From positions 1 to 64,000 of the forward strand of contig JADCJN010000029.1 in assembly GCA_020247005.1 (NCBI GenBank): a stretch of DNA of 64,000 bases. The letters are read 5' to 3'. Below, one piece after another: positions 1 through 64,000 of the stretch. Each line of letters starts with the position of its first letter. The first letter of the stretch is position 1. Origin of the DNA: Silvanigrellales bacterium. GTDB taxonomy: Bacteria; Bdellovibrionota_B; Oligoflexia; Silvanigrellales; Silvanigrellaceae. The notes beneath the pieces are model-generated. The model saw only the letters and a list, made by a program, of their open reading frames with translations, made no database searches and was not told the DNA's origin. Both the position numbers and the translations under genes were made by a program.

Positions 1-1
1 C

Positions 2-1276
2 GAGCGCAAGAGCCAGGCTGCCATCGCAACCACCGCAAAAGACCTCTACGAAAAAATGCGGGCAAAGCTCATTGTCATTGGAGCGTTGTCGCTCACGTTT
101 TCACTTGTCTCCGCCTCCGCAATTGTTGGTTACATGAGTCACATTTCTAAACGCCTTTCGCGCATCACCCGTGCTTTGAACCGCTCCTTCACTGCTGTAG
201 AAAGAACCTCTCTTGCCATTGCAAAAAGTTCCACGCACCTGGCGTCTTCCACCACGGAGGAAGCGTCGAGCATTGCAGAAACCGCGGCAGCCATGGAGCA
301 AATGACGGCTACGATTTCCAAAACGGTTCAAAACGTGGCAACCACCCTCGAGGTCGCCGAAGAGGGCCAGCAGGAAGCGCAACGGGGACAAGAGGTTGTT
401 GGAAAAATGCTGGGCGCGATGAATGAAATTCAGGCGGCGAACTCAAAACTGGAAACAATGGTGAAGCTGATTGAAGAAATCAAAGACAAAACACGCGTCA
501 TCAACGACATCGTTTTTGAAACGCGACTTCTGTCCTTCAACGCTTCAATTGAAGCAGCGCGCGCCGGAGCCCAAGGACGCGGGTTTGCCGTCGTGGCTGA
601 AGAGGTTGGAAACCTTGCTGTCGTCAGCGGCAAGGCGGCCGACGAGATCCGTGTCCTTCTGGAGTCGAGCACATCACAGGTGAACGAGATTGTGCGAGGA
701 ACCCAGGAGCGAGTGGACCTCGGCCGTGCGCGCGCGGAAGACTGCGAGAAGGCTTTTGGGGGTATGGGCGAGTCTCTCTCGAGAGTGTGTCAGTACGTGC
801 GCGGCATTTCGGCTGCGGCACAGGAACAGGACAGCGGAGTGAAGCAGATAAACCGCGCCATGGCTCAGCTCGATGCTGTCACGCAGACCAACGCCACAGA
901 GGCGGAGGGTTTGAACAGCCAGGCAGGCCTGCTCTCCGACGAGTCGGTCACCATGGCCGACTCCGTTCGCCAACTTTTCACAACGGTGCTGGGCCGTGAA
1001 GACGAATCCGACGAGGCCTCGAACGAGGGTGAAAGAGAGCCCGCGCGAAAGTCTCATTCCGAGCGATTGCAGAGCTCCAACGCCTCGAAGCGAACCCGGC
1101 GCGCCCCGCGCGATTCACACGAGTCAACCACATCTCATGACTTGGGCAGGCAAGTGAGTCGTCGTCAATCAGGTCATGGATCTGAGAATCAGACCCGACT
1201 CCATGAGAACGGCATTCAGGAACACAATGATCTCGACGTTCCGCTGCGTGACGACCCGAATTGGCGCGCCTCGTGA
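2..1276 (+). CDS. Methyl-accepting chemotaxis protein (5'-truncated by window edge)
   Basis: C-terminal part of a chemoreceptor that would control CheA kinase at the cell pole. The frame is open from base 2. The ATG at 56 lies just before a hydrophobic segment (about 20 residues, IGALSLTF region), so the real start and sensor domain are probably left of the window. No clear HAMP domain follows the membrane segment; a Ser/Thr-rich helix leads into the long methyl-accepting coiled coil. The hairpin tip reads FETRLLSFNASIEAARAG, a variant of the usual QTNLLALNAAIEAARAGE and like the tips I know from Bdellovibrio-type receptors. The last 90 or so residues are hydrophilic and charged and end in NWRAS, which only faintly recalls the CheR-docking pentapeptide NWETF. 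The stop overlaps the GTG start of the CheR-CheB fusion, so the two are probably co-translated. Confidence 0.9.
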   Translation, partial: ERKSQAAIATTAKDLYEKMRAKLIVIGALSLTFSLVSASAIVGYMSHISKRLSRITRALNRSFTAVERTSLAIAKSSTHLASSTTEEASSIAETAAAMEQMTATISKTVQNVATTLEVAEEGQQEAQRGQEVVGKMLGAMNEIQAANSKLETMVKLIEEIKDKTRVINDIVFETRLLSFNASIEAARAGAQGRGFAVVAEEVGNLAVVSGKAADEIRVLLESSTSQVNEIVRGTQERVDLGRARAEDCEKAFGGMGESLSRVCQYVRGISAAAQEQDSGVKQINRAMAQLDAVTQTNATEAEGLNSQAGLLSDESVTMADSVRQLFTTVLGREDESDEASNEGEREPARKSHSERLQSSNASKRTRRAPRDSHESTTSHDLGRQVSRRQSGHGSENQTRLHENGIQEHNDLDVPLRDDPNWRAS

Positions 1277-3309
1277 TTGCTGGTGAAGAGGCCGCAGTCG
1301 AGGCCATTGCAACGCTGTTTACGGCGCGCACTGGGGTGGAGCTCAGGCCGAACAGGCGCGAGCTTGTGCGAGGCCGATTGGCACCACGCATGCGCAAGCT
1401 GGGCTTAAAATCTTACCAAGAGTACCGGAAATTTCTTGAAACGAATTTGGAACGAGAACTGCCCCATGTGCTCGGCTTGCTGACCACACACAAAACAGAA
1501 TTTTTCCGCGAGGCCGAACAGCTCGAACATCGGCGCGAAGCGGTTGTGAAGCCGACTCTGGCTGCTCGAAAGCCTTTGCGCATTTGGTCGGCCGCAGCTT
1601 CCACGGGCGAGGAAGCTTACTCCATTGCCATGATCGTGGCCGAAGAGCTTATCGCACTTGGTTTGGACCCAAGGCGTTACTCCCCGGGCATCACGATTCT
1701 TGGGACCGACGTTGACGCGCTTTCCATCGCGAAAGCAGCCAATGGTGTTTTTGCGGAGCGGACTCTGGGAGGGCTGACCTCCCAGAGGCTGAAAGCCTGG
1801 TTCCAAAGCGGATCCGGACCACACGTGGGTTATTTCCGCATTCATGATGCGCTCCACGCGATGTGCCGGTTTGAACGTTTCAATTTGCTCGAAGACCAGC
1901 AGAACGAAAAATTCGACGCCGTGATTTGCCGAAACGTGTTTATCTATTTCACAGAACCGAACATCGCTCGCGCAACAAAAGGTCTGCTGGGCGCCCTGCG
2001 AACAGAGGGTCATCTTTACGTGGGACTGAGCGAACCCTTTGCCTCTCCTGTGTCTTCGCTTGTTACCGTAGGCCAATCCATTTACCGGCACCGCCTCGCT
2101 GCCGAAGGAGAACAGGGCTCGAAGGCCTCGAAAACATCAATGCCTCCCCAGCAAGAAAAAGCTCGAACAGGAAACACACGTGTGCTCATTGTCGACGACT
2201 CGCGCACAGTGCGTCTCGCCCTGCGTTCCGCGCTGGAAAAGCGCGGCCAGTTCGAGATCGTGGCAGAGGCTTCGTGCCCGCGCGAAGCGCGAAAAGCGCT
2301 GGCAGCTCATAAAGTTGACGTCATGACTCTCGATATCAATATGCCTGAGGAGTCTGGCATCGCCTATTTGGAGTCGGTAAATGCATCCCCTGGTGGCATG
2401 TCCGCTCATCCGCCCGTTGTGATTATCAGTTCCATGAACCCAGAAGACGCCTCTATTTATTTGAGATGCGTGGAGCTTGGTGCGTTTGCCTACATTGAAA
2501 AGACGACGAACCTCGCGGATGCCTCACTCGGCTTGGGGCTTGGAGAGACGCTCAAGGCGGCGGCAGGCCCCACTCTTCGCTCCCGTTCGATTCGCGCCAG
2601 CGGCGAAGTCAGTGGGAAATCCTCCACCGACGCCTTGCGATCCGCCCCTGGGCCACAGCCCGTTTCGGAATCTGACCTCGCTCTGCCGAAAACGAAGGCA
2701 CCTCACCCCCTCGGCACGGAAGCGGCCCTCATGCTGGTGGGCTCTTCTACAGGAGGCACGGTCGCACTGGCCCAACTCTTCGCCGACTTTCCTGATGCGT
2801 TTCCCCCCGTCGTCGTCACCCAGCACATCCCCGCGGCGTTCGTTCCCACCCTCGTGCAGAATCTCGGTCAAACGACCCGAAAAAAAGTCGTCGCCGGCGC
2901 ACACGGCGATTTGCTCGACCGTTCGACGATTTATATCATTCCTGGAAACGTGCACGGCCGCATCGTAGATTCACGCGGATTGCGCCTCGAGTTCTCGAAC
3001 GATCCCGCTGTGAATGGGCACAAACCGAGTGTCGACATTCTTTTTGCTTCTGCCGCAGCTCTCAACCGTCGAAACGCTGTTGTGGCCTTGCTCTTAACAG
3101 GCATGGGAGACGACGGCGCACAAGGACTTCTCAAACTGAAGGAAGCTGGCGCAACGACAATCTGCCAAGACGCTGCTTCCTGCGTTGTTTACGGAATGCC
3201 ACGCGCAGCCGTGGAACTGGGAGCTGCGATGTATCAGCTGAACCTCAATTCTTTAGCCGTCGCACTGTTCGGACAAGTGACCGCGATCTCCCGCAAGGGA
3301 GTTGCTTAA
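1273..3309 (+). CDS. CheR-REC-CheB fusion: receptor methyltransferase / response regulator methylesterase
   Basis: Both arms of chemotactic adaptation in one chain of about 678 residues. Residues 1-275 are a CheR-type SAM methyltransferase (SAAASTGEEAYSIAM near 105, ICRNVFIYF near 220). Residues 302-420 are a receiver domain with the acidic pair in VLIVDDSRT and acceptor Asp in LDINMP. Residues 485-675 are a CheB methylesterase with nucleophile in GSSTGGT, His in TQHIP and Asp in LTGMGDDGA, so all catalytic residues appear intact. The GTG at 1273 overlaps the receptor stop (GTGA); an in-frame TTG at 1261 is the alternative and neither has a strong ribosome site. Receptor, methyltransferase and esterase thus come from one coupled unit. 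Known CheB/CheR hybrids have the reverse order (esterase first, then CheR and PAS). Confidence 0.92.
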   Translation: MIAGEEAAVEAIATLFTARTGVELRPNRRELVRGRLAPRMRKLGLKSYQEYRKFLETNLERELPHVLGLLTTHKTEFFREAEQLEHRREAVVKPTLAARKPLRIWSAAASTGEEAYSIAMIVAEELIALGLDPRRYSPGITILGTDVDALSIAKAANGVFAERTLGGLTSQRLKAWFQSGSGPHVGYFRIHDALHAMCRFERFNLLEDQQNEKFDAVICRNVFIYFTEPNIARATKGLLGALRTEGHLYVGLSEPFASPVSSLVTVGQSIYRHRLAAEGEQGSKASKTSMPPQQEKARTGNTRVLIVDDSRTVRLALRSALEKRGQFEIVAEASCPREARKALAAHKVDVMTLDINMPEESGIAYLESVNASPGGMSAHPPVVIISSMNPEDASIYLRCVELGAFAYIEKTTNLADASLGLGLGETLKAAAGPTLRSRSIRASGEVSGKSSTDALRSAPGPQPVSESDLALPKTKAPHPLGTEAALMLVGSSTGGTVALAQLFADFPDAFPPVVVTQHIPAAFVPTLVQNLGQTTRKKVVAGAHGDLLDRSTIYIIPGNVHGRIVDSRGLRLEFSNDPAVNGHKPSVDILFASAAALNRRNAVVALLLTGMGDDGAQGLLKLKEAGATTICQDAASCVVYGMPRAAVELGAAMYQLNLNSLAVALFGQVTAISRKGVA

Positions 3310-3664
3310 GGGGCCGCTTCATAAAAGCGCCGACAGCATCGTCTTCGCCCCCGCCGCTTTTATGAGAGCGGCAGAGAGATTTTTTCATAGGATCGGGGAC
3401 AAGAAACGGCCCTACGCGTAGGTTGCAGTTGCTTATAAAGTAACTCACGCGAGGGTTAAATCTGAGAGGCTTGCGCCGGCTCTGTTCCCTCTAAAAAAAT
3501 TGCGTCTCGCGAGGTTCATAAAGGGTGTGAGGTCCCTGGGCGGGCCACTCGAACCGGAAGTTTTTCGACGGGTGAGGTTTACATTGACGTAAATGAGCCC
3601 GCCGAAAAACCACGGTGACGAAGAGAACGCGCCTTTTATGAAGCGGGCCTAAGGTGACTTCATT
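3310..3664. other. 355-bp convergent intergenic region rich in inverted repeats
   Basis: No credible gene between the CheRB stop and the ruvB stop. It holds several dyads: 3313-3329 with 3355-3372 (CGCTTCATAAAAGCG pairing with CGCTTTTATGAGAGCGG), followed by a run of six T at 3378-3383; an imperfect palindrome AGTTGCTTATAAAGTAACT near 3428-3446; and a 13-bp stem with one mismatch at 3560-3572/3598-3610 enclosing a second small dyad. The core CCGCTTCATAAAA at the left edge recurs inverted at 3633-3645 near the right edge. The first hairpin may terminate the chemotaxis unit. The rest is unexplained. Confidence 0.7.
3313..3383 (+). terminator. Hairpin plus T-run after cheRB, possible terminator
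   Basis: Long stem GCCGCTTCATAAAAGCG (3313-3329) pairs with CGCTTTTATGAGAGCGGC (3355-3372, one bulge), with a loop of about 25 bases. Six T follow after a 5-base gap. It sits directly after the cheRB stop. The loop is large and the T-run is not immediate, so intrinsic termination is plausible but not textbook. Confidence 0.4.
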
Positions 3665-4768
3665 TTAGAAGTCTTCCCCACTCGCGCTTTCCACGGCCGC
3701 AAGATGAGAGCGCCCAGCTTGGGAAAGCACCCTTCCCCGCGCCGTGCGGTGCAAGTAACCACGGTACACAAGGAACGGCTCGTAGACGTCTTCCAAGTTC
3801 CCGCGATCGTCGTTGAGCGCGGCGGCAACGGCTTCCACGCCGACAGGGCCCCCGTCGTGACGGTCGCGAATGATTCTCAGAATGTCTCTGTCCATGCGGG
3901 TGAGGCCTTCGTCATCAATGCCGAGGGCATCGAGCGAGCGGCGCACGGTGACTTCCGAAAGCACGTCTTCACCAGCCACAAGTGCAAAGTCCATGACACG
4001 GGAAAGAAGGGCGTTTGCGATGCGGGGTGTGCCCCGACTCCGGCGCGCCAAAGCCGCCGAGGCGGCAGCATCGACTTCAACCCCCAAAATGCGCGCGCTC
4101 CGTTCGACAATGGTGGCCAGGACTTTCGGACGATAGAAGTCGAGGCGCTGCGCCAAGCCAAAACGGTCGCGCAGCGGAGCTGAAAGAGAACCCTCGCGCG
4201 TTGTGGCGCCAATGAGGGTAAAAGGCTGCAAAGCGAACCGCATGGTTTGTGCCGTGGGACCTTGGCCAATAAGAAGGTCCATGCGTCTGTCTTCCATGGC
4301 GGAATACAGGACCTCTTCCACGTGAACGGGCAAACGGTGAATTTCGTCGATGAAGAGCACCGTATTCGCTTCAATGCCCCCCAAGATGCCCATGAGGTCT
4401 GCGGGTTTTTCAATCACCGGGCCACTTGTGACCTTCAACTCGGAGCCAATTTCCGCCGCAATGATTCCCGCCAAGGTCGTTTTCCCGAGCCCCGGCGGCC
4501 CATGCAGCAAAACGTGGTCGGGCATGCGCCCACGGGCGCGCGCTGCCGCTGTGTAGATTTTTAGAATCTCCACGACGCGTTCTTGGCCGGGGTAGTCGGC
4601 GAAGCTCCGAGGGCGCAGAACATTGCCACCCAGGTCACCTAAAGGTCCGCTCGGCGACGAGCGAGAAAGCGCCACCTGCCCCGTCGCACCAGAGGAGGGC
4701 TGGGACGGAAACACGATGTGGTCGGCGGGGCCAACGCGTCCTTCGCTGGTTTCTTCGCGTCCGCTCAT
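3665..4768 (-). CDS. ruvB: Holliday junction branch migration helicase RuvB
   Basis: Hexameric AAA+ motor that pulls DNA through the RuvA-bound Holliday junction during recombinational repair. It shows Walker A GPPGLGKTT, Walker B FIDEIHR, sensor 1 GATTREG, the arginine-finger region APLRDRFG and the C-terminal winged helix (DVYEPFLVYRGYLHRTARGR). At 367 residues it is some 30 longer than E. coli RuvB because of a Ser/Gly-rich N-terminal extension before the first conserved block (LRPRSFADYPGQE). The ATG at 4768 overlaps the ruvA stop (ATGA), so translation is coupled in the order ruvA-ruvB. An internal start closer to the conserved block cannot be excluded. Confidence 0.97.
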   Translation of the reverse strand: MSGREETSEGRVGPADHIVFPSQPSSGATGQVALSRSSPSGPLGDLGGNVLRPRSFADYPGQERVVEILKIYTAAARARGRMPDHVLLHGPPGLGKTTLAGIIAAEIGSELKVTSGPVIEKPADLMGILGGIEANTVLFIDEIHRLPVHVEEVLYSAMEDRRMDLLIGQGPTAQTMRFALQPFTLIGATTREGSLSAPLRDRFGLAQRLDFYRPKVLATIVERSARILGVEVDAAASAALARRSRGTPRIANALLSRVMDFALVAGEDVLSEVTVRRSLDALGIDDEGLTRMDRDILRIIRDRHDGGPVGVEAVAAALNDDRGNLEDVYEPFLVYRGYLHRTARGRVLSQAGRSHLAAVESASGEDF

Positions 4769-5613
4769 GGAGCGTCCCTTTCCTTTGTTTCCTTAAAGAG
4801 ATGCCCCGAAAGCTTCCGAAGGGCATCACGCAGCGCAACTTCGAGCACCACGGGCTCGCCTGCTTTCAGTTTTCCTTCAAACTCCCGCAGAACACCTTCA
4901 ATCTGCTTTTCCTTGTAGCCGATATTTTCCAGAGCACTGCGCAAATCCTCCACCGCACGCCGCGAATGCAAGCGCTCCTCGAGGTCGCGAGCTTCACGTT
5001 CAACTTTCGAGCTCCCCTTTGAAGAAGAGGCACCCAGGCTCGCATGGTCGACGGGAAACAGGGTGGCATCAGCGTCATGAGTTCCGTCCCATGGTGAGCG
5101 TTTGCCCTCAACGAAGGAGCCCCCATCGGCCGACGCAGCCGACCCAGCCGACCCAGCAGACGCAGCACCGAAAGGCGCACTCTTTTCGTACAGAGGCCTC
5201 AACGCAAGAAGCTTGATGCACTTTGGCTTCAACTCCAGAATGAGCCGTTCGGCCGTTTTTGCTCCCACGCCGGGAATGCTGACAAGCACAGGGACAGACG
5301 CTTCCACCAGAGCCCTGCAGAGCTCAACCCCATCCAGAGGCCCCAGTAAACCCACAGCGAGCTTTGGCCCCACGCTGTTCACCGACAAGAGGGCTTCAAA
5401 AACCTTTCGGTCGAAAAGTGTGGCGAAACCAAAGAGCCGGAGGGCGTCTTCGCGCACGTGCGTATGAATATACAGGTGCGCGGCGTGGCCTTCGGGAGGA
5501 AGAGCGCACAGCGACGATGCGGGCACCGTGATTTCGTAACCCACCCCACCCACGTCGAGAAGAAGGGCCTCGGGGGTTTTTTCGATGAGGACGCCTCTTA
5601 GGAATCCGATCAT
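4765..5613 (-). CDS. ruvA: Holliday junction DNA helicase subunit RuvA
   Basis: Junction-binding partner of RuvB. The start MIGFLRG at 5613 is preceded by AGAGGGG at good distance; upstream in-frame codons lack a site. Domain I (OB fold) covers residues 1-65. Two helix-hairpin-helix motifs follow (LLSVNSVGPKLAVGLL and LVSIPGVGAKTAERLILEL). A C-terminal UBA-like domain III (VEDLRSALENIGYKEKQIEGV) ends the chain. At 282 residues it is about 80 longer than E. coli RuvA: the linker between domains II and III is expanded and of low complexity (Ala/Ser/Gly, then acidic), part of it coded by a 9-bp tandem repeat. The ruvB start overlaps its stop. Confidence 0.96.
   Translation of the reverse strand: MIGFLRGVLIEKTPEALLLDVGGVGYEITVPASSLCALPPEGHAAHLYIHTHVREDALRLFGFATLFDRKVFEALLSVNSVGPKLAVGLLGPLDGVELCRALVEASVPVLVSIPGVGAKTAERLILELKPKCIKLLALRPLYEKSAPFGAASAGSAGSAASADGGSFVEGKRSPWDGTHDADATLFPVDHASLGASSSKGSSKVEREARDLEERLHSRRAVEDLRSALENIGYKEKQIEGVLREFEGKLKAGEPVVLEVALRDALRKLSGHLFKETKERDAP
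5129..5164. repeat. Four tandem 9-bp units in the ruvA linker
   Basis: Units GCCGACGCA, GCCGACCCA, GCCGACCCA and GCAGACGCA (plus-strand reading) lie head to tail. On the coding strand they give repeats of a three-residue Ala/Gly/Ser-type unit in the RuvA domain II-III linker. Unit length is a multiple of three, so copy-number change would keep the frame. Confidence 0.8.
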
Positions 5614-5781
5614 GCGTGTTCCCCTCTTTGAATTTCGTTGACGCCTGCCAGGCAAAATTCGCAGCGCACGCAGGGCCGCTTCGAGCCGATGACAAGGAAC
5701 GTTCGGGTGAAATCGAATCTGTCACGATTCCCGCACGAAGGCAAAATGCAGACACAATGCAGGCTCAATGCCGGCATACGA

Positions 5782-5791
5782 GGGGGGGGGG
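5782..5791 (+). repeat. G10 homopolymer just upstream of the PilZ gene start
   Basis: Ten consecutive G lie 8 bases before the ATG at 5800. The tract may act as an over-long Shine-Dalgarno region or be a slippage-prone contingency tract. It is by far the longest mononucleotide G run I noticed in the window. Confidence 0.85.
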
Positions 5792-5799
5792 CGCGGACC

Positions 5800-6444
5800 A
5801 TGGCGTTCTGGATACGCAAGAAGGGTGAAGAAGGCGAAGGCGGAAAAGACGGCGAGGCGTCTGCGGGCAGCCTAAAACCGACAAAGAAAAAAGACGAAAA
5901 AAAGGAAAATAAGCCCAAGCGCATCGACAATCTGCGCATTCCTCAGCAACTTCGAGTGACCCTCCGCTCCCTCGGATCACCAAACGAATTCGTCTTCCTG
6001 ACAAAAGACCTTTCGGCCACCGGCGCGTTCGTGCTCTGCTCGAACTTCAAGCGTTACCCTTTCCAACAAACGAGCACCTTGCTCGACTGCGTCGTGGAGC
6101 TTAAGGTTCCTGAGGCCGAGGAAACCTACAGGCTCACCTTCCTTGCAAAAATTGCACGTGTCGTTGAAGCGAAAGGTGAAGGAGCCCTGTCGATTTCCGG
6201 ATTCGGTGTCCGTATTGTCCAAATTTCCCAAGACCAGCGGGTGTTCCTCGAGTCCTTCATCCAACGCCATGGCGCTCCTGATGTGAACAATGCAGCGGCA
6301 GACTTGGCAGGACTCCTGCCTGCAAACAACGTCCTGACTCCGGCTCATGCGCTGGGCAATGAAGAAGAATTCGACGACGTCGGTGACGGTCTTCTGACCG
6401 ATGAAGATGACGAAGACGTTGGGAGTCTTCCCCGCGCCGTTTGA
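5800..6444 (+). CDS. PilZ domain protein
   Basis: Probable cytoplasmic cyclic-di-GMP effector of 214 residues. A Lys/Glu-rich N-terminus (residues 1-45) precedes a PilZ-like domain. The domain shows an Arg-containing first motif (KRIDNLRIP) and the D-x-S-x-x-G motif in DLSATGAF, then beta strands (YRLTFLAKIARVVEA, FGVRIVQIS) and an acidic tail (EEEFDDVGDGLLTDEDDEDV). The first motif is R-x4-R rather than canonical R-x3-R, so ligand binding is uncertain. The start is taken at 5800 (MAFWIRKK); the frame stays open upstream to 5638 through the G10 tract, so a longer form is formally possible. It runs divergently from ruvA and precedes the YihY-type gene by 46 bp. Confidence 0.8.
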   Translation: MAFWIRKKGEEGEGGKDGEASAGSLKPTKKKDEKKENKPKRIDNLRIPQQLRVTLRSLGSPNEFVFLTKDLSATGAFVLCSNFKRYPFQQTSTLLDCVVELKVPEAEETYRLTFLAKIARVVEAKGEGALSISGFGVRIVQISQDQRVFLESFIQRHGAPDVNNAAADLAGLLPANNVLTPAHALGNEEEFDDVGDGLLTDEDDEDVGSLPRAV

Positions 6445-6490
6445 CGTGGGTCTCGCCTTCTCTTTTGGAGCGAAGGAACCTCAGGCACCC

Positions 6491-7924
6491 ATGTCAAACC
6501 GCGCCGCACCCGCTGCCGTCATCGCTTTCAAGCGCCTTCAACACGCGTTCGCTCTGCTTGCGAGCACGCCCACCTTGTCTGAAATCGACGCACTCAGGGA
6601 GAGGCGGCGAAAGGGTGAGTTGAGTTTTCGCGAAGGCGCCCTTTACCTCGTGCGCGAAACCACGCACCTCGTGATTGGCAAAAGCGTGGCAGAAAAGTCA
6701 GCGGCACTCACCTACACTTTTATCCTCTCTATCGTTCCCCTTTTGGCCATCGCCTTTACGTTCTTCAAGGGGTTTGGTGGACTCCAGTCGCTCGTCGACG
6801 ACACCATCAAGCCTCTCGTGTCTACGCATTTCGCACCGGCTGTCGCCCTGCAGCTCTCCGAGTTCCTCGATTTCCTGCTGGGCCAGCTCGACACGAAGGC
6901 GCTCTCGGTGGTGAGCTTCATCACATTCCTGGGCACTGTCATTGTCCTGCTCATGAACATCGAGAAATGCTTGAATGACGTTTTCGGAGCATTGAAAGAG
7001 CGCTCGCTTTTTCGAAAATTCACGAACTACTGGGTTCTTATGAGTTTCACGCCTGTGGTTATTGCTTTTTCGAGCGTGAAGTCGACAGAGCTCATGCAAC
7101 AGTTTTCTTTCGCACAAAACTTTTTTGGGGGCCTTCTTGGCACCTTCCGCCTCCTCGACGTTGCCCGTTACTTTTTCGGAGTCGGCGTCGAGTTGCTCGG
7201 ATTCCTGGTGCTTTTCGGGTTTATGCCCAACCGTCGCACGAGCTGGCGAGCGCTTTTGTTGGGAGCTGCCGTGACCACCGTGCTTTTCGAGGGACTTCAA
7301 TTCGTGAACGTCACTCTCACGCGACGAAGTTTCGCCGACTCCAGCGCCACGGAGATCTATGGCACCATACCACTGCTGGCCGTGGCCTTCTTTGTGTGGA
7401 TCCGTCTTGTCTGGATCGTCGTGCTTGTAGGCGCCTGCGTCTGCATGGCCATGTCCCTTCTTCTTGATGAATCCGAAGAGACGTCTGGCCATGCGGGCGT
7501 GACCTCGGACCTCGCAACGTGTGCCCGAATTTTCGAAGACGCTTGCACTCGCTTCGAAACCGACAACGTTCCGGCCACCTTTGAGTCTATCGTCGGCTCG
7601 CGCAAGCTGGGCAGAGCCGAAGCCGAGCGCGTTTTGACGTGGCTCTTGGGGGCTCGTTTGTTGCTTGGCCAGCAAAAGGGGCGAAGGCTCCTGCTTATTC
7701 CGACGCCCAAAGGAAACCGTCTTCGGCATGCCCCTGCTGCATTTCTCAAAGAGATTCTGCGCCACGGCGCTCCAAAGGTGGAGGTGGCCCCTCGCGCCAC
7801 ACCCACCACACCCGGTTTCGAACGAGCGACTGGGCGCCGACGAGAAGACGCTCTTTTCCCAGGTGACGCCTTTGCGTCTGAAGTGCTCGCTTCCCTCACA
7901 CCTTCAAAGGAGACCGCTCCATGA
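6491..7924 (+). CDS. YihY/BrkB (UPF0761) family inner membrane protein with C-terminal extension
   Basis: Polytopic membrane protein of unknown function, about 477 residues from MSNRAAP at 6491. Around six hydrophobic segments fit the YihY fold, starting with LTYTFILSIVPLLAIAFTFF and including FITFLGTVIVLLMNIE, the family-typical NYWVLM region and a final segment near IPLLAVAFFVWIRLVWIVV. E. coli YihY is about 290 residues; here the N-terminus is longer and a soluble C-terminal part of roughly 130 residues resembles a winged helix (ATCARIFEDACTRF ... RAEAERVLTWLLGARLLLGQ). The first possible start at 6401 overlaps the PilZ gene and is less likely. Its stop overlaps the next start (ATGA). 'BrkB' is a historical name and does not imply a virulence role. 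Confidence 0.85.
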   Translation: MSNRAAPAAVIAFKRLQHAFALLASTPTLSEIDALRERRRKGELSFREGALYLVRETTHLVIGKSVAEKSAALTYTFILSIVPLLAIAFTFFKGFGGLQSLVDDTIKPLVSTHFAPAVALQLSEFLDFLLGQLDTKALSVVSFITFLGTVIVLLMNIEKCLNDVFGALKERSLFRKFTNYWVLMSFTPVVIAFSSVKSTELMQQFSFAQNFFGGLLGTFRLLDVARYFFGVGVELLGFLVLFGFMPNRRTSWRALLLGAAVTTVLFEGLQFVNVTLTRRSFADSSATEIYGTIPLLAVAFFVWIRLVWIVVLVGACVCMAMSLLLDESEETSGHAGVTSDLATCARIFEDACTRFETDNVPATFESIVGSRKLGRAEAERVLTWLLGARLLLGQQKGRRLLLIPTPKGNRLRHAPAAFLKEILRHGAPKVEVAPRATPTTPGFERATGRRREDALFPGDAFASEVLASLTPSKETAP

Positions 7925-8208
7925 GACACCGCCCTTTGCCGCAGGCTCGGGTTGCTTTGTTTGTCTTGTCGATTTTGTCTGCACTGGTCGCAGTGGGGAT
8001 TGCGACAGCCGTTTATGCTCAAGGATCCGGCCCCCGAACCTACTCTACAAAAGGAAAGGTCACCGCCGTTCAAGGTTCGAAACTCGTGATAAAAGACAAA
8101 TTCGGGGTGGACTGGGAATACACATTGCCTAAAGGCATCACTTCAGCGGTCGGCAAAGAAGTGAAAGTTGTTTACGTTATGCAGGCCGTGAAAATCGAAT
8201 CACCCTGA
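7921..8208 (+). CDS. Small exported hypothetical protein
   Basis: 95 residues with a Sec signal peptide (positive start, hydrophobic LFVLSILSALVAVGIATAV, likely cleavage after VYAQ or VYA). The mature part is about 60 residues of alternating beta-like sequence (KGKVTAVQGSKLVIKD, GKEVKVVYVMQAVKIE) that could be a small OB-like barrel. I do not recognise a family. Its ATG overlaps the stop of the YihY-type gene (ATGA), so it is co-translated with it and may act in the periplasm next to that membrane protein. Confidence 0.75.
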   Translation: MRHRPLPQARVALFVLSILSALVAVGIATAVYAQGSGPRTYSTKGKVTAVQGSKLVIKDKFGVDWEYTLPKGITSAVGKEVKVVYVMQAVKIESP

Positions 8209-8327
8209 ACATTCACATTTTCTCACCTTTTTTTTGCGCTGAAAAGAGGGCCAAGCGACCTTGCCAACAGGCTGCACCCGGGCCTCACAACAATTGACTT
8301 TTTCGCAACAACGATGTGTTGTCCCGC

Positions 8328-8356
8328 TGGACAAGACCGATTTCGTGGGGTAAAAA
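8328..8356 (+). promoter_or_regulatory. Candidate sigma-70 promoter of the opp operon
   Basis: TGGACA (8328-8333), 17-base spacer, TAAAAA (8351-8356). The expected transcript start would be near 8363, about 50 bases before the oppA ATG. A second TTGACT at 8294 lacks a good -10 partner. Pattern match only. Confidence 0.35.
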
Positions 8357-8364
8357 CCGCTGCA

Positions 8365-8380
8365 CAACATCTTGATGTTG
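8365..8380. promoter_or_regulatory. Perfect dyad upstream of oppA, possible operator or 5' hairpin
   Basis: CAACATC-TT-GATGTTG is a perfect 7+7 inverted repeat placed at the expected transcript start of oppA. A related dyad, ACAAC-GATGT-GTTGT, lies about 55 bases upstream near 8307-8321. Two similar half-site pairs suggest a repressor site, but no regulator gene is adjacent. Confidence 0.4.
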
Positions 8381-8413
8381 GCAACGAGTCCACGAACCCC
8401 GGAGGTCTTTTAG

Positions 8414-10096
8414 ATGTTCCTTCCGTACGCGCCTCGCCGCTCCTCACTCGCGGTGGCAGCCTCATTTGCCTTTGCCGGTCTTTTCGCATTCTCCGCGAAC
8501 GCCTTTGCTCAGCAAAAGAGCCAGGCAGAGCGCCGCGCAGCCCAGGAAGTGTACTGGAACCCCGGCGACGAACCTCCCAGCATGGACCCCACAAAACAGG
8601 CCGACTCTGTTTCGGGCGCGTGGCTGACACACCTCTTCGAAGGCCTCATGACCACCGACAAGAACGGTGACATGGTTCCCGGCGCCGCCGAGAAAATGTC
8701 TGTCAGTGCCGACGGAAAAACATACACGTTCACCATTCGGAAAAACGCCAAGTGGCATGATGGCAAGCCCGTCACGGCACAAGACTTCGAGTTCGCGTTC
8801 AAACGCCTCGTCGATCCTGCCTATGCGTCCGAGTACTCGTTCATTGCCGAAACGGCGCAAATCGTGAACGCAACCGAAATCATCGGCAAGAAGCTTCCCA
8901 CCGACCAGCTGGGGGCGAAAGCGCTGAACGACTCGACATTCGAAGTGAAGCTCAAGAACCCCGTCACGTTCTTTCCTTCGCTCATGGCATTCAACACCTT
9001 TTTCCCTATCCGCAAAGACCTCGTGGAAAAGCATGGCGACAAGTTCGCCACAAACCTCGAAAGCCTTGTGGGCAATGGCCCCTTCAAGCTCGTGCAGTGG
9101 CAAAAAGAAGCGTCGATGCGCATGGAAAAGGCGCCGACCTACTGGAACGCCAAAGCAATTAAAATCACTGCGCTCGAAGCCCCTGTCATGGTGAAAGACG
9201 CGGGAGCGTCGTACAACCTGTTCCGCACGGGCGGCACCGACCTCGTTGGCCTCGACTTCGAGCGCCTCAAGCTCGCTCAAAAAGACAAGCTCGCCATCAA
9301 GTCCCACTCCGATGGCGCGGTGTTCTATCTCCAAATGAACACCGTCGACGGCAAGCTCTTTTCGAACGTCAAGTTGCGCCAAGCGCTTTCCATTGGCATC
9401 AACCGCCGCGAGTATATCAATAAGATTTCGGCCATTCCTGGCGACAAGCCTGCGTTCGGCGTGATTCCCGACTACATGCCGGGTTCGAAGAAGGGCTCGA
9501 CCTACCGCAAAGAGGCGCCCCTGGCATTCAAAGATGGCGACCTTGCAAAGGCGAAGTCGTTGGTAAAAGAGTACCTTGCGGAAACCAAGCAAGCGAAAGT
9601 GCCTTCGTTCACTTTGCTCACAGGCGACAGCTCCACCGCAAAGCGTGACTCGGAGTACTTCCAGCAGACACTTTCGAAGGTGTTTGACACCGAAGTGAAG
9701 GTGGACTCCGTTCCCTTCAAAACCCGCCTCCAGAAAATGCGCGATTCGCAGTTCGACGTTGTGGCAGCCGGTTGGGGCCCTGACTACCTCGATGCCATGA
9801 CATTTGCCGACCTCTTTATGCAGAACAACAGCAACAACCACGGCCAGTTCAAAGATTCGAAGTACGACGAGCTCATTCTTTCTGCCCAGAAAAGCGCCGA
9901 CCCCGCAGAGCGCATCAACCTCATCAAGCAGGCAGAAAAGATCCTCATCGTCGACAAGGCAGCCATTGCGGCCTACCACCAACGCGGCCGGGCGTATGTT
10001 CTTGCCAACGGCCTGACCGGCGTGCGCCGTGCGCAGGTGGGCGGAGACCCTGACTTCCGATTCGCCTCGTGGGGCGGAGCTGCTGCCAAGAAGTAA
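8414..10096 (+). CDS. oppA: Periplasmic oligopeptide-binding protein OppA
   Basis: Solute-binding protein that delivers peptides to the OppBCDF transporter. 560 residues with a cleavable signal peptide (hydrophobic SLAVAASFAFAGLFAFSANAF, site near AFAQ). SBP family 5 landmarks are visible: NPGDEPPSMDPTKQ at the mature N-terminus, YTFTIRKNAKWHDGKPVTAQDF, GNGPFKLVQW, LRQALSIGINRREYI and a C-terminal ADPAERINLIKQAEKIL. The start is supported by GGAGGT seven bases upstream of the ATG. It is the first gene of oppABCDF, and a strong terminator-like hairpin behind it probably makes it the most abundant product. Confidence 0.95.
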   Translation: MFLPYAPRRSSLAVAASFAFAGLFAFSANAFAQQKSQAERRAAQEVYWNPGDEPPSMDPTKQADSVSGAWLTHLFEGLMTTDKNGDMVPGAAEKMSVSADGKTYTFTIRKNAKWHDGKPVTAQDFEFAFKRLVDPAYASEYSFIAETAQIVNATEIIGKKLPTDQLGAKALNDSTFEVKLKNPVTFFPSLMAFNTFFPIRKDLVEKHGDKFATNLESLVGNGPFKLVQWQKEASMRMEKAPTYWNAKAIKITALEAPVMVKDAGASYNLFRTGGTDLVGLDFERLKLAQKDKLAIKSHSDGAVFYLQMNTVDGKLFSNVKLRQALSIGINRREYINKISAIPGDKPAFGVIPDYMPGSKKGSTYRKEAPLAFKDGDLAKAKSLVKEYLAETKQAKVPSFTLLTGDSSTAKRDSEYFQQTLSKVFDTEVKVDSVPFKTRLQKMRDSQFDVVAAGWGPDYLDAMTFADLFMQNNSNNHGQFKDSKYDELILSAQKSADPAERINLIKQAEKILIVDKAAIAAYHQRGRAYVLANGLTGVRRAQVGGDPDFRFASWGGAAAKK

Positions 10097-10129
10097 GCGT
10101 CTTCCCTGAACAGGGGCCGCAGCGGAGAA

Positions 10130-10167
10130 GGGAGCCTTTGCGGCGTTGGCCGCGCGGCTCCTTTTTT
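10130..10167 (+). terminator. Intrinsic terminator / attenuator between oppA and oppB
   Basis: Stem GGAGCC/GGCTCC with an inner GCGGC-GTTG-GCCGC hairpin, immediately followed by TTTTTT. It sits 34 bases after the oppA stop and 114 bases before oppB on the same strand, so it most likely limits read-through into the permease and ATPase genes. Confidence 0.85.
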
Positions 10168-10280
10168 GTTGACCCCTTCGTGTTTCGATGGCAAAAGCTC
10201 AATGTTTTTCGCCAGAGTATCGTTTCCGTGTCTGATTTCTCTCCCCATCCGACAGGCATCCTCCAGCAGAGGGAATTTTC

Positions 10281-11234
10281 ATGAGGCTCGCGCGTTTCAT
10301 CTTCAAGCGGCTCTTGCTCGCCCTCGTGACGCTCTTCACGCTGTTCACAATCACCTTCGTTTTGACGCGTGCTGTGCCTGGCGATCCTCTCGTGAAAACG
10401 AAGGAAATCCCCGAGGAAACGCGCCGCAACCTCGAGGCCCGCTATGGCCTCGATAAGCCCCTGTTCGAGCAGTACCTGCTCGCGCTGAAGAACACAGCCT
10501 CGGGCAACCTTGGTGAGAGTTTCCGCACCATTGGCCGTGAAGTGAATGACATTATTGCTGAACAGTTTCCCGTCAGCGCCTCCATTGGCCTTGTGGCTGT
10601 GGTTTTTGGCACTTTCGTCGGCTTGGGTCTTGGAATCGCGGCAGCCCTCTACAGGAACAGCCTCATCGACCGAGCCGCCATGTTTCTTTGCGTGGCGGGC
10701 ATCTCGCTGCCAAGCTTTTTATTCGCTTACATGTTCCAATATTTTCTTGCGGTTTACCCGCTGACGGAACTGGGTGTCGATCCTCAAACTTGGCTGCGTC
10801 CTGCGGGTTGGGGCGAGCTGCGGGACTACATCTTGCCTTCTTTCGCGCTCTCTCTCGGCACCATTGCGCTCATCACGCGGATGATGCGAAGCCAAATGGT
10901 GGAAGTGTCCTTTTCCGAGTACGTGAAAACGGCAAAAGCAAAAGGGGTCTCCACGCTCCGACTCCTTTTCCTTCACCAGATTCGGAATGCCATTATGCCC
11001 GTGGTTTCTATTCTCGGCCCACTCGTGGTTGCCGTTATGGGTGGCGGTCTCATTATCGAAAACATTTTCGGCATTCCAGGCCTCGGCAAGGCCTTCCTCA
11101 ATTCGATTACGAACAACGACTATAGCGTGATCATGGGGCTCACGATTTTCTTCGGCGGGTTCTTTATCATTGTGAACCTCATTACCGACGTGCTCTACGG
11201 GCTCATCGATCCGCGTATTCGCGTGAACGCCTGA
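10281..11234 (+). CDS. oppB: Oligopeptide ABC transporter permease OppB
   Basis: 317-residue inner-membrane permease of the DppB/OppB type. It has an N-terminal segment KRLLLALVTLFTLFTITFVL, the typical GDPLVKTKEIPEETRRNLEARYGLDKPL periplasmic block, and about five more membrane helices. The cytoplasmic EAA loop (VKTAKAKGVSTLRLLFLHQIRNA) contacts the ATPases. GAGGGAA lies before the ATG at 10281. Length and motif order are ordinary for the family. Confidence 0.95.
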   Translation: MRLARFIFKRLLLALVTLFTLFTITFVLTRAVPGDPLVKTKEIPEETRRNLEARYGLDKPLFEQYLLALKNTASGNLGESFRTIGREVNDIIAEQFPVSASIGLVAVVFGTFVGLGLGIAAALYRNSLIDRAAMFLCVAGISLPSFLFAYMFQYFLAVYPLTELGVDPQTWLRPAGWGELRDYILPSFALSLGTIALITRMMRSQMVEVSFSEYVKTAKAKGVSTLRLLFLHQIRNAIMPVVSILGPLVVAVMGGGLIIENIFGIPGLGKAFLNSITNNDYSVIMGLTIFFGGFFIIVNLITDVLYGLIDPRIRVNA

Positions 11235-11290
11235 CTCTCCCGGAAACGTCTCTTTTTTGCGCCCCACTAGCCCCCGCAGGACACACCCAC

Positions 11291-12772
11291 ATGAGCACGA
11301 CTCTCAACACCCAGGCGGTCGAGACAACGGAGTTCTCCAAGGAACTCTTTAAGCCCATGCCAGCCGTCACTGGTGACGCCGAACGCCTCTCTCGGCCCGT
11401 CATTGGCTACTGGAAGGACGCCCTGTTGCGTCTCGTGCGCAACCGCACCGCACTCTTCTCGCTGACGGTCATCACGTCCATTGGACTTCTGGGCATCGTC
11501 GGGCCGTTTTTCTTTCCGTCCATGCCCGATGGACTCAGTTACGAGAACGTGCAGAACCCCGACCTTATTAACCTCGCACCTACGCTCGGTGATGAGCTCC
11601 TCGTGCTCGACGACGCCACAGCGTATCCTGACGACCTCGTGAAGGAAGGGTTCAATGCCGAAGCGCCGCTTCTGGCTCCTGAGGCTGTTCCTCCCCTTTC
11701 TGGGCTACGCGTCGAAGGCAAGGCCACAGTGAATGGCGTGACGCTCGTGTGGGAACCCATTGAGGGCGTCAGTGGCTACAGCGTGTTCCGGGCGCTGGCT
11801 TCTTCGCAAACACCCGATGTGGCGGCTATGGCAGCCGACCCTTCCCAGCGTGGTTTCCAGGTGGGCAGTGTGAGCAACCCGGCGCAATACAGCTACACTG
11901 ACTCTGCTGGCCTCGACCCCGCGGAGCGTTACGTCTACATCGTGGCTCCCTTTGTTTCGAACCCTGAGACGCTCGAAGAAGTGGTCAGCGAAAAAGGAGC
12001 GGGGCTCCTCGTGGAGCCTCGGAAAACCATAACTTTGAGCGACGCCCAAGAACTCGAACCCCAAGCTGCCGTGGGCGACACGGTGGTCGGACGTCCGCAT
12101 TTCTTCGGGACCGACGCTTTGGGTCGCGACATCTTCTCGCGGATGGTTTCGGGCACCCGTGTCGACTTCTTTCTTGCACTCCTTGTTCCTACCATCGCCC
12201 TTCTTTTCGGACTCGCCTACGGTGCCATTTCGGGTCTCGCAGGCGGGAAGGTCGACACCTTCCTGATGCGTGTGATTGAAATCATCGACTCTCTGCCCGA
12301 GCTTCTCCTTTTCATCCTCCTGCAGGTTGCCATGGGCAAGGGTATCCCAAGCCTTATTATTGCTCTTTCTGCGTTCGCGTGGACGAGCTACGCGCGGATT
12401 CTGCGCGGCGAAGTGCTGCGCCTCCGAGAAATCGAATTCGTGCACGCAAGCCGACTGCTGGGCGCCTCCACGCGCTCGCTCATATTCCGGCACATCGCAC
12501 CCAATCTTCTCGGCGTCATTCTCGTTCTTTGGTCGGGTCACATTCCTCGCATCATCACCTACGAGGCGTTTCTCTCGCTGCTCGGTCTGGGCGTGGAAGC
12601 CCCGATGGCCACATGGGGAACGGTGCTCCAGGAAGCAGGCAACCGCTTCCAAATTGCACCTCTTCAGTTCTTCATGCCTGCAAGCATTATGGCCATCACA
12701 CTCCTCGCGTTCTTCCTCCTGGGCGACGCGCTTCGGGACGCCTTCGACCCTAAACTCCGAGGCCGGGAATGA
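11291..12772 (+). CDS. oppC: Oligopeptide ABC transporter permease OppC with inserted fibronectin-III-like domain
   Basis: Second permease of the transporter, 493 residues against about 300 for ordinary OppC. Conserved parts are the first membrane helix (residues 54-75), the FGTDALGRDIFSRMVSGTR block (272-290), the EAA loop (YARILRGEVLRLREIEFVHASRLLG) and the GLGVEAPMATWG end. The extra 190 or so residues lie between helix 1 and the GTDALGRD block, on the periplasmic side by family topology. Residues 135-222 within them look like one FN3 fold: VTLVWEPIEGVSGYSVFRA, then YSYTDSAGLDPAERYVYIVAPF. The frame is intact and the stop overlaps the oppD start (ATGA). FN3 assignment is by eye. Confidence 0.93.
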   Translation: MSTTLNTQAVETTEFSKELFKPMPAVTGDAERLSRPVIGYWKDALLRLVRNRTALFSLTVITSIGLLGIVGPFFFPSMPDGLSYENVQNPDLINLAPTLGDELLVLDDATAYPDDLVKEGFNAEAPLLAPEAVPPLSGLRVEGKATVNGVTLVWEPIEGVSGYSVFRALASSQTPDVAAMAADPSQRGFQVGSVSNPAQYSYTDSAGLDPAERYVYIVAPFVSNPETLEEVVSEKGAGLLVEPRKTITLSDAQELEPQAAVGDTVVGRPHFFGTDALGRDIFSRMVSGTRVDFFLALLVPTIALLFGLAYGAISGLAGGKVDTFLMRVIEIIDSLPELLLFILLQVAMGKGIPSLIIALSAFAWTSYARILRGEVLRLREIEFVHASRLLGASTRSLIFRHIAPNLLGVILVLWSGHIPRIITYEAFLSLLGLGVEAPMATWGTVLQEAGNRFQIAPLQFFMPASIMAITLLAFFLLGDALRDAFDPKLRGRE

Positions 12773-13938
12773 GCGACACCGTTCCCGAGAAGCCTTCGGT
12801 TGGAAGAGAAAAACCCCGGCTCCTGAACCTTGTCACCGAGGAAAACGTCTCAGTGAACTTCGCAACGCAATCGAATCGCGCCACCCAGGTGCGCCCCGTG
12901 ATGCTCGACGTGAAAAACCTCGTTGTGAACTTCCGCGTCCATGGTGGCGAAGTGTACGCCGTCCGCGATGTGAGCTTTGAAGTCCGAAAAGGCGAGTGCC
13001 TGTGCATTGTGGGCGAGTCGGGCTCCGGAAAATCGGTGTCTGTGCAAGCACTCATGGGCCTCCTTCCCTGCCCTCCGGCCCGAATTGTGAGTGGCTCCGC
13101 GCTTTTGAAAACGGGAGGAGACGACAGCGTCGACCTCCTCACGGTGACGGCCTCACGCCGACGGGAAATTCTGGGCGTCGACGTCAGCATGATCTTCCAA
13201 GATCCTCTGGCGTCTCTCAACCCCACCATGACCGTGGGCAAACAGGTGGAGGAAGTGCTCATCCTCCACACCAGCATGACGAGCGGGCAACGCCGCGAAC
13301 GTGTTCGCGAGCTCTTCGAGCTTGTGCGTCTTCCGGAACCGGCACGACGCATTGACCAATACCCGCATGAGCTTTCGGGCGGCATGCGCCAACGTGTCAT
13401 GATAGCCATGGCTCTTGCGTGCAATCCGAAGGTCCTGATTGCCGACGAGCCCACCACGGCTCTGGACGTCACCATTCAGGCGCAGATTCTGGCGCTCATC
13501 AAAGAGCTCACCAAGAAGTTCGAAATGGCCACCATCCTGATTACCCACGACCTCGGCGTCGTGGCGCAGATGGCCGACCGTGTGGCCGTGATGTACGCCG
13601 GCAAAATTGTGGAAGAAGGCACGGTTGACGAAGTTTTTTACGAGCCAAAGCACCCTTACACGCTGGGCTTGAAGCGTGCGATGCCCAAGGAAGCGGGTTC
13701 TGGAACAGAACCTCTCGAGCCGATTCCAGGCACCCCACCCGACCTCTTCGCCCCCCCTCCCGGCTGCGCCTTTGCGCCTCGGTGCCCAAACGCGATGGTG
13801 ATTTGCCACAGCCACCAGCCCAAGGAATTGCGCAAAGCAACGGCTCGTGTTTCGTGTTGGCTTCACAACGCGAATGCCGCGGAACACCGAGCAGGGGCCG
13901 GCGTTACCGACATCAACGAAACAGCGCGCGGGCACTGA
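12769..13938 (+). CDS. oppD: Oligopeptide ABC transporter ATPase OppD
   Basis: Cytoplasmic ATPase, 389 residues. It shows Walker A GESGSGKS (near residue 80), Q-loop IFQDPLASLNP, signature LSGGMRQR, Walker B VLIADEPTTALD, H-loop ITHDLG and the C-terminal oligopeptide/dipeptide domain with PPPGCAFAPRCPNAMVIC. The first 45 residues are an extra low-complexity stretch before MLDVKNLVV (ATG at 12901), so an internal start is possible. The ATG used here overlaps the oppC stop (ATGA), which favours the longer form. Confidence 0.95.
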   Translation: MSDTVPEKPSVGREKPRLLNLVTEENVSVNFATQSNRATQVRPVMLDVKNLVVNFRVHGGEVYAVRDVSFEVRKGECLCIVGESGSGKSVSVQALMGLLPCPPARIVSGSALLKTGGDDSVDLLTVTASRRREILGVDVSMIFQDPLASLNPTMTVGKQVEEVLILHTSMTSGQRRERVRELFELVRLPEPARRIDQYPHELSGGMRQRVMIAMALACNPKVLIADEPTTALDVTIQAQILALIKELTKKFEMATILITHDLGVVAQMADRVAVMYAGKIVEEGTVDEVFYEPKHPYTLGLKRAMPKEAGSGTEPLEPIPGTPPDLFAPPPGCAFAPRCPNAMVICHSHQPKELRKATARVSCWLHNANAAEHRAGAGVTDINETARGH

Positions 13939-13993
13939 GCCCCACGCCCAAGGCACACCTCAGGCCTCGGAATCGCAAGGAGACCCGCGTCCA

Positions 13994-14956
13994 ATGCAAT
14001 CGCGCCAGCCGCTCGTCGAAACCAAGGACCTCTGCAAATACTTCGAGCTTGGCGGTGGCGCGATGCTACACGCCGTCGACAAGGTCTCACTCCACATTCT
14101 TCCCGGCGAAACGCTCGGCCTCGTGGGCGAATCGGGCTGCGGGAAGTCCACGCTCGGACGCGTCCTTGTCCGCATGTACGACCAAACAAGCGGTGACTAC
14201 CGCTTCGAGGGCGAAACCGTGTCGCCCAAGCTCAGTCAAAAAGATCGGCGCGCGTTTTCACTGTCCGCTCAAATGATTTTCCAAGACCCCTATGGCTCCT
14301 TGAATCCACGCATGACCGTGGGCGACATCATTGCCGAAGGGCCTGAAATCCATGGCCGGTGGAAAGGGCCTGAGCGCCAAAAAATGGTGAATTACTGGCT
14401 CAACCGTGTGGGACTCGTGCCTGAACACGCGCACCGGTTTCCCCATGAATTTTCGGGAGGCCAGCGTCAGCGCATCGGAATCGCGCGCTCGCTCGCCCTC
14501 GAGCCCAAATTCGTTGTGTGTGATGAACCCATCTCCGCACTCGACGTTTCCGTGCAGGCCCAGGTTGTGACGCTGCTGCAGGAATTGCAGCGCGAACTCG
14601 GCCTCACCTATTTGTTCATTGCCCACAGCTTGTCCATGGTTCGTTACATTTCGAATCGCATGGCTGTCATGTATTTGGGAAAACTAGTGGAACTGGGCCC
14701 TTCGGAAGAGGTCTACAAAGCCCCCCTCCACCCCTATTCCGAAGCGCTCATTGGAGCGAATCCCACCCCCGACCCCATCAAAGAGCGGACACGCCAGCAC
14801 AAACTCTTGGCCGGCGAACTGGCGAGCCCCGTGAATCCAAAGCCGGGATGCCGATTCGCGAATCGATGCCCCATTGCAATCGACAGGTGCCGCTCCGAGA
14901 CGCCCGAACTTCGCGAAGTGAAACCGGGTCGTTTCGTAGCCTGCCACCTCCGCTGA
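13994..14956 (+). CDS. oppF: Oligopeptide ABC transporter ATPase OppF
   Basis: Second ATPase, pairing with OppD. 320 residues from MQSRQPLVETKDL at 13994, preceded by AAGGAG 11 bases upstream. An open frame extends back to 13847 inside oppD but is of different composition and probably not translated. Walker A GESGCGKSTLGR, Q-loop IFQDPYGSLNPRMTV, signature FSGGQRQRIGIARSLA, Walker B FVVCDEPISALD and the C-terminal block NPKPGCRFANRCP are all present. Last gene of the opp operon. Confidence 0.95.
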   Translation: MQSRQPLVETKDLCKYFELGGGAMLHAVDKVSLHILPGETLGLVGESGCGKSTLGRVLVRMYDQTSGDYRFEGETVSPKLSQKDRRAFSLSAQMIFQDPYGSLNPRMTVGDIIAEGPEIHGRWKGPERQKMVNYWLNRVGLVPEHAHRFPHEFSGGQRQRIGIARSLALEPKFVVCDEPISALDVSVQAQVVTLLQELQRELGLTYLFIAHSLSMVRYISNRMAVMYLGKLVELGPSEEVYKAPLHPYSEALIGANPTPDPIKERTRQHKLLAGELASPVNPKPGCRFANRCPIAIDRCRSETPELREVKPGRFVACHLR

Positions 14957-15058
14957 CGCCTGCACTGCAGCGTTTTCACCGGAGGTCTTTCTCCTGCGCC
15001 TTAGAGTGGCATGACACATGCCTCTTGAAGAGCGTGACGCGAGGAAGGACTCCGCACT

Positions 15059-16339
15059 ATGAAACACACCGTCTTTTTGAAGAAGTCTGGTTTGGCTCAG
15101 GTTTCTGTGGCCACCCTCCTTTCCCTTTCCGGCTGCGGTTCGAATCCTTACAAAGAGCCTGAAAAAACCTGCAAGGCGAACTGTGAAAAAGAGGCGGACG
15201 CAACGGCTTCTGACGTCGTTCCAAGACGATCGCAGCCTGTTCCTCTTTCGGTGAATTTTTGGGATGCGAACACCGCTCGCACGTCGCCCGCAAGAACCGG
15301 AGACGAGAAAACGCTCGAGGGCATTTTGCAATCGAGCCCTTTTGCCGTGTTGCGTTCGGCACTGGAAAGCGAGCGGCAGTCTCTTTTGCAGGCCGCGGCG
15401 GCAAAAGCGAACAAAAACGAGAAAGCCAAGACAGCACTGGCGCGCTGCCTCATTGCAAAAACAGAGGGGGCAGCGACTGCCGTTGCAGGGTCGGAGGGCC
15501 GAGTGACCGTCGCGTCCGACTATGGCCGGTGTGTTCCACTGTCGGCTCCCACAGACGCAAAAAACGCCCAAGAAGGCATTGAAGAAGGTGCGCGGGAACG
15601 CTACTTCGTGAACGAATATGAAGGCGCATTTCGCGCGACTCTTCCCAGCCCTGCGCTTTTGGTGGAAGAGGCGCGCTCTGCGGTACTCCCGAAAAGCGCC
15701 ATCGCATGGGCCTCAGGCTTCCCGTTTCGCTCCTTGAGGCCCGACGATGTCGTGCGGCGTGAAGACGGCAGTTTTCCAGCATTGCCCTTCGAATTCCAAA
15801 GTGTGTTTACCAAAGGGACGCAAGCTCGCCGACAACAAAAGGTTCTTGGAGCAACGCGTGAATTTTCGATGACCGGAGCGGGCTATTCGCCGCTCGAAGC
15901 TGGTGTTCCTGCGGAGCAGGGTCCTTTGCGTGCTCAATTCGACGACGACGGCGCAAGCCTCATGCTTTTTGGAAGCGTTTATGTGGCACAGGGGCAAGTG
16001 TTGAATCCGGAAGCGAGCCAACCCTACCGAGGCGAGAAGACGGCAGGAAAAACAGTTGAGTTCGTTTTTGCGGGATTCACGCTGAAAGGCGACGACCTCA
16101 CGCTCGACGCCGGCCTCGGATTCCGTCCTGACGTCGAGATCGCGGGTTCGTACTACATTTTTGTGAACAGCAATTTCGACCCAAAGAACAGGACGCCCCA
16201 AAAAAACCGAAGTATTTGGAAGGTCACGGCGCGCCCCGCCACGGAAACGCGCCCCAAGGCCACCTGCGAGGTTGACGTTGCCGAGGTCATTCCGGGTCAA
16301 GGTGAACGCGCCGTAGGCGGGTTCTCGCTCTGCGACTGA
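15059..16339 (+). CDS. Putative lipoprotein of unknown function
   Basis: 426 residues. N-terminal lipoprotein signal with lipobox LSGC (Cys near residue 26) and a Cys/charged stretch after it. Strong site GAGGAAGGA before the ATG. No family recognised. The central part has a helical segment (LRSALESERQSLLQAAAAKANKNEKAKTALARC, given only as its outer residues 98-130), and the C-terminal half is rich in predicted beta strands (LMLFGSVYVAQGQV, TVEFVFAGFTLKGDDLTLD, YYIFVNSNFD), suggesting a beta-sandwich. Placed alone between oppF and the zinc-ribbon gene, with its own hairpin downstream. Confidence 0.8.
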   Translation: MKHTVFLKKSGLAQVSVATLLSLSGCGSNPYKEPEKTCKANCEKEADATASDVVPRRSQPVPLSVNFWDANTARTSPARTGDEKTLEGILQSSPFAVLRSALESERQSLLQAAAAKANKNEKAKTALARCLIAKTEGAATAVAGSEGRVTVASDYGRCVPLSAPTDAKNAQEGIEEGARERYFVNEYEGAFRATLPSPALLVEEARSAVLPKSAIAWASGFPFRSLRPDDVVRREDGSFPALPFEFQSVFTKGTQARRQQKVLGATREFSMTGAGYSPLEAGVPAEQGPLRAQFDDDGASLMLFGSVYVAQGQVLNPEASQPYRGEKTAGKTVEFVFAGFTLKGDDLTLDAGLGFRPDVEIAGSYYIFVNSNFDPKNRTPQKNRSIWKVTARPATETRPKATCEVDVAEVIPGQGERAVGGFSLCD

Positions 16340-16384
16340 AGCAGCCGGAGCGCAAACCCACGCCCCAACGTAACAAGGCCACGC

Positions 16385-16410
16385 AGAAGCCCCCTTGATA
16401 GCGGGCTTCT
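16385..16410 (+). terminator. Hairpin after the lipoprotein gene
   Basis: AGAAGCCC (16385-16392) pairs perfectly with GGGCTTCT (16403-16410) over a 10-base loop, 46 bases after the stop codon. It is followed by GTTGTG rather than a clean T-run, so termination strength is doubtful. It overlaps the -35 element of the next promoter. Confidence 0.5.
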
Positions 16411-16423
16411 GTTGTGCTATATT
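16395..16423 (+). promoter_or_regulatory. Sigma-70 promoter for the zinc-ribbon protein gene
   Basis: TTGATA (16395-16400), 17-base spacer, TATATT (16418-16423): five of six matches in both boxes at ideal spacing, about 45 bases before the start codon. One of the best promoter matches I found in the window. Confidence 0.65.
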
Positions 16424-16474
16424 ACGCTGTTCCAAATTTTTCGACGAAACCTTCCGTGACCTTGGGGGCATGCC

Positions 16475-17194
16475 TTGAACCCGAATTATGAAATCCTCGA
16501 ACAAATTCTGCGGCTCGACGTCGATGCCGGAGCCGCCACGCTCGACTGGCGCAGCGCCCAGAAAGAGCTCACCGAGCTCGCCAAAAAAACCAAGGCCAAC
16601 GAAGAACTCATTGCAAAAACCCGCACCGATATGGCCTTCATGGAAGGCGACCTGCGCCGTCAATACAAAAAAATTGACGAGCTCGAAGAGCGCCGCACCG
16701 ACAGGTCGGCGAAGCTCTTTGCGGCTCGCAATGACGACGAGCACCGCGCCTTAAAGCGCGAAGTCGACAACCTCGAGCGCGACACCCGCGATGCCATGCG
16801 CCGCGTGGAAGAAAGCGAAAGCCGCATTGAGTCTCTCAAGTCCATTCTTTTGCGCGCCGAGGCGGAACTGCAAGTGTCGCTGTCTGCAAGCGTCGACGAG
16901 CGTCGCAAGGCGGAGGCCGCGGAAGCAGCCTCTTCAGGCCGCTTGAAAGAACTCGGAGGCGTGCGCGAAGGCTACGTGACGCGTCTCGATGATCGCATCG
17001 CTCAGCACTACACACGCGTAGCGCGCATCACGCGAAACGCAAATGGCCCTATCACACGCGTGCACGACAAATCGTGTGGCAACTGCCACCTTTCCTTGTC
17101 GCCCCAGCTGCTCAACAACATTATTCGGGCCAAAGACATTGAGTTTTGTCCGAGCTGCAACCACATTCTGTTGCCGCAAAACAGCGCCAACTAA
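16475..17194 (+). CDS. Coiled-coil zinc-ribbon protein (CT398/DUF164-like family)
   Basis: 239 residues. Residues 20-180 form a long antiparallel coiled coil (Glu/Arg/Lys-rich heptads). Residues near 200-235 form a C4 zinc ribbon with CGNC and CPSC about 20 residues apart. This architecture matches the C4-type zinc ribbon family that includes chlamydial CT398 and Helicobacter HP0958. Members bind RpoN and flagellar export parts or mRNA in some species; whether that applies here is unknown. The start is TTG at 16475; the nearby ATG at 16470 is out of frame and stops after two codons. A good promoter lies upstream. Confidence 0.85.
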   Translation: MNPNYEILEQILRLDVDAGAATLDWRSAQKELTELAKKTKANEELIAKTRTDMAFMEGDLRRQYKKIDELEERRTDRSAKLFAARNDDEHRALKREVDNLERDTRDAMRRVEESESRIESLKSILLRAEAELQVSLSASVDERRKAEAAEAASSGRLKELGGVREGYVTRLDDRIAQHYTRVARITRNANGPITRVHDKSCGNCHLSLSPQLLNNIIRAKDIEFCPSCNHILLPQNSAN

Positions 17195-17213
17195 GCCTCG
17201 GACGGCCTCCCTT

Positions 17214-18020
17214 TCACAAGTAGAACTGCGTGGCCCGGTGTTCCAGAGTGAACCTCAGCAGGTACTTGTCGAGGGCCCGCCGCGCCGGCTTCGACACTTC
17301 GGCAAAGCGCACGCCGAAGCCTTCCTGTGTGTGGCGCACCACGGTTCCTTTCAGCTGCAAGGGTTTCTCGTTTCGGCCCAGCCGAATTTCAACGTCAATG
17401 GGTTCCCCCACGGCAGGGTTTCCATTGGACGTGGCTGCCAGATGCATGCCGTCCGAAGAAAGATCGAGAGTCTTCGCAGGAAAACCAGCGCCCCTCAACG
17501 TACAGTGGACAACGATCTCTTGACGCACACGTTCATTTCCGCGCGCTGCCTGCGAAGTGAGTTTCTTTATTTCCTTCAGAAGTTTCGGTCGAGGCGCAGG
17601 CTTAACCAGAAAATCGTTGGCACCGTGCTCAAAGGCGCGTTTGCGCAGCTGCGGATTCGACAAAATGCTCGTGACAAGGACTTTGAGTTCTTCGTTTCGA
17701 CTCGCACGCCGTGCGGCGCGCGCCGTGGCAAGGCCTTGCTCACGAGCGAAGCTCACGTCTATCATCACAAGGTCGACGTCCTGCGTGCGCACGATCTCTT
17801 CCACTTGGGCGACGCTGGAGGCCACCAGAACATGGAATCCTACGGATGCGAAATAGGCCCGCTCGATTTCCACGGTGAGCGGGGTTTCGTCGACAAGCAG
17901 AAGTGTGGGTTGGATTTCCGCCACGCCAAATTCATCTCTTTGGCCATCTCTTTGGCCGTCGCCCTGTCCCTCTCCGTGCTCCGTGGAACCGTTTCCTTGC
18001 AAATTTTTCGCTGCGGTCAT
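17214..18020 (-). CDS. Response regulator with receiver and PilZ domains
   Basis: 268 residues from MTAAKNL at 18020, preceded by GGAGGG. A Gly/Asp/Gln-rich N-terminus of 30 residues with a short repeat (GDGQRDGQRD) precedes a receiver domain: TLLLVDE, acceptor Asp in VMIDVSF, LVTSIL and Lys in FLVKP. A PilZ domain follows from about 170: Arg-containing start NERVRQEIVV, DLSSDGMHL (D-x-S-x-x-G) and the closing strands GFGVRFAEVS. It probably joins phosphotransfer to cyclic-di-GMP sensing. No kinase gene is adjacent. It is divergent from the HAD gene and convergent with the zinc-ribbon gene (19-bp gap). Confidence 0.9.
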   Translation of the reverse strand: MTAAKNLQGNGSTEHGEGQGDGQRDGQRDEFGVAEIQPTLLLVDETPLTVEIERAYFASVGFHVLVASSVAQVEEIVRTQDVDLVMIDVSFAREQGLATARAARRASRNEELKVLVTSILSNPQLRKRAFEHGANDFLVKPAPRPKLLKEIKKLTSQAARGNERVRQEIVVHCTLRGAGFPAKTLDLSSDGMHLAATSNGNPAVGEPIDVEIRLGRNEKPLQLKGTVVRHTQEGFGVRFAEVSKPARRALDKYLLRFTLEHRATQFYL

Positions 18021-18173
18021 TTTCGGATGTCCCTCCGGCGTTTCCCCGCCTGAAATGGTCTTCGGCGAGGCAGACCCCCTTCTTGAGGCCTTCGCGACGG
18101 TGGCACTCCGTAACGCCTGGAAACAGCGAGCTTCGATTTGTCCCCTCTGCTTGTGAAAGAAGGAACTTGCCCC

Positions 18174-19046
18174 ATGTGGCCTCTGCTCACCCGCGATTCC
18201 CTTGCCCTTGCCTCCCCGCTTCCGTCGCCTCGCCCCCAGACACCGCCCTCTCAAGTGTTCGTTTACTTTGATATTGGGAGTGTGCTCATTGATCTCGACT
18301 GGGACTCCTTCATTGAATCGCTTTCGTCGCTCGCAAGTCCAGGCCTCGACGTCCTCGCCGCACTCCGCACAGAGGCTGCTCTTGAACACCTGCACGCGTG
18401 GTCAACAGGAAACTTAGGCCCCGCGGCGTTCGCACGCGCCCTGCTGTCGGTGGTTCGTCCTGGCCATTCTCGTGTTTCCCCGCACGATGCCACCGCGCTG
18501 CTTGCAATCAAAGAGGCTTCAAGCCTCATTGTAGGCCCCGTGCGCCCTCGCTGCTTGCGTCTTGTGAAGCGCCTCCGCGCACTCGGCTGCGGGGTGGGGG
18601 TGCTTTCAAACGCTGTTCCCTGGCATGAGACGGACATTGAAACCACCCTGCGACTGCGAGACGTTTTTGATGTCGTCGTGTTTAGTCAAGATGTCGGTTT
18701 CGAGAAACCGGAACCTGGAATCTACGAAGCGGCGGAGCTTTTGGCGAAGGCCACGCGCCGTGTGCAGCATCCTGTGCAGTTTTTCTTCGTCGACGATCTT
18801 CCAGCCAATGTGCTGGCGGCGCGAGAACGCGGTTGGAATGCCTCGCTTGTTGAGCTCGTGGAGGCCGGGGTGCGCCAACGCTTCCTGGAAGGCTCTATGA
18901 ACGAGAGCGAGTGGCTCAAGGCCTCCCGCAACGCGTCGCATCTGGTGTTCGGCGAAGAGGCTGCTAAACGCGTGGAAGCCTTGTTCACCAACGTCTTCTC
19001 TGCCCTCGAAGGGATCTCCGCCCTGGAAAGAAATCAACACCTATGA
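18174..19046 (+). CDS. HAD-superfamily hydrolase (YihX-like, subfamily IA)
   Basis: 290 residues from MWPLLTR at 18174, preceded by AAGGA. Motif I is FDIGSVLIDLDW: the usual second Asp (DxD) is Gly, as in the YihX group of sugar-phosphate phosphatases (DLGNV). Motif II is LSNA, motif III the Lys of GFEKPEPGIY, and motif IV FFVDDLPANV. A helical cap lies between I and II. The substrate is not predictable. The stop overlaps the murI start (ATGA), so it is coupled to glutamate racemase. Confidence 0.85.
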   Translation: MWPLLTRDSLALASPLPSPRPQTPPSQVFVYFDIGSVLIDLDWDSFIESLSSLASPGLDVLAALRTEAALEHLHAWSTGNLGPAAFARALLSVVRPGHSRVSPHDATALLAIKEASSLIVGPVRPRCLRLVKRLRALGCGVGVLSNAVPWHETDIETTLRLRDVFDVVVFSQDVGFEKPEPGIYEAAELLAKATRRVQHPVQFFFVDDLPANVLAARERGWNASLVELVEAGVRQRFLEGSMNESEWLKASRNASHLVFGEEAAKRVEALFTNVFSALEGISALERNQHL

Positions 19047-19960
19047 CACTCCCTCTTGTCACGCCACTTCCCAACATCGCGTTCTTCGACTCCGGCCAAG
19101 GTGGGTTCACCGTTTGGGAGGCCATTCGCATGCGTCTGCCTTCACTCAACACGCAATACCTTGGCGACAATGCCCGATACCCCTACGGCAACAAGGGAGA
19201 GCAAACCGTGACACGTTACTCTTCCGAGGCCGCGTATTTTTTCTCTGCATTGGGTGCTGGGCTCATTGTGGTGGCATGCGGCACGGCAAGCAGCGTGGCC
19301 GTGCAAAGTCTTCAGCGTGTTTTTCGGATCCCAGTGGTCGGCATCGTTGAAGGCTTCTGCGAAGATGCCGCCTCCGTTTTGCGAGGGAGCGAAAAAAACC
19401 GCTCCGAGGGAAAAGTGGCTCTGCTCGGCACCCGTTTCACTGTCTCCAGCGGTCGGTTCGAGCGGGAACTCAAGACTCGTGGCGTCGGCGAAGGGAGCGT
19501 CTGGGCGAGGGCGTGCCCGCTCTTTGTTCCCTTAGTGGAAGAGGCCTTGGTGCCAGGCCCCCTGGCCGACGCCGCGTGCGAACTCTACCTGTCCGACATG
19601 CCTGCGGATGTCGACGTTGTGATGCTAGCGTGCACTCACTTTCCCAGGCTCGAAGCCTCCATAGGGAAGTTCCTTGGCCAGAAATTCGGCCGACCCGTTG
19701 TGGCTCGGCGCATTGACGGCGATGTTGTTGTGCACGCCGGTGGCGAAGGCGCACCGCTCTACCTTTTGGAAAGTTCGCGCGGCATATGGAAGGCCGTCGA
19801 TGCCTTCCTGGCCGAACAAACCCCAAGTGTGCGCGAAAACTACTTCCAGAATGAAACGAGAGTCTACTGCACCGATGCCCCTGCTCGCTTCACGGAAGTG
19901 GCAAGGGTCTTCACCAGTTTGCCCGTGGGTGAAGTGCAGGAGGTGACGCTCGGGGTGTGA
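19043..19960 (+). CDS. murI: Glutamate racemase (divergent active site)
   Basis: Makes D-glutamate for peptidoglycan. 305 residues with the family frame FDSGQGGFTV, DNARYPYG, first catalytic Cys in VACGTAS (near residue 78) and second in LACTHFP (near 195). Differences from the usual motifs are clear: GDTARVPYG is GDNARYPYG, ACNTAS is ACGTAS (loss of a substrate-binding Asn) and GCTHYP is ACTHFP. Both cysteines are kept, so a two-base racemase is still expected, but specificity could differ (aspartate or another acidic amino acid). Coupled to the HAD gene upstream. The molybdenum hydroxylase operon begins 71 bp downstream. Confidence 0.8.
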   Translation: MTLPLVTPLPNIAFFDSGQGGFTVWEAIRMRLPSLNTQYLGDNARYPYGNKGEQTVTRYSSEAAYFFSALGAGLIVVACGTASSVAVQSLQRVFRIPVVGIVEGFCEDAASVLRGSEKNRSEGKVALLGTRFTVSSGRFERELKTRGVGEGSVWARACPLFVPLVEEALVPGPLADAACELYLSDMPADVDVVMLACTHFPRLEASIGKFLGQKFGRPVVARRIDGDVVVHAGGEGAPLYLLESSRGIWKAVDAFLAEQTPSVRENYFQNETRVYCTDAPARFTEVARVFTSLPVGEVQEVTLGV

Positions 19961-20031
19961 CACGCGCCGTGTGTTGTGCCGAGTTTCATGCTTTACACGA
20001 GACGCGAGGCACCCTGAAGGAGGATTCCCAA

Positions 20032-22362
20032 ATGCAGGTCACCCAAAAAGCGCGTGTGGCTCGTGAAGGCACCGAAGTCGGACGCGATGCCACCCGCAAG
20101 GAAGGCGCAGCGAAGCTGCGCGGGGAAGCGCGTTACGTCGACGACGTGCGTCTTCCAAACATGATTTTCGGGGTCACCGTGCGAAGCCAGGTGCCTCGGG
20201 GGCGACTGTGCGGATTGACGTTCCCTCAAGACGCGGGAATCCCCTGGGAAGAGTTCGTTGTTGTCACCGCGGCCGACATCCCCGGTCGCAATGCCGTCCC
20301 CCTGCTTGTGGACGACCAGCCCTTTCTCGCGTTCAACATCGTGGCCCACCGCGAGGAACCCCTGTGCCTTCTTGCGCACGCCAATCGCGCACTGTTGGAA
20401 CGGGCACGGGATGCCGTCATCGCGCATATCGAACCCTTGCCGGCTGTGCTCACCCTCGACGAGGCTCTTTCCGGGAATGAAATTATCAGCGGGAGCAACA
20501 ACGACCTCAAATCCATTCTCATGGAAAAGGGGGATGTCGAAGGTGCCTTTTCCAAGGCCGGCAGCGACCCCTCGCTGACGTTGGTGGAGGGCTCCTACGA
20601 AACCGAAGCACAGGAACAGCTCTACATTGAAACCAACGGCATGATCGCCTCCGCAGACGCCTCGACGGGCGACGTCACGGTGCAGGGGTCTATGCAGTGC
20701 CCCTACTATATTCATGGCGCACTCATGGCGGCCTTCGGATTCCAGCCGGGAGCGGAAGACTCCCGTGCGAGGGTGATACAGTGCGAAACAGGGGGCGGAT
20801 TTGGAGGCAAGGAAGAGTACCCTTCCCTTCTTGCCGTCCATGCGGCTCTGCTTGCCCGAAAAGCCGGCCGACCCGTGAAGATGATCTACGATCGCGGCGA
20901 AGACATGGCCGCGACAACGAAACGACACCCCTCTCGAACGAAACACCGCACCCTTGTCGATGGCGACGGGAAGCTCGTGGCCATGGACGTCGAGTTCTGG
21001 CTCGATGGCGGCGCTTACGCGACCCTGTCCGCCGTCGTCTTGTCGCGGGGCTCGCTGCATGCGTCAGGGCCCTATGAGTGTCCGAACGTCCGCATCCGCT
21101 CGCGCGCCCTGGCCACGAGCCACCCTCCCCATGGCGCGTTTCGAGGGTTCGGCGCCCCTCAGAGTCTGTTCGCCATTGAACGGCACATGGACGTGGTAGC
21201 GAAAGCGTGCGCACTCACCCCTCAGGAATTGAGGCAACGGAATGTGTTGCGGCGGGGCTCCACGACGGCCTCCGGACAAAAAATAAAGGAAGACGTCGCA
21301 CTCGACGTCCTCATGCGCATGGCGCACGAAGACATTCGCTTCGACGAAAGAGCGCGAGAGTACGCGGCGCACAACGCGTCACCCGCCGGGCTCCGCACAC
21401 GCAAGGGGCTTGGGGCCGCGACGTTCTTTCATGGCGCCGGTTTCACGGGCTCCGGCGAAAAAAATCTCGCCTCGGTGGCCGCTGTGGACATCGCTCCCTG
21501 CGGCAGCCTGCGCATTCTGGTTGCGAGCACTGAAATGGGCCAAGGCGCGCACACCATTCTCGCTCAGATGGCCGCCGATGCCGCAGACACGGAAGTCGAC
21601 GCCGCCTTCGTGGCAACCCCCGACACAGCGCACGTCCCCGACAGCGGCCCTACAGTGGCCTCCCGCACCACCATGATTGTCGGAGGGCTCGTGGAAAAGG
21701 CCGCCCGCGCGCTCCGCGCCGAACTCGATGCCGGCGGATTTCTGAGTGCGGGAACCCACGCCGATGCGGACTCCTTTCGCAAGGCGGCTCTTGCGGCTGC
21801 GGCGCAGCGCAACGTCGCACCCGAAGCGTTGCGCCAGGAATGCCAGTACGTGCCACCTTCCGGACTCATTTGGGACGACAAAACTTACCGTGGCGACGCC
21901 TACCCCACCTTCGCCTGGGCGTGTTACGCCGCTGCGGTGTCGGTGGATCTTTTGACCTACGAAGTGACGGTCGAAGCGTTTTCAGCCGTGCAAGACATCG
22001 GAAAGGTCATCAACCCTCTCTTTGCAGCCGGACAGGTGGAGGGAGGCGTGGTGCAGGCCATTGGCTACGCGCTTTCCGAAAAAGTGGCCTGGAAAAACGG
22101 AGTCATGTCGAACGCACGGCTGACGAACTACATTATTCCCACGGCACTTGATGTGCCCCGCATTTCGGTGCGCTTTTTTGAACACCCCAAAGGGACACCC
22201 GAAGCACAGACGCCCAAGGGCATCGGCGAGCTTCCCATGGATGGCGTCGCACCCGCACTCGCCGGTGCGCTAGAAGACGCCCTCGGTGTTTCTTTCACGC
22301 GCATTCCCATCTTGCCTGAAGACATCTTCCAAGCTCTTCAGGCGAAAGGAAACACACCTTGA
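20032..22362 (+). CDS. Xanthine dehydrogenase-type molybdopterin-binding subunit
   Basis: Large catalytic subunit of a molybdenum hydroxylase, 776 residues. The ATG at 20032 is set by AAGGAGG eight bases upstream. Motifs in order: N-terminal a/b hammerhead (GEARYVDDVRLPNMIFG), GGGFGGKEEYP (near 253), GAFRGFGAPQ with the substrate-site Arg of xanthine dehydrogenases (near 368), STEMGQGAHT (near 500) and KGIGELP with the catalytic Glu (near 730). It hydroxylates purines or a related N-heterocycle or aldehyde; xanthine is the best guess. The next subunit gene overlaps its stop (TTGA). No XdhC-like maturation factor lies in the window. Confidence 0.9.
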   Translation: MQVTQKARVAREGTEVGRDATRKEGAAKLRGEARYVDDVRLPNMIFGVTVRSQVPRGRLCGLTFPQDAGIPWEEFVVVTAADIPGRNAVPLLVDDQPFLAFNIVAHREEPLCLLAHANRALLERARDAVIAHIEPLPAVLTLDEALSGNEIISGSNNDLKSILMEKGDVEGAFSKAGSDPSLTLVEGSYETEAQEQLYIETNGMIASADASTGDVTVQGSMQCPYYIHGALMAAFGFQPGAEDSRARVIQCETGGGFGGKEEYPSLLAVHAALLARKAGRPVKMIYDRGEDMAATTKRHPSRTKHRTLVDGDGKLVAMDVEFWLDGGAYATLSAVVLSRGSLHASGPYECPNVRIRSRALATSHPPHGAFRGFGAPQSLFAIERHMDVVAKACALTPQELRQRNVLRRGSTTASGQKIKEDVALDVLMRMAHEDIRFDERAREYAAHNASPAGLRTRKGLGAATFFHGAGFTGSGEKNLASVAAVDIAPCGSLRILVASTEMGQGAHTILAQMAADAADTEVDAAFVATPDTAHVPDSGPTVASRTTMIVGGLVEKAARALRAELDAGGFLSAGTHADADSFRKAALAAAAQRNVAPEALRQECQYVPPSGLIWDDKTYRGDAYPTFAWACYAAAVSVDLLTYEVTVEAFSAVQDIGKVINPLFAAGQVEGGVVQAIGYALSEKVAWKNGVMSNARLTNYIIPTALDVPRISVRFFEHPKGTPEAQTPKGIGELPMDGVAPALAGALEDALGVSFTRIPILPEDIFQALQAKGNTP

Positions 22363-22871
22363 ACAACACTCTGAAATTTCGGGTGAACGGAGACGACGTT
22401 GAGGTGGCCGTTCCCCCCATGGCGCGCCTCCTCGACGTTTTGCGTGAAACACTTGGACTCACGGGCACCAAAGAAGGGTGCGGAGAAGGCGAGTGCGGCG
22501 CGTGCTCGGTGCTTGTCGATGGCGTGCTTGTAAACTCATGCCTTGTGCCTGTCGCACAGGTGCAAGGCGGCGAGGTCTTGACCATTGAAGGCGTCGCACT
22601 CCATGGCGCTGGCGCTGGTGCAGGTGCTGCCGCGACACCGCCTGCCCTTCACCCCATTCAATCGGCGTTCCTTCAGTGCGGTGGAGCCCAGTGTGGCATC
22701 TGCACGCCAGGCATGGTGATGGCCACTGTGGCTTTTTTGCAGGACTCGCAAAAAGGAACGGTGACGGAAGAAAGTATCCGAGAAGCGCTGTCGGGGAATC
22801 TGTGCCGTTGCACAGGCTATGTGAAAATCGTGGATGCCGTGCTCGCCGCGAGCCAAGGAGCCAAGCCATGA
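22359..22871 (+). CDS. Xanthine dehydrogenase-type 2Fe-2S subunit
   Basis: 170-residue small subunit that passes electrons from the molybdenum site to FAD. The plant-type cluster ligands are in GCGEGECGACSV plus NSC. The second cluster has CGGAQCGICTPG and NLCRCTGY. An Ala/Gly-rich insert (GAGAGAGAAATPP) lies between the two cluster domains. The TTG start at 22359 overlaps the stop of the large subunit and follows AAAGGA at eight bases. The FAD subunit start overlaps its stop (ATGA). Confidence 0.93.
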   Translation: MNNTLKFRVNGDDVEVAVPPMARLLDVLRETLGLTGTKEGCGEGECGACSVLVDGVLVNSCLVPVAQVQGGEVLTIEGVALHGAGAGAGAAATPPALHPIQSAFLQCGGAQCGICTPGMVMATVAFLQDSQKGTVTEESIREALSGNLCRCTGYVKIVDAVLAASQGAKP

Positions 22872-23791
22872 GAGGGCACACCGCCGAGCTCGAATTCCTC
22901 TCTCCCACCACCTTAGACGACGCGCTGGAACACTTCGCGCGGGGTGCGGCCTGTTCCAAACCTGCCCGAGCCTTCGCCGGCGGCACCGACCTCATGGTGC
23001 AACTCGGCGCGCGTCCTGTCGACGTTTCACAGGGCCCCTTTGTCAACCTCTCTTGCCTTGCTGAACTCAAAACCATAGACGTGCGCGAAGACGCTGTGGT
23101 GCTCGGCGCCCTCACGACCTATGCGCAGGCGTGCGCTCACCCCGTGGTGGCTGCGGAATTTCCCGCCCTTTGCCTCGCCGCTCGGGCCACAGGCGCACCC
23201 GCCATACAGAACCGCGGGACCTTCGCGGGGAACATCGCAAACTCTTCGCCCGCAGCCGATTCCCCTCCTGTCCTTATGGCCCTCGACGCTTCCTACGAGC
23301 TGACTTCGGCTCGCGGACGTCGTTTCGTGCACGCCGACGCCTTCCATCTCGGTTACAAAAAAACGGAACTCGCACCCGATGAGCTCCTGACACGCATTTT
23401 CATTCCTCGTCGCAACTCGCTGGAAACGGAATGGCGCATGGGCTACCGCAAGGTGGGCACGCGTCGCGCGCAAGCCATTTCCAAAGTCGCTTTTGCCGGA
23501 GCGCTCCGAACGCGGGGAGGCATGATTATCGATGTCCGCCTGTGTTACGCCTCTATCGCTCCTGTTCCCTTACGCGTCCGCGCCGTGGAAAACTTCCTGC
23601 GTGGAAAACCCACCAGCGCTTCAGGAACAGGCGCCACCGAGACCGATGCCCAGGCTGCCGTCGCCTTGCTTCGAAGCCTGTTGTGTCCCATCGACGACGT
23701 GCGCTCTACGGCCGACTACCGAAAGGAAATTGCCTGCCGTCTTCTTGCCGATTTTCTGCTTTCGGAAAGTGAAGAGAGGTCTCCCACCTGA
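22868..23791 (+). CDS. Xanthine dehydrogenase-type FAD-binding subunit
   Basis: 307 residues from MRGHTAELEFLSPTTLDDAL at 22868. FAD-binding motifs of the CoxM/XdhB family are present: FAGGTDLMVQ and QNRGTFAGNIANSSPAADSPP (given as residues near 105-125), then YRKVGTRRAQAISKV. A CO-dehydrogenase-flavoprotein C-terminal domain follows. Third and last gene of the coupled operon. With the other two subunits it forms a complete three-polypeptide enzyme; a terminator-like hairpin follows about 115 bp downstream. Confidence 0.92.
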   Translation: MRGHTAELEFLSPTTLDDALEHFARGAACSKPARAFAGGTDLMVQLGARPVDVSQGPFVNLSCLAELKTIDVREDAVVLGALTTYAQACAHPVVAAEFPALCLAARATGAPAIQNRGTFAGNIANSSPAADSPPVLMALDASYELTSARGRRFVHADAFHLGYKKTELAPDELLTRIFIPRRNSLETEWRMGYRKVGTRRAQAISKVAFAGALRTRGGMIIDVRLCYASIAPVPLRVRAVENFLRGKPTSASGTGATETDAQAAVALLRSLLCPIDDVRSTADYRKEIACRLLADFLLSESEERSPT

Positions 23792-23907
23792 AAAGCGAGA
23801 CCGATTTATTCAGGGCACGTCTCATAAATTCTTCGAATTTCCTCGCTTGCATGCGAAGGGATCCTCCTTAGAAATTTGCCTTCGCGCTGCGTGCGGTAAA
23901 AATGATG

Positions 23908-23933
23908 AGGGGCGCTCGAAGAGCATCGCCCCT
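23908..23933 (+). terminator. Hairpin downstream of the molybdenum hydroxylase operon
   Basis: AGGGGCG pairs with CGCCCCT over a 12-base loop that has its own partial pairing (CTCGAAGAG). No T-run follows, so this may be a 3'-end stabiliser or Rho-dependent site rather than an intrinsic terminator. Confidence 0.35.
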
Positions 23934-23992
23934 GAAATCGCGAGAGGGTCGCCGAGGGCAAACGTCGAGTCAGCTAGCCTTGTTTATTTCGA

Positions 23993-24010
23993 GCAAATGC
24001 ATGCATTTGC
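23993..24010. promoter_or_regulatory. 18-bp perfect palindrome, possible operator
   Basis: GCAAATGCATGCATTTGC reads the same on both strands, with no spacer. It lies 89 bases upstream of the orphan lipoprotein start. A dimeric helix-turn-helix regulator site is the likeliest explanation; chance is possible. Confidence 0.4.
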
Positions 24011-24098
24011 GAAAGGCGCCCTCAAATATCCATTGGAAACGGCGATAGCCATGGGGAACGACGAGAGAGCGGTGGAGTCACTCGAATAGGAATCCAGC

Positions 24099-25112
24099 AT
24101 GGCAGACAGTTCAAAACGAAGCGCGTCGATCTTTCTTTTCGCAATGTTGGCATTTTCGATAGCCTGCAATAGAGAATCGGGTGCAGCCATCGCGCGAAAT
24201 GAGAGCGGCGCGGCAATTGAAAAGCCAGCATTGCCTTCATTAACCATCCGAGCGATCCATTGTGAACCGCTCGATGGCGGACACGTGAAGTTTGACGTCC
24301 TTTTCGTAGAGATCAATTCTCCCATCTCTGTCGTTTCGTTTCCGAAGGAACACCTATTCGGAACTTCCTGCGAAGCCACGGCGATGGAACTTACCAACAA
24401 TCTCAAGGGCAAGACGATCACGGGTGAAGATGAAAGTCCCGATGGCAGAGCACTGCGATTAGTCGGCGACTACATGGCTCGCGGTGATGCTATCTGCCTA
24501 GTCACTGGGTATCGCCAGAGTTGCCGTCGCGCTATCGCGGGAACTCGGCACTCAAACGGCCTCGTGAGCCTTGAGAAACCGGGCGCGGTGGAGTCCGCTC
24601 CTGAAGGCATCCGCAGCGACCACGTGACAGAACAGGCTCGCATGAACTACATGACGACCCATATGGCACAACCCAAGGAAGACGTCTTCAAGTGGGGCCA
24701 CGATGATGAAGTCAATGAAAATCGGGTGTATTCTCGGCTCACGGCATTCAACAACGAGGTCAGGAAAAAGGCGGCAGCCAAAGACACCCCTTCCAAGAAC
24801 GAGGGGGAGGCACCCTCACAGCCCAACCCAGTTGCACGAATGGCACCCAAGGTGACAATCGTCCAGGTCAATGCAGACTCGAGCAAAAAGTTCTCATTCA
24901 GCATCCGCGCTCCTGGTGCCTCGCGGTGGAGTCTTGTCGCCGACGCCAAGTGGCCCATTCGCGATGGGATGGGTGAAAATGCAGACTTCGAGTACGAGTT
25001 CACAAACGTCGGAAAGCGGCGCATCGAATTGAAGGTGTTCGACGACAAAGGAACAGAGCTCCTTCCTGCGGCCGATGCACAGGACCTGACTGTCTGCGCC
25101 GCCAAATGCTGA
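24099..25112 (+). CDS. Putative lipoprotein of unknown function
   Basis: 337 residues; lipoprotein signal with FSIAC lipobox (Cys at 23). No family recognised. After a variable linker there is a possible beta domain (LTIRAIHCEPLDGGHVKFDVLFVEI), a basic and acidic middle, and a C-terminal stretch that looks like an immunoglobulin-like sandwich (KKFSFSIRAPGASRWSLVADAKWPI, then FEYEFTNVGKRRIELKVFDDKG; about residues 265-320). Ends in CAAKC. Base composition is lower in G+C than the neighbouring operons, suggesting a lineage-specific or acquired gene. Confidence 0.75.
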   Translation: MADSSKRSASIFLFAMLAFSIACNRESGAAIARNESGAAIEKPALPSLTIRAIHCEPLDGGHVKFDVLFVEINSPISVVSFPKEHLFGTSCEATAMELTNNLKGKTITGEDESPDGRALRLVGDYMARGDAICLVTGYRQSCRRAIAGTRHSNGLVSLEKPGAVESAPEGIRSDHVTEQARMNYMTTHMAQPKEDVFKWGHDDEVNENRVYSRLTAFNNEVRKKAAAKDTPSKNEGEAPSQPNPVARMAPKVTIVQVNADSSKKFSFSIRAPGASRWSLVADAKWPIRDGMGENADFEYEFTNVGKRRIELKVFDDKGTELLPAADAQDLTVCAAKC

Positions 25113-25162
25113 TATTCTCCCCGAGAGTCCGCAGGGCGACCTGCACCTCGTTTTAGCTCACG

Positions 25163-27046
25163 TCAAAGCAAGGACTCTTTCAGGCAGAGAGGCTCCGACG
25201 GCGCGTGCGACTCGAGGCGCTCGCCCTTCGTGGAAAGCCCTTCGAGGGCGGCAGGCGTTGCCACGCGTCCGAGCGTCGCCGCGGCAATGGCATCGAGGGG
25301 GCACTTCGGCGTGCGGTCGGCGTAAAGCAGTCCGTTGGCTTCCTGAAACGTGTCGGTGAGCTGCGTGTAGCAAAAACCTCCGAACATCTCGATGCGATTC
25401 ACAACCGAAAGAAGCTCGGAGTAACGAAAATAGAGTTCGTTCGACGACTCGCTGCGTGAATAGCCCCAGGCCTTTTGGGCATGTTCGCTCTGATCTTTGG
25501 AGTAGGCGATGCCCCCAAACTCGGTCAGCATAAACGCTTGATCCTCGTGGTGGAACCCATCGAGAGCCAACACGCGCCCCGCGGGCAGCACATGGCCGGC
25601 CAGGTTGCCGTTTTTCTCAAGAGTTCCGTAACGAACCGCAAGGTTCGACGCATGCGCTTCGTAGTCGTGAATGCCGACGATGTCGGTGGCGAGGTTTTCC
25701 CAACCATCGTTGCCCACCACGGGGCGGGTCGGGTCGATGCTTTTCGTCAAATGATACAAGCCCTGAACGTAGTGACGGTGCGAGGCCGTGGCGGGAAGAT
25801 CGGGCACCCCCCAAGATTCGTTGAAAGGCACCCAAGCAATGATGCACGGGTGGCTGGAGTCGCGCGCCAACACCTCCATCCACTCCTGTGTGAGCCTTTC
25901 CACCGATTTTTCTGTGAATCTGTAGGCGGAAGGCATTTCTTCCCACACGAGCAGCCCGAGTCTGTCGGCCCAGTAGAGGAAACGGGGATCTTCAATTTTT
26001 TGGTGCTTGCGAACGCCGTTGAAACCCATGGCCTTCACAAGTTCGACGTCGCGGCGCAGCGCCTCGGGCGAGGGAGCCGTCATGTTCGTTTCGGGCCAAT
26101 AGCCCTGATCGAGCACAAAACGGAGATAATACGGACGTCCATTGAGGTGAAAATGATCGTTGCGCACCGAAACGGTGCGCAGAGCCGTGTACGAAAAAAC
26201 GGTGTCGACGAGTTTGCCTTCTCGAAGGAGTTCGATTTTTGCTTCAATAAGGGTGGGACGCTCCGGGCTCCAAAGCAGTTCGTTCCGATAGTCGTCGATT
26301 CCCGGATCGGAAAGAACGATGCGTCGGTGCACTTCCGAGGCCTTCACTCGGTAGGTGTCGCAAACAATGATGGCGTCGCCGCACGAAAGCGTCACGCGCA
26401 TTTCCAGTGCACCAGGGTCTTGGGGCCCACGCCCTTCCACGAACCCTTCGAAGCCGATTTCCCACCGCTCGAAATGAGGCGTCCAGCGGACTTTTGAAAT
26501 GTAGGTTTGCGGCACGCATTCGAGCCAAACCGTTTGCCAGATTCCGCTGGTGCGCGGATACCAAATGCTGTGAGGTTCAAGCTGCCAGTCTTGCTTGCCC
26601 CGTGGCTTCGCGAGGTCGGCCGGATCGTCTTCCGCCCACACGGTGAGTGTCTGAGGCCCGCCACCGGGCACGAGCGCATCGGTGATGTCGAAGGAAAACG
26701 GGGTGTGCCCTCCTCTGTGTTCCCCTTGGAAAGCTCCGTTCACCCACACACGTGCGTGGTAGTCGACCGCCCCGAAGTGAAGAATCACTCGCCCCTTTTC
26801 CGGCGCGACTTCGAATTCACGTTCGTACCAGCAGTTCGTGTGGAATCCGGTGTCGTGCAGTCCGCTGCGGATGGTTTCCGGAGCAAAAGGCACTTCAATC
26901 ACGTAGGGCCACGAGGGCACTTCGCTGGGGCGAGAACTGATGCCTTCATTGTCGAACGCGAACGCCCAAGTGCCGTTGAGGTTCTGCCAGGCGTCTTCTC
27001 GGCGAAACTGAGGGCGCGGGTACGATTCGTCTGTGGGCTTCTTCAC
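25163..27046 (-). CDS. Glycoside hydrolase family 2 enzyme (beta-galactosidase/glucuronidase-like)
   Basis: 627 residues from the GTG at 27046 (AAGGAA six bases upstream); a TTG at 27094 is the alternative. Domain order is a jelly-roll sugar-binding domain (LNGTWAFAFDNEG ... WYEREFEVAPEKGRVILHFGAVDYHARVWVNG), an Ig-like domain and a TIM barrel. The acid/base Glu is in VPFNESWG (near 410) and the nucleophile Glu in MLTEFGG (near 510). The two active-site Glu and FHLNGRPYYLRFVLDQGYWPE are typical of GH2. No signal peptide is visible, so it is probably cytoplasmic. It lies 83 bp behind glf on the same strand, suggesting a role in turnover of the same saccharide. Confidence 0.9.
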   Translation of the reverse strand: MKKPTDESYPRPQFRREDAWQNLNGTWAFAFDNEGISSRPSEVPSWPYVIEVPFAPETIRSGLHDTGFHTNCWYEREFEVAPEKGRVILHFGAVDYHARVWVNGAFQGEHRGGHTPFSFDITDALVPGGGPQTLTVWAEDDPADLAKPRGKQDWQLEPHSIWYPRTSGIWQTVWLECVPQTYISKVRWTPHFERWEIGFEGFVEGRGPQDPGALEMRVTLSCGDAIIVCDTYRVKASEVHRRIVLSDPGIDDYRNELLWSPERPTLIEAKIELLREGKLVDTVFSYTALRTVSVRNDHFHLNGRPYYLRFVLDQGYWPETNMTAPSPEALRRDVELVKAMGFNGVRKHQKIEDPRFLYWADRLGLLVWEEMPSAYRFTEKSVERLTQEWMEVLARDSSHPCIIAWVPFNESWGVPDLPATASHRHYVQGLYHLTKSIDPTRPVVGNDGWENLATDIVGIHDYEAHASNLAVRYGTLEKNGNLAGHVLPAGRVLALDGFHHEDQAFMLTEFGGIAYSKDQSEHAQKAWGYSRSESSNELYFRYSELLSVVNRIEMFGGFCYTQLTDTFQEANGLLYADRTPKCPLDAIAAATLGRVATPAALEGLSTKGERLESHAPSEPLCLKESLL

Positions 27047-27129
27047 GCACGTTTCCTTGCAGCATTTTCGGTTTGTTTTCCTTAACGCTAGCAAACACTC
27101 CGACGGCGTTCAAGACGCTTCTTCGGAAT

Positions 27130-28296
27130 TCAGGTTCGGGAACGACTGAAGCGCGGCCATTGTGCGCAAGTCTCGTTTGCGAGGCAGGCCGCAGCCAAGT
27201 CTATCGATTCTCCAATCACGACATGCATGTCGAGATAACGATAGGTGCCTAAACGACCGATGAATGTGACGCGGTTCTGCGACTCCGCGCGCTCTTCATA
27301 ACGTAACAAAAGGTCTTTGTCGCTTTCAAGCCGCAAAGGGTAGTATGGCGTGTCATCGCCTTGTGCAAGCTTGCTGAATTCGCGGAAGCACACCGTGCCT
27401 TTGTGTTCTTCCCAGGGCGCGAAGTGCTTGTGCTCGGTGATGCGGGTGTAGGGAACCGACTCCTCGCAGTAATTGATGACGGCGTTTCCTTGAAAGTCGT
27501 CAACACTTTCTTTTTCCGAAATCCGTTCGAAGTTCAAACTGCGGTATTGAAGCTTTCCAAATTCGTACTGGAAAAAACCGTCCATGGGTCCACTGTAGAA
27601 GACGTGCGAGAATTCGTTGGTGTAGGCAGGGTCGAAACGCTCGCCGAGTCGCACATGAATGCCCGGATGATCGAGCAAATTTTCAACAAGAGCCGTGTAG
27701 CCCTGCTCGGGAATCCCTTGGTACCGGCTTGCATAGTAGTTGTCATCGTAATTAAACCGAACGGGCAGGCGTTGAAGAATCGAAGCCGGAAGGCAAGAGG
27801 GCTCTACACCCCACTGCTTCTTCGTGTAACCGTAAAAGAAATTTTCGTAGAGTTCGCGTCCTAAAAACTTCAGGGCCTGCTCTTCGAAGTTGCGGGGCGA
27901 TTCCATGCTGCGATCGCCCAGAGAAGCGATGAACTCGCGCGCCTCCCAGGGTCGCATCGACTTTCCAAAGAACTGATTGATGGTGAGAAGGTTCACGGGC
28001 AGCGTGAAGAGCCCCCGAGCCGTCACGGCCTTCACGCGGTTTGTGAAAGGACGAAAACGTGCAAACTTGTTCACATAGCTCCAAACGTCCTCCCGGCTCG
28101 TGTGGAAGATGTGCGGACCATAGGCATGAACCATGACTCCCGTCTCGGCGTCCCGCGCGGTGTGACAGTTGCCCGCCACGTGCCGACGCTCGTCGAAGAC
28201 CACAACCTCGTATTTGCCGCTTTCCGCGAGCTCACGCGCCAACACGGCTCCGGCGAAACCCGCTCCCGCAATTCCTATCTCTTTTTTGTGGCGCAT
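27130..28296 (-). CDS. glf: UDP-galactopyranose mutase
   Basis: FAD enzyme that converts UDP-galactopyranose to UDP-galactofuranose for surface glycans. 388 residues from ATG 28296 (GAGGGAG seven bases upstream; the upstream GTG at 28302 is too close to that site). It has Rossmann motif GIAGAGFAGAVLARELA, HAYGPHIFHT, the FYGYTKKQWG block and late Arg-containing IGRLGTYRYLDMHVVIGES. All are standard for bacterial Glf. The ribosome site lies inside the end of the upstream fusion gene. Confidence 0.96.
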   Translation of the reverse strand: MRHKKEIGIAGAGFAGAVLARELAESGKYEVVVFDERRHVAGNCHTARDAETGVMVHAYGPHIFHTSREDVWSYVNKFARFRPFTNRVKAVTARGLFTLPVNLLTINQFFGKSMRPWEAREFIASLGDRSMESPRNFEEQALKFLGRELYENFFYGYTKKQWGVEPSCLPASILQRLPVRFNYDDNYYASRYQGIPEQGYTALVENLLDHPGIHVRLGERFDPAYTNEFSHVFYSGPMDGFFQYEFGKLQYRSLNFERISEKESVDDFQGNAVINYCEESVPYTRITEHKHFAPWEEHKGTVCFREFSKLAQGDDTPYYPLRLESDKDLLLRYEERAESQNRVTFIGRLGTYRYLDMHVVIGESIDLAAACLANETCAQWPRFSRSRT

Positions 28297-28298
28297 AA

Positions 28299-30641
28299 TC
28301 ACACTCCCTCTTTAAGGCGTCGATGTTCGTTGAACGTCGTTTCTTCAAGGTAACGCGAAAGCGCATCTCCCAAAGTGGGAAGACCCACTCCGCGGTTGCT
28401 GCAAAGTACACTGTGGCGAGGACGAGGCGCGCACCAACCCAGATCCAAGGCTGCACAAGGTTGCAGCCTCGAGCGAGAAAGGCCCGCCATGCCTGCCGCA
28501 AGGTGCAAGAATGCGTACCAGGTGACGGCACCATTGTTGGCCAAATGCACGATGCCGCGTTCGCCATCGAGCCCCAAGTCGAGCGCGACGTTCACGACGT
28601 CGGGCACATAGGTAGGAGAAAGCGTGTGGCCATCGAACGCTTCCACGGGAGTCTCGCCTTCACAACGCAAGCGCGCCAGTGCAGCTGCCAGAAAGTGCGT
28701 GTCATCCCAAGGACCAAAAAACGCTCCGCTGCGGATAATGAGAGCACCGGGATGAGCTTCAAGAACATCGTGTTCCCCGAGTGACTTGCTTCGCCCATAA
28801 ACCGACAGCGGACGGGTCACATCGCACTCCACATAGGGTTCGGCCTCGGCACCATCGAACACAAGGTCGGACGAGAACGTCAGAAAACGGATCCCTTTGC
28901 GCGCGCAGGCCCTGGCAAGCACGGCGGGGCCTTGGGTGTTCTCGCGCAGGCACATGGCGACGTCCGACTCCGCCTTATCGACGCGTCCATAGCCCGCGGC
29001 ATTGACCACGAGCCAAGGAGACGTTGCGGCTAAAACGTTGCGTGCGTCTTCTTCCGAAGCGATGTCGAGTTCGCTTCTGGTCAGCACACGATAGGGAAGC
29101 CCCCGAAGCGCACAGACCCTCGCAAACGCGCTTCCCAGACGTCCCGTGGCACCCGTAATAAGCACGGGGCGCCCGCGGCCACGCGCCGGCACGACGGAAC
29201 GCAGAACGTTTGAAAGATGAGACGGGTTGAAGCGGCGCGACTGGAAAACGAGCCTTTCAGGCCGATGCCACCAGCCTTTTTCTTCGAACACGGGAGCACC
29301 GCCGCACACAGCATTGCTCTCGGAAGTTGTTTCCTTGTCAATGGAATTGAGTGTTCGTCCTTCCGGCTTCGCAAGGGTGGCAACGAGAGGGGCCAGTGCC
29401 GTGGCGCGAAGACTTGAACCTCGAACGTCAAACACACCCGTTTCGTAAGCTCCCTCGTTGCGCGTCAGAAGCGAATTCCAGTCGAAGGCACCAAAGACGC
29501 TCCACACGGTGAGAGCCCGGACGTCGACACCCGCCTTCCGACAAAACTCCACATCGCACCAAGCTTCACGGAGCCAGCGGAACTGTTCTTCGCGAGAACA
29601 CGCAAGGTGGACTTCCGTTAAAGCCACCCCCGAATCGGGCAAAAAAGAATGATAACGATCGTAGGTTTCCGTCAACACGCGTGCAAAACGGTGAGGTTCG
29701 GGAACCACTTCCACCCGCACAGCCTCGGTGTCGGCATAGGCATGGCGTCCATTGCCGCCGTGGATTCGAACGGGGTAACGCTCCAGGCGCTCATCCAGAA
29801 AACGGTCGCTCGTAATGTAGTGGTTGACGCCAAAGACATCGGGAGGACAAGGGTCCGCCTGAAACGTGTCGAGTTCGCGTGGCGTGAGTCCGGAAAGCAC
29901 CAAAGAGCTCCACAACGGGTGCTGCTCGTTCACTCGACCGCAAAGAAGATCGTAGGTCAGCCAGCGCCGTTCGTTTTCAAACGAAGCCTGATAGGCCAGG
30001 AGAGGAGTGCTTCTTACGCGTCCAAGATCTTCTGTTTGCACCAGTTTTGCAAAAGGATTCACCCGGCGAATGGCGTGCATCGCCTCAACGACGCCCCGGC
30101 ACTGGTTGAACAAGCAGCGCGCAAACGTCGCATCGTCGTTTCCATGCGGATACCAAAGGCCATAGAGCCCCGAAAAACGAGCTGTGGTCAAAGGCTCATT
30201 CACAGGTGTATAGGCGTCTACCCAAGGGAACCTTTCCGCCACGAGTGCCGCGAAGGCTGCAAGCTTTTTAGGGAACTGTGCGTCGAGCAGAGAGGTGTAG
30301 GAAGGGCCGCTGCCATGGTGCAAAAGGCCCACGATGGGACGCAGGCCCAAAGAGCGCAAACGTGCGAGCCGCCTGTCCGCGAACTCCCAACGGGGCGACT
30401 CCCCCCACACGGGAGCGGTGCGTTCCCACAGCACGGGGTAACGCACCGCCGAGGCCCCCATGGCCGCAAAGAGGTCGACGTCCTCGTCGCGCTTGTCGTG
30501 GCCGGTGAGCGCAATTTGGTCTTTGTAGGTGTCGCGCACGCGCGTCATGCTGCACTCCGGTCCCACCCAAAGTTCCACGGGTGTTTGCACCGACGGCCTC
30601 CACGCCGCGTCGGGACGTGCGACGCCTGGGAGCGCCTTCAT
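28299..30641 (-). CDS. Fusion: GH1-like glycosidase domain and RmlD-type sugar-nucleotide reductase
   Basis: 780 residues from ATG 30641, which overlaps the glycosyltransferase stop (ATGA). Residues 1-400 are a family-1 glycosidase-like TIM barrel: acid/base motif TPVNEPL, FGVNHYITSD and a late ALTEVHL carrying the expected nucleophile Glu. Residues 490-770 are a short-chain reductase of the dTDP-4-dehydrorhamnose reductase type: ITGATGRLGSAF, NAAGYGRVDKAE, SSDLVFDG and YGRSK (catalytic Tyr/Lys near 615). I recall similar GH1/sugar-nucleotide fusions in other bacteria, but their role is unsettled. It is flanked by a glycosyltransferase and glf, so saccharide assembly or editing is likely. Confidence 0.88.
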   Translation of the reverse strand: MKALPGVARPDAAWRPSVQTPVELWVGPECSMTRVRDTYKDQIALTGHDKRDEDVDLFAAMGASAVRYPVLWERTAPVWGESPRWEFADRRLARLRSLGLRPIVGLLHHGSGPSYTSLLDAQFPKKLAAFAALVAERFPWVDAYTPVNEPLTTARFSGLYGLWYPHGNDDATFARCLFNQCRGVVEAMHAIRRVNPFAKLVQTEDLGRVRSTPLLAYQASFENERRWLTYDLLCGRVNEQHPLWSSLVLSGLTPRELDTFQADPCPPDVFGVNHYITSDRFLDERLERYPVRIHGGNGRHAYADTEAVRVEVVPEPHRFARVLTETYDRYHSFLPDSGVALTEVHLACSREEQFRWLREAWCDVEFCRKAGVDVRALTVWSVFGAFDWNSLLTRNEGAYETGVFDVRGSSLRATALAPLVATLAKPEGRTLNSIDKETTSESNAVCGGAPVFEEKGWWHRPERLVFQSRRFNPSHLSNVLRSVVPARGRGRPVLITGATGRLGSAFARVCALRGLPYRVLTRSELDIASEEDARNVLAATSPWLVVNAAGYGRVDKAESDVAMCLRENTQGPAVLARACARKGIRFLTFSSDLVFDGAEAEPYVECDVTRPLSVYGRSKSLGEHDVLEAHPGALIIRSGAFFGPWDDTHFLAAALARLRCEGETPVEAFDGHTLSPTYVPDVVNVALDLGLDGERGIVHLANNGAVTWYAFLHLAAGMAGLSRSRLQPCAALDLGWCAPRPRHSVLCSNRGVGLPTLGDALSRYLEETTFNEHRRLKEGV

Positions 30642-31963
30642 GAAAGAAGCGGCGCGTTCACCGTTTGCTTCGAGGGTGCGCTTGCGGTCGCCTTCAAGCG
30701 CACGGCTTTCTCGATGAGTGCAGCCATGCGCTTCCAGGTGAGGTCCCATGAGTTTTCCCCAAGGCAGACGTCCACGCGACGCAACCATTCCACAGAGCGT
30801 CCTTCCCGCGTCAGTGCGCTTTCCACGTGCGCCACGAACTCCTCGGCGGTGTGCGCGATGCGCACGAGTTCCCTTGTCCCGTAGGTGCGCACCACATCTT
30901 GAATGGGTGTCGATACGACAGGCTTTCCTGCCGCAAGGTATTCAGGAGTTTTGGTGGGACTGATGAAGCGCGTCGATTCGTTCTGCGCAAAAGGCATCAT
31001 GGCCACATCCCACGAAGCAAGATACGACGGCAGCTGAGCATACGTTTTCGAACCCAGAAAATGGATATTCGAAGCTTTGGGAAGAGTGGCTGGATCGATT
31101 TTCACCACAGGTCCGACGAGAATGAGACTCCAATGAGGCCTGGCCGACGCCACCTTGGCAAGGAGCTCCAGGTCCATGCGTTCATCAATGACGCCGCAAA
31201 ACCCCACCCGCGGCCCAGGGATGCCCGCTTGATCGGAGGGAACTGTCAGAGGCAAACGCGCTTTGCCGAAATGCGAAACGTCGACGCTGCTTGGAAATGG
31301 AAACACGGAATCGTGATGGTCCTTCTTCGCGTCATAAAGAGAAAGGCCACCTGTGAAAACGAGGTCGGCCATGCGGAAAAGCGCGCGTTCGCGCTCTTTC
31401 AACAGCGGAGGAGCGAAACGGAAGGCGGAAAGCTCATCCATGCAGTCGTAGACCACGACCTCGGGCTCAAGGTGCTGCGTGAACCCCAGCGCCATGGGTG
31501 TGTAGTACCACAAAATGTAACGCTCGATGCCCTCCTGCACCAAAAGTTCGTCGAGCAGAGCGCGCACTTTGAGCTCCGCGATTTCCGACGACACAGCGTC
31601 TGCCGGAGCCCCATCAGGGCACTGGAAAAACACCGGCGTGCAGACAATGACGCCAGTGTCGTCTTCAACGAGGGTGAGACGGGGTTCACAAGGCACACCG
31701 CCGGCCGCCGGCTCGAAACGAGGCTCCTCAAAGAAGAAGACACGTCCACCGCCTGACAAACAACGCGACAGAAGGTGCTGCGGACGCTGATAAACAAAGC
31801 TCCAACGAAGGTGCGACAAACACACAACGTCAGGAAAAGGGCGCGACGCCTCGCGAGTGAGAGACGGCAAAGCGCCGGAATAAGGAAACATGAGATTTTG
31901 CGAGACGTTTTCAGCCGAGGCGACTGCGCGATTTTCAGCGAGGACTTCGTGCGTTGCTATCAT
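30638..31963 (-). CDS. Glycosyltransferase (GT-B, family 4-like)
   Basis: 441 residues from MIATHEVLAENR at 31963 (GGAG upstream); the frame is open further upstream but of poor composition. N-terminal Rossmann half: VVCLSHLRWSFVYQRPQHLLSR, YDCMDELSAF. C-terminal half with a nucleotide-sugar site: VGFCGVIDERMDLELLA, then FLGSKTYAQLPSYLASWDVAMMPF and SPTKTPEYLAAGKPVVST (residues near 320-370). The KxxEYLAAGKPVV block is the usual donor motif. It probably builds the glycan that uses UDP-galactofuranose. First gene of the coupled GT - GH1/RmlD - glf group. Confidence 0.9.
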   Translation of the reverse strand: MIATHEVLAENRAVASAENVSQNLMFPYSGALPSLTREASRPFPDVVCLSHLRWSFVYQRPQHLLSRCLSGGGRVFFFEEPRFEPAAGGVPCEPRLTLVEDDTGVIVCTPVFFQCPDGAPADAVSSEIAELKVRALLDELLVQEGIERYILWYYTPMALGFTQHLEPEVVVYDCMDELSAFRFAPPLLKERERALFRMADLVFTGGLSLYDAKKDHHDSVFPFPSSVDVSHFGKARLPLTVPSDQAGIPGPRVGFCGVIDERMDLELLAKVASARPHWSLILVGPVVKIDPATLPKASNIHFLGSKTYAQLPSYLASWDVAMMPFAQNESTRFISPTKTPEYLAAGKPVVSTPIQDVVRTYGTRELVRIAHTAEEFVAHVESALTREGRSVEWLRRVDVCLGENSWDLTWKRMAALIEKAVRLKATASAPSKQTVNAPLLS

Positions 31964-32079
31964 GTTGTCTTCTCCGTTGCGTCTCGAAGGTTGCAACGGA
32001 AGACTCAACCGGAAACCGGACATCACAGCAAGAGTAACTGGGCAATAGACAGGAAGAACGCCGAGGTTGCCGCTCGTGT

Positions 32080-33075
32080 TCAAGACCTCGCGTTGGTCGA
32101 CTCAAAAATGCGGTCGGCATTGCTCACGACAAAACCTTGATAGTAGGAGTTCCAAGCACCATCGTCGGAGCATCCGTCCAGGGGAAAGCGGAAGGCAAAT
32201 TCGACGAACGCATACGGCACGGCCAAGGCTCCTTCCTGCAGCGCGACGAGCTGGGGGTGCGCGAGAGTGGCGCTTTGGGCGAGACGAAAATGCGCACCGC
32301 CCTTCACCACACCGCCTCCGCTCGCGTTCATGGGAACCCCAAGCGCTTGGGCAAGGTAGGCATTGAATTCTTCGAGCGATGAAAACCCCTTCATCAGGTG
32401 AACACTCACCGTGAAATGGTTCGCGCGTGGGCCAAAAAGCAGAGTCCAGGCTGCGTATTCACTTTCTGAACGCAAGACTTCGTAATCGCCCCGCGTCGCA
32501 GCCCCCCACGACGGCGTCGATGTCAGGGCACACGCCACAACATCAACGAGGTCGTTCCAGGCTTTCCCAATGGCCTCCGGGCTTTTGGCAACGTCTGGCG
32601 TTTGCACGTTGCCTTCTTTTTCGAGCTGCGCCACGAGCTCGCGCACGCGCGCAATCGGGCTTGCCTCCACCCTCGATGCGTATTTTTCAATCACGCGTTG
32701 GAACGGAACCGAAAATTCTTGAACCGAAAGTTCGCTGACGAAGACCTTGGGAGAGACATCGGCACTGGCCGCGCCTGGGGCAACCGGCGGCTTCAACCAG
32801 AAGGCATTGAGCTTCTTGTCTTCGAAACGCAGGGAATCCTGGCGCTCGTACCCAAGCGCCTCAAACAGGCCTTGAAGAACAGCCGCACCGCAGTGCGCTC
32901 CTGGAAGCGTTCGGAATGCGACATGATCTTCACTCCACACCTCGCCCTTCGCCCGGAGGGCGTCTTCGATGAGGGGCACCTGGGCCACCTGGGCCCGATA
33001 ATGCGCCCAAATGCGCCCAAAAATGGCCGCCCGTGCCGCCGCAAGCGTGTGTTCGCCTGCCTGTGCCCTTTCCAT
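32080..33075 (-). CDS. DUF1338 family metalloenzyme (2-oxoadipate dioxygenase/decarboxylase-like)
   Basis: 331 residues from MERAQAGEHTLAAARA at 33075, set by CGGAGG four bases before AAACATG. The family includes HglS/YdcJ, Fe(II) enzymes that turn 2-oxoadipate into 2-hydroxyglutarate in lysine breakdown. Metal-site residues are recognisable: His and Arg four apart in EDHVAFRTL, His in NHFTVSVHLMKGF and Glu in FVEFAFRFP. It lies 117 bp before the glycosyltransferase start on the same strand and is divergent from the aminotransferase gene. Biological substrate here is inferred from the family only. Confidence 0.85.
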   Translation of the reverse strand: MERAQAGEHTLAAARAAIFGRIWAHYRAQVAQVPLIEDALRAKGEVWSEDHVAFRTLPGAHCGAAVLQGLFEALGYERQDSLRFEDKKLNAFWLKPPVAPGAASADVSPKVFVSELSVQEFSVPFQRVIEKYASRVEASPIARVRELVAQLEKEGNVQTPDVAKSPEAIGKAWNDLVDVVACALTSTPSWGAATRGDYEVLRSESEYAAWTLLFGPRANHFTVSVHLMKGFSSLEEFNAYLAQALGVPMNASGGGVVKGGAHFRLAQSATLAHPQLVALQEGALAVPYAFVEFAFRFPLDGCSDDGAWNSYYQGFVVSNADRIFESTNARS

Positions 33076-33215
33076 GTTTCCTCCGGAAGAGTTCAAGGGC
33101 GTTCGCGAGAACGCTTTACAACCTTGATATATTTTGAAAACACGTGGTACCCACGGGAGTCGCCGGGAGGGCCTGAAAGCCCTGAGGATAGGCGCCTCGG
33201 CCTGCGAGGACAGCG

Positions 33216-34265
33216 TTGAACACCGTGTTGAGATTAAACAGAAACGAATACTTTTTTCACCACCCCGAGGAAGTTTCACGACTCCTGGAGGACGGCGACG
33301 CCTTTGAAGGCAGGCGCTACACACCTCCAGAAGTTGCGAGCGCCTTCCACACGGAACTTGCCCACGCCCTGGGCCTGCCCCAAACGTCGGAACGCGCGTC
33401 TCTTTGTCTGTTTCATGGCGCCGAAGACGCCTTGCTCAAAATTCTGCTGTGGAAGGCACCGCGCTTGGGCAACGTCGTGCTGCCAAGCTTTTCCTGGAGC
33501 AACTACGCTTCGCTCGCGGAAGGGCTTGGACTCGCCGCGGAATCATTTCCCGTGAACGTCGGGAGCCGCGGGTTCTCGTACGACCTGGACGCTCTCGACG
33601 CACTTCTTTCCGGCGCACCAAAGCCTCGGCTCGTGTTGCTTGCCACCCCCAACAACCCCACGGGCCATGCCCTGAGCCTTGAGGCTGTTGTGTCTCTGGT
33701 GGAAAAGCACCCCAAACACACCTTCGTGGTGGATGCCGTTTACGATGCTTTTTCAGCGTCTTTATTCTCGCTCCCCCAATGCCACGCGAACGTTTTCGTT
33801 TTGGGAAGCATGAGCAAGTTCTTCGGACTGCCCGGGCTCCGGCTCGGGTTCGGCGTCGGCCTCTTTCCGCGTTCCTTCACTTTGGCCCTCGGATTCAACC
33901 CCTACGCGCTGAAAATTGCACGGGCCGCCCTCCAGCGTCGGGCGCACTACCAGGCAAACTGGGATGCCATGCAGGAGCAGGCAAACCTCCTTTTCCAGCA
34001 GACTCGGGACTCTCCTGACTGCAGTTTTGCCTTCACGCCCTTCGAAACGCGCGCAAGCTTCTTTCTTGTGCGCCTTGAGGCACGCCTCTCGGAACGCCAG
34101 TTCGACACCCTCGTTGGCCAAAGTGGGGTTCTGCCCAAAGCCTTTGAGCACGAAGGCAAGCGTTACCTTCGGTTTGGCCTAGGGCCTGCGGACGTCTGTG
34201 CGCGCATTGCCGTGTTCCTGGGAGCATTTTCGAAAATGGCCGATGGCCCGAGAGGGGCTCCGTAG
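33216..34265 (+). CDS. PLP-dependent aminotransferase, histidinol-phosphate aminotransferase-like
   Basis: 349 residues, class I/II fold. LRLNRNEYFF recalls the HisC N-terminal substrate loop. LATPNNPTGHAL, the Asp/Tyr in VVDAVYDAF, the PLP Lys in GSMSKFFGLPGLRLGF and the Arg in YLRFGLG are all in place. The start is TTG at 33216 with GAGGA five bases upstream; GTG at 33225 is an alternative. No other histidine genes are near, so the substrate may be another amino acid. It is divergent from the DUF1338 gene with 140 bp between them. Confidence 0.88.
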   Translation: MNTVLRLNRNEYFFHHPEEVSRLLEDGDAFEGRRYTPPEVASAFHTELAHALGLPQTSERASLCLFHGAEDALLKILLWKAPRLGNVVLPSFSWSNYASLAEGLGLAAESFPVNVGSRGFSYDLDALDALLSGAPKPRLVLLATPNNPTGHALSLEAVVSLVEKHPKHTFVVDAVYDAFSASLFSLPQCHANVFVLGSMSKFFGLPGLRLGFGVGLFPRSFTLALGFNPYALKIARAALQRRAHYQANWDAMQEQANLLFQQTRDSPDCSFAFTPFETRASFFLVRLEARLSERQFDTLVGQSGVLPKAFEHEGKRYLRFGLGPADVCARIAVFLGAFSKMADGPRGAP

Positions 34266-34422
34266 AGCGTCAAACCCTCGACGCCCCTGCAGAGCATCAC
34301 ATTGGCACCCAAGCCTGCGAAACTCGGAGTGTCCAACGTCCTCCCCTGTGCTCAAGGTGGGGCCTGAGGGAACGACGCCCACGTGCGTCGATGACACCTT
34401 CCTTTTCGCCCGTGAGGCTTAC

Positions 34423-36372
34423 ATGACATTGCGTCCCAGCAACCGCAAATTTGTTCTTCTCGCACCGCTCTTCGGCGCCGTCGTTCTTCCGTCTGGCTGC
34501 AAAACACGCACCTACAACGCAGGAGTTCGTGACAGCGGCAAAGCCACAGACACGCAGTGTGCGGGCTCCAAGCCGGTGCGCATCGCCGACTATGTAGGCA
34601 ATGGAGTGAGCTGCTACCAGGCCAAAGGAGGCTACCTTGGGCTTGGCAGCAAGTACGAGCCCAAGAAAGGGCTCACCCGTTGGGTGCCGGGCAATGCCAT
34701 CACATTTTACTCGCATGGTTCGAGCGCGGCCGGCTTCAACTACAACGAAGCGTTCAAATCGATCTCCGACACGAATTATTTCGATCCGAAAATTGCCACG
34801 GAGCTCGTGGAGTACGCCCTTTCCGGGGCCGATACCACGCATGAATCGCTGCGAGGACATCCTGCCCTGAGCTCTCCTCTTCACAAGGGGCTCGTAGATG
34901 TCATTCAAGGGGCGAAAGAGACGCTCTTTCTTGACATCATGCTGTTTGGAGGCGCCTGGGGAACGGAAATCGTGCGTGAGATGATGAAGGTCAGGAAGAA
35001 TAATCCCGGACTCGAAATCGTTTTTCTGCGCGACAACGTCAACGTCTTCGGATTTTCGTCAGAACTCGATCCTCTTTGGGATGCCCTTCGGGACTTCGAC
35101 AAGAACACTCCCAACTTGAATGGGCTCGGTGCCGTTGTGGCGCTCGACTCCGACCTCGACACAAAAAAACCTATGGGCCTGCCCGCCAACATGGGGGCTC
35201 TCACCTCAGTGTTTGCGAACAATCCCTGGGTGAAAGACTTTCTGGCAAAGAAGCTTCCAAAGCTCCACCTGGCAGGAAAAAGCGACCACTCGAAAATTGT
35301 CATTGCCGATGCGTTCACACAACGTCCCTCCATGTGGGTTGCCTCGAAGAATCCCACCGACAACAACCTGCTGAACTACGACGAAGGCATGGTGGTGAAA
35401 GGTCCCGCTGCCGCACTGGCGCAGTTGGCCTTCGGCCCCGATCTCCGCCTTGCCGCCGAGCAAACACTCAAGGTGGAAAAGTACAAAGGCCGCGCCACCG
35501 ATCGCAGTCGCGGTGTCGTCACGAAGTGGCTTGGCGAAATGCAACGCCTCTCTGACGGAAGCCAGGGCGCCATCGCCTGCGCACCTCCGCCAGCACCCGG
35601 TGAAGCGGCACAAAATGTGGACATCCGCTGGGCCGAGAACAATGGCGATGACAGCGTTCGCAACGTGGAGCACACCGTCCTGCAGCTCATTCGAGGTGCG
35701 AAGAAAAACGTGCGAATGTACAACATGCTCGCCTACAATCCCGGCGTCGCGGAGGCCTTTGCCGACGCCATCGCCCGGCTCGGCTCCGAAAACGTGAAAA
35801 TGATTATCGATCAGGCACTCACTTTCACGCCCAACCTCATTTTCCACGAAATGGTGGGTGCCGCGCGCGTTCATTTGAACAAAACCACACCCGACGTCGA
35901 CGCGCAGGCTCGACTCAACTCGTGGGACAATTCGTTTCGCTGGCGCGTCGGCCTGAAGTCGAAGCGCTTCGATGCCCCTGCGCAGGAAGGTGCCTATAAA
36001 CGCATAGACATCGACCAACAACAACACTCCAAAACCATCATCATCGACGACGAAACAATTTTTTTGGGCTCAGCGAACTTCGACCTCATTACATTCGGCG
36101 GTTCCTTCCGAGAGTTCTCTATCGCCGCGCGAACGCAGCAAGGCGACGCCAAGGCACGAGAGGAAGTTGCCAAGGCCACGAAGATTTTCGACGACATTTG
36201 GAATGCCTTGGATGTCGAGGTGAAAACGACCGCAGGCATTCGCGCAGAACGCGCCAAGGACGTTCCCTCTGCAGCCGTCTTGAAGCTCGCAGCGGGTATG
36301 CTCACGGGTGAGCACAAGGTGCGCCACGGGCTCATGCCTTTGAACATCCCCCTGGAAAGCGAGTGCCGCTGA
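34423..36372 (+). CDS. Phospholipase D-like lipoprotein with two HKD motifs
   Basis: 649 residues from MTLRPSNRKF at 34423. Lipoprotein signal with LPSGC lipobox. Two PLD catalytic motifs: DHSKIVIAD (near residue 288) and QHSKTIIIDDETIFLGSANFD (split: near 534-550), each H-x-K-x4-D. The spacing and the GSANFD after the second motif are like cardiolipin synthase/PLD enzymes, but the N-terminal 150 residues (GNGVSCYQAKGGYLGLGSK) are unfamiliar. Being lipid-anchored outside the cytoplasm, it could act on phospholipids at the envelope, on those of other cells or on nucleic acids. The preceding 157 bp contain a small dyad CGACGC-CCACGT-GCGTCG. Confidence 0.88.
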   Translation: MTLRPSNRKFVLLAPLFGAVVLPSGCKTRTYNAGVRDSGKATDTQCAGSKPVRIADYVGNGVSCYQAKGGYLGLGSKYEPKKGLTRWVPGNAITFYSHGSSAAGFNYNEAFKSISDTNYFDPKIATELVEYALSGADTTHESLRGHPALSSPLHKGLVDVIQGAKETLFLDIMLFGGAWGTEIVREMMKVRKNNPGLEIVFLRDNVNVFGFSSELDPLWDALRDFDKNTPNLNGLGAVVALDSDLDTKKPMGLPANMGALTSVFANNPWVKDFLAKKLPKLHLAGKSDHSKIVIADAFTQRPSMWVASKNPTDNNLLNYDEGMVVKGPAAALAQLAFGPDLRLAAEQTLKVEKYKGRATDRSRGVVTKWLGEMQRLSDGSQGAIACAPPPAPGEAAQNVDIRWAENNGDDSVRNVEHTVLQLIRGAKKNVRMYNMLAYNPGVAEAFADAIARLGSENVKMIIDQALTFTPNLIFHEMVGAARVHLNKTTPDVDAQARLNSWDNSFRWRVGLKSKRFDAPAQEGAYKRIDIDQQQHSKTIIIDDETIFLGSANFDLITFGGSFREFSIAARTQQGDAKAREEVAKATKIFDDIWNALDVEVKTTAGIRAERAKDVPSAAVLKLAAGMLTGEHKVRHGLMPLNIPLESECR

Positions 36373-36426
36373 GCCCTTGGAGAATACGCAATCGTATTGT
36401 AAAGATATGAAACCTCAGCCGTTTTG

Positions 36427-37269
36427 CTATTGCTGCAGAAGCTGGAGGGCCATTTTTGGAACCTGGTTCGACTGCATGAGAACCGACGTTCCCGACTGCA
36501 TTAAGATGTTGTTGCGCGTCAGTTCAGAGCTCTCGTCGGCGATGTCCACGTCTTTAATGCGGCTGTTGGCAGCCGAAAGGTTTTCGACGCTGATGCCGAT
36601 GTTGTTGATGGTCGACACAAGACGGTTCTGAATGGCGCCCAAGTCGCCACGGATGGCGGACACATAGTCGATGGCGTCGTCGACCACGGCAAGGGTCTGT
36701 TGCGCGCCCGGCTTGGTGTCGAGTGCAAGGTCGGTGAGTCCAAGTTTGTCCACGTTTGCGTCTGCCTTAAAGGCATCAAACGTGATGCGGTCGACTCCCA
36801 GGAGGTTTTCACCACCCGTGTTTACTTGAATGTCCAGTGTGCCGCCGGTGCCATCGAGCAGCTGCGTCCCGTTGAAGTCGGTGGAGTTCGCGATTCTGTC
36901 GACTTCCGACTTCAGCGCCTGGTATTCGTTGTCAAGATACACGCGTTCTTTCGGCCCGATGGTGTCGGAAGCCGATTGCACACCGAGTTCTCGCATACGG
37001 ATAAGGATATTCTGGATTTCATTGAGGCCACCTTCGGCGACCTGTATGAGCGAAATGCCATCGTTCGCGTTCCGTTGCGCCTGCATGAGACCGCGCGTTT
37101 TCGCACGAATCTTTTCGCTGATGGCGAGGCCAGCCGCGTCGTCCCCCGCCTTGTTGATGCGGAAGCCAGACGAGAGGCGCTCGAGGCTCTGGTCCAACAA
37201 CCGGCGCGTATTGCGCATATGGCGCTGCCCGGTGATGGACGAGATGTTGGTCATTATCCTAAAGCCCAT
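36427..37269 (-). CDS. fliC: Flagellin
   Basis: Filament subunit, 280 residues, from MGFRIMTNISS at 37269 with AAGGAGAGG seven bases upstream. The N-terminal D0/D1 (SLERLSSGFRINKAGDDAAGLAISEK) and C-terminal D1/D0 (NLSAANSRIKDVDIADESSELTRNNILMQ) helices are well conserved; the TLR5-type region is not the epsilon/alpha type of Campylobacter by eye. The variable middle is short (about 90 residues), giving one of the smaller flagellins. Ends in LQLLQQ. It stands alone, convergent with the PLD gene and divergent from a regulator gene. No clear sigma-28 or sigma-54 site found in its 5' region. Confidence 0.97.
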   Translation of the reverse strand: MGFRIMTNISSITGQRHMRNTRRLLDQSLERLSSGFRINKAGDDAAGLAISEKIRAKTRGLMQAQRNANDGISLIQVAEGGLNEIQNILIRMRELGVQSASDTIGPKERVYLDNEYQALKSEVDRIANSTDFNGTQLLDGTGGTLDIQVNTGGENLLGVDRITFDAFKADANVDKLGLTDLALDTKPGAQQTLAVVDDAIDYVSAIRGDLGAIQNRLVSTINNIGISVENLSAANSRIKDVDIADESSELTRNNILMQSGTSVLMQSNQVPKMALQLLQQ

Positions 37270-37575
37270 AAACCTCTCCTTGGCCCTCTTACTCATCGCC
37301 TCATGGCAGGCGTGTCACATGACTGCATTCATCTCGAAGCTGGCCGCGCTCTCCACAGCGTAACAACACGTGCCCAAGAGTTCATCAACCTCTGTCAAAC
37401 TTCCACAAGGCAAAAAAAACCAGGCAAGAGGAAGGCATTTCTGCTTCCTTCAGCAGCAGAATACACTCCGTGCGCGGTTGACACGCTCGGTCGGCTTGAC
37501 AAACACGGTGAGGTAGCGTTGTTTATTTCACTAGAGTCTCTTGCAAATACAACAAAGCCTCGCCGTGGAGCCTTC
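37270..37575. other. 306-bp divergent control region, flagellin / ImmA-like regulator
   Basis: Holds the promoters of both genes. On the plus strand there are two TTGACA boxes (37478-37483 and 37496-37501) 18 bases apart, but no strong -10 at 17 bases; GTTTAT at 37521 is the nearest. On the minus strand I found no convincing sigma-28 (TAAAGTTT-N11-GCCGATAA) or sigma-54 (GG-N10-GC) match. No gene seen. Confidence 0.5.
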
Positions 37576-38613
37576 ATGAAGAAGTCCGCCGAGAACCGAT
37601 ATCCGCTCAGCGCGGAGCTTTTTCGGTTCTGCAAGGAAGCGTTGAACATCAAGCACAACTTCGAAGTGAAGGTCATCGACCAACACGTTGGGGCTATTCT
37701 CGGTTACGACCCTGCAGACTGTAGTCACTGGAAGAAGGGCAAGAAAAACATCAAGTCCCTCCAGACGGTGAACGCTATCGCCTCCCACCTCGAAATCGAT
37801 GCCCGTTTCGTTACGGACATCATCTCGGGTAAGAGCGATCTCGAAGAGAGTCTTCAGGAGTTCCGCGGCTATGGTCCTTTCGCGATTTCGGGTCGATACC
37901 ACGACGAAGTGAAGCGCGAGTTCTTCCGAAACCCTGGAAAGTACCAATCGACCGGTGAGTCGCGCTCGTTCGAACAGGTCATTGACTTGTACCGCGATGA
38001 AAGCGTGCGCGTGACGCGTCAAATTCTGGCCGCGGCCGACGTCCAAAGCTGCCCCGTCATGATCCCCGAAATCGCCCCCGTTTTGTTTCCCCGCCTTGTG
38101 TTCCAAGAGGTGTCTGAATCCGAGCCGGGCCTTACCGACGGACGCCCCTGTGTGGCGACAACCGTGGGGACAGGCGCCGATGAAACGACCACCATCCGTT
38201 GCCGTCGCGGCGAAATGAAACCTCACGTGCGTACCCTTTTGGCGCGTGAAATCGCTCGGGCCTTTTTACTTGGAGCAGGCTCCAACGGCACTTTGGGTGG
38301 CTTTGGAACAGCTGGTGCCGCAGGCAAGGTGGGAAGCATTTCAAACCCCTTTCCCACGGCATCGTCTCACTCGGCGACGCCTGCGAACTCGAGCAGCGGC
38401 GTTCCTCTGTCCGACACGGATGCCGACGAACTCCTTTGCGCGCGCATCAATCTCTTTGCCGGGCTTCTCCTCGTTCCGGGCGATCTTCTTCAGAAAGCCG
38501 CTCGCCAAATAAGCCCTTCACGCGATGTGGTGGGTCAGCTCGCGGAAATCTTTTGGGTGGGTAGAACGGTGATGAACGCGCGCTTGAAGGACTTTTTCGA
38601 GCACGGAAACTAA
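37576..38613 (+). CDS. XRE-like regulator with degenerate ImmA/IrrE (DUF955)-type domain
   Basis: 345 residues from MKKSAENRYPL at 37576 (GTGGAG upstream). Residues 20-80 look like an XRE-type helix-turn-helix (VIDQHVGAILGYDPADCSHWKKGKK, SLQTVNAIASHLEID). The C-terminal half follows the ImmA/IrrE layout, but the zinc helix HExxH is REIAR (LLAREIARAFLL, near 222). Later come the usual ARINLFAGLLLVP and AEIFWVGRTVMNARLKDF blocks. Loss of both metal-binding His suggests a non-catalytic sensor or partner-binding domain. A 40-residue Gly/Ser/Thr-rich insert lies between. The assignment is by motif pattern only. It is divergent from flagellin. Confidence 0.72.
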   Translation: MKKSAENRYPLSAELFRFCKEALNIKHNFEVKVIDQHVGAILGYDPADCSHWKKGKKNIKSLQTVNAIASHLEIDARFVTDIISGKSDLEESLQEFRGYGPFAISGRYHDEVKREFFRNPGKYQSTGESRSFEQVIDLYRDESVRVTRQILAAADVQSCPVMIPEIAPVLFPRLVFQEVSESEPGLTDGRPCVATTVGTGADETTTIRCRRGEMKPHVRTLLAREIARAFLLGAGSNGTLGGFGTAGAAGKVGSISNPFPTASSHSATPANSSSGVPLSDTDADELLCARINLFAGLLLVPGDLLQKAARQISPSRDVVGQLAEIFWVGRTVMNARLKDFFEHGN

Positions 38614-38740
38614 AAACCGTCGATTTCCTGACACACCCTCACAACGCGTGCCTGGCCGACATTTTTATCAGCTCCCCGTTCTCCGAAGACCTCCCGTGGA
38701 CCCTGCGTGACATCACGCTTGCCCCACGGAGGTTCGCACC

Positions 38741-39985
38741 ATGCCGACCCGTCGGTTCCCTCTTCGAGAACACATTGCCAAGCGCAGTGCAGGGCTTGTT
38801 CTCCTGCTTCTTGCAGGAATGACGACCCTGGCGTTGCCATGCTCGAACGCGTGGGCTCAAGGCACCCTTCCCGCAGTTCGCCGGAACAACAACCTGGGCA
38901 ACCGCGCCCCAGGACCTTCTCAAAGTCTGCAAGGGAATGCGCTTCCACGCCCCCTTCCCGATGCACCTCCGTCTCGTTTTCCGTTGACTGTCTTGACGCA
39001 ACCCCTTCTCATAGCGCCAACAGCCTCAATTTTGCGAACTCGAATCGAGGCCCTCAAAAAGAAGCCCGACCTCGCCGAGCCGGTGGTGCTGCGCCTCAAC
39101 ACCCTGGAACCTGCACCCATTCTTGAACAATTGGCCAAGCAGGGACTTGCCGAGAAGCTTCTCACCCGCGAAGGAAACAAGCTGCGTTCCGACTTTCGCA
39201 GCACCATTCTTCCCCGCGTGAAGGAAGGCCGCCTTTCTCTTGAAGTCCGCGACCTCGTTTGGATCGATTTGCAGAAGCTCTCGGCCACCATTGCTCAGAA
39301 CTCCATAAAACCCAGCCTCATGTTGAAAGAGTGGGAACTTGCGCTCGCAAACAGCGAGACCCGCGCCGAGCTCGAAGACCACTTTGGGCAAGCCTTCAAG
39401 GCCATGGCACAGGACGTCGAGAAGAGCCTGCTTGCCTCGAATGAGCCAGGCAGTCTGCAAATTCCCTTGGAACTGTTTTTGCCGCGGCATGTGCGCACGG
39501 TTCTCGGCCGATATTCTCCTCTGCGCGGCCGCAATTGCTTCGCCACGGCACTGGGGTTCAACGACCCTCGCGTCGAGCTCATGGACAATATCAATCTTGT
39601 TCGAGAAGACGGCCATCATGCAGCGATGATCAACAACGACGAGTTTGCGCAGGCTCTTTGGCTCGGTTACCGCGAGCTCGAACCCGTGGAGATTCTCGAA
39701 GGGCTCAAATATGGGGACGTTATTGCCTTTCTCGACCGCACGGAGGGCGATTCCTATACGGGGCTCAAACACGCCGCCGTCCACGTTGCCGCGGACGTTT
39801 ACCTGCACAAGCCAAGCAAGTCGGCTTCCACACCTATCGAATTCACCCGTTGGACCAACATGGTCCGAATTTGGGGCGGGCTTGCACGGGAGCTCGACTA
39901 CAAGGTTTATCGGAGGCTTCCCTCGGGGTCGCTGCGCCAACGCAACTCCCAGATAGCGATTGAAAAAATATTCTGGAGCCAGTAG
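38741..39985 (+). CDS. Exported protein with NlpC/P60-like cysteine hydrolase domain
   Basis: 414 residues. Signal peptide (SAGLVLLLLAGMTTLALPCSNAWAQ, residues 16-40; cleavage near AWAQ). The middle is helical and unrecognised. The C-terminal 160 residues carry a possible papain-like site: Cys in GRNCFATALGF, KYGDVIAFLDR, and His in LKHAAVHVAADVYLHKPS, the order and spacing of NlpC/P60-type peptidoglycan hydrolases. GGAGG precedes the ATG by eight bases. Substrate could be cell-wall peptide or an amide; evidence is motif-level. Confidence 0.7.
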   Translation: MPTRRFPLREHIAKRSAGLVLLLLAGMTTLALPCSNAWAQGTLPAVRRNNNLGNRAPGPSQSLQGNALPRPLPDAPPSRFPLTVLTQPLLIAPTASILRTRIEALKKKPDLAEPVVLRLNTLEPAPILEQLAKQGLAEKLLTREGNKLRSDFRSTILPRVKEGRLSLEVRDLVWIDLQKLSATIAQNSIKPSLMLKEWELALANSETRAELEDHFGQAFKAMAQDVEKSLLASNEPGSLQIPLELFLPRHVRTVLGRYSPLRGRNCFATALGFNDPRVELMDNINLVREDGHHAAMINNDEFAQALWLGYRELEPVEILEGLKYGDVIAFLDRTEGDSYTGLKHAAVHVAADVYLHKPSKSASTPIEFTRWTNMVRIWGGLARELDYKVYRRLPSGSLRQRNSQIAIEKIFWSQ

Positions 39986-40081
39986 AGGAGGCGAGGTCTC
40001 GTTTTTTGAAAATCCGCCGGTCTCCGCTGTTCCCCATCCCCTCCTTTTTGGTCGACTTTTTTCGCAGGAATTCGAAACCGT

Positions 40082-41539
40082 ATGAGCAAGATGCCCCCGC
40101 GACGGCCAAGCCCAGGCCAAGGCCCCCGCCCTTCGTCACGTCAGACTTCGCCAAGCCGCCGACCACCCCCGGCCAAAACTGTGGAACGAGACGCCGGCCG
40201 TGACGCCAGTCCCATTTTGCGGGGAGCCACGCGGCGCATGCTGACAACCACGGGAGGCAACCCCCAAGCGGAATTCGTTTCCCACGAGGATCCCTGTCGG
40301 GTTCTTGCGGAATGCCAGGCCTGTTCTCTGCTCGACCTCGAGTACCGCAAACAGCTTCAGCTGAAAACGCAGGACTTCCGAGCACTCGTCGCTTCGAAAG
40401 GCGACATCTTTGCCCGGGTCCGCATTATGGACTGCACCGCGTCCGATGTTCGGTTCGGATATCGCCACACGGCCAAGCTCGTGGTGAGCGAACGGCGCGA
40501 GAGGTTCTTTCGACCGGCTCCCGCCGGCACCAAGGCCACGCCCCCCAAACGCTGGTTGAGCATCGGTCTTTACCAGCCCGGCAGCCACGAGGTTGTTGAC
40601 ATTGGCAATTGCCCCGTGCAAACGCCCCACATCAACTCCATTGTGGCGCACCTTCGAGGAGCGCTGAAAACGTTTGATATCAGCGTTTACGACGAGCGCA
40701 CGCGGCAAGGTGACCTTCGTTACATTGTCATACGCACGGCTCATCGAACCCGAAAAACCTTGCTGACGTTCGTGACATCCACGGCTCAAAAGGCGAAATT
40801 CACACCGCTTGCGCGCGACCTCATGGAGCGGTTTTCAACCACGCTGGAAGGCGTCCTTCTTCATGTGAATGGGACTGCGGGAAACGCCATTTTCGAACTC
40901 AATGGCGCAGTAGGCGAGAGCATGAAAGACGTCCTGCTTTCGGGGCGAAGGTCGCTTGAGGAAGAGCTCTGCGGCCTCAAACTTCGCGTGAGCGCCGAAA
41001 GTTTCTTTCAAGTAAACCCCTACGTTGCAGAGCGCATGTACAACCGCATTGTCGAGCTCGCCGATTTGGCGCAAAGCGAAAATGCGCTCGACCTTTACTG
41101 CGGCGTGGGCGGCATCAGCCTGCTTTTGGCCAAACAGTGCCGCCGGGTTGTAGGTGTCGAGGAAACAGCGTCCTCCATTGACGACGCGAAATCCAACGCC
41201 GAATCCAATCGCATCCCGAACATCGACTTCTTTCAAGGCCGTGCCGAAGACGTTCTTCCCGTTGTCATCGCTCAGGGAGTGAACCCTCGTTACGATGTTG
41301 TCACTTTGAACCCCTCTCGCCGCGGATGTCAGCCCGAGGTCCTCGAACGAGTCGCGGCCCTCGCTCCCAGGCGCATCGTGTACATGAGCTGCTTTGCTGA
41401 TACACTCCTCAGAGACGCCGCAGCTCTTTGTGGTAAAGGTTACAAAGTTGTCGTTTTCGAGCCCTTCGACATGTTCCCCGGCACCTCGCACATGGAAGTT
41501 TTGTGCGTCCTGGACCGAGTGGAACCTCAGAAAGGTTGA
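40082..41539 (+). CDS. 23S rRNA (uracil-5)-methyltransferase, RumA/RlmCD family
   Basis: 485 residues. Residues 1-50 are a Pro/Arg/Ser-rich tail of the kind that may bind RNA. An N-terminal 4Fe-4S site is suggested by Cys at CRVLAECQAC and a fourth in GNCPVQTP. The SAM fold shows LDLYCGVGGISLLLA and DVVTLNPSRRG; the catalytic Cys is in YMSCFADTL (near 437) and the general base Glu in TSHMEVL. No TRAM domain is seen, which fits RlmC better than RlmD, but paralogue identity is uncertain. It lies between the exported hydrolase and the metallopeptidase. Confidence 0.9.
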   Translation: MSKMPPRRPSPGQGPRPSSRQTSPSRRPPPAKTVERDAGRDASPILRGATRRMLTTTGGNPQAEFVSHEDPCRVLAECQACSLLDLEYRKQLQLKTQDFRALVASKGDIFARVRIMDCTASDVRFGYRHTAKLVVSERRERFFRPAPAGTKATPPKRWLSIGLYQPGSHEVVDIGNCPVQTPHINSIVAHLRGALKTFDISVYDERTRQGDLRYIVIRTAHRTRKTLLTFVTSTAQKAKFTPLARDLMERFSTTLEGVLLHVNGTAGNAIFELNGAVGESMKDVLLSGRRSLEEELCGLKLRVSAESFFQVNPYVAERMYNRIVELADLAQSENALDLYCGVGGISLLLAKQCRRVVGVEETASSIDDAKSNAESNRIPNIDFFQGRAEDVLPVVIAQGVNPRYDVVTLNPSRRGCQPEVLERVAALAPRRIVYMSCFADTLLRDAAALCGKGYKVVVFEPFDMFPGTSHMEVLCVLDRVEPQKG

Positions 41540-41563
41540 GCTCTCCACTCTCACGGGAGACCC

Positions 41564-43018
41564 ATGACGCTTCTGCAGTCTGCACTGTTCGGCTTTGGCG
41601 CCCTCGCGACTGCCGGGGGCGCGTTTGCGGCCTACGTCGTGTGGGGGCCTGAAGACGTCTCTTCATCTGCGCCGAGTCCTCTCAACTCACAAGTCCGCAC
41701 GGGGAGAATGTCCCAAGGGGTTCCGGGGCAGGCGTCCGTGGACACAGGAACAGCGTCATCAAGCGAGCTGGCAAATTTGACAGAGGCGCGAGGCGCGAGG
41801 GGGCTTGGCGAAAATGCGCTCGACGGCGCTTGGGGAAAGTTTCAGACAGGTGACTACGAGGGGGCCATTGTCCAGTTGCGTGCGGAGTTCAACCTGCGCC
41901 CAGGCGATGCTCCGTTGCAGGCGAACCTGGCAACAGCCCTCTTCGCTCTTGCCCTTGTGAAGGTCAAAGCCCAGCAGTTCGCTGAGGCAGAGAAGTTCCT
42001 CGATGAAAGCGCTCGCCTGGGCAACGCCGACGCGGCGCGCACAGCCGCCTCTTTGAAGCTCAAGCTTGGCGCGGTGGACCTTGCCAGCGGACTCTTCGAA
42101 GAACTTGTCGACAAAGCCGGACAAACGACTGCAGACACCGCAAGCCTTAAGGTCCTGGTGGATGTTTCGTTGCGAAGCGACGACCTCGACCGCGCCGACT
42201 ATTTTCTCGACAAACTTTCGCCAGACGATCCGTTTGTGGCTCCGCGCCGCACGCGCCTCGAACGCAAGCGGGCGTTTGCCCAAGTCCAAGACACCGTCGA
42301 GCGTGGCGGCGTGGTGGAGGTCGCCTTCGCGGACAGCATTCCGCGCTCGCTCGCAAATGCCGTGGCACAGGCCATGGAGGAAGCGCACGGGGAGTTGGCA
42401 CAAGGGCTGCTTGGGACAGTGCCTTCCAGCACCCGCCTGAAGGCGTTTCTTTATCCCCAAAAAGACTTTCGTGAAAACACCGATGCGCCACCCTGGGCAG
42501 GCGGCCTTTTCGACGGCCTTGTGAGCATTCCCGTTCCTCGCACACGAAACGCAACCGAGGAAACCTACCTGGCGCGCGGGCTTGCGCGCATCGCCAGGCA
42601 CGAAACAACCCACGCCTATTTGTATGCATTCTGCGGTGACGTGGTGCCGTCATGGATGGGTGAGGGATTGGCCCAAAAAATGGAAGGACGTCGCGCCTCT
42701 TCCGCCTCCATTGAGCTCAAGAAACAAGGGAACGCCTGGGCGGGAAACAGTGGGCTCTTGGGAACCACTCCCGCGCTCGATCGTCCTTTTACGGAAGCCT
42801 CAGGACGAGACGTTGGTCGCCTCTATGCTCAAAGCTTTTTGCTTGTGAATCATTACTCTCGCGTGCATGGAGGGCTGCCTTTTTGGCGTGGACTTCTGTC
42901 ACGTGTTTGCCAAGGGCGCGAGTCGATGACAAACGTGCTTTCCGCGGAGCTTGGGGAAGACGGTGTTGCTTCGGCCCTCTGGCAACGCGACGGTCAGGCT
43001 GCCATGGCCTCCCCCTAA
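41564..43018 (+). CDS. TPR-containing membrane-anchored zinc metallopeptidase (peptidase MA-like)
   Basis: 484 residues. One N-terminal membrane segment (FGFGALATAGGAFAAYVVW), a low-complexity stalk, then TPR-like helices (NALDGAWGKFQTGDYEGAIVQLRAE; FAEAEKFLDESARLG; ASGLFEELVDKAG). The C-terminal part is a gluzincin: RHETTHAYLY (HExxH near 346) followed by GEGLAQ with the third ligand Glu about 20 residues later. This resembles the peptidase MA/DUF1570 group. The enzyme should face the periplasm. GGGAG lies before the ATG, 24 bp after the methyltransferase stop. Confidence 0.85.
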   Translation: MTLLQSALFGFGALATAGGAFAAYVVWGPEDVSSSAPSPLNSQVRTGRMSQGVPGQASVDTGTASSSELANLTEARGARGLGENALDGAWGKFQTGDYEGAIVQLRAEFNLRPGDAPLQANLATALFALALVKVKAQQFAEAEKFLDESARLGNADAARTAASLKLKLGAVDLASGLFEELVDKAGQTTADTASLKVLVDVSLRSDDLDRADYFLDKLSPDDPFVAPRRTRLERKRAFAQVQDTVERGGVVEVAFADSIPRSLANAVAQAMEEAHGELAQGLLGTVPSSTRLKAFLYPQKDFRENTDAPPWAGGLFDGLVSIPVPRTRNATEETYLARGLARIARHETTHAYLYAFCGDVVPSWMGEGLAQKMEGRRASSASIELKKQGNAWAGNSGLLGTTPALDRPFTEASGRDVGRLYAQSFLLVNHYSRVHGGLPFWRGLLSRVCQGRESMTNVLSAELGEDGVASALWQRDGQAAMASP

Positions 43019-43043
43019 GTTCCCTTTCGCGGAGACACGAGCC

Positions 43044-43775
43044 ATGACACTGTGCCCCACCCTTGCGCTCTTTGCCTCACGCCCCCCAGTTGCTGCTTTT
43101 CTTGTGGGAGTCGGCGTGGTGAGTGCGTGCGGCGACAGCCCCGATAGGGCGAAGCTCGGCAGCTATTGTGTCGACAACCCAAGCCGACAGGTTTGCGCCA
43201 CCTACCGGAGCGACGACACGACTCGGGCTTTTTTCGATGCGGTCGTGGGCACATGGCGGTCTAATTGCGTTGGTTTCGCTCTTGATAAAAACACCTTATA
43301 CATCAAAGACAGCTTCACCTTCCAAAAGAACCTCACATTTCGACGCATGAGAGGTTTTTTTGCAGATGAAAAATGCACTCAACCTTTTTTCACCTTTTCA
43401 CATGAAGGCGAATTAAGGGCCAGAAAAACAACGGGAGCATTTGACTATCTTCTCGATTTCAATCTTCTCATTTCCGCTCTAACCGCCGAATCCGCCGAGG
43501 GTGCCGCAATACTCGGTTCGTCACAATCGTGTCAGACTTCAGGATGGGAAAAAGGAAAGACAACGAACCTCAACTCCTGCACCATTTCCTTCCGAGAGGG
43601 CGAAGTCGACGAGCAGAAATTTAGTTTCCAGAATCTGGAACACTTCAATGGAATGAAGCTCAACGTGACCACCAAAACCTTTGTGCTTGGCGATGAAGGC
43701 AAAGAATTTTATGTGCCTGTTCAGGAATCTCGCCCTTCCAAAACCCGAGACGACCTTGTTTACACCCGGCAGTGA
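43044..43775 (+). CDS. Putative lipoprotein of unknown function
   Basis: 243 residues from MTLCPTLALF at 43044 (GGAG upstream). Lipobox VVSAC. The mature part has paired Cys (YCVDNPSRQVC; NCVGF; KCTQPFF; SCQTSG; SCTISF) and alternating strands (SFTFQKNLTFRRMRGFF, FTFSHEGELRARK), suggesting a disulphide-bonded beta barrel, possibly lipocalin-like in shape (GTWRSNCVGF near the start is typical of such folds). G+C falls from about 43250 on, unlike the metallopeptidase gene upstream. No family recognised. Confidence 0.75.
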   Translation: MTLCPTLALFASRPPVAAFLVGVGVVSACGDSPDRAKLGSYCVDNPSRQVCATYRSDDTTRAFFDAVVGTWRSNCVGFALDKNTLYIKDSFTFQKNLTFRRMRGFFADEKCTQPFFTFSHEGELRARKTTGAFDYLLDFNLLISALTAESAEGAAILGSSQSCQTSGWEKGKTTNLNSCTISFREGEVDEQKFSFQNLEHFNGMKLNVTTKTFVLGDEGKEFYVPVQESRPSKTRDDLVYTRQ

Positions 43776-43814
43776 AGTCACCGCCTTCACAAGAACATGG
43801 GGTCGGACACGAGG

Positions 43815-44783
43815 TCAGTCAGCGTCTTTGCAGTCCTTGAGCAAACGACAGGTGTTTTCGAAAACAATGCGGCGGCTGACTTGGGCAGCGTTGAAACCAA
43901 TTTTATCTGGATTGCCGAGCGTCCGCGCCACAGAGTGAGCAAGGAGCTCGCCCACAAGAGCCTCGCTGACAGTGCGGGCCATTTCTTTCGACAGAGCTTC
44001 AGCAAGTTCTTTACGCGAATAACTGTCTTTTTCGGGGGATTTCTTCGCAAGACGCACCACCGAACTCATCCACGGGTAGAGCTTGGGGGGTGCGAAACTC
44101 ACCAAGCCGTTTTTTCCCGCCTGCAAGCAAAAAACAGCAAATTCCTCTAAAAGTTGAGCTCGCGGCTTTTGAATGGAGCTCCCATATTTTTTGTCTTCAA
44201 CCACTTTCACCAGGCCAGACTGGTTCAAACAAAGGAAGATTTTTTCAAGGTATTCAGCCCGGCGCAACAAAACGAGCTCACACCGAGGCACAAAACCTTT
44301 CAAAGGGAAGAGTTCGACGCCTTCTTCGTTTATTGTGCCGAGCTTTACAAGGGATGCCAAAAACACAGCCATTTGCGAAGCGTGCTGAAAAGGCGTGCCC
44401 ACGCGGGCAACGAGTTTTTTTTCCTGGAGTTTCGCTTCGACGAGTTTTTCGTCCACGAATTTAAGACGTGCAATGGCATCTTTCAGAACAGCCTGTGCCC
44501 ACACAGGGACATCCTTGAGGCCCGTGTCGAGGCTGTCGACGTTGATACTCAACAGAGTCACCTGCGTGAGCGCACGCGCACTTGCCGAGCGGGAGTCTCG
44601 CGAAAAAATGGTGACCGTTCCAAGAATGTCGCCTGGCTGGCTGAATCCAAGAGACACCTGCAAACCGTCTCGCTCTCTGAAGATTTCAATTTTTCCCTCT
44701 TTCACGAAGTAAATTCCGCCACTTGGGTCGCCTTCGCGAAAGATCATTTGACCCGGTCCGTAGATCTCCGTTTCTCCTTTCAT
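43815..44783 (-). CDS. Cyclic nucleotide-binding domain protein
   Basis: 322 residues. Residues 8-115 are a cNMP-binding fold (IYGPGQMIFREGDPSGG, YFVKEGKIEIFRE, QPGDILGTVTIF, SRSASARALT). The phosphate-binding cassette lacks the usual GE pair (GTVTIF) but keeps the closing Arg-Ser-Ala. Residues 110-135 are a charged helix; the rest contains a second helical region that may be a winged helix (LASLVKLGTINEEGVELFPL). It is coupled to cheV: its ATG at 44783 overlaps the cheV stop (ATGA). Likely a cytoplasmic sensor acting with chemotaxis signalling. Confidence 0.85.
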   Translation of the reverse strand: MKGETEIYGPGQMIFREGDPSGGIYFVKEGKIEIFRERDGLQVSLGFSQPGDILGTVTIFSRDSRSASARALTQVTLLSINVDSLDTGLKDVPVWAQAVLKDAIARLKFVDEKLVEAKLQEKKLVARVGTPFQHASQMAVFLASLVKLGTINEEGVELFPLKGFVPRCELVLLRRAEYLEKIFLCLNQSGLVKVVEDKKYGSSIQKPRAQLLEEFAVFCLQAGKNGLVSFAPPKLYPWMSSVVRLAKKSPEKDSYSRKELAEALSKEMARTVSEALVGELLAHSVARTLGNPDKIGFNAAQVSRRIVFENTCRLLKDCKDAD

Positions 44784-45841
44784 GATGCCGCTCCAATAGG
44801 AAGCGCGAGGCCCGGAAGGGCCTGGCGGAGGGCCTCGAGGATTTCTTTTTTATTGAATTTCGAAACGTAGGCATCTGCGCCGGCTTTCACGGCCCGGTCG
44901 CGGTTTGCTTCGCCAGTAAGGCTTGAGTGAAGAATGATGGGCATCCCCTTGAGCGCAGCATGTTCCCTCATGCGTTTCACGAGCGAATAGCCATCGAGTC
45001 GGGGCATTTCCACGTCACTTATCATAATGGTCGAAGGGGGCAGGCTCGTTGTCGAAACGTAACTCCACGCCTGTTCGCCATTTGTGAACTCGCTGACTTC
45101 AACGTCGAGTTGACGAAGAAAGTCGATGAGCGCCCTGCGCGCCGTGGAAGAATCGTCGACAACAAGAACCAAAGGACGAGGCGCTGCCCCAGGGCCGCGA
45201 ACCGGAACAAACCCTCCCGCGCCGCCTTGACCGTAACCCGGGTGAGCGTTCACCCCCGAGGGATACGAATGCCCACCGGCAGCCGGTGAAACCACCTGTT
45301 TTCCGGCGCGGCGCGACTCAACGTCGAGAAGAAGGCGCTCGAAGTCGAGAATGAAAATGAACTCTTGGTTTTCCACAAGCATCATGCCTGTGATGAATGA
45401 GAACGCCTCTGAAGACGGGGGCAACACCTTGTCCCAGCTCACCCGGCGGATGCGGCGCGCGCTGCTGACAACAAATCCTGCCACACGGCGTGAGAATTCC
45501 GTCACAATAACCTGAGCACCGGGTCCAACGGGTTCGTCGGAAAGTCCCAAGGCAGCCGCGAGATGAATGGCGGGAATAGGCACGCCACGCAGATTGAACA
45601 CGCCCAGCACTTCGGGCGTGTTCGTGAGGCAGGGGGTGATGTCGGGCAACCGGATCACTTCCCGGACTTTAGCCACGTTGACTGCGAAAACAGTGGCTTT
45701 GCCCGCGGCATCTCGCTTCCCTTCGGCCCCGTCGTCAGCCAGCAGGGCGCGCGGTTTCACGAGCGGCTTTGCCGTCACGGTAAACTCAATGAGTTCGAAG
45801 AGGTTGCTGCCCACTTCAAGAAGTGGCTTGCCGATGCTCAT
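44780..45841 (-). CDS. cheV: CheV-type chemotaxis coupling protein (CheW-REC)
   Basis: 353 residues from MSIGKPLLEVG at 45841 (GAGGA upstream). Residues 10-170 are a CheW domain (VAKVREVIRLPDITP, GVFNLRGVPIPAIHLA, VTGMMLVENQEFIFILDFERLL-like block near 160). A Gly/Pro-rich linker follows (YPSGVNAHPGYGQGGAGG), then a receiver domain with VVDDSSTARRAL, acceptor Asp in MISDVEMPRLDG, HSSLTGE and Lys in VSKFNKKE. CheV links receptors to CheA and may buffer adaptation. No cheA is in the window. It is translationally coupled to the cNMP-binding protein. Confidence 0.92.
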   Translation of the reverse strand: MSIGKPLLEVGSNLFELIEFTVTAKPLVKPRALLADDGAEGKRDAAGKATVFAVNVAKVREVIRLPDITPCLTNTPEVLGVFNLRGVPIPAIHLAAALGLSDEPVGPGAQVIVTEFSRRVAGFVVSSARRIRRVSWDKVLPPSSEAFSFITGMMLVENQEFIFILDFERLLLDVESRRAGKQVVSPAAGGHSYPSGVNAHPGYGQGGAGGFVPVRGPGAAPRPLVLVVDDSSTARRALIDFLRQLDVEVSEFTNGEQAWSYVSTTSLPPSTIMISDVEMPRLDGYSLVKRMREHAALKGMPIILHSSLTGEANRDRAVKAGADAYVSKFNKKEILEALRQALPGLALPIGAAS

Positions 45842-46034
45842 GGGGTCCTCGCTTTTCGCACCATCTGACCCCTGTCTATCGGTAGACACCAAACCAACGT
45901 TGAGCCACCCTGCGGGCGGTTCGGGGCAGAGAATGTTCGTTCCTTGCCACTTGAGTGCAAAGATTGCCTTCAGCTACACTCTTCACTGTCTCACTGCGTC
46001 CTGGCCGTCGCCTCATCCAACAGAGGTCCCACTC

Positions 46035-46325
46035 GTGAACGTGTTCCTCGCCATGGTCCTCGACATCCTCATCTACGTGATTCGCATTTACACCTTTGTT
46101 CTTTTGGCTTCAGCCATTCTTCGGCTCGTTCGCGCCGATGAAACCAATGGCATTGTGAGGGTGGTGCATGCCCTCGCGGACCCTCCGGCTCGGGCCATCA
46201 CCCGTAAATTCCCAAAGCTTGTGGTGCGGAGCGGGCACCAAATCATCGACCTCGGGCCCATTTTGCTTCTGGTCGGCTTGGGCTGTGTGATTATTGCCTT
46301 GGGTCACCTCAAGAACGCCCTTTAG
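46035..46325 (+). CDS. YggT family membrane protein
   Basis: 96 residues from the GTG at 46035 (AGAGG eight bases upstream); ATG at 46053 is an alternative. Two hydrophobic segments (LIYVIRIYTFVLLASAIL and LGPILLLVGLGCVIIALG) flank a loop with the typical PPARAITRKFPK block (a variant of the family P-x-R-x-hP pattern). YggT proteins are small inner-membrane proteins of uncertain role, often near cell-wall or division genes. It precedes the coupled ABC/actin-homologue operon by 22 bp. Confidence 0.85.
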   Translation: MNVFLAMVLDILIYVIRIYTFVLLASAILRLVRADETNGIVRVVHALADPPARAITRKFPKLVVRSGHQIIDLGPILLLVGLGCVIIALGHLKNAL

Positions 46326-46347
46326 TTTCTTCAAGGGAGGTCTGGAC

Positions 46348-47112
46348 GTGAGCACACCTCCTCGAAGGTGGTCCTTCGGAGTGTTTTTGAGTCTGGTGGT
46401 GTGCGGCGGCATTTCTTGGGGGCTCCTTCCTGCCACTGCCAACGAAACAAAAGTCGTGGCATCGCACAGCGAACCCCTCTTTTTGAGACGAAACGTGTTC
46501 TTTGGACACCGGGAGCTGTCCGACATTCTCGAAGGGCTCAGCATTCTTTCACATGCCGTTGACGCCTTTCAAAATGCTCCGGCGCTCCGGCGGAACCCGG
46601 AACATGCGGTGCGCAAGCGGCTACAGGAAGCACTCACCGCCCTCCCCGCACTCGCCAAGCGGCGCATTGGAATGAGCGAAGCGTACACCCTTCCCGCCAT
46701 GTACTTTCTTTTCGAAGAAGACGCACCTGAAATGGCTTACACGCTGATACGCCATGGGCTTTCAGACACCCGCACCAACAATCAAGTGCCCCTTCTTGCG
46801 GGTTTCGTTGCGCACGTCTTCGCGCGCGATCTGGACGCAGCCGCCGAACACTATGCCGCACTCGCCGCGAGGCCAGACGTTCCCGAGTGGGTCGGAGACC
46901 TCGCCAGGCGCCTCAAGAGCTATGATGACCCCTTTGTCACCGACGAAAAAGTTCGCAACACCCTCTGTAAAGTCATGGCTCGCTCCTTTCCACGGGCTCT
47001 CCCTTTCCTCGAAAAGAACCGCCCAGAATGCCGTGAGGCCATCGCCAGTCTAGGTTCGGAAGCCTCAGACAACGCAACCTCACCGACCGCCGGAGGCGAC
47101 ACGACGCCATGA
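46348..47112 (+). CDS. Membrane-anchored hypothetical protein, first of the ABC/actin-homologue operon
   Basis: 254 residues from the GTG at 46348, set by GGGAGG seven bases upstream. One N-terminal membrane segment or signal (WSFGVFLSLVVCGGISWGLLP). The remainder is helical and TPR-like (YTLPAMYFLFEEDAPEMAYTLIRHGL; NQVPLLAGFVAHVFARDLDAAAEHYAALAARPDVPEW), so an anchored periplasmic scaffold is likely. No family recognised. Its stop overlaps the start of the ABC ATPase (ATGA), so it belongs to the same coupled unit. Confidence 0.8.
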   Translation: MSTPPRRWSFGVFLSLVVCGGISWGLLPATANETKVVASHSEPLFLRRNVFFGHRELSDILEGLSILSHAVDAFQNAPALRRNPEHAVRKRLQEALTALPALAKRRIGMSEAYTLPAMYFLFEEDAPEMAYTLIRHGLSDTRTNNQVPLLAGFVAHVFARDLDAAAEHYAALAARPDVPEWVGDLARRLKSYDDPFVTDEKVRNTLCKVMARSFPRALPFLEKNRPECREAIASLGSEASDNATSPTAGGDTTP

Positions 47113-47834
47113 AAAAGCAGAAAAATGCTTTGGGCGAAGCAGAGCAAGTTCCCATCCTCTTCGCCCAAGAGCTCGAAAAAATCGTCGAAAACAAGAACGT
47201 TTTCGAGGAACGTTCACGACGCACACTATGGAAAGTGGACTCGCTGCGCGTCGAGACTCCCGAATTCATCTGCATCGCAGGCCGCAATGGCAGCGGAAAA
47301 TCGACCCTTCTTCGGTGCCTCCTTGGACTTCAAGCTCCCACACGGGGGCGCATCGCTTGGTATGGGCACAGCGCGCTTTCGCACGACGTCCTAGGTTACC
47401 TTCCTGAGTTTCCCATCCTTCCGCCGGCTCTGCGTGTAGGCACTTTTTTAAGGCTCCTGTTGGGTCGCGATGTGGACGAAATGCTTTCGGAACGTAACGG
47501 CCTCCTGGCACGTTTCACTCGCCTCTCTGTGAAGGAATTCCTCCACGTCCCCGCGAATCGACTCTCGAAAGGTCAACAACAGCGTGTGCTCCTGTGGTCG
47601 GCCTTAGCCCGCGCGCCAAAAGGCCTCGTGCTCGACGAACCCTTTTCAGGCCTCGACCCCTGGGCACGCGTTGAACTGGCGGAGCTTCTGGTTGCCTTGA
47701 AAGAAGAGCATGGCCTTTTTATCCTCATGTCGACTCACGAGCTGCCACGCGCACTGAGAGCATCGTGCGCGCGCACTTGGCTCATTGAGAGCGGAACGCT
47801 TCTGGAGCGTTCTGGCTGCGCCTTGCCGGAATAA
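47109..47834 (+). CDS. ABC transporter ATPase (ABC-2 type)
   Basis: 241 residues. Walker A GRNGSGKST, signature LSKGQQQRV, Walker B GLVLDEPFSGLD and H-loop STHE are all present. The N-terminal 45 residues are longer and more charged than in standard ATPases. It is coupled to the membrane protein upstream, and the permease gene follows after 24 bp. It drives the adjoining ABC-2 permease; substrate unknown. Confidence 0.92.
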   Translation: MKKQKNALGEAEQVPILFAQELEKIVENKNVFEERSRRTLWKVDSLRVETPEFICIAGRNGSGKSTLLRCLLGLQAPTRGRIAWYGHSALSHDVLGYLPEFPILPPALRVGTFLRLLLGRDVDEMLSERNGLLARFTRLSVKEFLHVPANRLSKGQQQRVLLWSALARAPKGLVLDEPFSGLDPWARVELAELLVALKEEHGLFILMSTHELPRALRASCARTWLIESGTLLERSGCALPE

Positions 47835-47858
47835 CCCCGCCCTTCGAGGTTGCTTGCT

Positions 47859-48689
47859 ATGTCTCGTTTTGAGCTCCGTTGTCCACTCTCGCTTCGACTT
47901 TGTGTCCTGACTTGGCTCGAAAATCTGCGAGGACAAGTGGTCTGGATAGCCTGCGGGGTGGGTGTTCTTATTCTCTGCGCAGTGGCCGTTCTTTCTGGTG
48001 CCGCACTTTCACATCAAGAAAGACTTCTTGATGTGTCAACCTACTTCTTTATCGATGCCACTCTTTTTCTCACTGCTTTATTCATGGGATCTCAAGTCTT
48101 TCCTCGCGATTTTTCAAACCGTGGACTTGCCGAAATACTTGTTCCTGGGGGGTTTCCAAAGTCACTTTTGTTTCTTTCACGCATGGCAGGACATGCAACA
48201 CTTCTTGTGGCTCTTGGGTTGGTCTTGTTCTTGTTCCGACATGCCGCGTTTGCGCTGGCCGACAGCTCTGTTGCAGCAAGCATTGCCGTTACCCCACTCA
48301 TGTTGATCCTGAGTGCCTTGAAACTCACCCTCACTCTTTGCGTATCGGCCTTTTTTGGCATTCATACTCGCCCTGTGGTGGCCATGCTGGGAACCCTCGC
48401 TTTGTTCCTTTTCGGTCATTTCTCGAGCGGTGTTTCGGGGCTTCGCGGGCTCGCCGACGATCCGGAAAGGCTCGTGTCTGGCGAACTCGCCTTTCTGTTC
48501 CAATTTTTTCGCATTTGGAATCCGAACTTTCTCGTGCTCGAAAGTTTTCAAGGCGTGTGGGAATCGCCTCCTGGCTCGGAACTCGCCCTGCGCGTTGCAT
48601 GGGGAGCGAGCGCCATCGCCTTTTTTGCTCTCGTGGGTGCTGTTTCCGTGCAGATGAAAGACGTTTCGAATCTGCAGGCGAATTCATGA
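47859..48689 (+). CDS. ABC-2 type transporter permease
   Basis: 276 residues from ATG 47859 (GAGG upstream); TTG at 47850 is an alternative. Six hydrophobic segments, the first being VVWIACGVGVLILCAVAVLSG; the layout of a short cytoplasmic start, the extended FPRDFSNRGLAEILVPGGF segment and a C-terminal helix (AWGASAIAFFALVGAVSV) fits single-subunit ABC-2 permeases such as those exporting lipids, glycans or small proteins. The MreB-like gene start overlaps its stop (ATGA). Confidence 0.85.
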   Translation: MSRFELRCPLSLRLCVLTWLENLRGQVVWIACGVGVLILCAVAVLSGAALSHQERLLDVSTYFFIDATLFLTALFMGSQVFPRDFSNRGLAEILVPGGFPKSLLFLSRMAGHATLLVALGLVLFLFRHAAFALADSSVAASIAVTPLMLILSALKLTLTLCVSAFFGIHTRPVVAMLGTLALFLFGHFSSGVSGLRGLADDPERLVSGELAFLFQFFRIWNPNFLVLESFQGVWESPPGSELALRVAWGASAIAFFALVGAVSVQMKDVSNLQANS

Positions 48690-49858
48690 AGGGCGACCAC
48701 GGACTGGGCCTTTCCCTCGACCTAGGGACAACCAATGTGCTGGTGCACTGCAAACGCCGAGGCCTTGTTGTGGACGACAGCACCGCTCTCGCCATGCGAG
48801 ACGCGGGCCGCCTGGGCCCGGCCACGGTCGTGGCAGCGGGTTGGGCCGCCGAAAAAACGGAAGGAAGAACCACACACAACGTCCATATCATCAGGCCCCT
48901 GGCGCGTGGCATGGTTGCCGACGCTCACGCCGCATCAACACTTCTCTCAATCTTGGCAACCCTGGCGGCCAAGTCGCCTGCCCAGCAAATTTCTGCCGAG
49001 GCAGAGTCGTTTTTGCAAAGGTGGAACCCCTTTCAATGGAGCGACGGCATTGTTGTGTCGGTTCCCTTTGGGGCAAGCTCACTTGAAGCACACGCTTTTG
49101 TGGAAGCCGCACGGGGCTTGAACAAAAACGCCATGGGTCTGTTTGGACCACGCACCGTGCGTCTTGTGTCTGAACCCATGGCTGCAGCTCTTGGTGAAGG
49201 ACTCGACGTCCATCAACCAGAAGGGGTCCTTGTGGTTGACGCGGGCAGCGGCATCACAGAGGCCGTCCTGCTCTCGCTGGGGGCTGTTGTCGCGGGCGCA
49301 TCGTTGCGACTGGGTGGCCGAGATTTCGACGCAGCCATCGTACGTTACCTTCGCGCACGGCACGGCCTTGTTGTTGCAAACGATGTTGCGGAGCGTTTGA
49401 AAAAGACAGTCTGCCGGGCGCGCAGAGGAGCGGACGCGAAGTCAGGCACCTTGGCTCAGGTGGAAGTCTGTGGACTTTCGGTGCGCGACAGGCGCCCCGT
49501 TCGGATTCTTGTGCCACAAGAAGAACTCTCAGCCTGCCTCGACGACCTTGTCGACGCCATTTCCCTTCTCGCGGTCCAAGTCTTGAGTCGTGCCTCTCCC
49601 GACCTGGTGAGCGACGTTGGCAAAAATGGACTCCTGGTGACAGGCGGGCTTTCCCTGCTTCCAGGCTTCGTGGAAGCGCTCGGCATGCGAGCAGGCGTCA
49701 CTGCAAGGCGCGCTCAGGCGCCATTGCGCAGCGTCATTCAGGGACATGCGCGCATCCTCGAATCAAGCGATCTTCAGACACTGTGTACCTTCAGCCCAAC
49801 AGAGTGGTGTCGGGAACGGCCACGCGAGAACCATGTGAGGGACACGGGGCGCTCATGA
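48686..49858 (+). CDS. MreB-like actin homologue
   Basis: 390 residues. It follows the actin/Hsp70 ATPase plan of MreB: phosphate-1 LSLDLGTTNVLV (near residue 9), connect-1 EPMAAALGEGL, phosphate-2 VVDAGSGITEAVLLSLG, SLRLGGRDFDAAIVRYLRARHGL and adenosine motif LVTGGLSLLPGFVEAL. Differences from cellular MreB: phosphate-2 DIGGGT is DAGSGI, a 25-residue insert (AKSPAQQISAEAESFLQRW) lies in subdomain IA, and the tail is longer. The start at 48686 overlaps the ABC permease stop, so it is a divergent paralogue tied to a transporter rather than the mreBCD cell-shape gene. Its stop overlaps the start of a 32-codon stub. Confidence 0.88.
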   Translation: MKGDHGLGLSLDLGTTNVLVHCKRRGLVVDDSTALAMRDAGRLGPATVVAAGWAAEKTEGRTTHNVHIIRPLARGMVADAHAASTLLSILATLAAKSPAQQISAEAESFLQRWNPFQWSDGIVVSVPFGASSLEAHAFVEAARGLNKNAMGLFGPRTVRLVSEPMAAALGEGLDVHQPEGVLVVDAGSGITEAVLLSLGAVVAGASLRLGGRDFDAAIVRYLRARHGLVVANDVAERLKKTVCRARRGADAKSGTLAQVEVCGLSVRDRRPVRILVPQEELSACLDDLVDAISLLAVQVLSRASPDLVSDVGKNGLLVTGGLSLLPGFVEALGMRAGVTARRAQAPLRSVIQGHARILESSDLQTLCTFSPTEWCRERPRENHVRDTGRS

Positions 49859-49953
49859 CCCAGGAGCACCCTGGCTTAAAATGCGCTCGCCCGTCATCGA
49901 CTCCAGAGGAAGCGGGGCTGGGATTTTCCCTGGACCTCGGGTCAACCAGCTGA
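49855..49953 (+). pseudogene. 32-codon stub resembling the N-terminus of a second actin-like protein
   Basis: The ATG at 49855 overlaps the MreB-like stop (ATGA), exactly as the other genes of the operon do. The reading frame runs through MTQEHPGLKCARPSSTPEEA (residues 1-20) and ends GLGFSLDLGSTS before TGA. The last 12 residues closely match GLGLSLDLGTTN, the phosphate-1 segment of the upstream MreB-like protein. Coding then stops and an A+T-rich stretch with a divergent lipoprotein gene begins. Best read as the remnant of a tandem actin paralogue whose body was lost, perhaps by insertion or deletion at about 49953. A functional 32-residue peptide is less likely. Confidence 0.7.
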
Positions 49954-49988
49954 AAATACTCTATTTAATATTCGTCGCCTAGGCACTC

Positions 49989-51056
49989 TCACAGCAGGTC
50001 GAGCTCGAGGTCCTCATCCCCGTCGTAAACCTCAATTTTTTTGATCTCAGAAAAGTCGTTCTTGCCATCCATATACATGTTCGCAGGCGAGGCGCCCCCT
50101 CGTCTAAGCTTCGAAAAAAAGCCATCGGACTTTTTCTCCCCGACGAGTTCATTCAACCTGTCACAACAATCAATGATTTCTGTATCGGCCCTCGTCTTTA
50201 GCCATCGTGGAAGACTCGAGTCACGCCCATTGACTTCCCACTCAATCGCGTCCCACTTCTCTTCCTCTGACTTTTTCTCACGTTCAAGAATGTGATCCGT
50301 GAGAGCTCTAATTTGAGTTTCTTTATCCATGTATCTATAACTATCGATAAACATCCTCGCCCTCTCGTGACCAGACTCAACCGCTTTATCTTCTGAGGTA
50401 AGACTCATCTCATTCCGCCTAACATGAATTATGGAGGTAGAGTCGGTGAGGAGAGCCAGATTCTCTTGCGCAAGAAAGGGCCGGCCCCTGACGCACGCAT
50501 GTTCACCGACCAAAGCATGCAACATGGAACGGGTTTTCTTTGTGTTGCGCCCCACAAGAAGTACGGCACTCTTTTCGCGTTTGGACGCCACGTGCACTCC
50601 AAAGAGGCCCACTTCCTCAAAAATTTCGCCACATGCCCTGATCTCTTGGTCCTCCAACAGGGAGTTTCGGATGGTAAATGACTGCGCCACAATGCGATTC
50701 TGACTCAATTCACCTTGAACGCATGCGAATTTTTCGGAGTTCCATGATTCTACCTTCAAGGAAGGAGGCAGACCTGTTCGAAAAGTGACTTCCACATACC
50801 GATCTCTCCAGTTTCGAGAAGCACCAAAGGCCTCAGAGATTCTCGTTTCTGTTTTCCAATCCGTTCTTAAGAAAAGCAACGGAACTTCCTTGGCATTTTC
50901 ACGCGTGGAAAAGGGAGATCCACAGATCTCAAATGGCCCGAAAGTTGAAAAAGATCGAGAGACACCATCATTCATACTTCTGGATTTGCAAGACTCAATA
51001 ATCGGGAGCAAAACCATGCCAAATAAACAGACCCATTTTCTTCCCGAAAAAAGCAT
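49989..51056 (-). CDS. Putative lipoprotein of unknown function, low G+C
   Basis: 355 residues from ATG 51056 (GGAG seven bases upstream); a TTG four codons earlier overlaps the ribosome site. Lipobox IIESC. The middle and C-terminal parts are charged and helical (LTDHILEREKKSEEEKWDAIEW; ends YDGDEDLELDLL). No family recognised. G+C is visibly lower than in both neighbours, and the gene lies directly behind the truncated actin stub, pointing to acquisition or to an orphan gene in a rearranged spot. It points the opposite way from the ABC/actin operon. Confidence 0.75.
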   Translation of the reverse strand: MLFSGRKWVCLFGMVLLPIIESCKSRSMNDGVSRSFSTFGPFEICGSPFSTRENAKEVPLLFLRTDWKTETRISEAFGASRNWRDRYVEVTFRTGLPPSLKVESWNSEKFACVQGELSQNRIVAQSFTIRNSLLEDQEIRACGEIFEEVGLFGVHVASKREKSAVLLVGRNTKKTRSMLHALVGEHACVRGRPFLAQENLALLTDSTSIIHVRRNEMSLTSEDKAVESGHERARMFIDSYRYMDKETQIRALTDHILEREKKSEEEKWDAIEWEVNGRDSSLPRWLKTRADTEIIDCCDRLNELVGEKKSDGFFSKLRRGGASPANMYMDGKNDFSEIKKIEVYDGDEDLELDLL

Positions 51057-51110
51057 GAAAGACTCCAATTTCTCAAACTAGTATGGCCTCAATTTGTACC
51101 ATGTGTTAGC

Positions 51111-52493
51111 TCAGGGCATTTGCCACATCGCTTGGGGACGTCTGCCTTCGAGCTCGGGGGGGGGCGAGAGCATAAAAGCGGGTCGGTTGAGTGCGAGCGC
51201 CAAAAAAGAGTCTGCGCGCAGCCGCCCAAAGCGGGAAACGATGCGGTTGGCAAGTGGCATTGCGTGAGCTTCGAGACCTTCTCCTGCATACGAGTTCTGA
51301 CTTGACGCAGCGAGATCAAACAGCGCATCGCGTAAAGTCGCTCCCGGGAACACACCGAAGTAAGTGGCGAGTGCGGCTCCCACCACAGGAACGGCAAAGC
51401 TCGTACCCGAAAAGTAATCGAAACTTCCTTCCTTGTTCGAAAGCGGTAAGTTTACACCTTGCGCTGTGACGTCGACACTCGTGCCGTAATTGGAAGAATA
51501 CGCGCGACGCAGCATTGAAGAGTGGTTTCCCACAACCAAAATATTTTCGAGATCGTAGCGCGCCGGAAAAAGAGGATTCCCGTCGAGACTTTCTCCGGCG
51601 TTGCCTGCGGCCGCAATGAACACCACTCCTTTCGCGGCGGCTGCGGCAATCACGGCCTTTTCCGTGACACGAACCTGCTCGGGCAAAGTGCCTCGATAGG
51701 AAAAGCTCATGTTGACGATGCGAGCTCCACGAGCCACGGCTTCATCGAGTGCGACGGCAAGCTGCAGAGCACCAAACGTCTCGGAAAGCTCGTCTTGCCT
51801 GTCGCCCGCGAAGCTGATTTTTATCGAATGAAGCCTCACGTTAGGAGCGTAACTGTTCAGAATTTGCCCTTTCCATTCCAATCCTGAATACAACGATGCA
51901 ATGGCAGTGGCATGGTTTTGCCACTCCTCTGGAATGGGGCTTTGCGTGTAGTTGGTGACTTCCACTAGGGCATCGCCAATGGCACGGGTCGATGCGACAA
52001 CACCAGAATCGATGATGGCCACTCGGACAGGCTCAAGACCCGCCTTTTGCCTGTCGAGCATGGCGGGAACAAGGTCGAATCCGGCTTCTAGGTAAGTGGG
52101 TACGGGAGGGGCATTGCTCGATACGACACTTCTTGGAGAGCCCTGGCGCCAGGTCTTCGAGGCCTTTGCAACGAGTTCGCGAATACGCGTGCTTTCTGTG
52201 ATGTTGCCAAGCCCCATGGTTTCGTCGGTGCGCCGCAAATACACAAGCCCAGGAACCGAACGAAAGCGATAAACCACCTTCGTTCCTTTCTCGGCAAGTT
52301 GGGCATCGGTGAGAGTGGTGTCGACCACGCGGCCTTTGAAAGGCAGAACATCAAGGAAGCGCTCGGGAGCGTCGACCACTCCACACCCGGAAAAGCACAC
52401 GAAAACTGCGGAAGCTGAGACCAAAGCGCAATTTTTCAATGTGCGTGAAGGGGAAAAGAAAGCGAGGAGGTGGAGCCCTCTCTGAATCCGCAT
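51111..52493 (-). CDS. Subtilisin-like serine protease (S8), lipoprotein
   Basis: 460 residues, lipobox FSGC (Cys near 37). The S8 triad is traceable: Asp in VAIIDSGV (near 160), His in NHATAIASL (near 194) and Ser in FSGTSFAVP (near 363), with the oxyanion Asn in AAAGNAG (near 299). The His motif has Ala where the family has Gly (HGTxVA). The 120 residues before the Asp motif are probably a propeptide. The last 60 residues are a poorly conserved tail. It would act on the outer or periplasmic face. Ribosome site is weak, and a 16-bp palindrome lies 22 bases upstream. Confidence 0.9.
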   Translation of the reverse strand: MRIQRGLHLLAFFSPSRTLKNCALVSASAVFVCFSGCGVVDAPERFLDVLPFKGRVVDTTLTDAQLAEKGTKVVYRFRSVPGLVYLRRTDETMGLGNITESTRIRELVAKASKTWRQGSPRSVVSSNAPPVPTYLEAGFDLVPAMLDRQKAGLEPVRVAIIDSGVVASTRAIGDALVEVTNYTQSPIPEEWQNHATAIASLYSGLEWKGQILNSYAPNVRLHSIKISFAGDRQDELSETFGALQLAVALDEAVARGARIVNMSFSYRGTLPEQVRVTEKAVIAAAAAKGVVFIAAAGNAGESLDGNPLFPARYDLENILVVGNHSSMLRRAYSSNYGTSVDVTAQGVNLPLSNKEGSFDYFSGTSFAVPVVGAALATYFGVFPGATLRDALFDLAASSQNSYAGEGLEAHAMPLANRIVSRFGRLRADSFLALALNRPAFMLSPPPELEGRRPQAMWQMP

Positions 52494-52514
52494 GGTTGCG
52501 CCCCCGAACCGTGC

Positions 52515-52530
52515 CCCGTGCGCGCACGGG
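52515..52530. promoter_or_regulatory. 16-bp perfect palindrome upstream of the S8 protease gene
   Basis: CCCGTGCGCGCACGGG, spacer-free, 22 bases before the start codon of the minus-strand protease gene. It could be an operator, or in the transcript a hairpin close to the ribosome site. Confidence 0.4.
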
Positions 52531-52628
52531 AAACACGGACTCTCACTGTCACGTTGCTGTTCCTTTCAAGTCTAGGCGGGTCTGTCTCCACCACGGAGCG
52601 GCGTTGGGTGAAATGTTGACGCTTTCCT

Positions 52629-55600
52629 TTAAGAAACTCGAAGTCCAGGCGCAACGTCATCGTCGCCCACTAAAAAAACGCACAAACATCGCAACGACCC
52701 TGCGCTGTTCGACCCACCCAGCCCATCTGCTTTTACAAACGACTCGGCACCATGGGGCAACAGAAGGCGAGGAAGCGCACCTGCATGCACCTTCACGCCA
52801 TACATTCCCGTGGCAGGGTCCGCAGGAGGCTCTTTGCGAGGGCTTTGCAAAGAAGCAAGGTAACGTTCGAGGAAATCGGCTCGCGTAAACGAGGGAAGAA
52901 GTTCGCATGAAGCTTCATCGGTGGCGAACATCCAGCCCGCTTGGGAACCCAGGGAACGCGCCCTTTCGCGGTACACCAGTTTGCCGCCTCGAATGGAAGC
53001 GACTTCATGCAAAAACTCATTTTTCACCTGGGCTGAACCCGTGAAACTAAAACGTTCGGTGCCAAACATGCCTTCAATCGACGTGCCTTCTTTTGGCGCG
53101 ACCAAAACAAAACCGAAAGCGAGATCGTCGAACGACTTCAGATTTGGAAAACCCTCAAACAGCGAAGCGATGTCGGAGGCGAGCCGGAGCGCGAGCGATG
53201 CCATGCGCGGGGTCTCTTGCCGCGAACGCGACGACGCGACAAAAAACTCAACGTGACGCGCCAAGAGCTCATCGAGTCTGGCCACGTCTTGCTCTTGGGC
53301 TTTGCGGCCCTCGCTCCGCTCGGCCTGAAGATTCCACTGAACAATAAGAAGTCGGCCATGCGGAAGTGCGTGGACTTTGACCTTTGCCCTTTCAGAGGTG
53401 GCCGAAGGAGAATTGAGGCCTGATGCCTCGACAATAATGCCCTGCGCAAGTTCTCCATCCACCAAGTCACTTTCGAGGGTGCGCGAAAGTCTCGATTCTT
53501 GCCCAGCCGAGGAAGAGGCCAAGGACGACCCCGTGGGCAGCGGAGTCATGGCTTTCCGCGTTGCCGACTGTGGGTGTGTCGAAGGCGGTGGTGGCATCCG
53601 GGTGTCTTGTTTCTGGAAATTGCGCACAAGATAACCGCAATGGAGGCCCAGCAAGACGAGGTCTTGTTCAACGTCCAGTCGTGAATACTGATGCACCGTG
53701 GTGCCAGGCAAAGCGATCCAACCCAAGAGGTTCTTTCCAAACGTGATGGCCACAGCCACGAGGCACTGGGGCTCTCCATTTCGTTGTCCTGACGTCGCTT
53801 TTTGATTTTGGGGAATGTGAGGTTTGTGACGTCCATGGGGCGATCTCTGTGACACCATGGAACGTGGAGCGGTCGAAAACCCAACGGCAGCCGGACGGGC
53901 TGTCGACGACAACGAAGGCGCATGGCCCAGAGGGCCAGCCACCGTCGGCGCGGAGGAGAGGGCAACAGAAACAGGACGAGCCACTGTGTGTGATGTCGCA
54001 TCGGCCAAAGAGGGCTGCTCACGAAAAGCATGCTCTCTTGCGTCGTCGAGAGGGACGAGCTTCACAGCCTCATCAAAAGTCCGCGTGAGAAGGCGCGCCA
54101 TGGCCTGCTCCGAAAGAAACCCCTCTCGTGCAGGTGCGTTTGGAGCCAGACTTGCGTGTCCGTCATGGGAATGGAAACGGCAGACGAAACGAGCGCGCCC
54201 GGAGCCGTCGGTTTCCAGAAGGAACACGGCGACCTGCGGGAGTCCCAAGGCTTTCGAAGCAAGGAGCGCACCTTCCTTCACAAGACTCTCAAGGGAATCT
54301 TTCTCGGAAAGTCGCTGCATGCCTGCAAGGAGTCCGCCTGCGGCGAGAAGGGACGAACGGCCCGAGGGGCCTGCCCCTGCCGAACGTCCAGCGAAAGAGG
54401 ACTGCACGCTCTTTTCGTCGACATCAAGGTCGCCAAGTTCGAGCTTCACGCGCTTGGCAAGGCCCTCGATTTGACGCTCCAAAAGCCGCCAGCCCGAGCC
54501 GCGTGCCGTGCGGTGTGCCGTCAAGAAATGTTCTCGTGCACGCGAGAGTTTCATTTGCCCGCAGAATGTACCTAGGATCACAAGACTCAGGGCTTCCAGG
54601 AGTTCGAGACGCTGCGCGCGCGATTCCGAAACGGCTTTTCCAAGCCGTTCCAGGGCATCCTTGCGGTCGCCCGACATGTACGCCAGGAATCCCTGGAACA
54701 GGGGAGTCATAGCGCCACGGCGAGGATTGTCGCGCCCTTCGGCAGGACGAAGTCGCGCGTCAAGAGCGAGAAGGTGAGTGCGCAGCCCGCTTCCCCAAGG
54801 CCAGCCGCGTGCCTGAGAGCCCACGGCGAACAAGGGCAATAGGAACGCGGCGAGCCGGAGGCCATCGGAGACAGGAAGCGAGATGACGCTCGGGCGCGCT
54901 TGTGCGACGCTCTCAAGTGCTGCGTGGTACTTTTCGAGGGATTCTTTGTGACGCCCCGAAACAAGCGCGTGGAGCGACGAAGCGAAGTGCGAAAAGGCTT
55001 CACCAATGCTCGTGGAGCGTTCCTGCCTGCGAAGCTGCTCAGTGGCGCGTTTCAGGGGCTCGAGCTTGTCGAAGAGCGCGTATCGCAAGGCATCTGAAAA
55101 GAGCGCCAGTGCCGTGTACTGGCCGTTCTCACCTGCGTCGAGAACGCGCCTCGCATTTTGATTTTCGAGCAGAAGTTCTTGGGCGCCTGCGGGCGTCTTG
55201 AGCCCATCGGGCCCTCCTTTCGACTTTTGAGCCTCCAAAAGGGCTCTTTCCTCCTGGGCAACCTCGAGTCGCCTGCGGTGCGCGGCCGCGCGGGCGTCGC
55301 CATTCTCGTCGACTTTCCGACGGCGCCTCTGCTCGCCAGCGTCTGCGGCTTTGGCCACTGAGCTTGAAGGCGACAAAAGGCGCATCCAAGAGCGCAACGC
55401 TCCACTTTCAAAGTGCAGCAAACCCGATGTGGGAAGTTGTGACTCCTTGGAGTGTTCAAGCAGGGCCAGAAGGCGATCGGTTCGGCCAAGAGGATAGTCG
55501 AGCCAAAGGGCTCGCAATGCTCGAGCCCATCGCAAGGCGTCCCCGTGTCCGCGCGACTCAAGGTAACGCTCCACTTTCTCGGCTGTTCGGTAGCTCTTCT

Positions 55601-58600
55601 CAACCACGCCTCCCCGAAGATACAACGCGGCTTCTATCATCGCGTAGACGGCCGTCCAACGCGACGAGGGCCGGCGCAGCACCTGCGCACGCAGGCCAAA
55701 GAACACGGTGTCCTCGACGGGTTCCTCGACGCCATGAAGTTCTGCGAGACCCTTGAGAGCGAGTGCCTGCAGGGCGACTTCCGGGGTCCCTTTCAGCCGA
55801 AAAAAAGTGAGCACGAACGAAACGAACCACCCTTGGAGTCGCGTCCCGAAAAGACGGAGATTCCACTCCGCAAGTGTTTGTTCCAAAGCACTGCGCGGGA
55901 GAATCCCGTGACGGACAAGCACATCGGTGGCTTGCCCGTGCGCCTTCACGTGTCGACCAAGAGCGAGGAGGAGCTGCGCCCAGAAGGTTTTGAGCAACTC
56001 CTTTTTCCCCACATCGTCGGTGATGGCAATGAGCTGCTGGCACACATCGGAAGCCGCAACAAGATTCCCCGAGGCTGCGTGAATAGAATATTCGGCTTCA
56101 AAAACCTCACGCAGCCGGACAACTCTCTTTTCATCGTCTGCAATTTCGCGCGCGCGGGAAAGGGTTTTCTCGATGTAGTACTTGGCGAGATTATGCCCTT
56201 GACCTCGAACATGAATGCGCACGGCTCGCAGAAAAGCACGCGTCGCGGTGTCTGCGTCCACCAGATCTCCAGCGCCATCATAATGCTTTGCGAGCAAGAG
56301 CACCTGTTCGCGCCGGGGATTCTTGTAAAGGCTTTCAATGTGACGCGCGAGTGCAAGATGAATTTCTCTTCTTGAAGCACCGTCGGTTGCCTGCAGAACC
56401 GCATTGCGGATCTTTTCGTGCCCGTAAACAAAGGCAACTCGCTGAATGGGGCCAGCGGGGTCTCCGATGGGCTCAAGGAAACCTCGTCGCACCAAGGCAG
56501 GAAGGCGCGACTCCAGTTCCTTTCTAGAGAAGTCGGGATCCATGCGGAAAAACTCGAATTCGCAGGCCTCGTGCGAGACCGCTGCAATGCGCAGGAGCCT
56601 CATGTCGCGGTTGTCGAGAGCCTCAACCTGGCTGATGATCATTTCAATATTAACGAGGCCATTGTCCATTTCGGGAACAACATCCCAGTCGACAAAAAGC
56701 TCGTATCCACGCGGCAACGACGGGTCGCGCCTCACCAATAGGGCGTTTTGCGCCAACATGAGCTTGAGGAGTGCATGCAATTGGAGGGGCGTTCCAGAGG
56801 TCTTGCCAATGACGAATGAAACAAACTCCCGCGAAGGTGCGAGGCATCCCATTTCAATCAAGAATTCTTCAACGCCGCATTCATCGAGGCTGCCAAGATC
56901 CCAGCACTGAAAGCGCCGACGCAAACCACCCACGCGTCGCAAGAACCCTTCGAGGACAAGATTCGATCGTGGAAGCTTGTCACGCATCGTCATGAGAATG
57001 GTGAAACCCACAGGCTCGTTCACCTGTTCCGCCATGAATTGAAGAAGTGCGAGCGTCGAAGAGTCGGCGAGGTGGACGTCATCGAGAAGGAAGACGAAAT
57101 GTCCACTTTCCTGTGCGATGCTGGTGATGAATTCCAAGAACGCTTGGTTCATTCGCGCATTGGGTGCCGCGTATCGGCGCGCATCGGGCGAGGCTTCCAG
57201 AGCGCCGAGTTCCGTATCGGGGGCCTCTTCGGCAACACTTTCGTGGCTCAACGGTCGCGGCACTCGGCTTTCTGCAGGCAAATGCGAAACGAGCGAGCGC
57301 AAAGCGGGCAACAATCCTGCCAGCGCAAGAACACCCTCCTCGCCAAGTCGGCGACGCACGGCCTCAGTCAAGGTGCGGTGACGCACGGGGTCGTATCGCT
57401 CCATGTGCATGAGGTGGTCGTTTAAGCACAGCGACAGGGCTTGAAAAGGAAGGCGTTGTTCCGACTCCGAGAACCTCAAGGAAATATGATGCAGGTCGGT
57501 GTGTTCCAAGCGCGAACGAACCTCCTGCATCACGCGAGACTTTCCGACTCCCACCCCGCCGCGGAGCATGCCCCAAGACAGGCGAGAAGCACGGCTCCCT
57601 ACATGACGCATCACGAACTGGAAAACACTTTCCGTGAGCTCTTGCCGGCCGACGTAGACGCGGTTGAAGAGCGTGCCAAGGCCGATGTCTTTTGACGCCA
57701 GTTCGAATTCTTCAAGGGTTCCGACGTTGCGCAACGACGTTTGAAGGCGCCGCAGATCGCACACGAGTGCAAACATGCTCTGGTAGCGATTTTCGGGGCG
57801 CTTTTCTATGCATTTGCGAACAATATCTTCCAAAATGCGCGGCACATCGTGACCACGCACACTCCGCAGGGCTGGCGGTGGTGTTTCAACGTGCGCGCGC
57901 ATCATTTCGTGAGGCTTCAGATCGTGAAAAGGCGTTTTTCCAGCAAGGAGTTCATACGCCACGACGCCCAGTGAGTAGACGTCAGAGCGGGCGTCCACAG
58001 GCCAATCCACGAGCCCTGTCGCCTCTGGCGGCATGTAGCTGTATGTGCCCACAACTTCGCCAGGCGAAACTCCGGGCGCAGCGACAGGAGTCCCCAGGGG
58101 CGCTCCCGGAGGCCCTCCCGAGGGATTCGGGACAACCTCTTTCGACACGTCGCCCAAACGTGCGACGCCAAAGTCCACAATTTTCACCTGCTGGCGATCG
58201 CGGTCTCCATACCGCGCGTTTCCTTGTGCATCTGCCACCAAAATATTCTGCGGCTTAATGTCACGGTGAACAATATTGTGCCCATGGACATATTCGAGCG
58301 CCTCTGCCGCCTGCACCAAGATTTCAAGGATGTCCGTGAGGGGCAGTCGCCCACCGCGCACTTTGACATGTTCGCGCAGATTCTGGCCTGCCACGTACTC
58401 CATGACGATGTAGTAACAACCCATTTCTTCACCAAGCTCATAAACCGTGACCACACCCGGATGAACAAGTTGACTCATGAGGACCGCCTCACGCTGAAAG
58501 CGCAGGTATTCCTCCGATTTGACGCCAGGGTTCTTGTTCAGGAGCTTGATGGCCACTGGTCCACTGCCTTCAGCGCCCATGCGAACGGCACGAAAGACCG

Positions 58601-58667
58601 CGCCGAAGCCGCCGCGGCCTATTTCCTCGAGCAGTCGGAAGGTGTTGTCGAGAACGGTCTCGCGCAC
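52629..58667 (-). CDS. Giant Ser/Thr protein kinase with AAA/TPR-like and GAF-like regions
   Basis: 2,012 residues from the GTG at 58667 (AAAGGA upstream). Kinase domain residues 10-320: GRGGFGAVF, Lys in PVAIKLL, HRDIKPQN, DFGVAR; the activation segment carries a 35-residue Pro/Gly insert before the PE of MPPEA. An AAA_16/STAND-like ATPase follows: Walker A GGVGVGKSR (near 370), Walker B FVFLLDDVHLAD (near 525). Then a long helical region of TPR character (about 700-1430), a GAF-like region (LVKEGALLASKALGLPQVAVFLLE ... LVAVAITFGKNLLGWIALPG, about 1460-1700) and a C-terminal part of unknown fold. This plan is common in Myxococcota- and Bdellovibrio-like genomes. Cytoplasmic signalling hub; partners unknown. 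Confidence 0.92.
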   Translation of the reverse strand: MRETVLDNTFRLLEEIGRGGFGAVFRAVRMGAEGSGPVAIKLLNKNPGVKSEEYLRFQREAVLMSQLVHPGVVTVYELGEEMGCYYIVMEYVAGQNLREHVKVRGGRLPLTDILEILVQAAEALEYVHGHNIVHRDIKPQNILVADAQGNARYGDRDRQQVKIVDFGVARLGDVSKEVVPNPSGGPPGAPLGTPVAAPGVSPGEVVGTYSYMPPEATGLVDWPVDARSDVYSLGVVAYELLAGKTPFHDLKPHEMMRAHVETPPPALRSVRGHDVPRILEDIVRKCIEKRPENRYQSMFALVCDLRRLQTSLRNVGTLEEFELASKDIGLGTLFNRVYVGRQELTESVFQFVMRHVGSRASRLSWGMLRGGVGVGKSRVMQEVRSRLEHTDLHHISLRFSESEQRLPFQALSLCLNDHLMHMERYDPVRHRTLTEAVRRRLGEEGVLALAGLLPALRSLVSHLPAESRVPRPLSHESVAEEAPDTELGALEASPDARRYAAPNARMNQAFLEFITSIAQESGHFVFLLDDVHLADSSTLALLQFMAEQVNEPVGFTILMTMRDKLPRSNLVLEGFLRRVGGLRRRFQCWDLGSLDECGVEEFLIEMGCLAPSREFVSFVIGKTSGTPLQLHALLKLMLAQNALLVRRDPSLPRGYELFVDWDVVPEMDNGLVNIEMIISQVEALDNRDMRLLRIAAVSHEACEFEFFRMDPDFSRKELESRLPALVRRGFLEPIGDPAGPIQRVAFVYGHEKIRNAVLQATDGASRREIHLALARHIESLYKNPRREQVLLLAKHYDGAGDLVDADTATRAFLRAVRIHVRGQGHNLAKYYIEKTLSRAREIADDEKRVVRLREVFEAEYSIHAASGNLVAASDVCQQLIAITDDVGKKELLKTFWAQLLLALGRHVKAHGQATDVLVRHGILPRSALEQTLAEWNLRLFGTRLQGWFVSFVLTFFRLKGTPEVALQALALKGLAELHGVEEPVEDTVFFGLRAQVLRRPSSRWTAVYAMIEAALYLRGGVVEKSYRTAEKVERYLESRGHGDALRWARALRALWLDYPLGRTDRLLALLEHSKESQLPTSGLLHFESGALRSWMRLLSPSSSVAKAADAGEQRRRRKVDENGDARAAAHRRRLEVAQEERALLEAQKSKGGPDGLKTPAGAQELLLENQNARRVLDAGENGQYTALALFSDALRYALFDKLEPLKRATEQLRRQERSTSIGEAFSHFASSLHALVSGRHKESLEKYHAALESVAQARPSVISLPVSDGLRLAAFLLPLFAVGSQARGWPWGSGLRTHLLALDARLRPAEGRDNPRRGAMTPLFQGFLAYMSGDRKDALERLGKAVSESRAQRLELLEALSLVILGTFCGQMKLSRAREHFLTAHRTARGSGWRLLERQIEGLAKRVKLELGDLDVDEKSVQSSFAGRSAGAGPSGRSSLLAAGGLLAGMQRLSEKDSLESLVKEGALLASKALGLPQVAVFLLETDGSGRARFVCRFHSHDGHASLAPNAPAREGFLSEQAMARLLTRTFDEAVKLVPLDDAREHAFREQPSLADATSHTVARPVSVALSSAPTVAGPLGHAPSLSSTARPAAVGFSTAPRSMVSQRSPHGRHKPHIPQNQKATSGQRNGEPQCLVAVAITFGKNLLGWIALPGTTVHQYSRLDVEQDLVLLGLHCGYLVRNFQKQDTRMPPPPSTHPQSATRKAMTPLPTGSSLASSSAGQESRLSRTLESDLVDGELAQGIIVEASGLNSPSATSERAKVKVHALPHGRLLIVQWNLQAERSEGRKAQEQDVARLDELLARHVEFFVASSRSRQETPRMASLALRLASDIASLFEGFPNLKSFDDLAFGFVLVAPKEGTSIEGMFGTERFSFTGSAQVKNEFLHEVASIRGGKLVYRERARSLGSQAGWMFATDEASCELLPSFTRADFLERYLASLQSPRKEPPADPATGMYGVKVHAGALPRLLLPHGAESFVKADGLGGSNSAGSLRCLCVFLVGDDDVAPGLRVS

Positions 58668-58735
58668 TTCCCGTGTTCCTTTGTCTGTTTTCTGGCCTTT
58701 TTTCTACACACCCTCACCCCTCTCTGCGGAGCTTC

Positions 58736-58954
58736 GTGACGGCGTGCACTCGACGCGATGTATCGGCGCCAAAACCCGCGGGCACACCCGCGAGAGGCGC
58801 ACGAGTTGCCCAGCGGCGCCAAGATTCCCGCAATTTCGACTCTGAAGGCCGCCCGAGTTCGAGCCCAAAGGTCAAGGCGCCTCCCTTGGACGCCGATACG
58901 TTAGGGGAAGCGGAGCTGGACCACACCTGGGCTTTCGGGGAAGACTTGCGATGA
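58736..58954 (+). CDS. Possible small hydrophilic protein preceding the metalloprotease gene
   Basis: 72 codons from GTG 58736 (GGAG four bases upstream); the frame is open from a TTG at 58673. The stop (TGA 58952-58954) overlaps the metalloprotease ATG, the same ATGA coupling used throughout this genome. Composition is Arg/Ser/Pro-rich and then acidic (APPLDADTLGEAELDHTWAF), with no recognised fold. It may be a leader peptide or a chance frame in the divergent control region of the kinase gene. Confidence 0.35.
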   Translation: MTACTRRDVSAPKPAGTPARGARVAQRRQDSRNFDSEGRPSSSPKVKAPPLDADTLGEAELDHTWAFGEDLR

Positions 58955-61146
58955 AACATGTTCCAAGAAAGCCATTTGCTGGCGAAGTCCTCAAAGAAAC
59001 AAATGAAAAGCGAGCGCTTCGCTCGTCGAAAGCTTGCATGGGCATTGCCCTTTGTTTCGCAACGGGCCTTGCCACTCTGGGCTGTGGTCGGGACGATTCC
59101 CTAGAAAGGGTCATAGGTTCGAGGGAGTCCTCGCCACCACCCGTGCCCTGGTCGCAGCTCCCCCCCACCGGACTCGCCGACCTTCGCAAAAGGCTCGGCT
59201 TGAAAGCCCTTGCACCCGAGAGTCTTCGCCGCTCACTCCAGAGCGTGAGTAACGTGGAATCCGTCGATGGCCTCCTTTCACTGGCAGGAATCGCTGGTCC
59301 ATTGCCTGCCGAGTCGGGCCTTGAAGGACTCGCCTTGGGTGACGCCGGAAGCGAATCCTCAAAATTGACCTCAGCCGAATTGGGAAGCACACACAAAACC
59401 CAGTGGCGGGACGTCGGCGCGGGAGCTCTGCATGACTGGCGTCTCTTCCACAAAGGCCTTCCCGTTGAGCGCGTTCAAATAAAGGAACAGCGCGAATTTG
59501 GCCGTTCTGTGTTTGCACAAGGAAACGTCCCAAGGCGGCTCGCAGCGGCTTTGAACTCTCCTTGGCCGGAAAAGCCGATGCCAAGCGATGCCGAAGATTT
59601 TGCACTTTCTGAGGTGGCCGCGCGAGATGCCGTGGCATGGCGCCTCAACTTTCACCCCTGGCGCACGACCGCAGCAGAGCGAGTTTACGTTGCCGACGAC
59701 GAAGCCTTCGTGCCAGCCTTCCGGGTGTTCGTCGACGAGTCGGCCTCCTTGCCGGGACGTGGCCCTGGCGTTCCTTTGTCGGTGCTCGTAGATGCCCGCA
59801 CGGGCGAAATCATCGAACAAACGGCACTCTCGTTTCACGTCGACGGTAAGGCGCTTCTCTACGACGAAAATGCAGTGGTGAACGAAGAGAGTGGACGCAA
59901 AGACATCGTCCTCCCGGCGCTCCAGGCTCCAGGTGACAGGCTCAAGCATGGGCTTTTCAACGTCTACAATTGCGACCAACTCGATGTGAGCACCAACTGC
60001 GTGCAGTCGGCCACAGGGAACGCTGGCGACTTCCGCGGCATTGACTTCGAATCGAAAGCCTACGACGAGGTGGTGGCCTACCACGCTGTTACGAAATCCA
60101 TGGGATGGTACCGAAAAATCATGGCGCTCAAACCCAACCCAAGCGCGGCGTGGGGTGCGGATTACCCTGGCCCGCGCGGGAACTTTGGCATCGCCCCGGG
60201 GCTTTCGTTCAATGTGTATGTGCGATCTCGAACGAAAACTCCAACAGGCTACACTCTCGACAACGCAGCCTATATGCCTTCAAGCTTAGGCAAAGGCAGC
60301 CAGGCGAAGATTCTCATTGGAACGGGATGGGAAGAAGGCCAACCTGGCCAAACGCAGCGCAAACTGCGTTACCTCGGACGCGACACCGATGTTGTGATGC
60401 ACGAATTTGGGCATCACATCGTCTACCGCACTCTTCGCGACGTGTCGGGTCAGGGTGGGGCCATACACGAAGGCACGGCGGATTACCTCACCTACGCCAT
60501 TACAGGAAACAACCTTCTTGGCGAAAGCATCGTTGCGAGCGGAGAAAGCCTGCGTGCCGGTAACAAAACAGGAACAGTAGACCCTTATGTCGGCGCGAAG
60601 CCGCACGTGGCGGGCGAATTCTGGAGTTCCACTCTCTGGGAAGTGCGCAAAGCCATGGGTCCATGGAAAAACGGCTTTTATGTGTTCGACAAAATCGTTT
60701 GGGAGTCTATTGATCTCCTAAAGCAGGACGCCAACTACTACGACTTCATCTCGGCGCTTTCTCGCGCGACAGAACAGTTCGCCAAGAGCGAGAACCGCCC
60801 TGTTGCGCCTTTGCGAAACACTCTGTTCACCATTTTTCACAAACGCGGTTTCCTTCTTGCTCCCGGCACGAATGGCGCCTTGCCGGGCGCTGCACCCGCC
60901 CTTTCAGAAACCAACTACTCTGCTCCACTCCCCCCCGAAACCACGGTGTCGGCAACGAGCGAAGAAGGGGACACACCCTGGTACCAATGTGGCGTTGTTG
61001 CGGGTGTTGCGAAAACAAAGGGGAGCACATCCACGCCGTGGCCGCTTGTGGCTCTCCTTCTTCTTCCGCTGTGCGCACCCATTGCAACCCACCTCACCAC
61101 ACGCTCTGCGCGCCGCGTACGGGTCGAGCGTTCCCGGCGTCGTTAA
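58951..61146 (+). CDS. Zinc metalloprotease (M4/M36-like) with C-terminal MYXO-CTERM-like tail
   Basis: 731 residues. N-terminal lipobox-like LGCGRDD (Cys near 45), a long propeptide-like region (residues 60-330, FTP/PepSY character: AAERVYVADDEAFVPAFRVFVDE), then a gluzincin domain: VVMHEFGHHIVYRTL (HExxH near 484) and GAIHEGTADYL (third ligand Glu near 506). The C-terminus has WYQCGVVAG, a membrane helix (WPLVALLLLPLCAPIATHL) and an Arg-rich end (RRVRVERSRRR), the three-part form of MYXO-CTERM/GlyGly-CTERM sorting signals. The ATG at 58951 has GGAAG upstream; MGIALCF 29 codons later is an alternative. The kinase gene is divergent. Confidence 0.87.
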   Translation: MKHVPRKPFAGEVLKETNEKRALRSSKACMGIALCFATGLATLGCGRDDSLERVIGSRESSPPPVPWSQLPPTGLADLRKRLGLKALAPESLRRSLQSVSNVESVDGLLSLAGIAGPLPAESGLEGLALGDAGSESSKLTSAELGSTHKTQWRDVGAGALHDWRLFHKGLPVERVQIKEQREFGRSVFAQGNVPRRLAAALNSPWPEKPMPSDAEDFALSEVAARDAVAWRLNFHPWRTTAAERVYVADDEAFVPAFRVFVDESASLPGRGPGVPLSVLVDARTGEIIEQTALSFHVDGKALLYDENAVVNEESGRKDIVLPALQAPGDRLKHGLFNVYNCDQLDVSTNCVQSATGNAGDFRGIDFESKAYDEVVAYHAVTKSMGWYRKIMALKPNPSAAWGADYPGPRGNFGIAPGLSFNVYVRSRTKTPTGYTLDNAAYMPSSLGKGSQAKILIGTGWEEGQPGQTQRKLRYLGRDTDVVMHEFGHHIVYRTLRDVSGQGGAIHEGTADYLTYAITGNNLLGESIVASGESLRAGNKTGTVDPYVGAKPHVAGEFWSSTLWEVRKAMGPWKNGFYVFDKIVWESIDLLKQDANYYDFISALSRATEQFAKSENRPVAPLRNTLFTIFHKRGFLLAPGTNGALPGAAPALSETNYSAPLPPETTVSATSEEGDTPWYQCGVVAGVAKTKGSTSTPWPLVALLLLPLCAPIATHLTTRSARRVRVERSRRR

Positions 61147-61191
61147 AGAGCCTTGAGACCTCCGAGGGTGGGCGAGGCCAAATTCCACGCG

Positions 61192-62019
61192 TTACGGAAT
61201 GGCTTTCGCTGGAGCGCGCGGTGTCCCGCAGGGAGTGTCGGCAAGTGAGAGGGAGGTTTCGCCCAGTTTCGCATTCTCGAACTCTTTGCCATTGGCATTT
61301 TTGTAGCCAGAAAGAGTGGGGCCACCGCAACGAGTCGAAAACGACACGAGCGTTGTTTTGGGCGAAACGCAGTATTTTTTTGTTTCAGTTAAAATCGCAA
61401 TTTCGCACCCGTCTTGGACACAGCGGTCGGACGCAATGCAAGCCTTAAGAGCCGCATATTCCGCTGCTGACGGCTCCGTCTCTTCGTTGCCCATGGCCCA
61501 TGGTACGACAAGGTTGCCTTCCTTGTTGTACGCGACGGCCGGGGGTTTCACTTCGCCACTTGCCGACGTTGGCGCCAAAAGACACGTGAGGGCCGCGCTG
61601 ACCTTGGACTTTGTGTCGACGTCTTGCATTTTGTGCTCAAGAGTAAACTCACCCGGCTTTTTCTCGAAAATTGCGAGACGTCGGTTCGCGGCGGACGTGT
61701 AGCCTGGCGATTCGGCAGACTTCACGAGCGTCACTTGGCCCCAAGACATCCGCGTGTCCGGTGGCTCCTTGGCACCAGAATCAACGCTGACGACGTTCTC
61801 TTTGCGTGCAAACACCTTCACAGCAAACGAGGCATCGCCAACACGCAGCATACACCCACCCTTCGAACGTTGAAGCGTCTGGACGACAACGCCCGACGCT
61901 TCCCCTTCGGTCGGAGTGCGGTCGTTCTGAAGAGGTTTGCCTGAAACGAGAGAACCCCCTGCACCCGGCGACTCAGTTGACGAGCAAGCACCTCTCCACC
62001 ATACTTCCGCCCTGCGCAT
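61192..62019 (-). CDS. Cysteine-containing hypothetical protein, possibly a lipoprotein
   Basis: 275 residues. The N-terminus MRRAEVWWRGACSSTESPGAGG has a lipoprotein-like Cys-Ser-Ser but no proper hydrophobic stretch; reading further upstream gives no signal sequence either, so the start is uncertain or the leader is damaged. The mature part has several Cys (GGCMLRVG, LTCLLAP, KACIASDRCVQDGCEIA, YCVSP, RCGGP, PCGTP) and beta-like segments, suggesting a disulphide-rich exported protein. No family recognised. It is convergent with the metalloprotease gene and divergent from fkpA. Confidence 0.65.
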   Translation of the reverse strand: MRRAEVWWRGACSSTESPGAGGSLVSGKPLQNDRTPTEGEASGVVVQTLQRSKGGCMLRVGDASFAVKVFARKENVVSVDSGAKEPPDTRMSWGQVTLVKSAESPGYTSAANRRLAIFEKKPGEFTLEHKMQDVDTKSKVSAALTCLLAPTSASGEVKPPAVAYNKEGNLVVPWAMGNEETEPSAAEYAALKACIASDRCVQDGCEIAILTETKKYCVSPKTTLVSFSTRCGGPTLSGYKNANGKEFENAKLGETSLSLADTPCGTPRAPAKAIP

Positions 62020-62097
62020 GCCGCGCCCTTGCCCCGGCCCCTTCCGGGATCCTTCTACCCCGGCCCACTCTGGGCATGAAATGCGGGAAAGAACACT

Positions 62098-62868
62098 ATG
62101 TCGTTTTCCTCGAAAATCGCCTCCGCGTCCCTCGTCACCTCACGTTCGCTGATGCCCCTCACTGCGGTCGCGACACTCGCCATGGGCCTGGCCGCTTCGC
62201 CTGCCCTGGCTCAAAGCAAGAAAGCCAAGGATATGAAAACGGAAAAAGAGAAAATCAGCTATATTCTTGGGCATCAAATTGGTTCCAATTTCCAACGCAA
62301 TGGCGTTGAAATCGACACAGCCCTGTTTCTCCAAGCTGTGAATGAGTCTCTCAAAGGTGAGAAGTCTCAAATTGCGGCGGAAGAGAGCCAGAAAATCATG
62401 ATGGCGTATCAGCAAACTATCCAGTCGAAGCAGGCCGAGAAGAACAAGAAGGTTGGCGAAGACAACGTGAAGGAAGGCAAAGCGTTCCTGGAAGCGAATG
62501 CAAAGAAGCCTGGCGTGAAGAAACTGCCTTCGGGCCTTCAGTACACCGTCGAAAAAGAAGGGGCTGGAGCTTCGCCAAAAGCGACCGACACCGTGCGCGT
62601 GCATTACCGCGGCACTCTCATCAACGGCAAAGAATTCGACTCCTCTTACTCGCGCAACGAACCTGCTGAGTTCGAAGTGAACCGCGTGATCAAGGGTTGG
62701 ACGGAAGCCCTTCAGCTCATGAAACCTGGTGCGAAGTGGAAGCTCTTCATTCCTTCTGACATCGCTTATGGTGCAGGCGGCGCGGGCCCCGATATCGGCC
62801 CCAACGCCACACTCCTGTTCGACGTGGAGCTCCTTGAAATTAAGCCTGCGAAGGCCGCAGCGAAGTAA
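62098..62868 (+). CDS. fkpA: FKBP-type peptidyl-prolyl isomerase, FkpA/Mip-like
   Basis: 256 residues, periplasmic. Signal peptide (LTAVATLAMGLAASPALAQ), then an N-terminal dimerisation domain with KEKISYILGHQIGSNF and a long linking helix (residues 100-140), then the FKBP domain (KLPSGLQYTVEKEGAG; VRVHYRGTLINGKEFDSSYSR; VIKGWTEALQLMKPGAKWKLFIPSDIAYG; LLFDVELLEI, residues 145-250). The key FKBP residues Tyr, Phe-Asp, Trp and the Ile-Pro-x-x-x-x-Tyr-Gly block are present. It assists folding of exported proteins. Confidence 0.95.
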   Translation: MSFSSKIASASLVTSRSLMPLTAVATLAMGLAASPALAQSKKAKDMKTEKEKISYILGHQIGSNFQRNGVEIDTALFLQAVNESLKGEKSQIAAEESQKIMMAYQQTIQSKQAEKNKKVGEDNVKEGKAFLEANAKKPGVKKLPSGLQYTVEKEGAGASPKATDTVRVHYRGTLINGKEFDSSYSRNEPAEFEVNRVIKGWTEALQLMKPGAKWKLFIPSDIAYGAGGAGPDIGPNATLLFDVELLEIKPAKAAAK

Positions 62869-63181
62869 CACGGGCCACAACACTCGCCACAAGCGGTGCC
62901 ACATCGGTGTCCTGCACGGCTTGAAATTTCAAGCTCTGCAGGACTTTCGTCATTTCGATGGTGACGGTCACTCCCTGCGCGTGGCAAAAGCCCTGGCACA
63001 AGGTGCGGTTCACCCAGAAGGTTATTTTGTGCGCAGCGGCAGCCCGAGCGAATTCTCTTCGAAAGGCTTCCGCAAGGGCCTCACCGCGCTCCCGTGTGCA
63101 CGAGGCCAAAGTCGCATTGGGTTCGCGCGCGTTCACGCACACCCACACTTGAACATCGGCGCGCAAGGTGACTGGTTTCAA
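62840..63181 (-). CDS. Thioredoxin-like 2Fe-2S ferredoxin family protein
   Basis: About 113 residues from a TTG at 63181 placed 25 bp after the tpiA stop; no ATG is available in this frame. VQVWVCVNAREPNATLASC and TLCQGFCHAQGVTVTIE give the four-Cys pattern of thioredoxin-fold ferredoxins (first pair well apart, second pair C-x3-C). The following LKFQAVQDTDVAPLVASVVARV matches the end of such domains (Y-x-x-V-x-x-x-D-V-x-x-I). Its last 29 bases overlap the end of fkpA on the other strand. It probably belongs to the tpiA transcription unit; the electron partner is unknown. Confidence 0.72.
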   Translation of the reverse strand: MKPVTLRADVQVWVCVNAREPNATLASCTRERGEALAEAFRREFARAAAAHKITFWVNRTLCQGFCHAQGVTVTIEMTKVLQSLKFQAVQDTDVAPLVASVVARVTSLRPSQA

Positions 63182-63206
63182 AAGGCCCCCGGCTTTTGAG
63201 GCGCCC

Positions 63207-64000
63207 TCATTTGCCCGCCGCCATGCGGGCCTGTGCGCAGAGGTCGGCAAAACCTCGGGGGTCGAGACTCGCACCTCCCACAAGGGCGCCGTCGATGTCG
63301 GCGCAACCAAAAAACGCCGTCGCGTTGGCAGGCGTCACCGAGCCACCATAAAGGAGTCGGGTGCGTGCAGCCGCTTCCTGACCCCAAAGTCGTGTGAGTT
63401 CCCCACGCAAGAAGGCATGCGCCTCTTGCGCTTCCACAGGGGTTGCCGCTTTGCCCGTGCCAATGGCCCACACAGGCTCGTAGGCAACAGACAATAGGGG
63501 CGAGTTCGGGTCGGCACCCAGTGCCCGGTCGGGACGGCCGAGCCCCGCGGAAGTGAACGCGCCTTCCAGCTGCCGGGTCAAAACCTCTTTCAAGCGACCC
63601 GATTCACGCTCGACAAGAGTTTCTCCGACACAAAACACGGCCTCAAGTCCGGAGTCGAGCAGTGCGGCAATACGGCCACCTGCCGTGGCGTCGGTTTCGC
63701 CGTTCATTTGACGTCGTTCGCTGTGTGCCACAAGACTTCCCGAAAGCGAAAGCTCGGCGAGGTGAGACGCTGGTGTTTCGCCTGTGAAGGCTCCGTTTTT
63801 GGCCCAGTGGACGTTCTGCGCATAGAGCCGCACATGACGCCGCCGAAGGGCCACCTCGGGGAGCATGAGCGCAGGGAGAGCCAGCCCCACGTCGACGTCG
63901 CTTTGCAGCGTGCGCGTGAGTTCCTCAAACGCCAGAAAGGCGTCCCTGCCCTCGCCAAGCGCCTTGTTCATTTTCCAGTTTCCCACCACAAGTTTGCGGC
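63207..64000 (-). CDS. tpiA: Triosephosphate isomerase (5'-truncated by window edge)
   Basis: Glycolytic enzyme interconverting dihydroxyacetone phosphate and glyceraldehyde 3-phosphate. The frame continues to the right edge (RKLVVGNWKMN), so the first few codons are missing. Catalytic residues are all visible: Lys in GNWKMN, His in AHSERR, Glu in AYEPVWAIGTG and the phosphate-binding YGGSVTPANA. About 265 residues in total, near the normal 250. The ferredoxin-like gene follows after 25 bp on the same strand. Confidence 0.96.
   Translation of the reverse strand, partial: RKLVVGNWKMNKALGEGRDAFLAFEELTRTLQSDVDVGLALPALMLPEVALRRRHVRLYAQNVHWAKNGAFTGETPASHLAELSLSGSLVAHSERRQMNGETDATAGGRIAALLDSGLEAVFCVGETLVERESGRLKEVLTRQLEGAFTSAGLGRPDRALGADPNSPLLSVAYEPVWAIGTGKAATPVEAQEAHAFLRGELTRLWGQEAAARTRLLYGGSVTPANATAFFGCADIDGALVGGASLDPRGFADLCAQARMAAGK

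Follow-up and report, generated by a model that had tools for sequence, protein, structure and literature searches.

A divergent MreB-like actin overlapping the end of a conserved yggT-TPR-ABC operon in a Silvanigrellales genome

Permeases of the NosY type, known from the NosDFY complex, are thought to transmit force to periplasmic partners. Among bacterial actins, MreB of Caulobacter crescentus uses Glu140 and Thr167 to position the attacking water (PMC9597168; see also PMC9195046), and the corresponding hydrolysis motif is present in 95.8% of MreBs outside Spiroplasma (PMC9597168). Spiroplasma MreB3, in which the motif is absent, polymerises but releases Pi slowly (PMC9597168). A hydrophobic membrane loop of MreBs has been described as well (PMC9195046), and in Bacillus subtilis the MreB paralogue Mbl is needed for FtsEX/CwlO (PMC3817527).

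Here, a window of 64,000 nucleotides, the whole stretch of DNA analysed, was examined in the genome of a Silvanigrellales bacterium, in which an MreB-like gene directly follows the genes of an ABC transporter. The features of the locus are:

46035..46325, + strand, membrane protein of the YggT family, opening the conserved module (Pfam PF02325, E 6.2e-10)
46348..47112, + strand, TPR-like protein P0001, anchored or exported, GTG start (translation, hydropathy)
47109..47834, + strand, ABC ATPase P0002 (Pfam ABC_tran 2.7e-21, intact ABC motifs)
47859..48689, + strand, ABC-2 permease P0003 with NosY-like fold (AlphaFold2 model, Foldseek, Pfam matches of orthologues)
48686..49858, + strand, divergent MreB-like actin P0004, 390 aa (Pfam MreB_Mbl 1.6e-65)
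48690..52628, no strand, segment missing in relatives, with most of the actin, a stub and two further genes (synteny)
48968..49045, + strand, domain I insertion codons AKSPAQQISAEAESFLQRWNPFQWS, residues about 95-120 (alignments; exact register inferred)
49238..49261, + strand, phosphate-2 motif DAGSGITE, Ile at the catalytic threonine position (alignments)
49855..49953, + strand, 32-codon actin stub (DNA match to the actin start, tblastn)

The original prediction, made from the letters alone, had described four genes in a row from the TPR gene onward, joined by two ATGA overlaps and one gap of 24 bp, and the translations confirm each of these details: the overlaps lie at 47109-47112 (TPR/ATPase) and 48686-48689 (permease/actin), and 24 bp separate ATPase and permease. 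A third ATGA (49855-49858) links the actin to a fifth open reading frame. Since yggT ends 22 bp upstream of the TPR gene, the run truly begins at yggT (46035). No terminator-like site was found in a scan of the permease/actin junction, such scans being weak evidence.

P0004 matches the Pfam family MreB_Mbl with 221.6 bits (gathering score 27), but stays below the NCBIfam cut-offs for MreB, with 196.8 versus 365.75 bits for TIGR00904, about half of the required score, and 220.8 versus 293 bits for NF010539. The ordinary MreB of the same genome, encoded on contig C249, reaches 522.5 and 527.1 bits, respectively; both this gene and mreC (contig C233) lie away from the window locus. Both by sequence and by Foldseek, P0004 matches MreBs best, with MamK and actin ranking behind, and its identity to MreBs is about 30-36%. 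In the AlphaFold2 model, confidence is low over domain I (mean pLDDT 61). Alignment confirmed both peculiarities that had been named beforehand, i.e., the DAGSGI phosphate-2 motif and an insert in domain I. Thr167 of C. crescentus corresponds to Ile190 in P0004, which consequently lacks the complete hydrolysis motif E140...T167-X-[D/E]169, while phosphate-1, the catalytic Glu163, Glu192 and the glycines of the adenosine motif are retained. Because the catalytic Glu and the Glu two residues beyond the threonine site are kept and the Thr itself is lost, slow ATP hydrolysis is predicted; Thr191, next to Ile190, may compensate for the loss. The N-terminus, MKGDHGLGLSLDLG, has no amphipathic helix. 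According to the alignment, an aromatic insertion (FLQRWNPFQW) sits where other MreBs carry their hydrophobic membrane loop. The hydrophobic moment of this enlarged loop is unremarkable within the protein, and a reading of the insertion as an amphipathic helix was dropped for this reason. Judged by its sequence, P0004 is a truly specialised MreB paralogue, distinct from the ordinary MreB of the genome. A specialised paralogue had been proposed originally, and the scores below the NCBIfam cut-offs, the separate ordinary MreB and a position outside the ordinary MreBs in the tree all bear this out.

Three further diverged paralogues, sparsely scattered through the class, were detected, the nearest in genomes G006 and G012 and a weaker one in G046:

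G006 L021:6926-7969, second diverged MreB, Ile at the Thr167 site
G012 L022:7075-8118, second diverged MreB, Ile at the Thr167 site
G046 L182:991-2013, second diverged MreB, Ile at the Thr167 site

These three and P0004 are the four paralogues with Ile at this site, which is Thr or Ser in every other MreB of the set. The G046 paralogue emerged from a search with a DNA pattern encoding the motif D-x-G-x-G-I-T-E, two further matches of which, in G002 and G150, were discarded, as they are not actins. In G006 and G012 the paralogue adjoins a plsB-like gene and in G046 it lies beside unrelated genes; ABC genes of the window type are found next to none of the three, and a profile search for the permease gave no match in any of the eight genomes of genus g5, which include G006 and G012. 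Searching contigs with P0004 alone returned no relative, and the three-paralogue alignment returned MreBs of the ordinary type. Viral contigs gave no match to the actin, and plasmid and phage records yielded distant MreB-like matches only (about 30-34% identity). Nothing closer than about 36% was present in 192 genomes from the phylum of a Bdellovibrio-labelled record; the eight best matches from these genomes are ordinary MreBs with GGGTTE. In the tree, whose comparison with MreB had been suggested originally as a check, P0004 does not fall within the ordinary MreBs of the phylum and groups with the second MreB of G006, that of G012 and, once added, that of G046 (support 99/97 and 98/92). The shared Ile substitution agrees with this grouping. 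The branch of the window actin is 5.7-6.5 changes per site long, and the grouping of the Ile-type paralogues may be a case of long-branch attraction. Removing the long branches one by one did not settle where the remaining one belongs, and in BLAST P0004 is no closer to the paralogues than to ordinary MreBs of other phyla. A tree in which the paralogues with Ile are forced to join the MreBs of the phylum is not clearly rejected (p-AU 0.055), so they may derive from an old duplication within the phylum.

The fifth reading frame, originally taken for a further overlapping gene start, turned out to be no gene. It translates into 32 aa, MTQEHPGLKCARPSSTPEEAGLGFSLDLGSTS, followed by a stop codon, and was rejected as a gene: its last 12 residues, GLGFSLDLGSTS, match the phosphate-1 motif of the actin, GLGLSLDLGTTN. 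A local DNA match between the stub and the start of the actin gene covers 34 bases (score 38, whereas 300 shuffles reached 28 at most), tblastn within the window finds the stub match with 75% over 12 residues (E 0.018), and the differences in the shared 12 codons are mostly synonymous. Neither additional actin sequence 3′ of the stub within the window nor a further copy elsewhere in the genome was found. The stub is best read as the remnant of a tandem actin-like paralogue truncated after the phosphate-1 motif, i.e., the broken beginning of a second such gene. Adjoining it is a gene on the reverse strand (49989-51068) without a Pfam match, with a GC content of 0.47 versus 0.58 in the window, which may be a trace of the event by which the second actin lost the rest of its sequence. 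A subtilase-family (S8) protein (51111-52493, reverse strand) also lies within the segment missing in relatives.

With one copy already cut down, the actin itself could be a duplicated, relaxed gene on its way to being lost like the stub, in line with its extreme branch length, the missing catalytic Thr and the low similarity in domain I. However, its frame is open over 390 codons with a normal GC content of 0.61, it scores 1.6e-65 against MreB_Mbl, it keeps phosphate-1, Glu163, Glu192 and the adenosine-motif glycines, and the codons shared with the stub differ mostly at synonymous positions. We thus regard decay as unlikely.

Turning to the transporter, the TPR protein P0001 has a hydrophobic N-terminal segment at residues 9-27 (hydropathy) preceded by RR and, on this account, is probably periplasmic; if so, contact with the actin would be possible only via the permease. 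The window TPR protein and permease have no Pfam match of their own. Distant orthologues of the former match TPR models weakly, and six permease orthologues match ABC2_membrane_2 (3.5e-15). The ATPase P0002 shows 37-48% identity to its family relatives, and its Walker A (GRNGSGKST), signature (LSKGQQQ), Walker B (GLVLDEP) and H-loop (STHE) motifs are intact. Modelled with good confidence by AlphaFold2 (pLDDT 84.8, pTM 0.84), the permease has the NosY chains of NosDFY as its top Foldseek matches (E 8.5e-4, TM-scores about 0.6-0.75). In terms of the permease model and the intact ATPase motifs, P0002 and P0003 are a NosFY-like pair, a permease of NosY-like fold with its partner ABC ATPase. NosD, NosL and NosZ were not seen in the operon; the neighbours in the loci inspected are YggT and the TPR protein.

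The TPR protein and the permease were sought in 58 genomes of the phylum, a set which represents a single class, and the TPR protein was matched in 22 of them (E<=0.01). The order yggT, TPR, ABC ATPase and, on contigs long enough to include it, permease recurs in five further family genomes and at nine loci of distant families, the loci with the conserved operon being L047, L049-L059, L061 and L062. In several of the distant loci, a yggS-like gene comes before the module and a small HNH-type protein after it. All five family genomes (G001, G002, G003, G005, G007) have the module without the actin, and no second actin was found anywhere in them. G002, G003 and G007 share with the window a syntenic block around the module, and in these complete blocks no actin follows the permease: the gap from permease to kinase is 23, 7 and 0 bp, respectively, versus 3939 bp in the window. 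This Ser/Thr kinase (52629-58667, reverse strand, 2012 residues), which adjoins the module in the three genomes, contains an AAA-type ATPase region. In G001, a small cysteine-containing protein comes after the permease (read by eye). Divergent from yggT, a CheW-response regulator fusion and a cyclic-nucleotide-binding protein (43815-45892, reverse strand) are kept in place in family relatives. By its gene order, the ABC module is an ancient, class-wide envelope operon without a named function and independent of the actin. YggT, originally read as fitting an envelope role, is a real, conserved neighbour, but of the ABC genes and not of the actin. The module deserves study by itself.

A segment of 3.9 kb missing in all relatives, in an assembly of 291 contigs, might have been misjoined into the operon. 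Yet the actin overlaps the permease in an exact ATGA, and syntenic genes flank the segment on both sides on one contig of 78.7 kb, which makes an assembly artefact highly improbable.

The central claim of the original prediction was that an actin filament or ATPase controls the exporter, and conservation of the neighbourhood across relatives had been set beforehand as its test. The claim was not supported: the ABC genes are kept without the actin in G002, G003 and G007, G001 and G005 have no second actin, and the related actins occur without the ABC genes. Because each of these relatives has the transporter or an actin of this kind but never the two together, their combination has the look of a recent, local arrangement and not of a conserved exporter driven by actin, the genus of the window, g1, being represented by one genome in the comparison. 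Control of the exporter by the actin is possible, and comparative genomics lends it no support. A lineage-specific version would have the ABC pair recruit the actin, which, as a filament bound to the membrane, would position or gate the pair, comparable to Mbl with FtsEX/CwlO in Bacillus, a precedent for an MreB paralogue supporting an ABC-type complex (PMC3817527). The ATGA overlap, which could favour co-translation and complex formation, and the junction free of terminator-like sites fit this, as does the specialised nature of the actin, whose membrane loop is altered. So does the NosY-like permease, given the force transmission to periplasmic partners proposed for this type. Against it, the overlap is found at one locus only, the module is kept without the actin across the class, and related actins occur without the module; recruitment is therefore rather doubtful. 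Bolder still is a genus-specific, actin-steered machine, once with two tandem actins, in which translational coupling ties a hydrolysis-slowed MreB paralogue to an ABC pair of NosFY type that may transmit force; this we consider quite unlikely. Should the coupling turn out to be functional, a bacterial actin and an ABC complex would be linked directly.

The explanation we favour as the probable one is a co-expressed MreB paralogue, probably slow in hydrolysis, at the 3′ end of the conserved yggT-TPR-ABC operon and acting independently of the transporter. Among the genomes compared, a fast-evolving MreB paralogue as the overlapping 3′ gene of an ABC operon occurs in this genome only. The actin would be a late addition to the operon, translationally coupled to the permease; it would fold as MreB and bind ATP, and its hydrolysis would be slow or nil without the catalytic threonine. 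As it has no amphipathic helix at its N-terminus, the actin would attach to the membrane via the enlarged aromatic loop and most likely form a stable membrane-bound filament, or possibly act as co-polymer or brake of the ordinary MreB. It would share with the ABC genes their expression only. The Ile-type paralogues offer natural variants to test whether MreB-like filaments outside Spiroplasma can dispense with ATP hydrolysis.

Compared with MreB (Pfam PF06723; C. crescentus 4czf/4czj), P0004 shares the actin fold, the phosphate-1 sequence DLGTT, the catalytic Glu and the adenosine motif, but differs in the change of Thr167 to Ile, the domain I insertions, the absence of the N-terminal amphipathic helix and the lack of mreC nearby. 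It resembles Spiroplasma MreB3 (7e1g) as a diverged isoform without the E...T-X-[D/E] motif coexisting with active MreBs (PMC9597168). However, the two are not closely related in sequence, and in SpeMreB3 the two sites are occupied by Asp and Lys and an amphipathic helix is present, whereas the window actin keeps Glu and exchanges Thr for Ile. FtsEX-CwlO with Mbl is a functional precedent, since an MreB paralogue acts there with an ABC-type complex (PMC3817527). Unlike that system, the window operon contains no hydrolase gene. FtsX is, moreover, a permease of a different type from that of the window. Closest to the transporter is NosFY of NosDFY (7o0y, 7znq): the fold of the window permease matches NosY, and the ATPase of a distant class member matches NosF among other ABC ATPases, but the partners in the window operon are a TPR protein and YggT.
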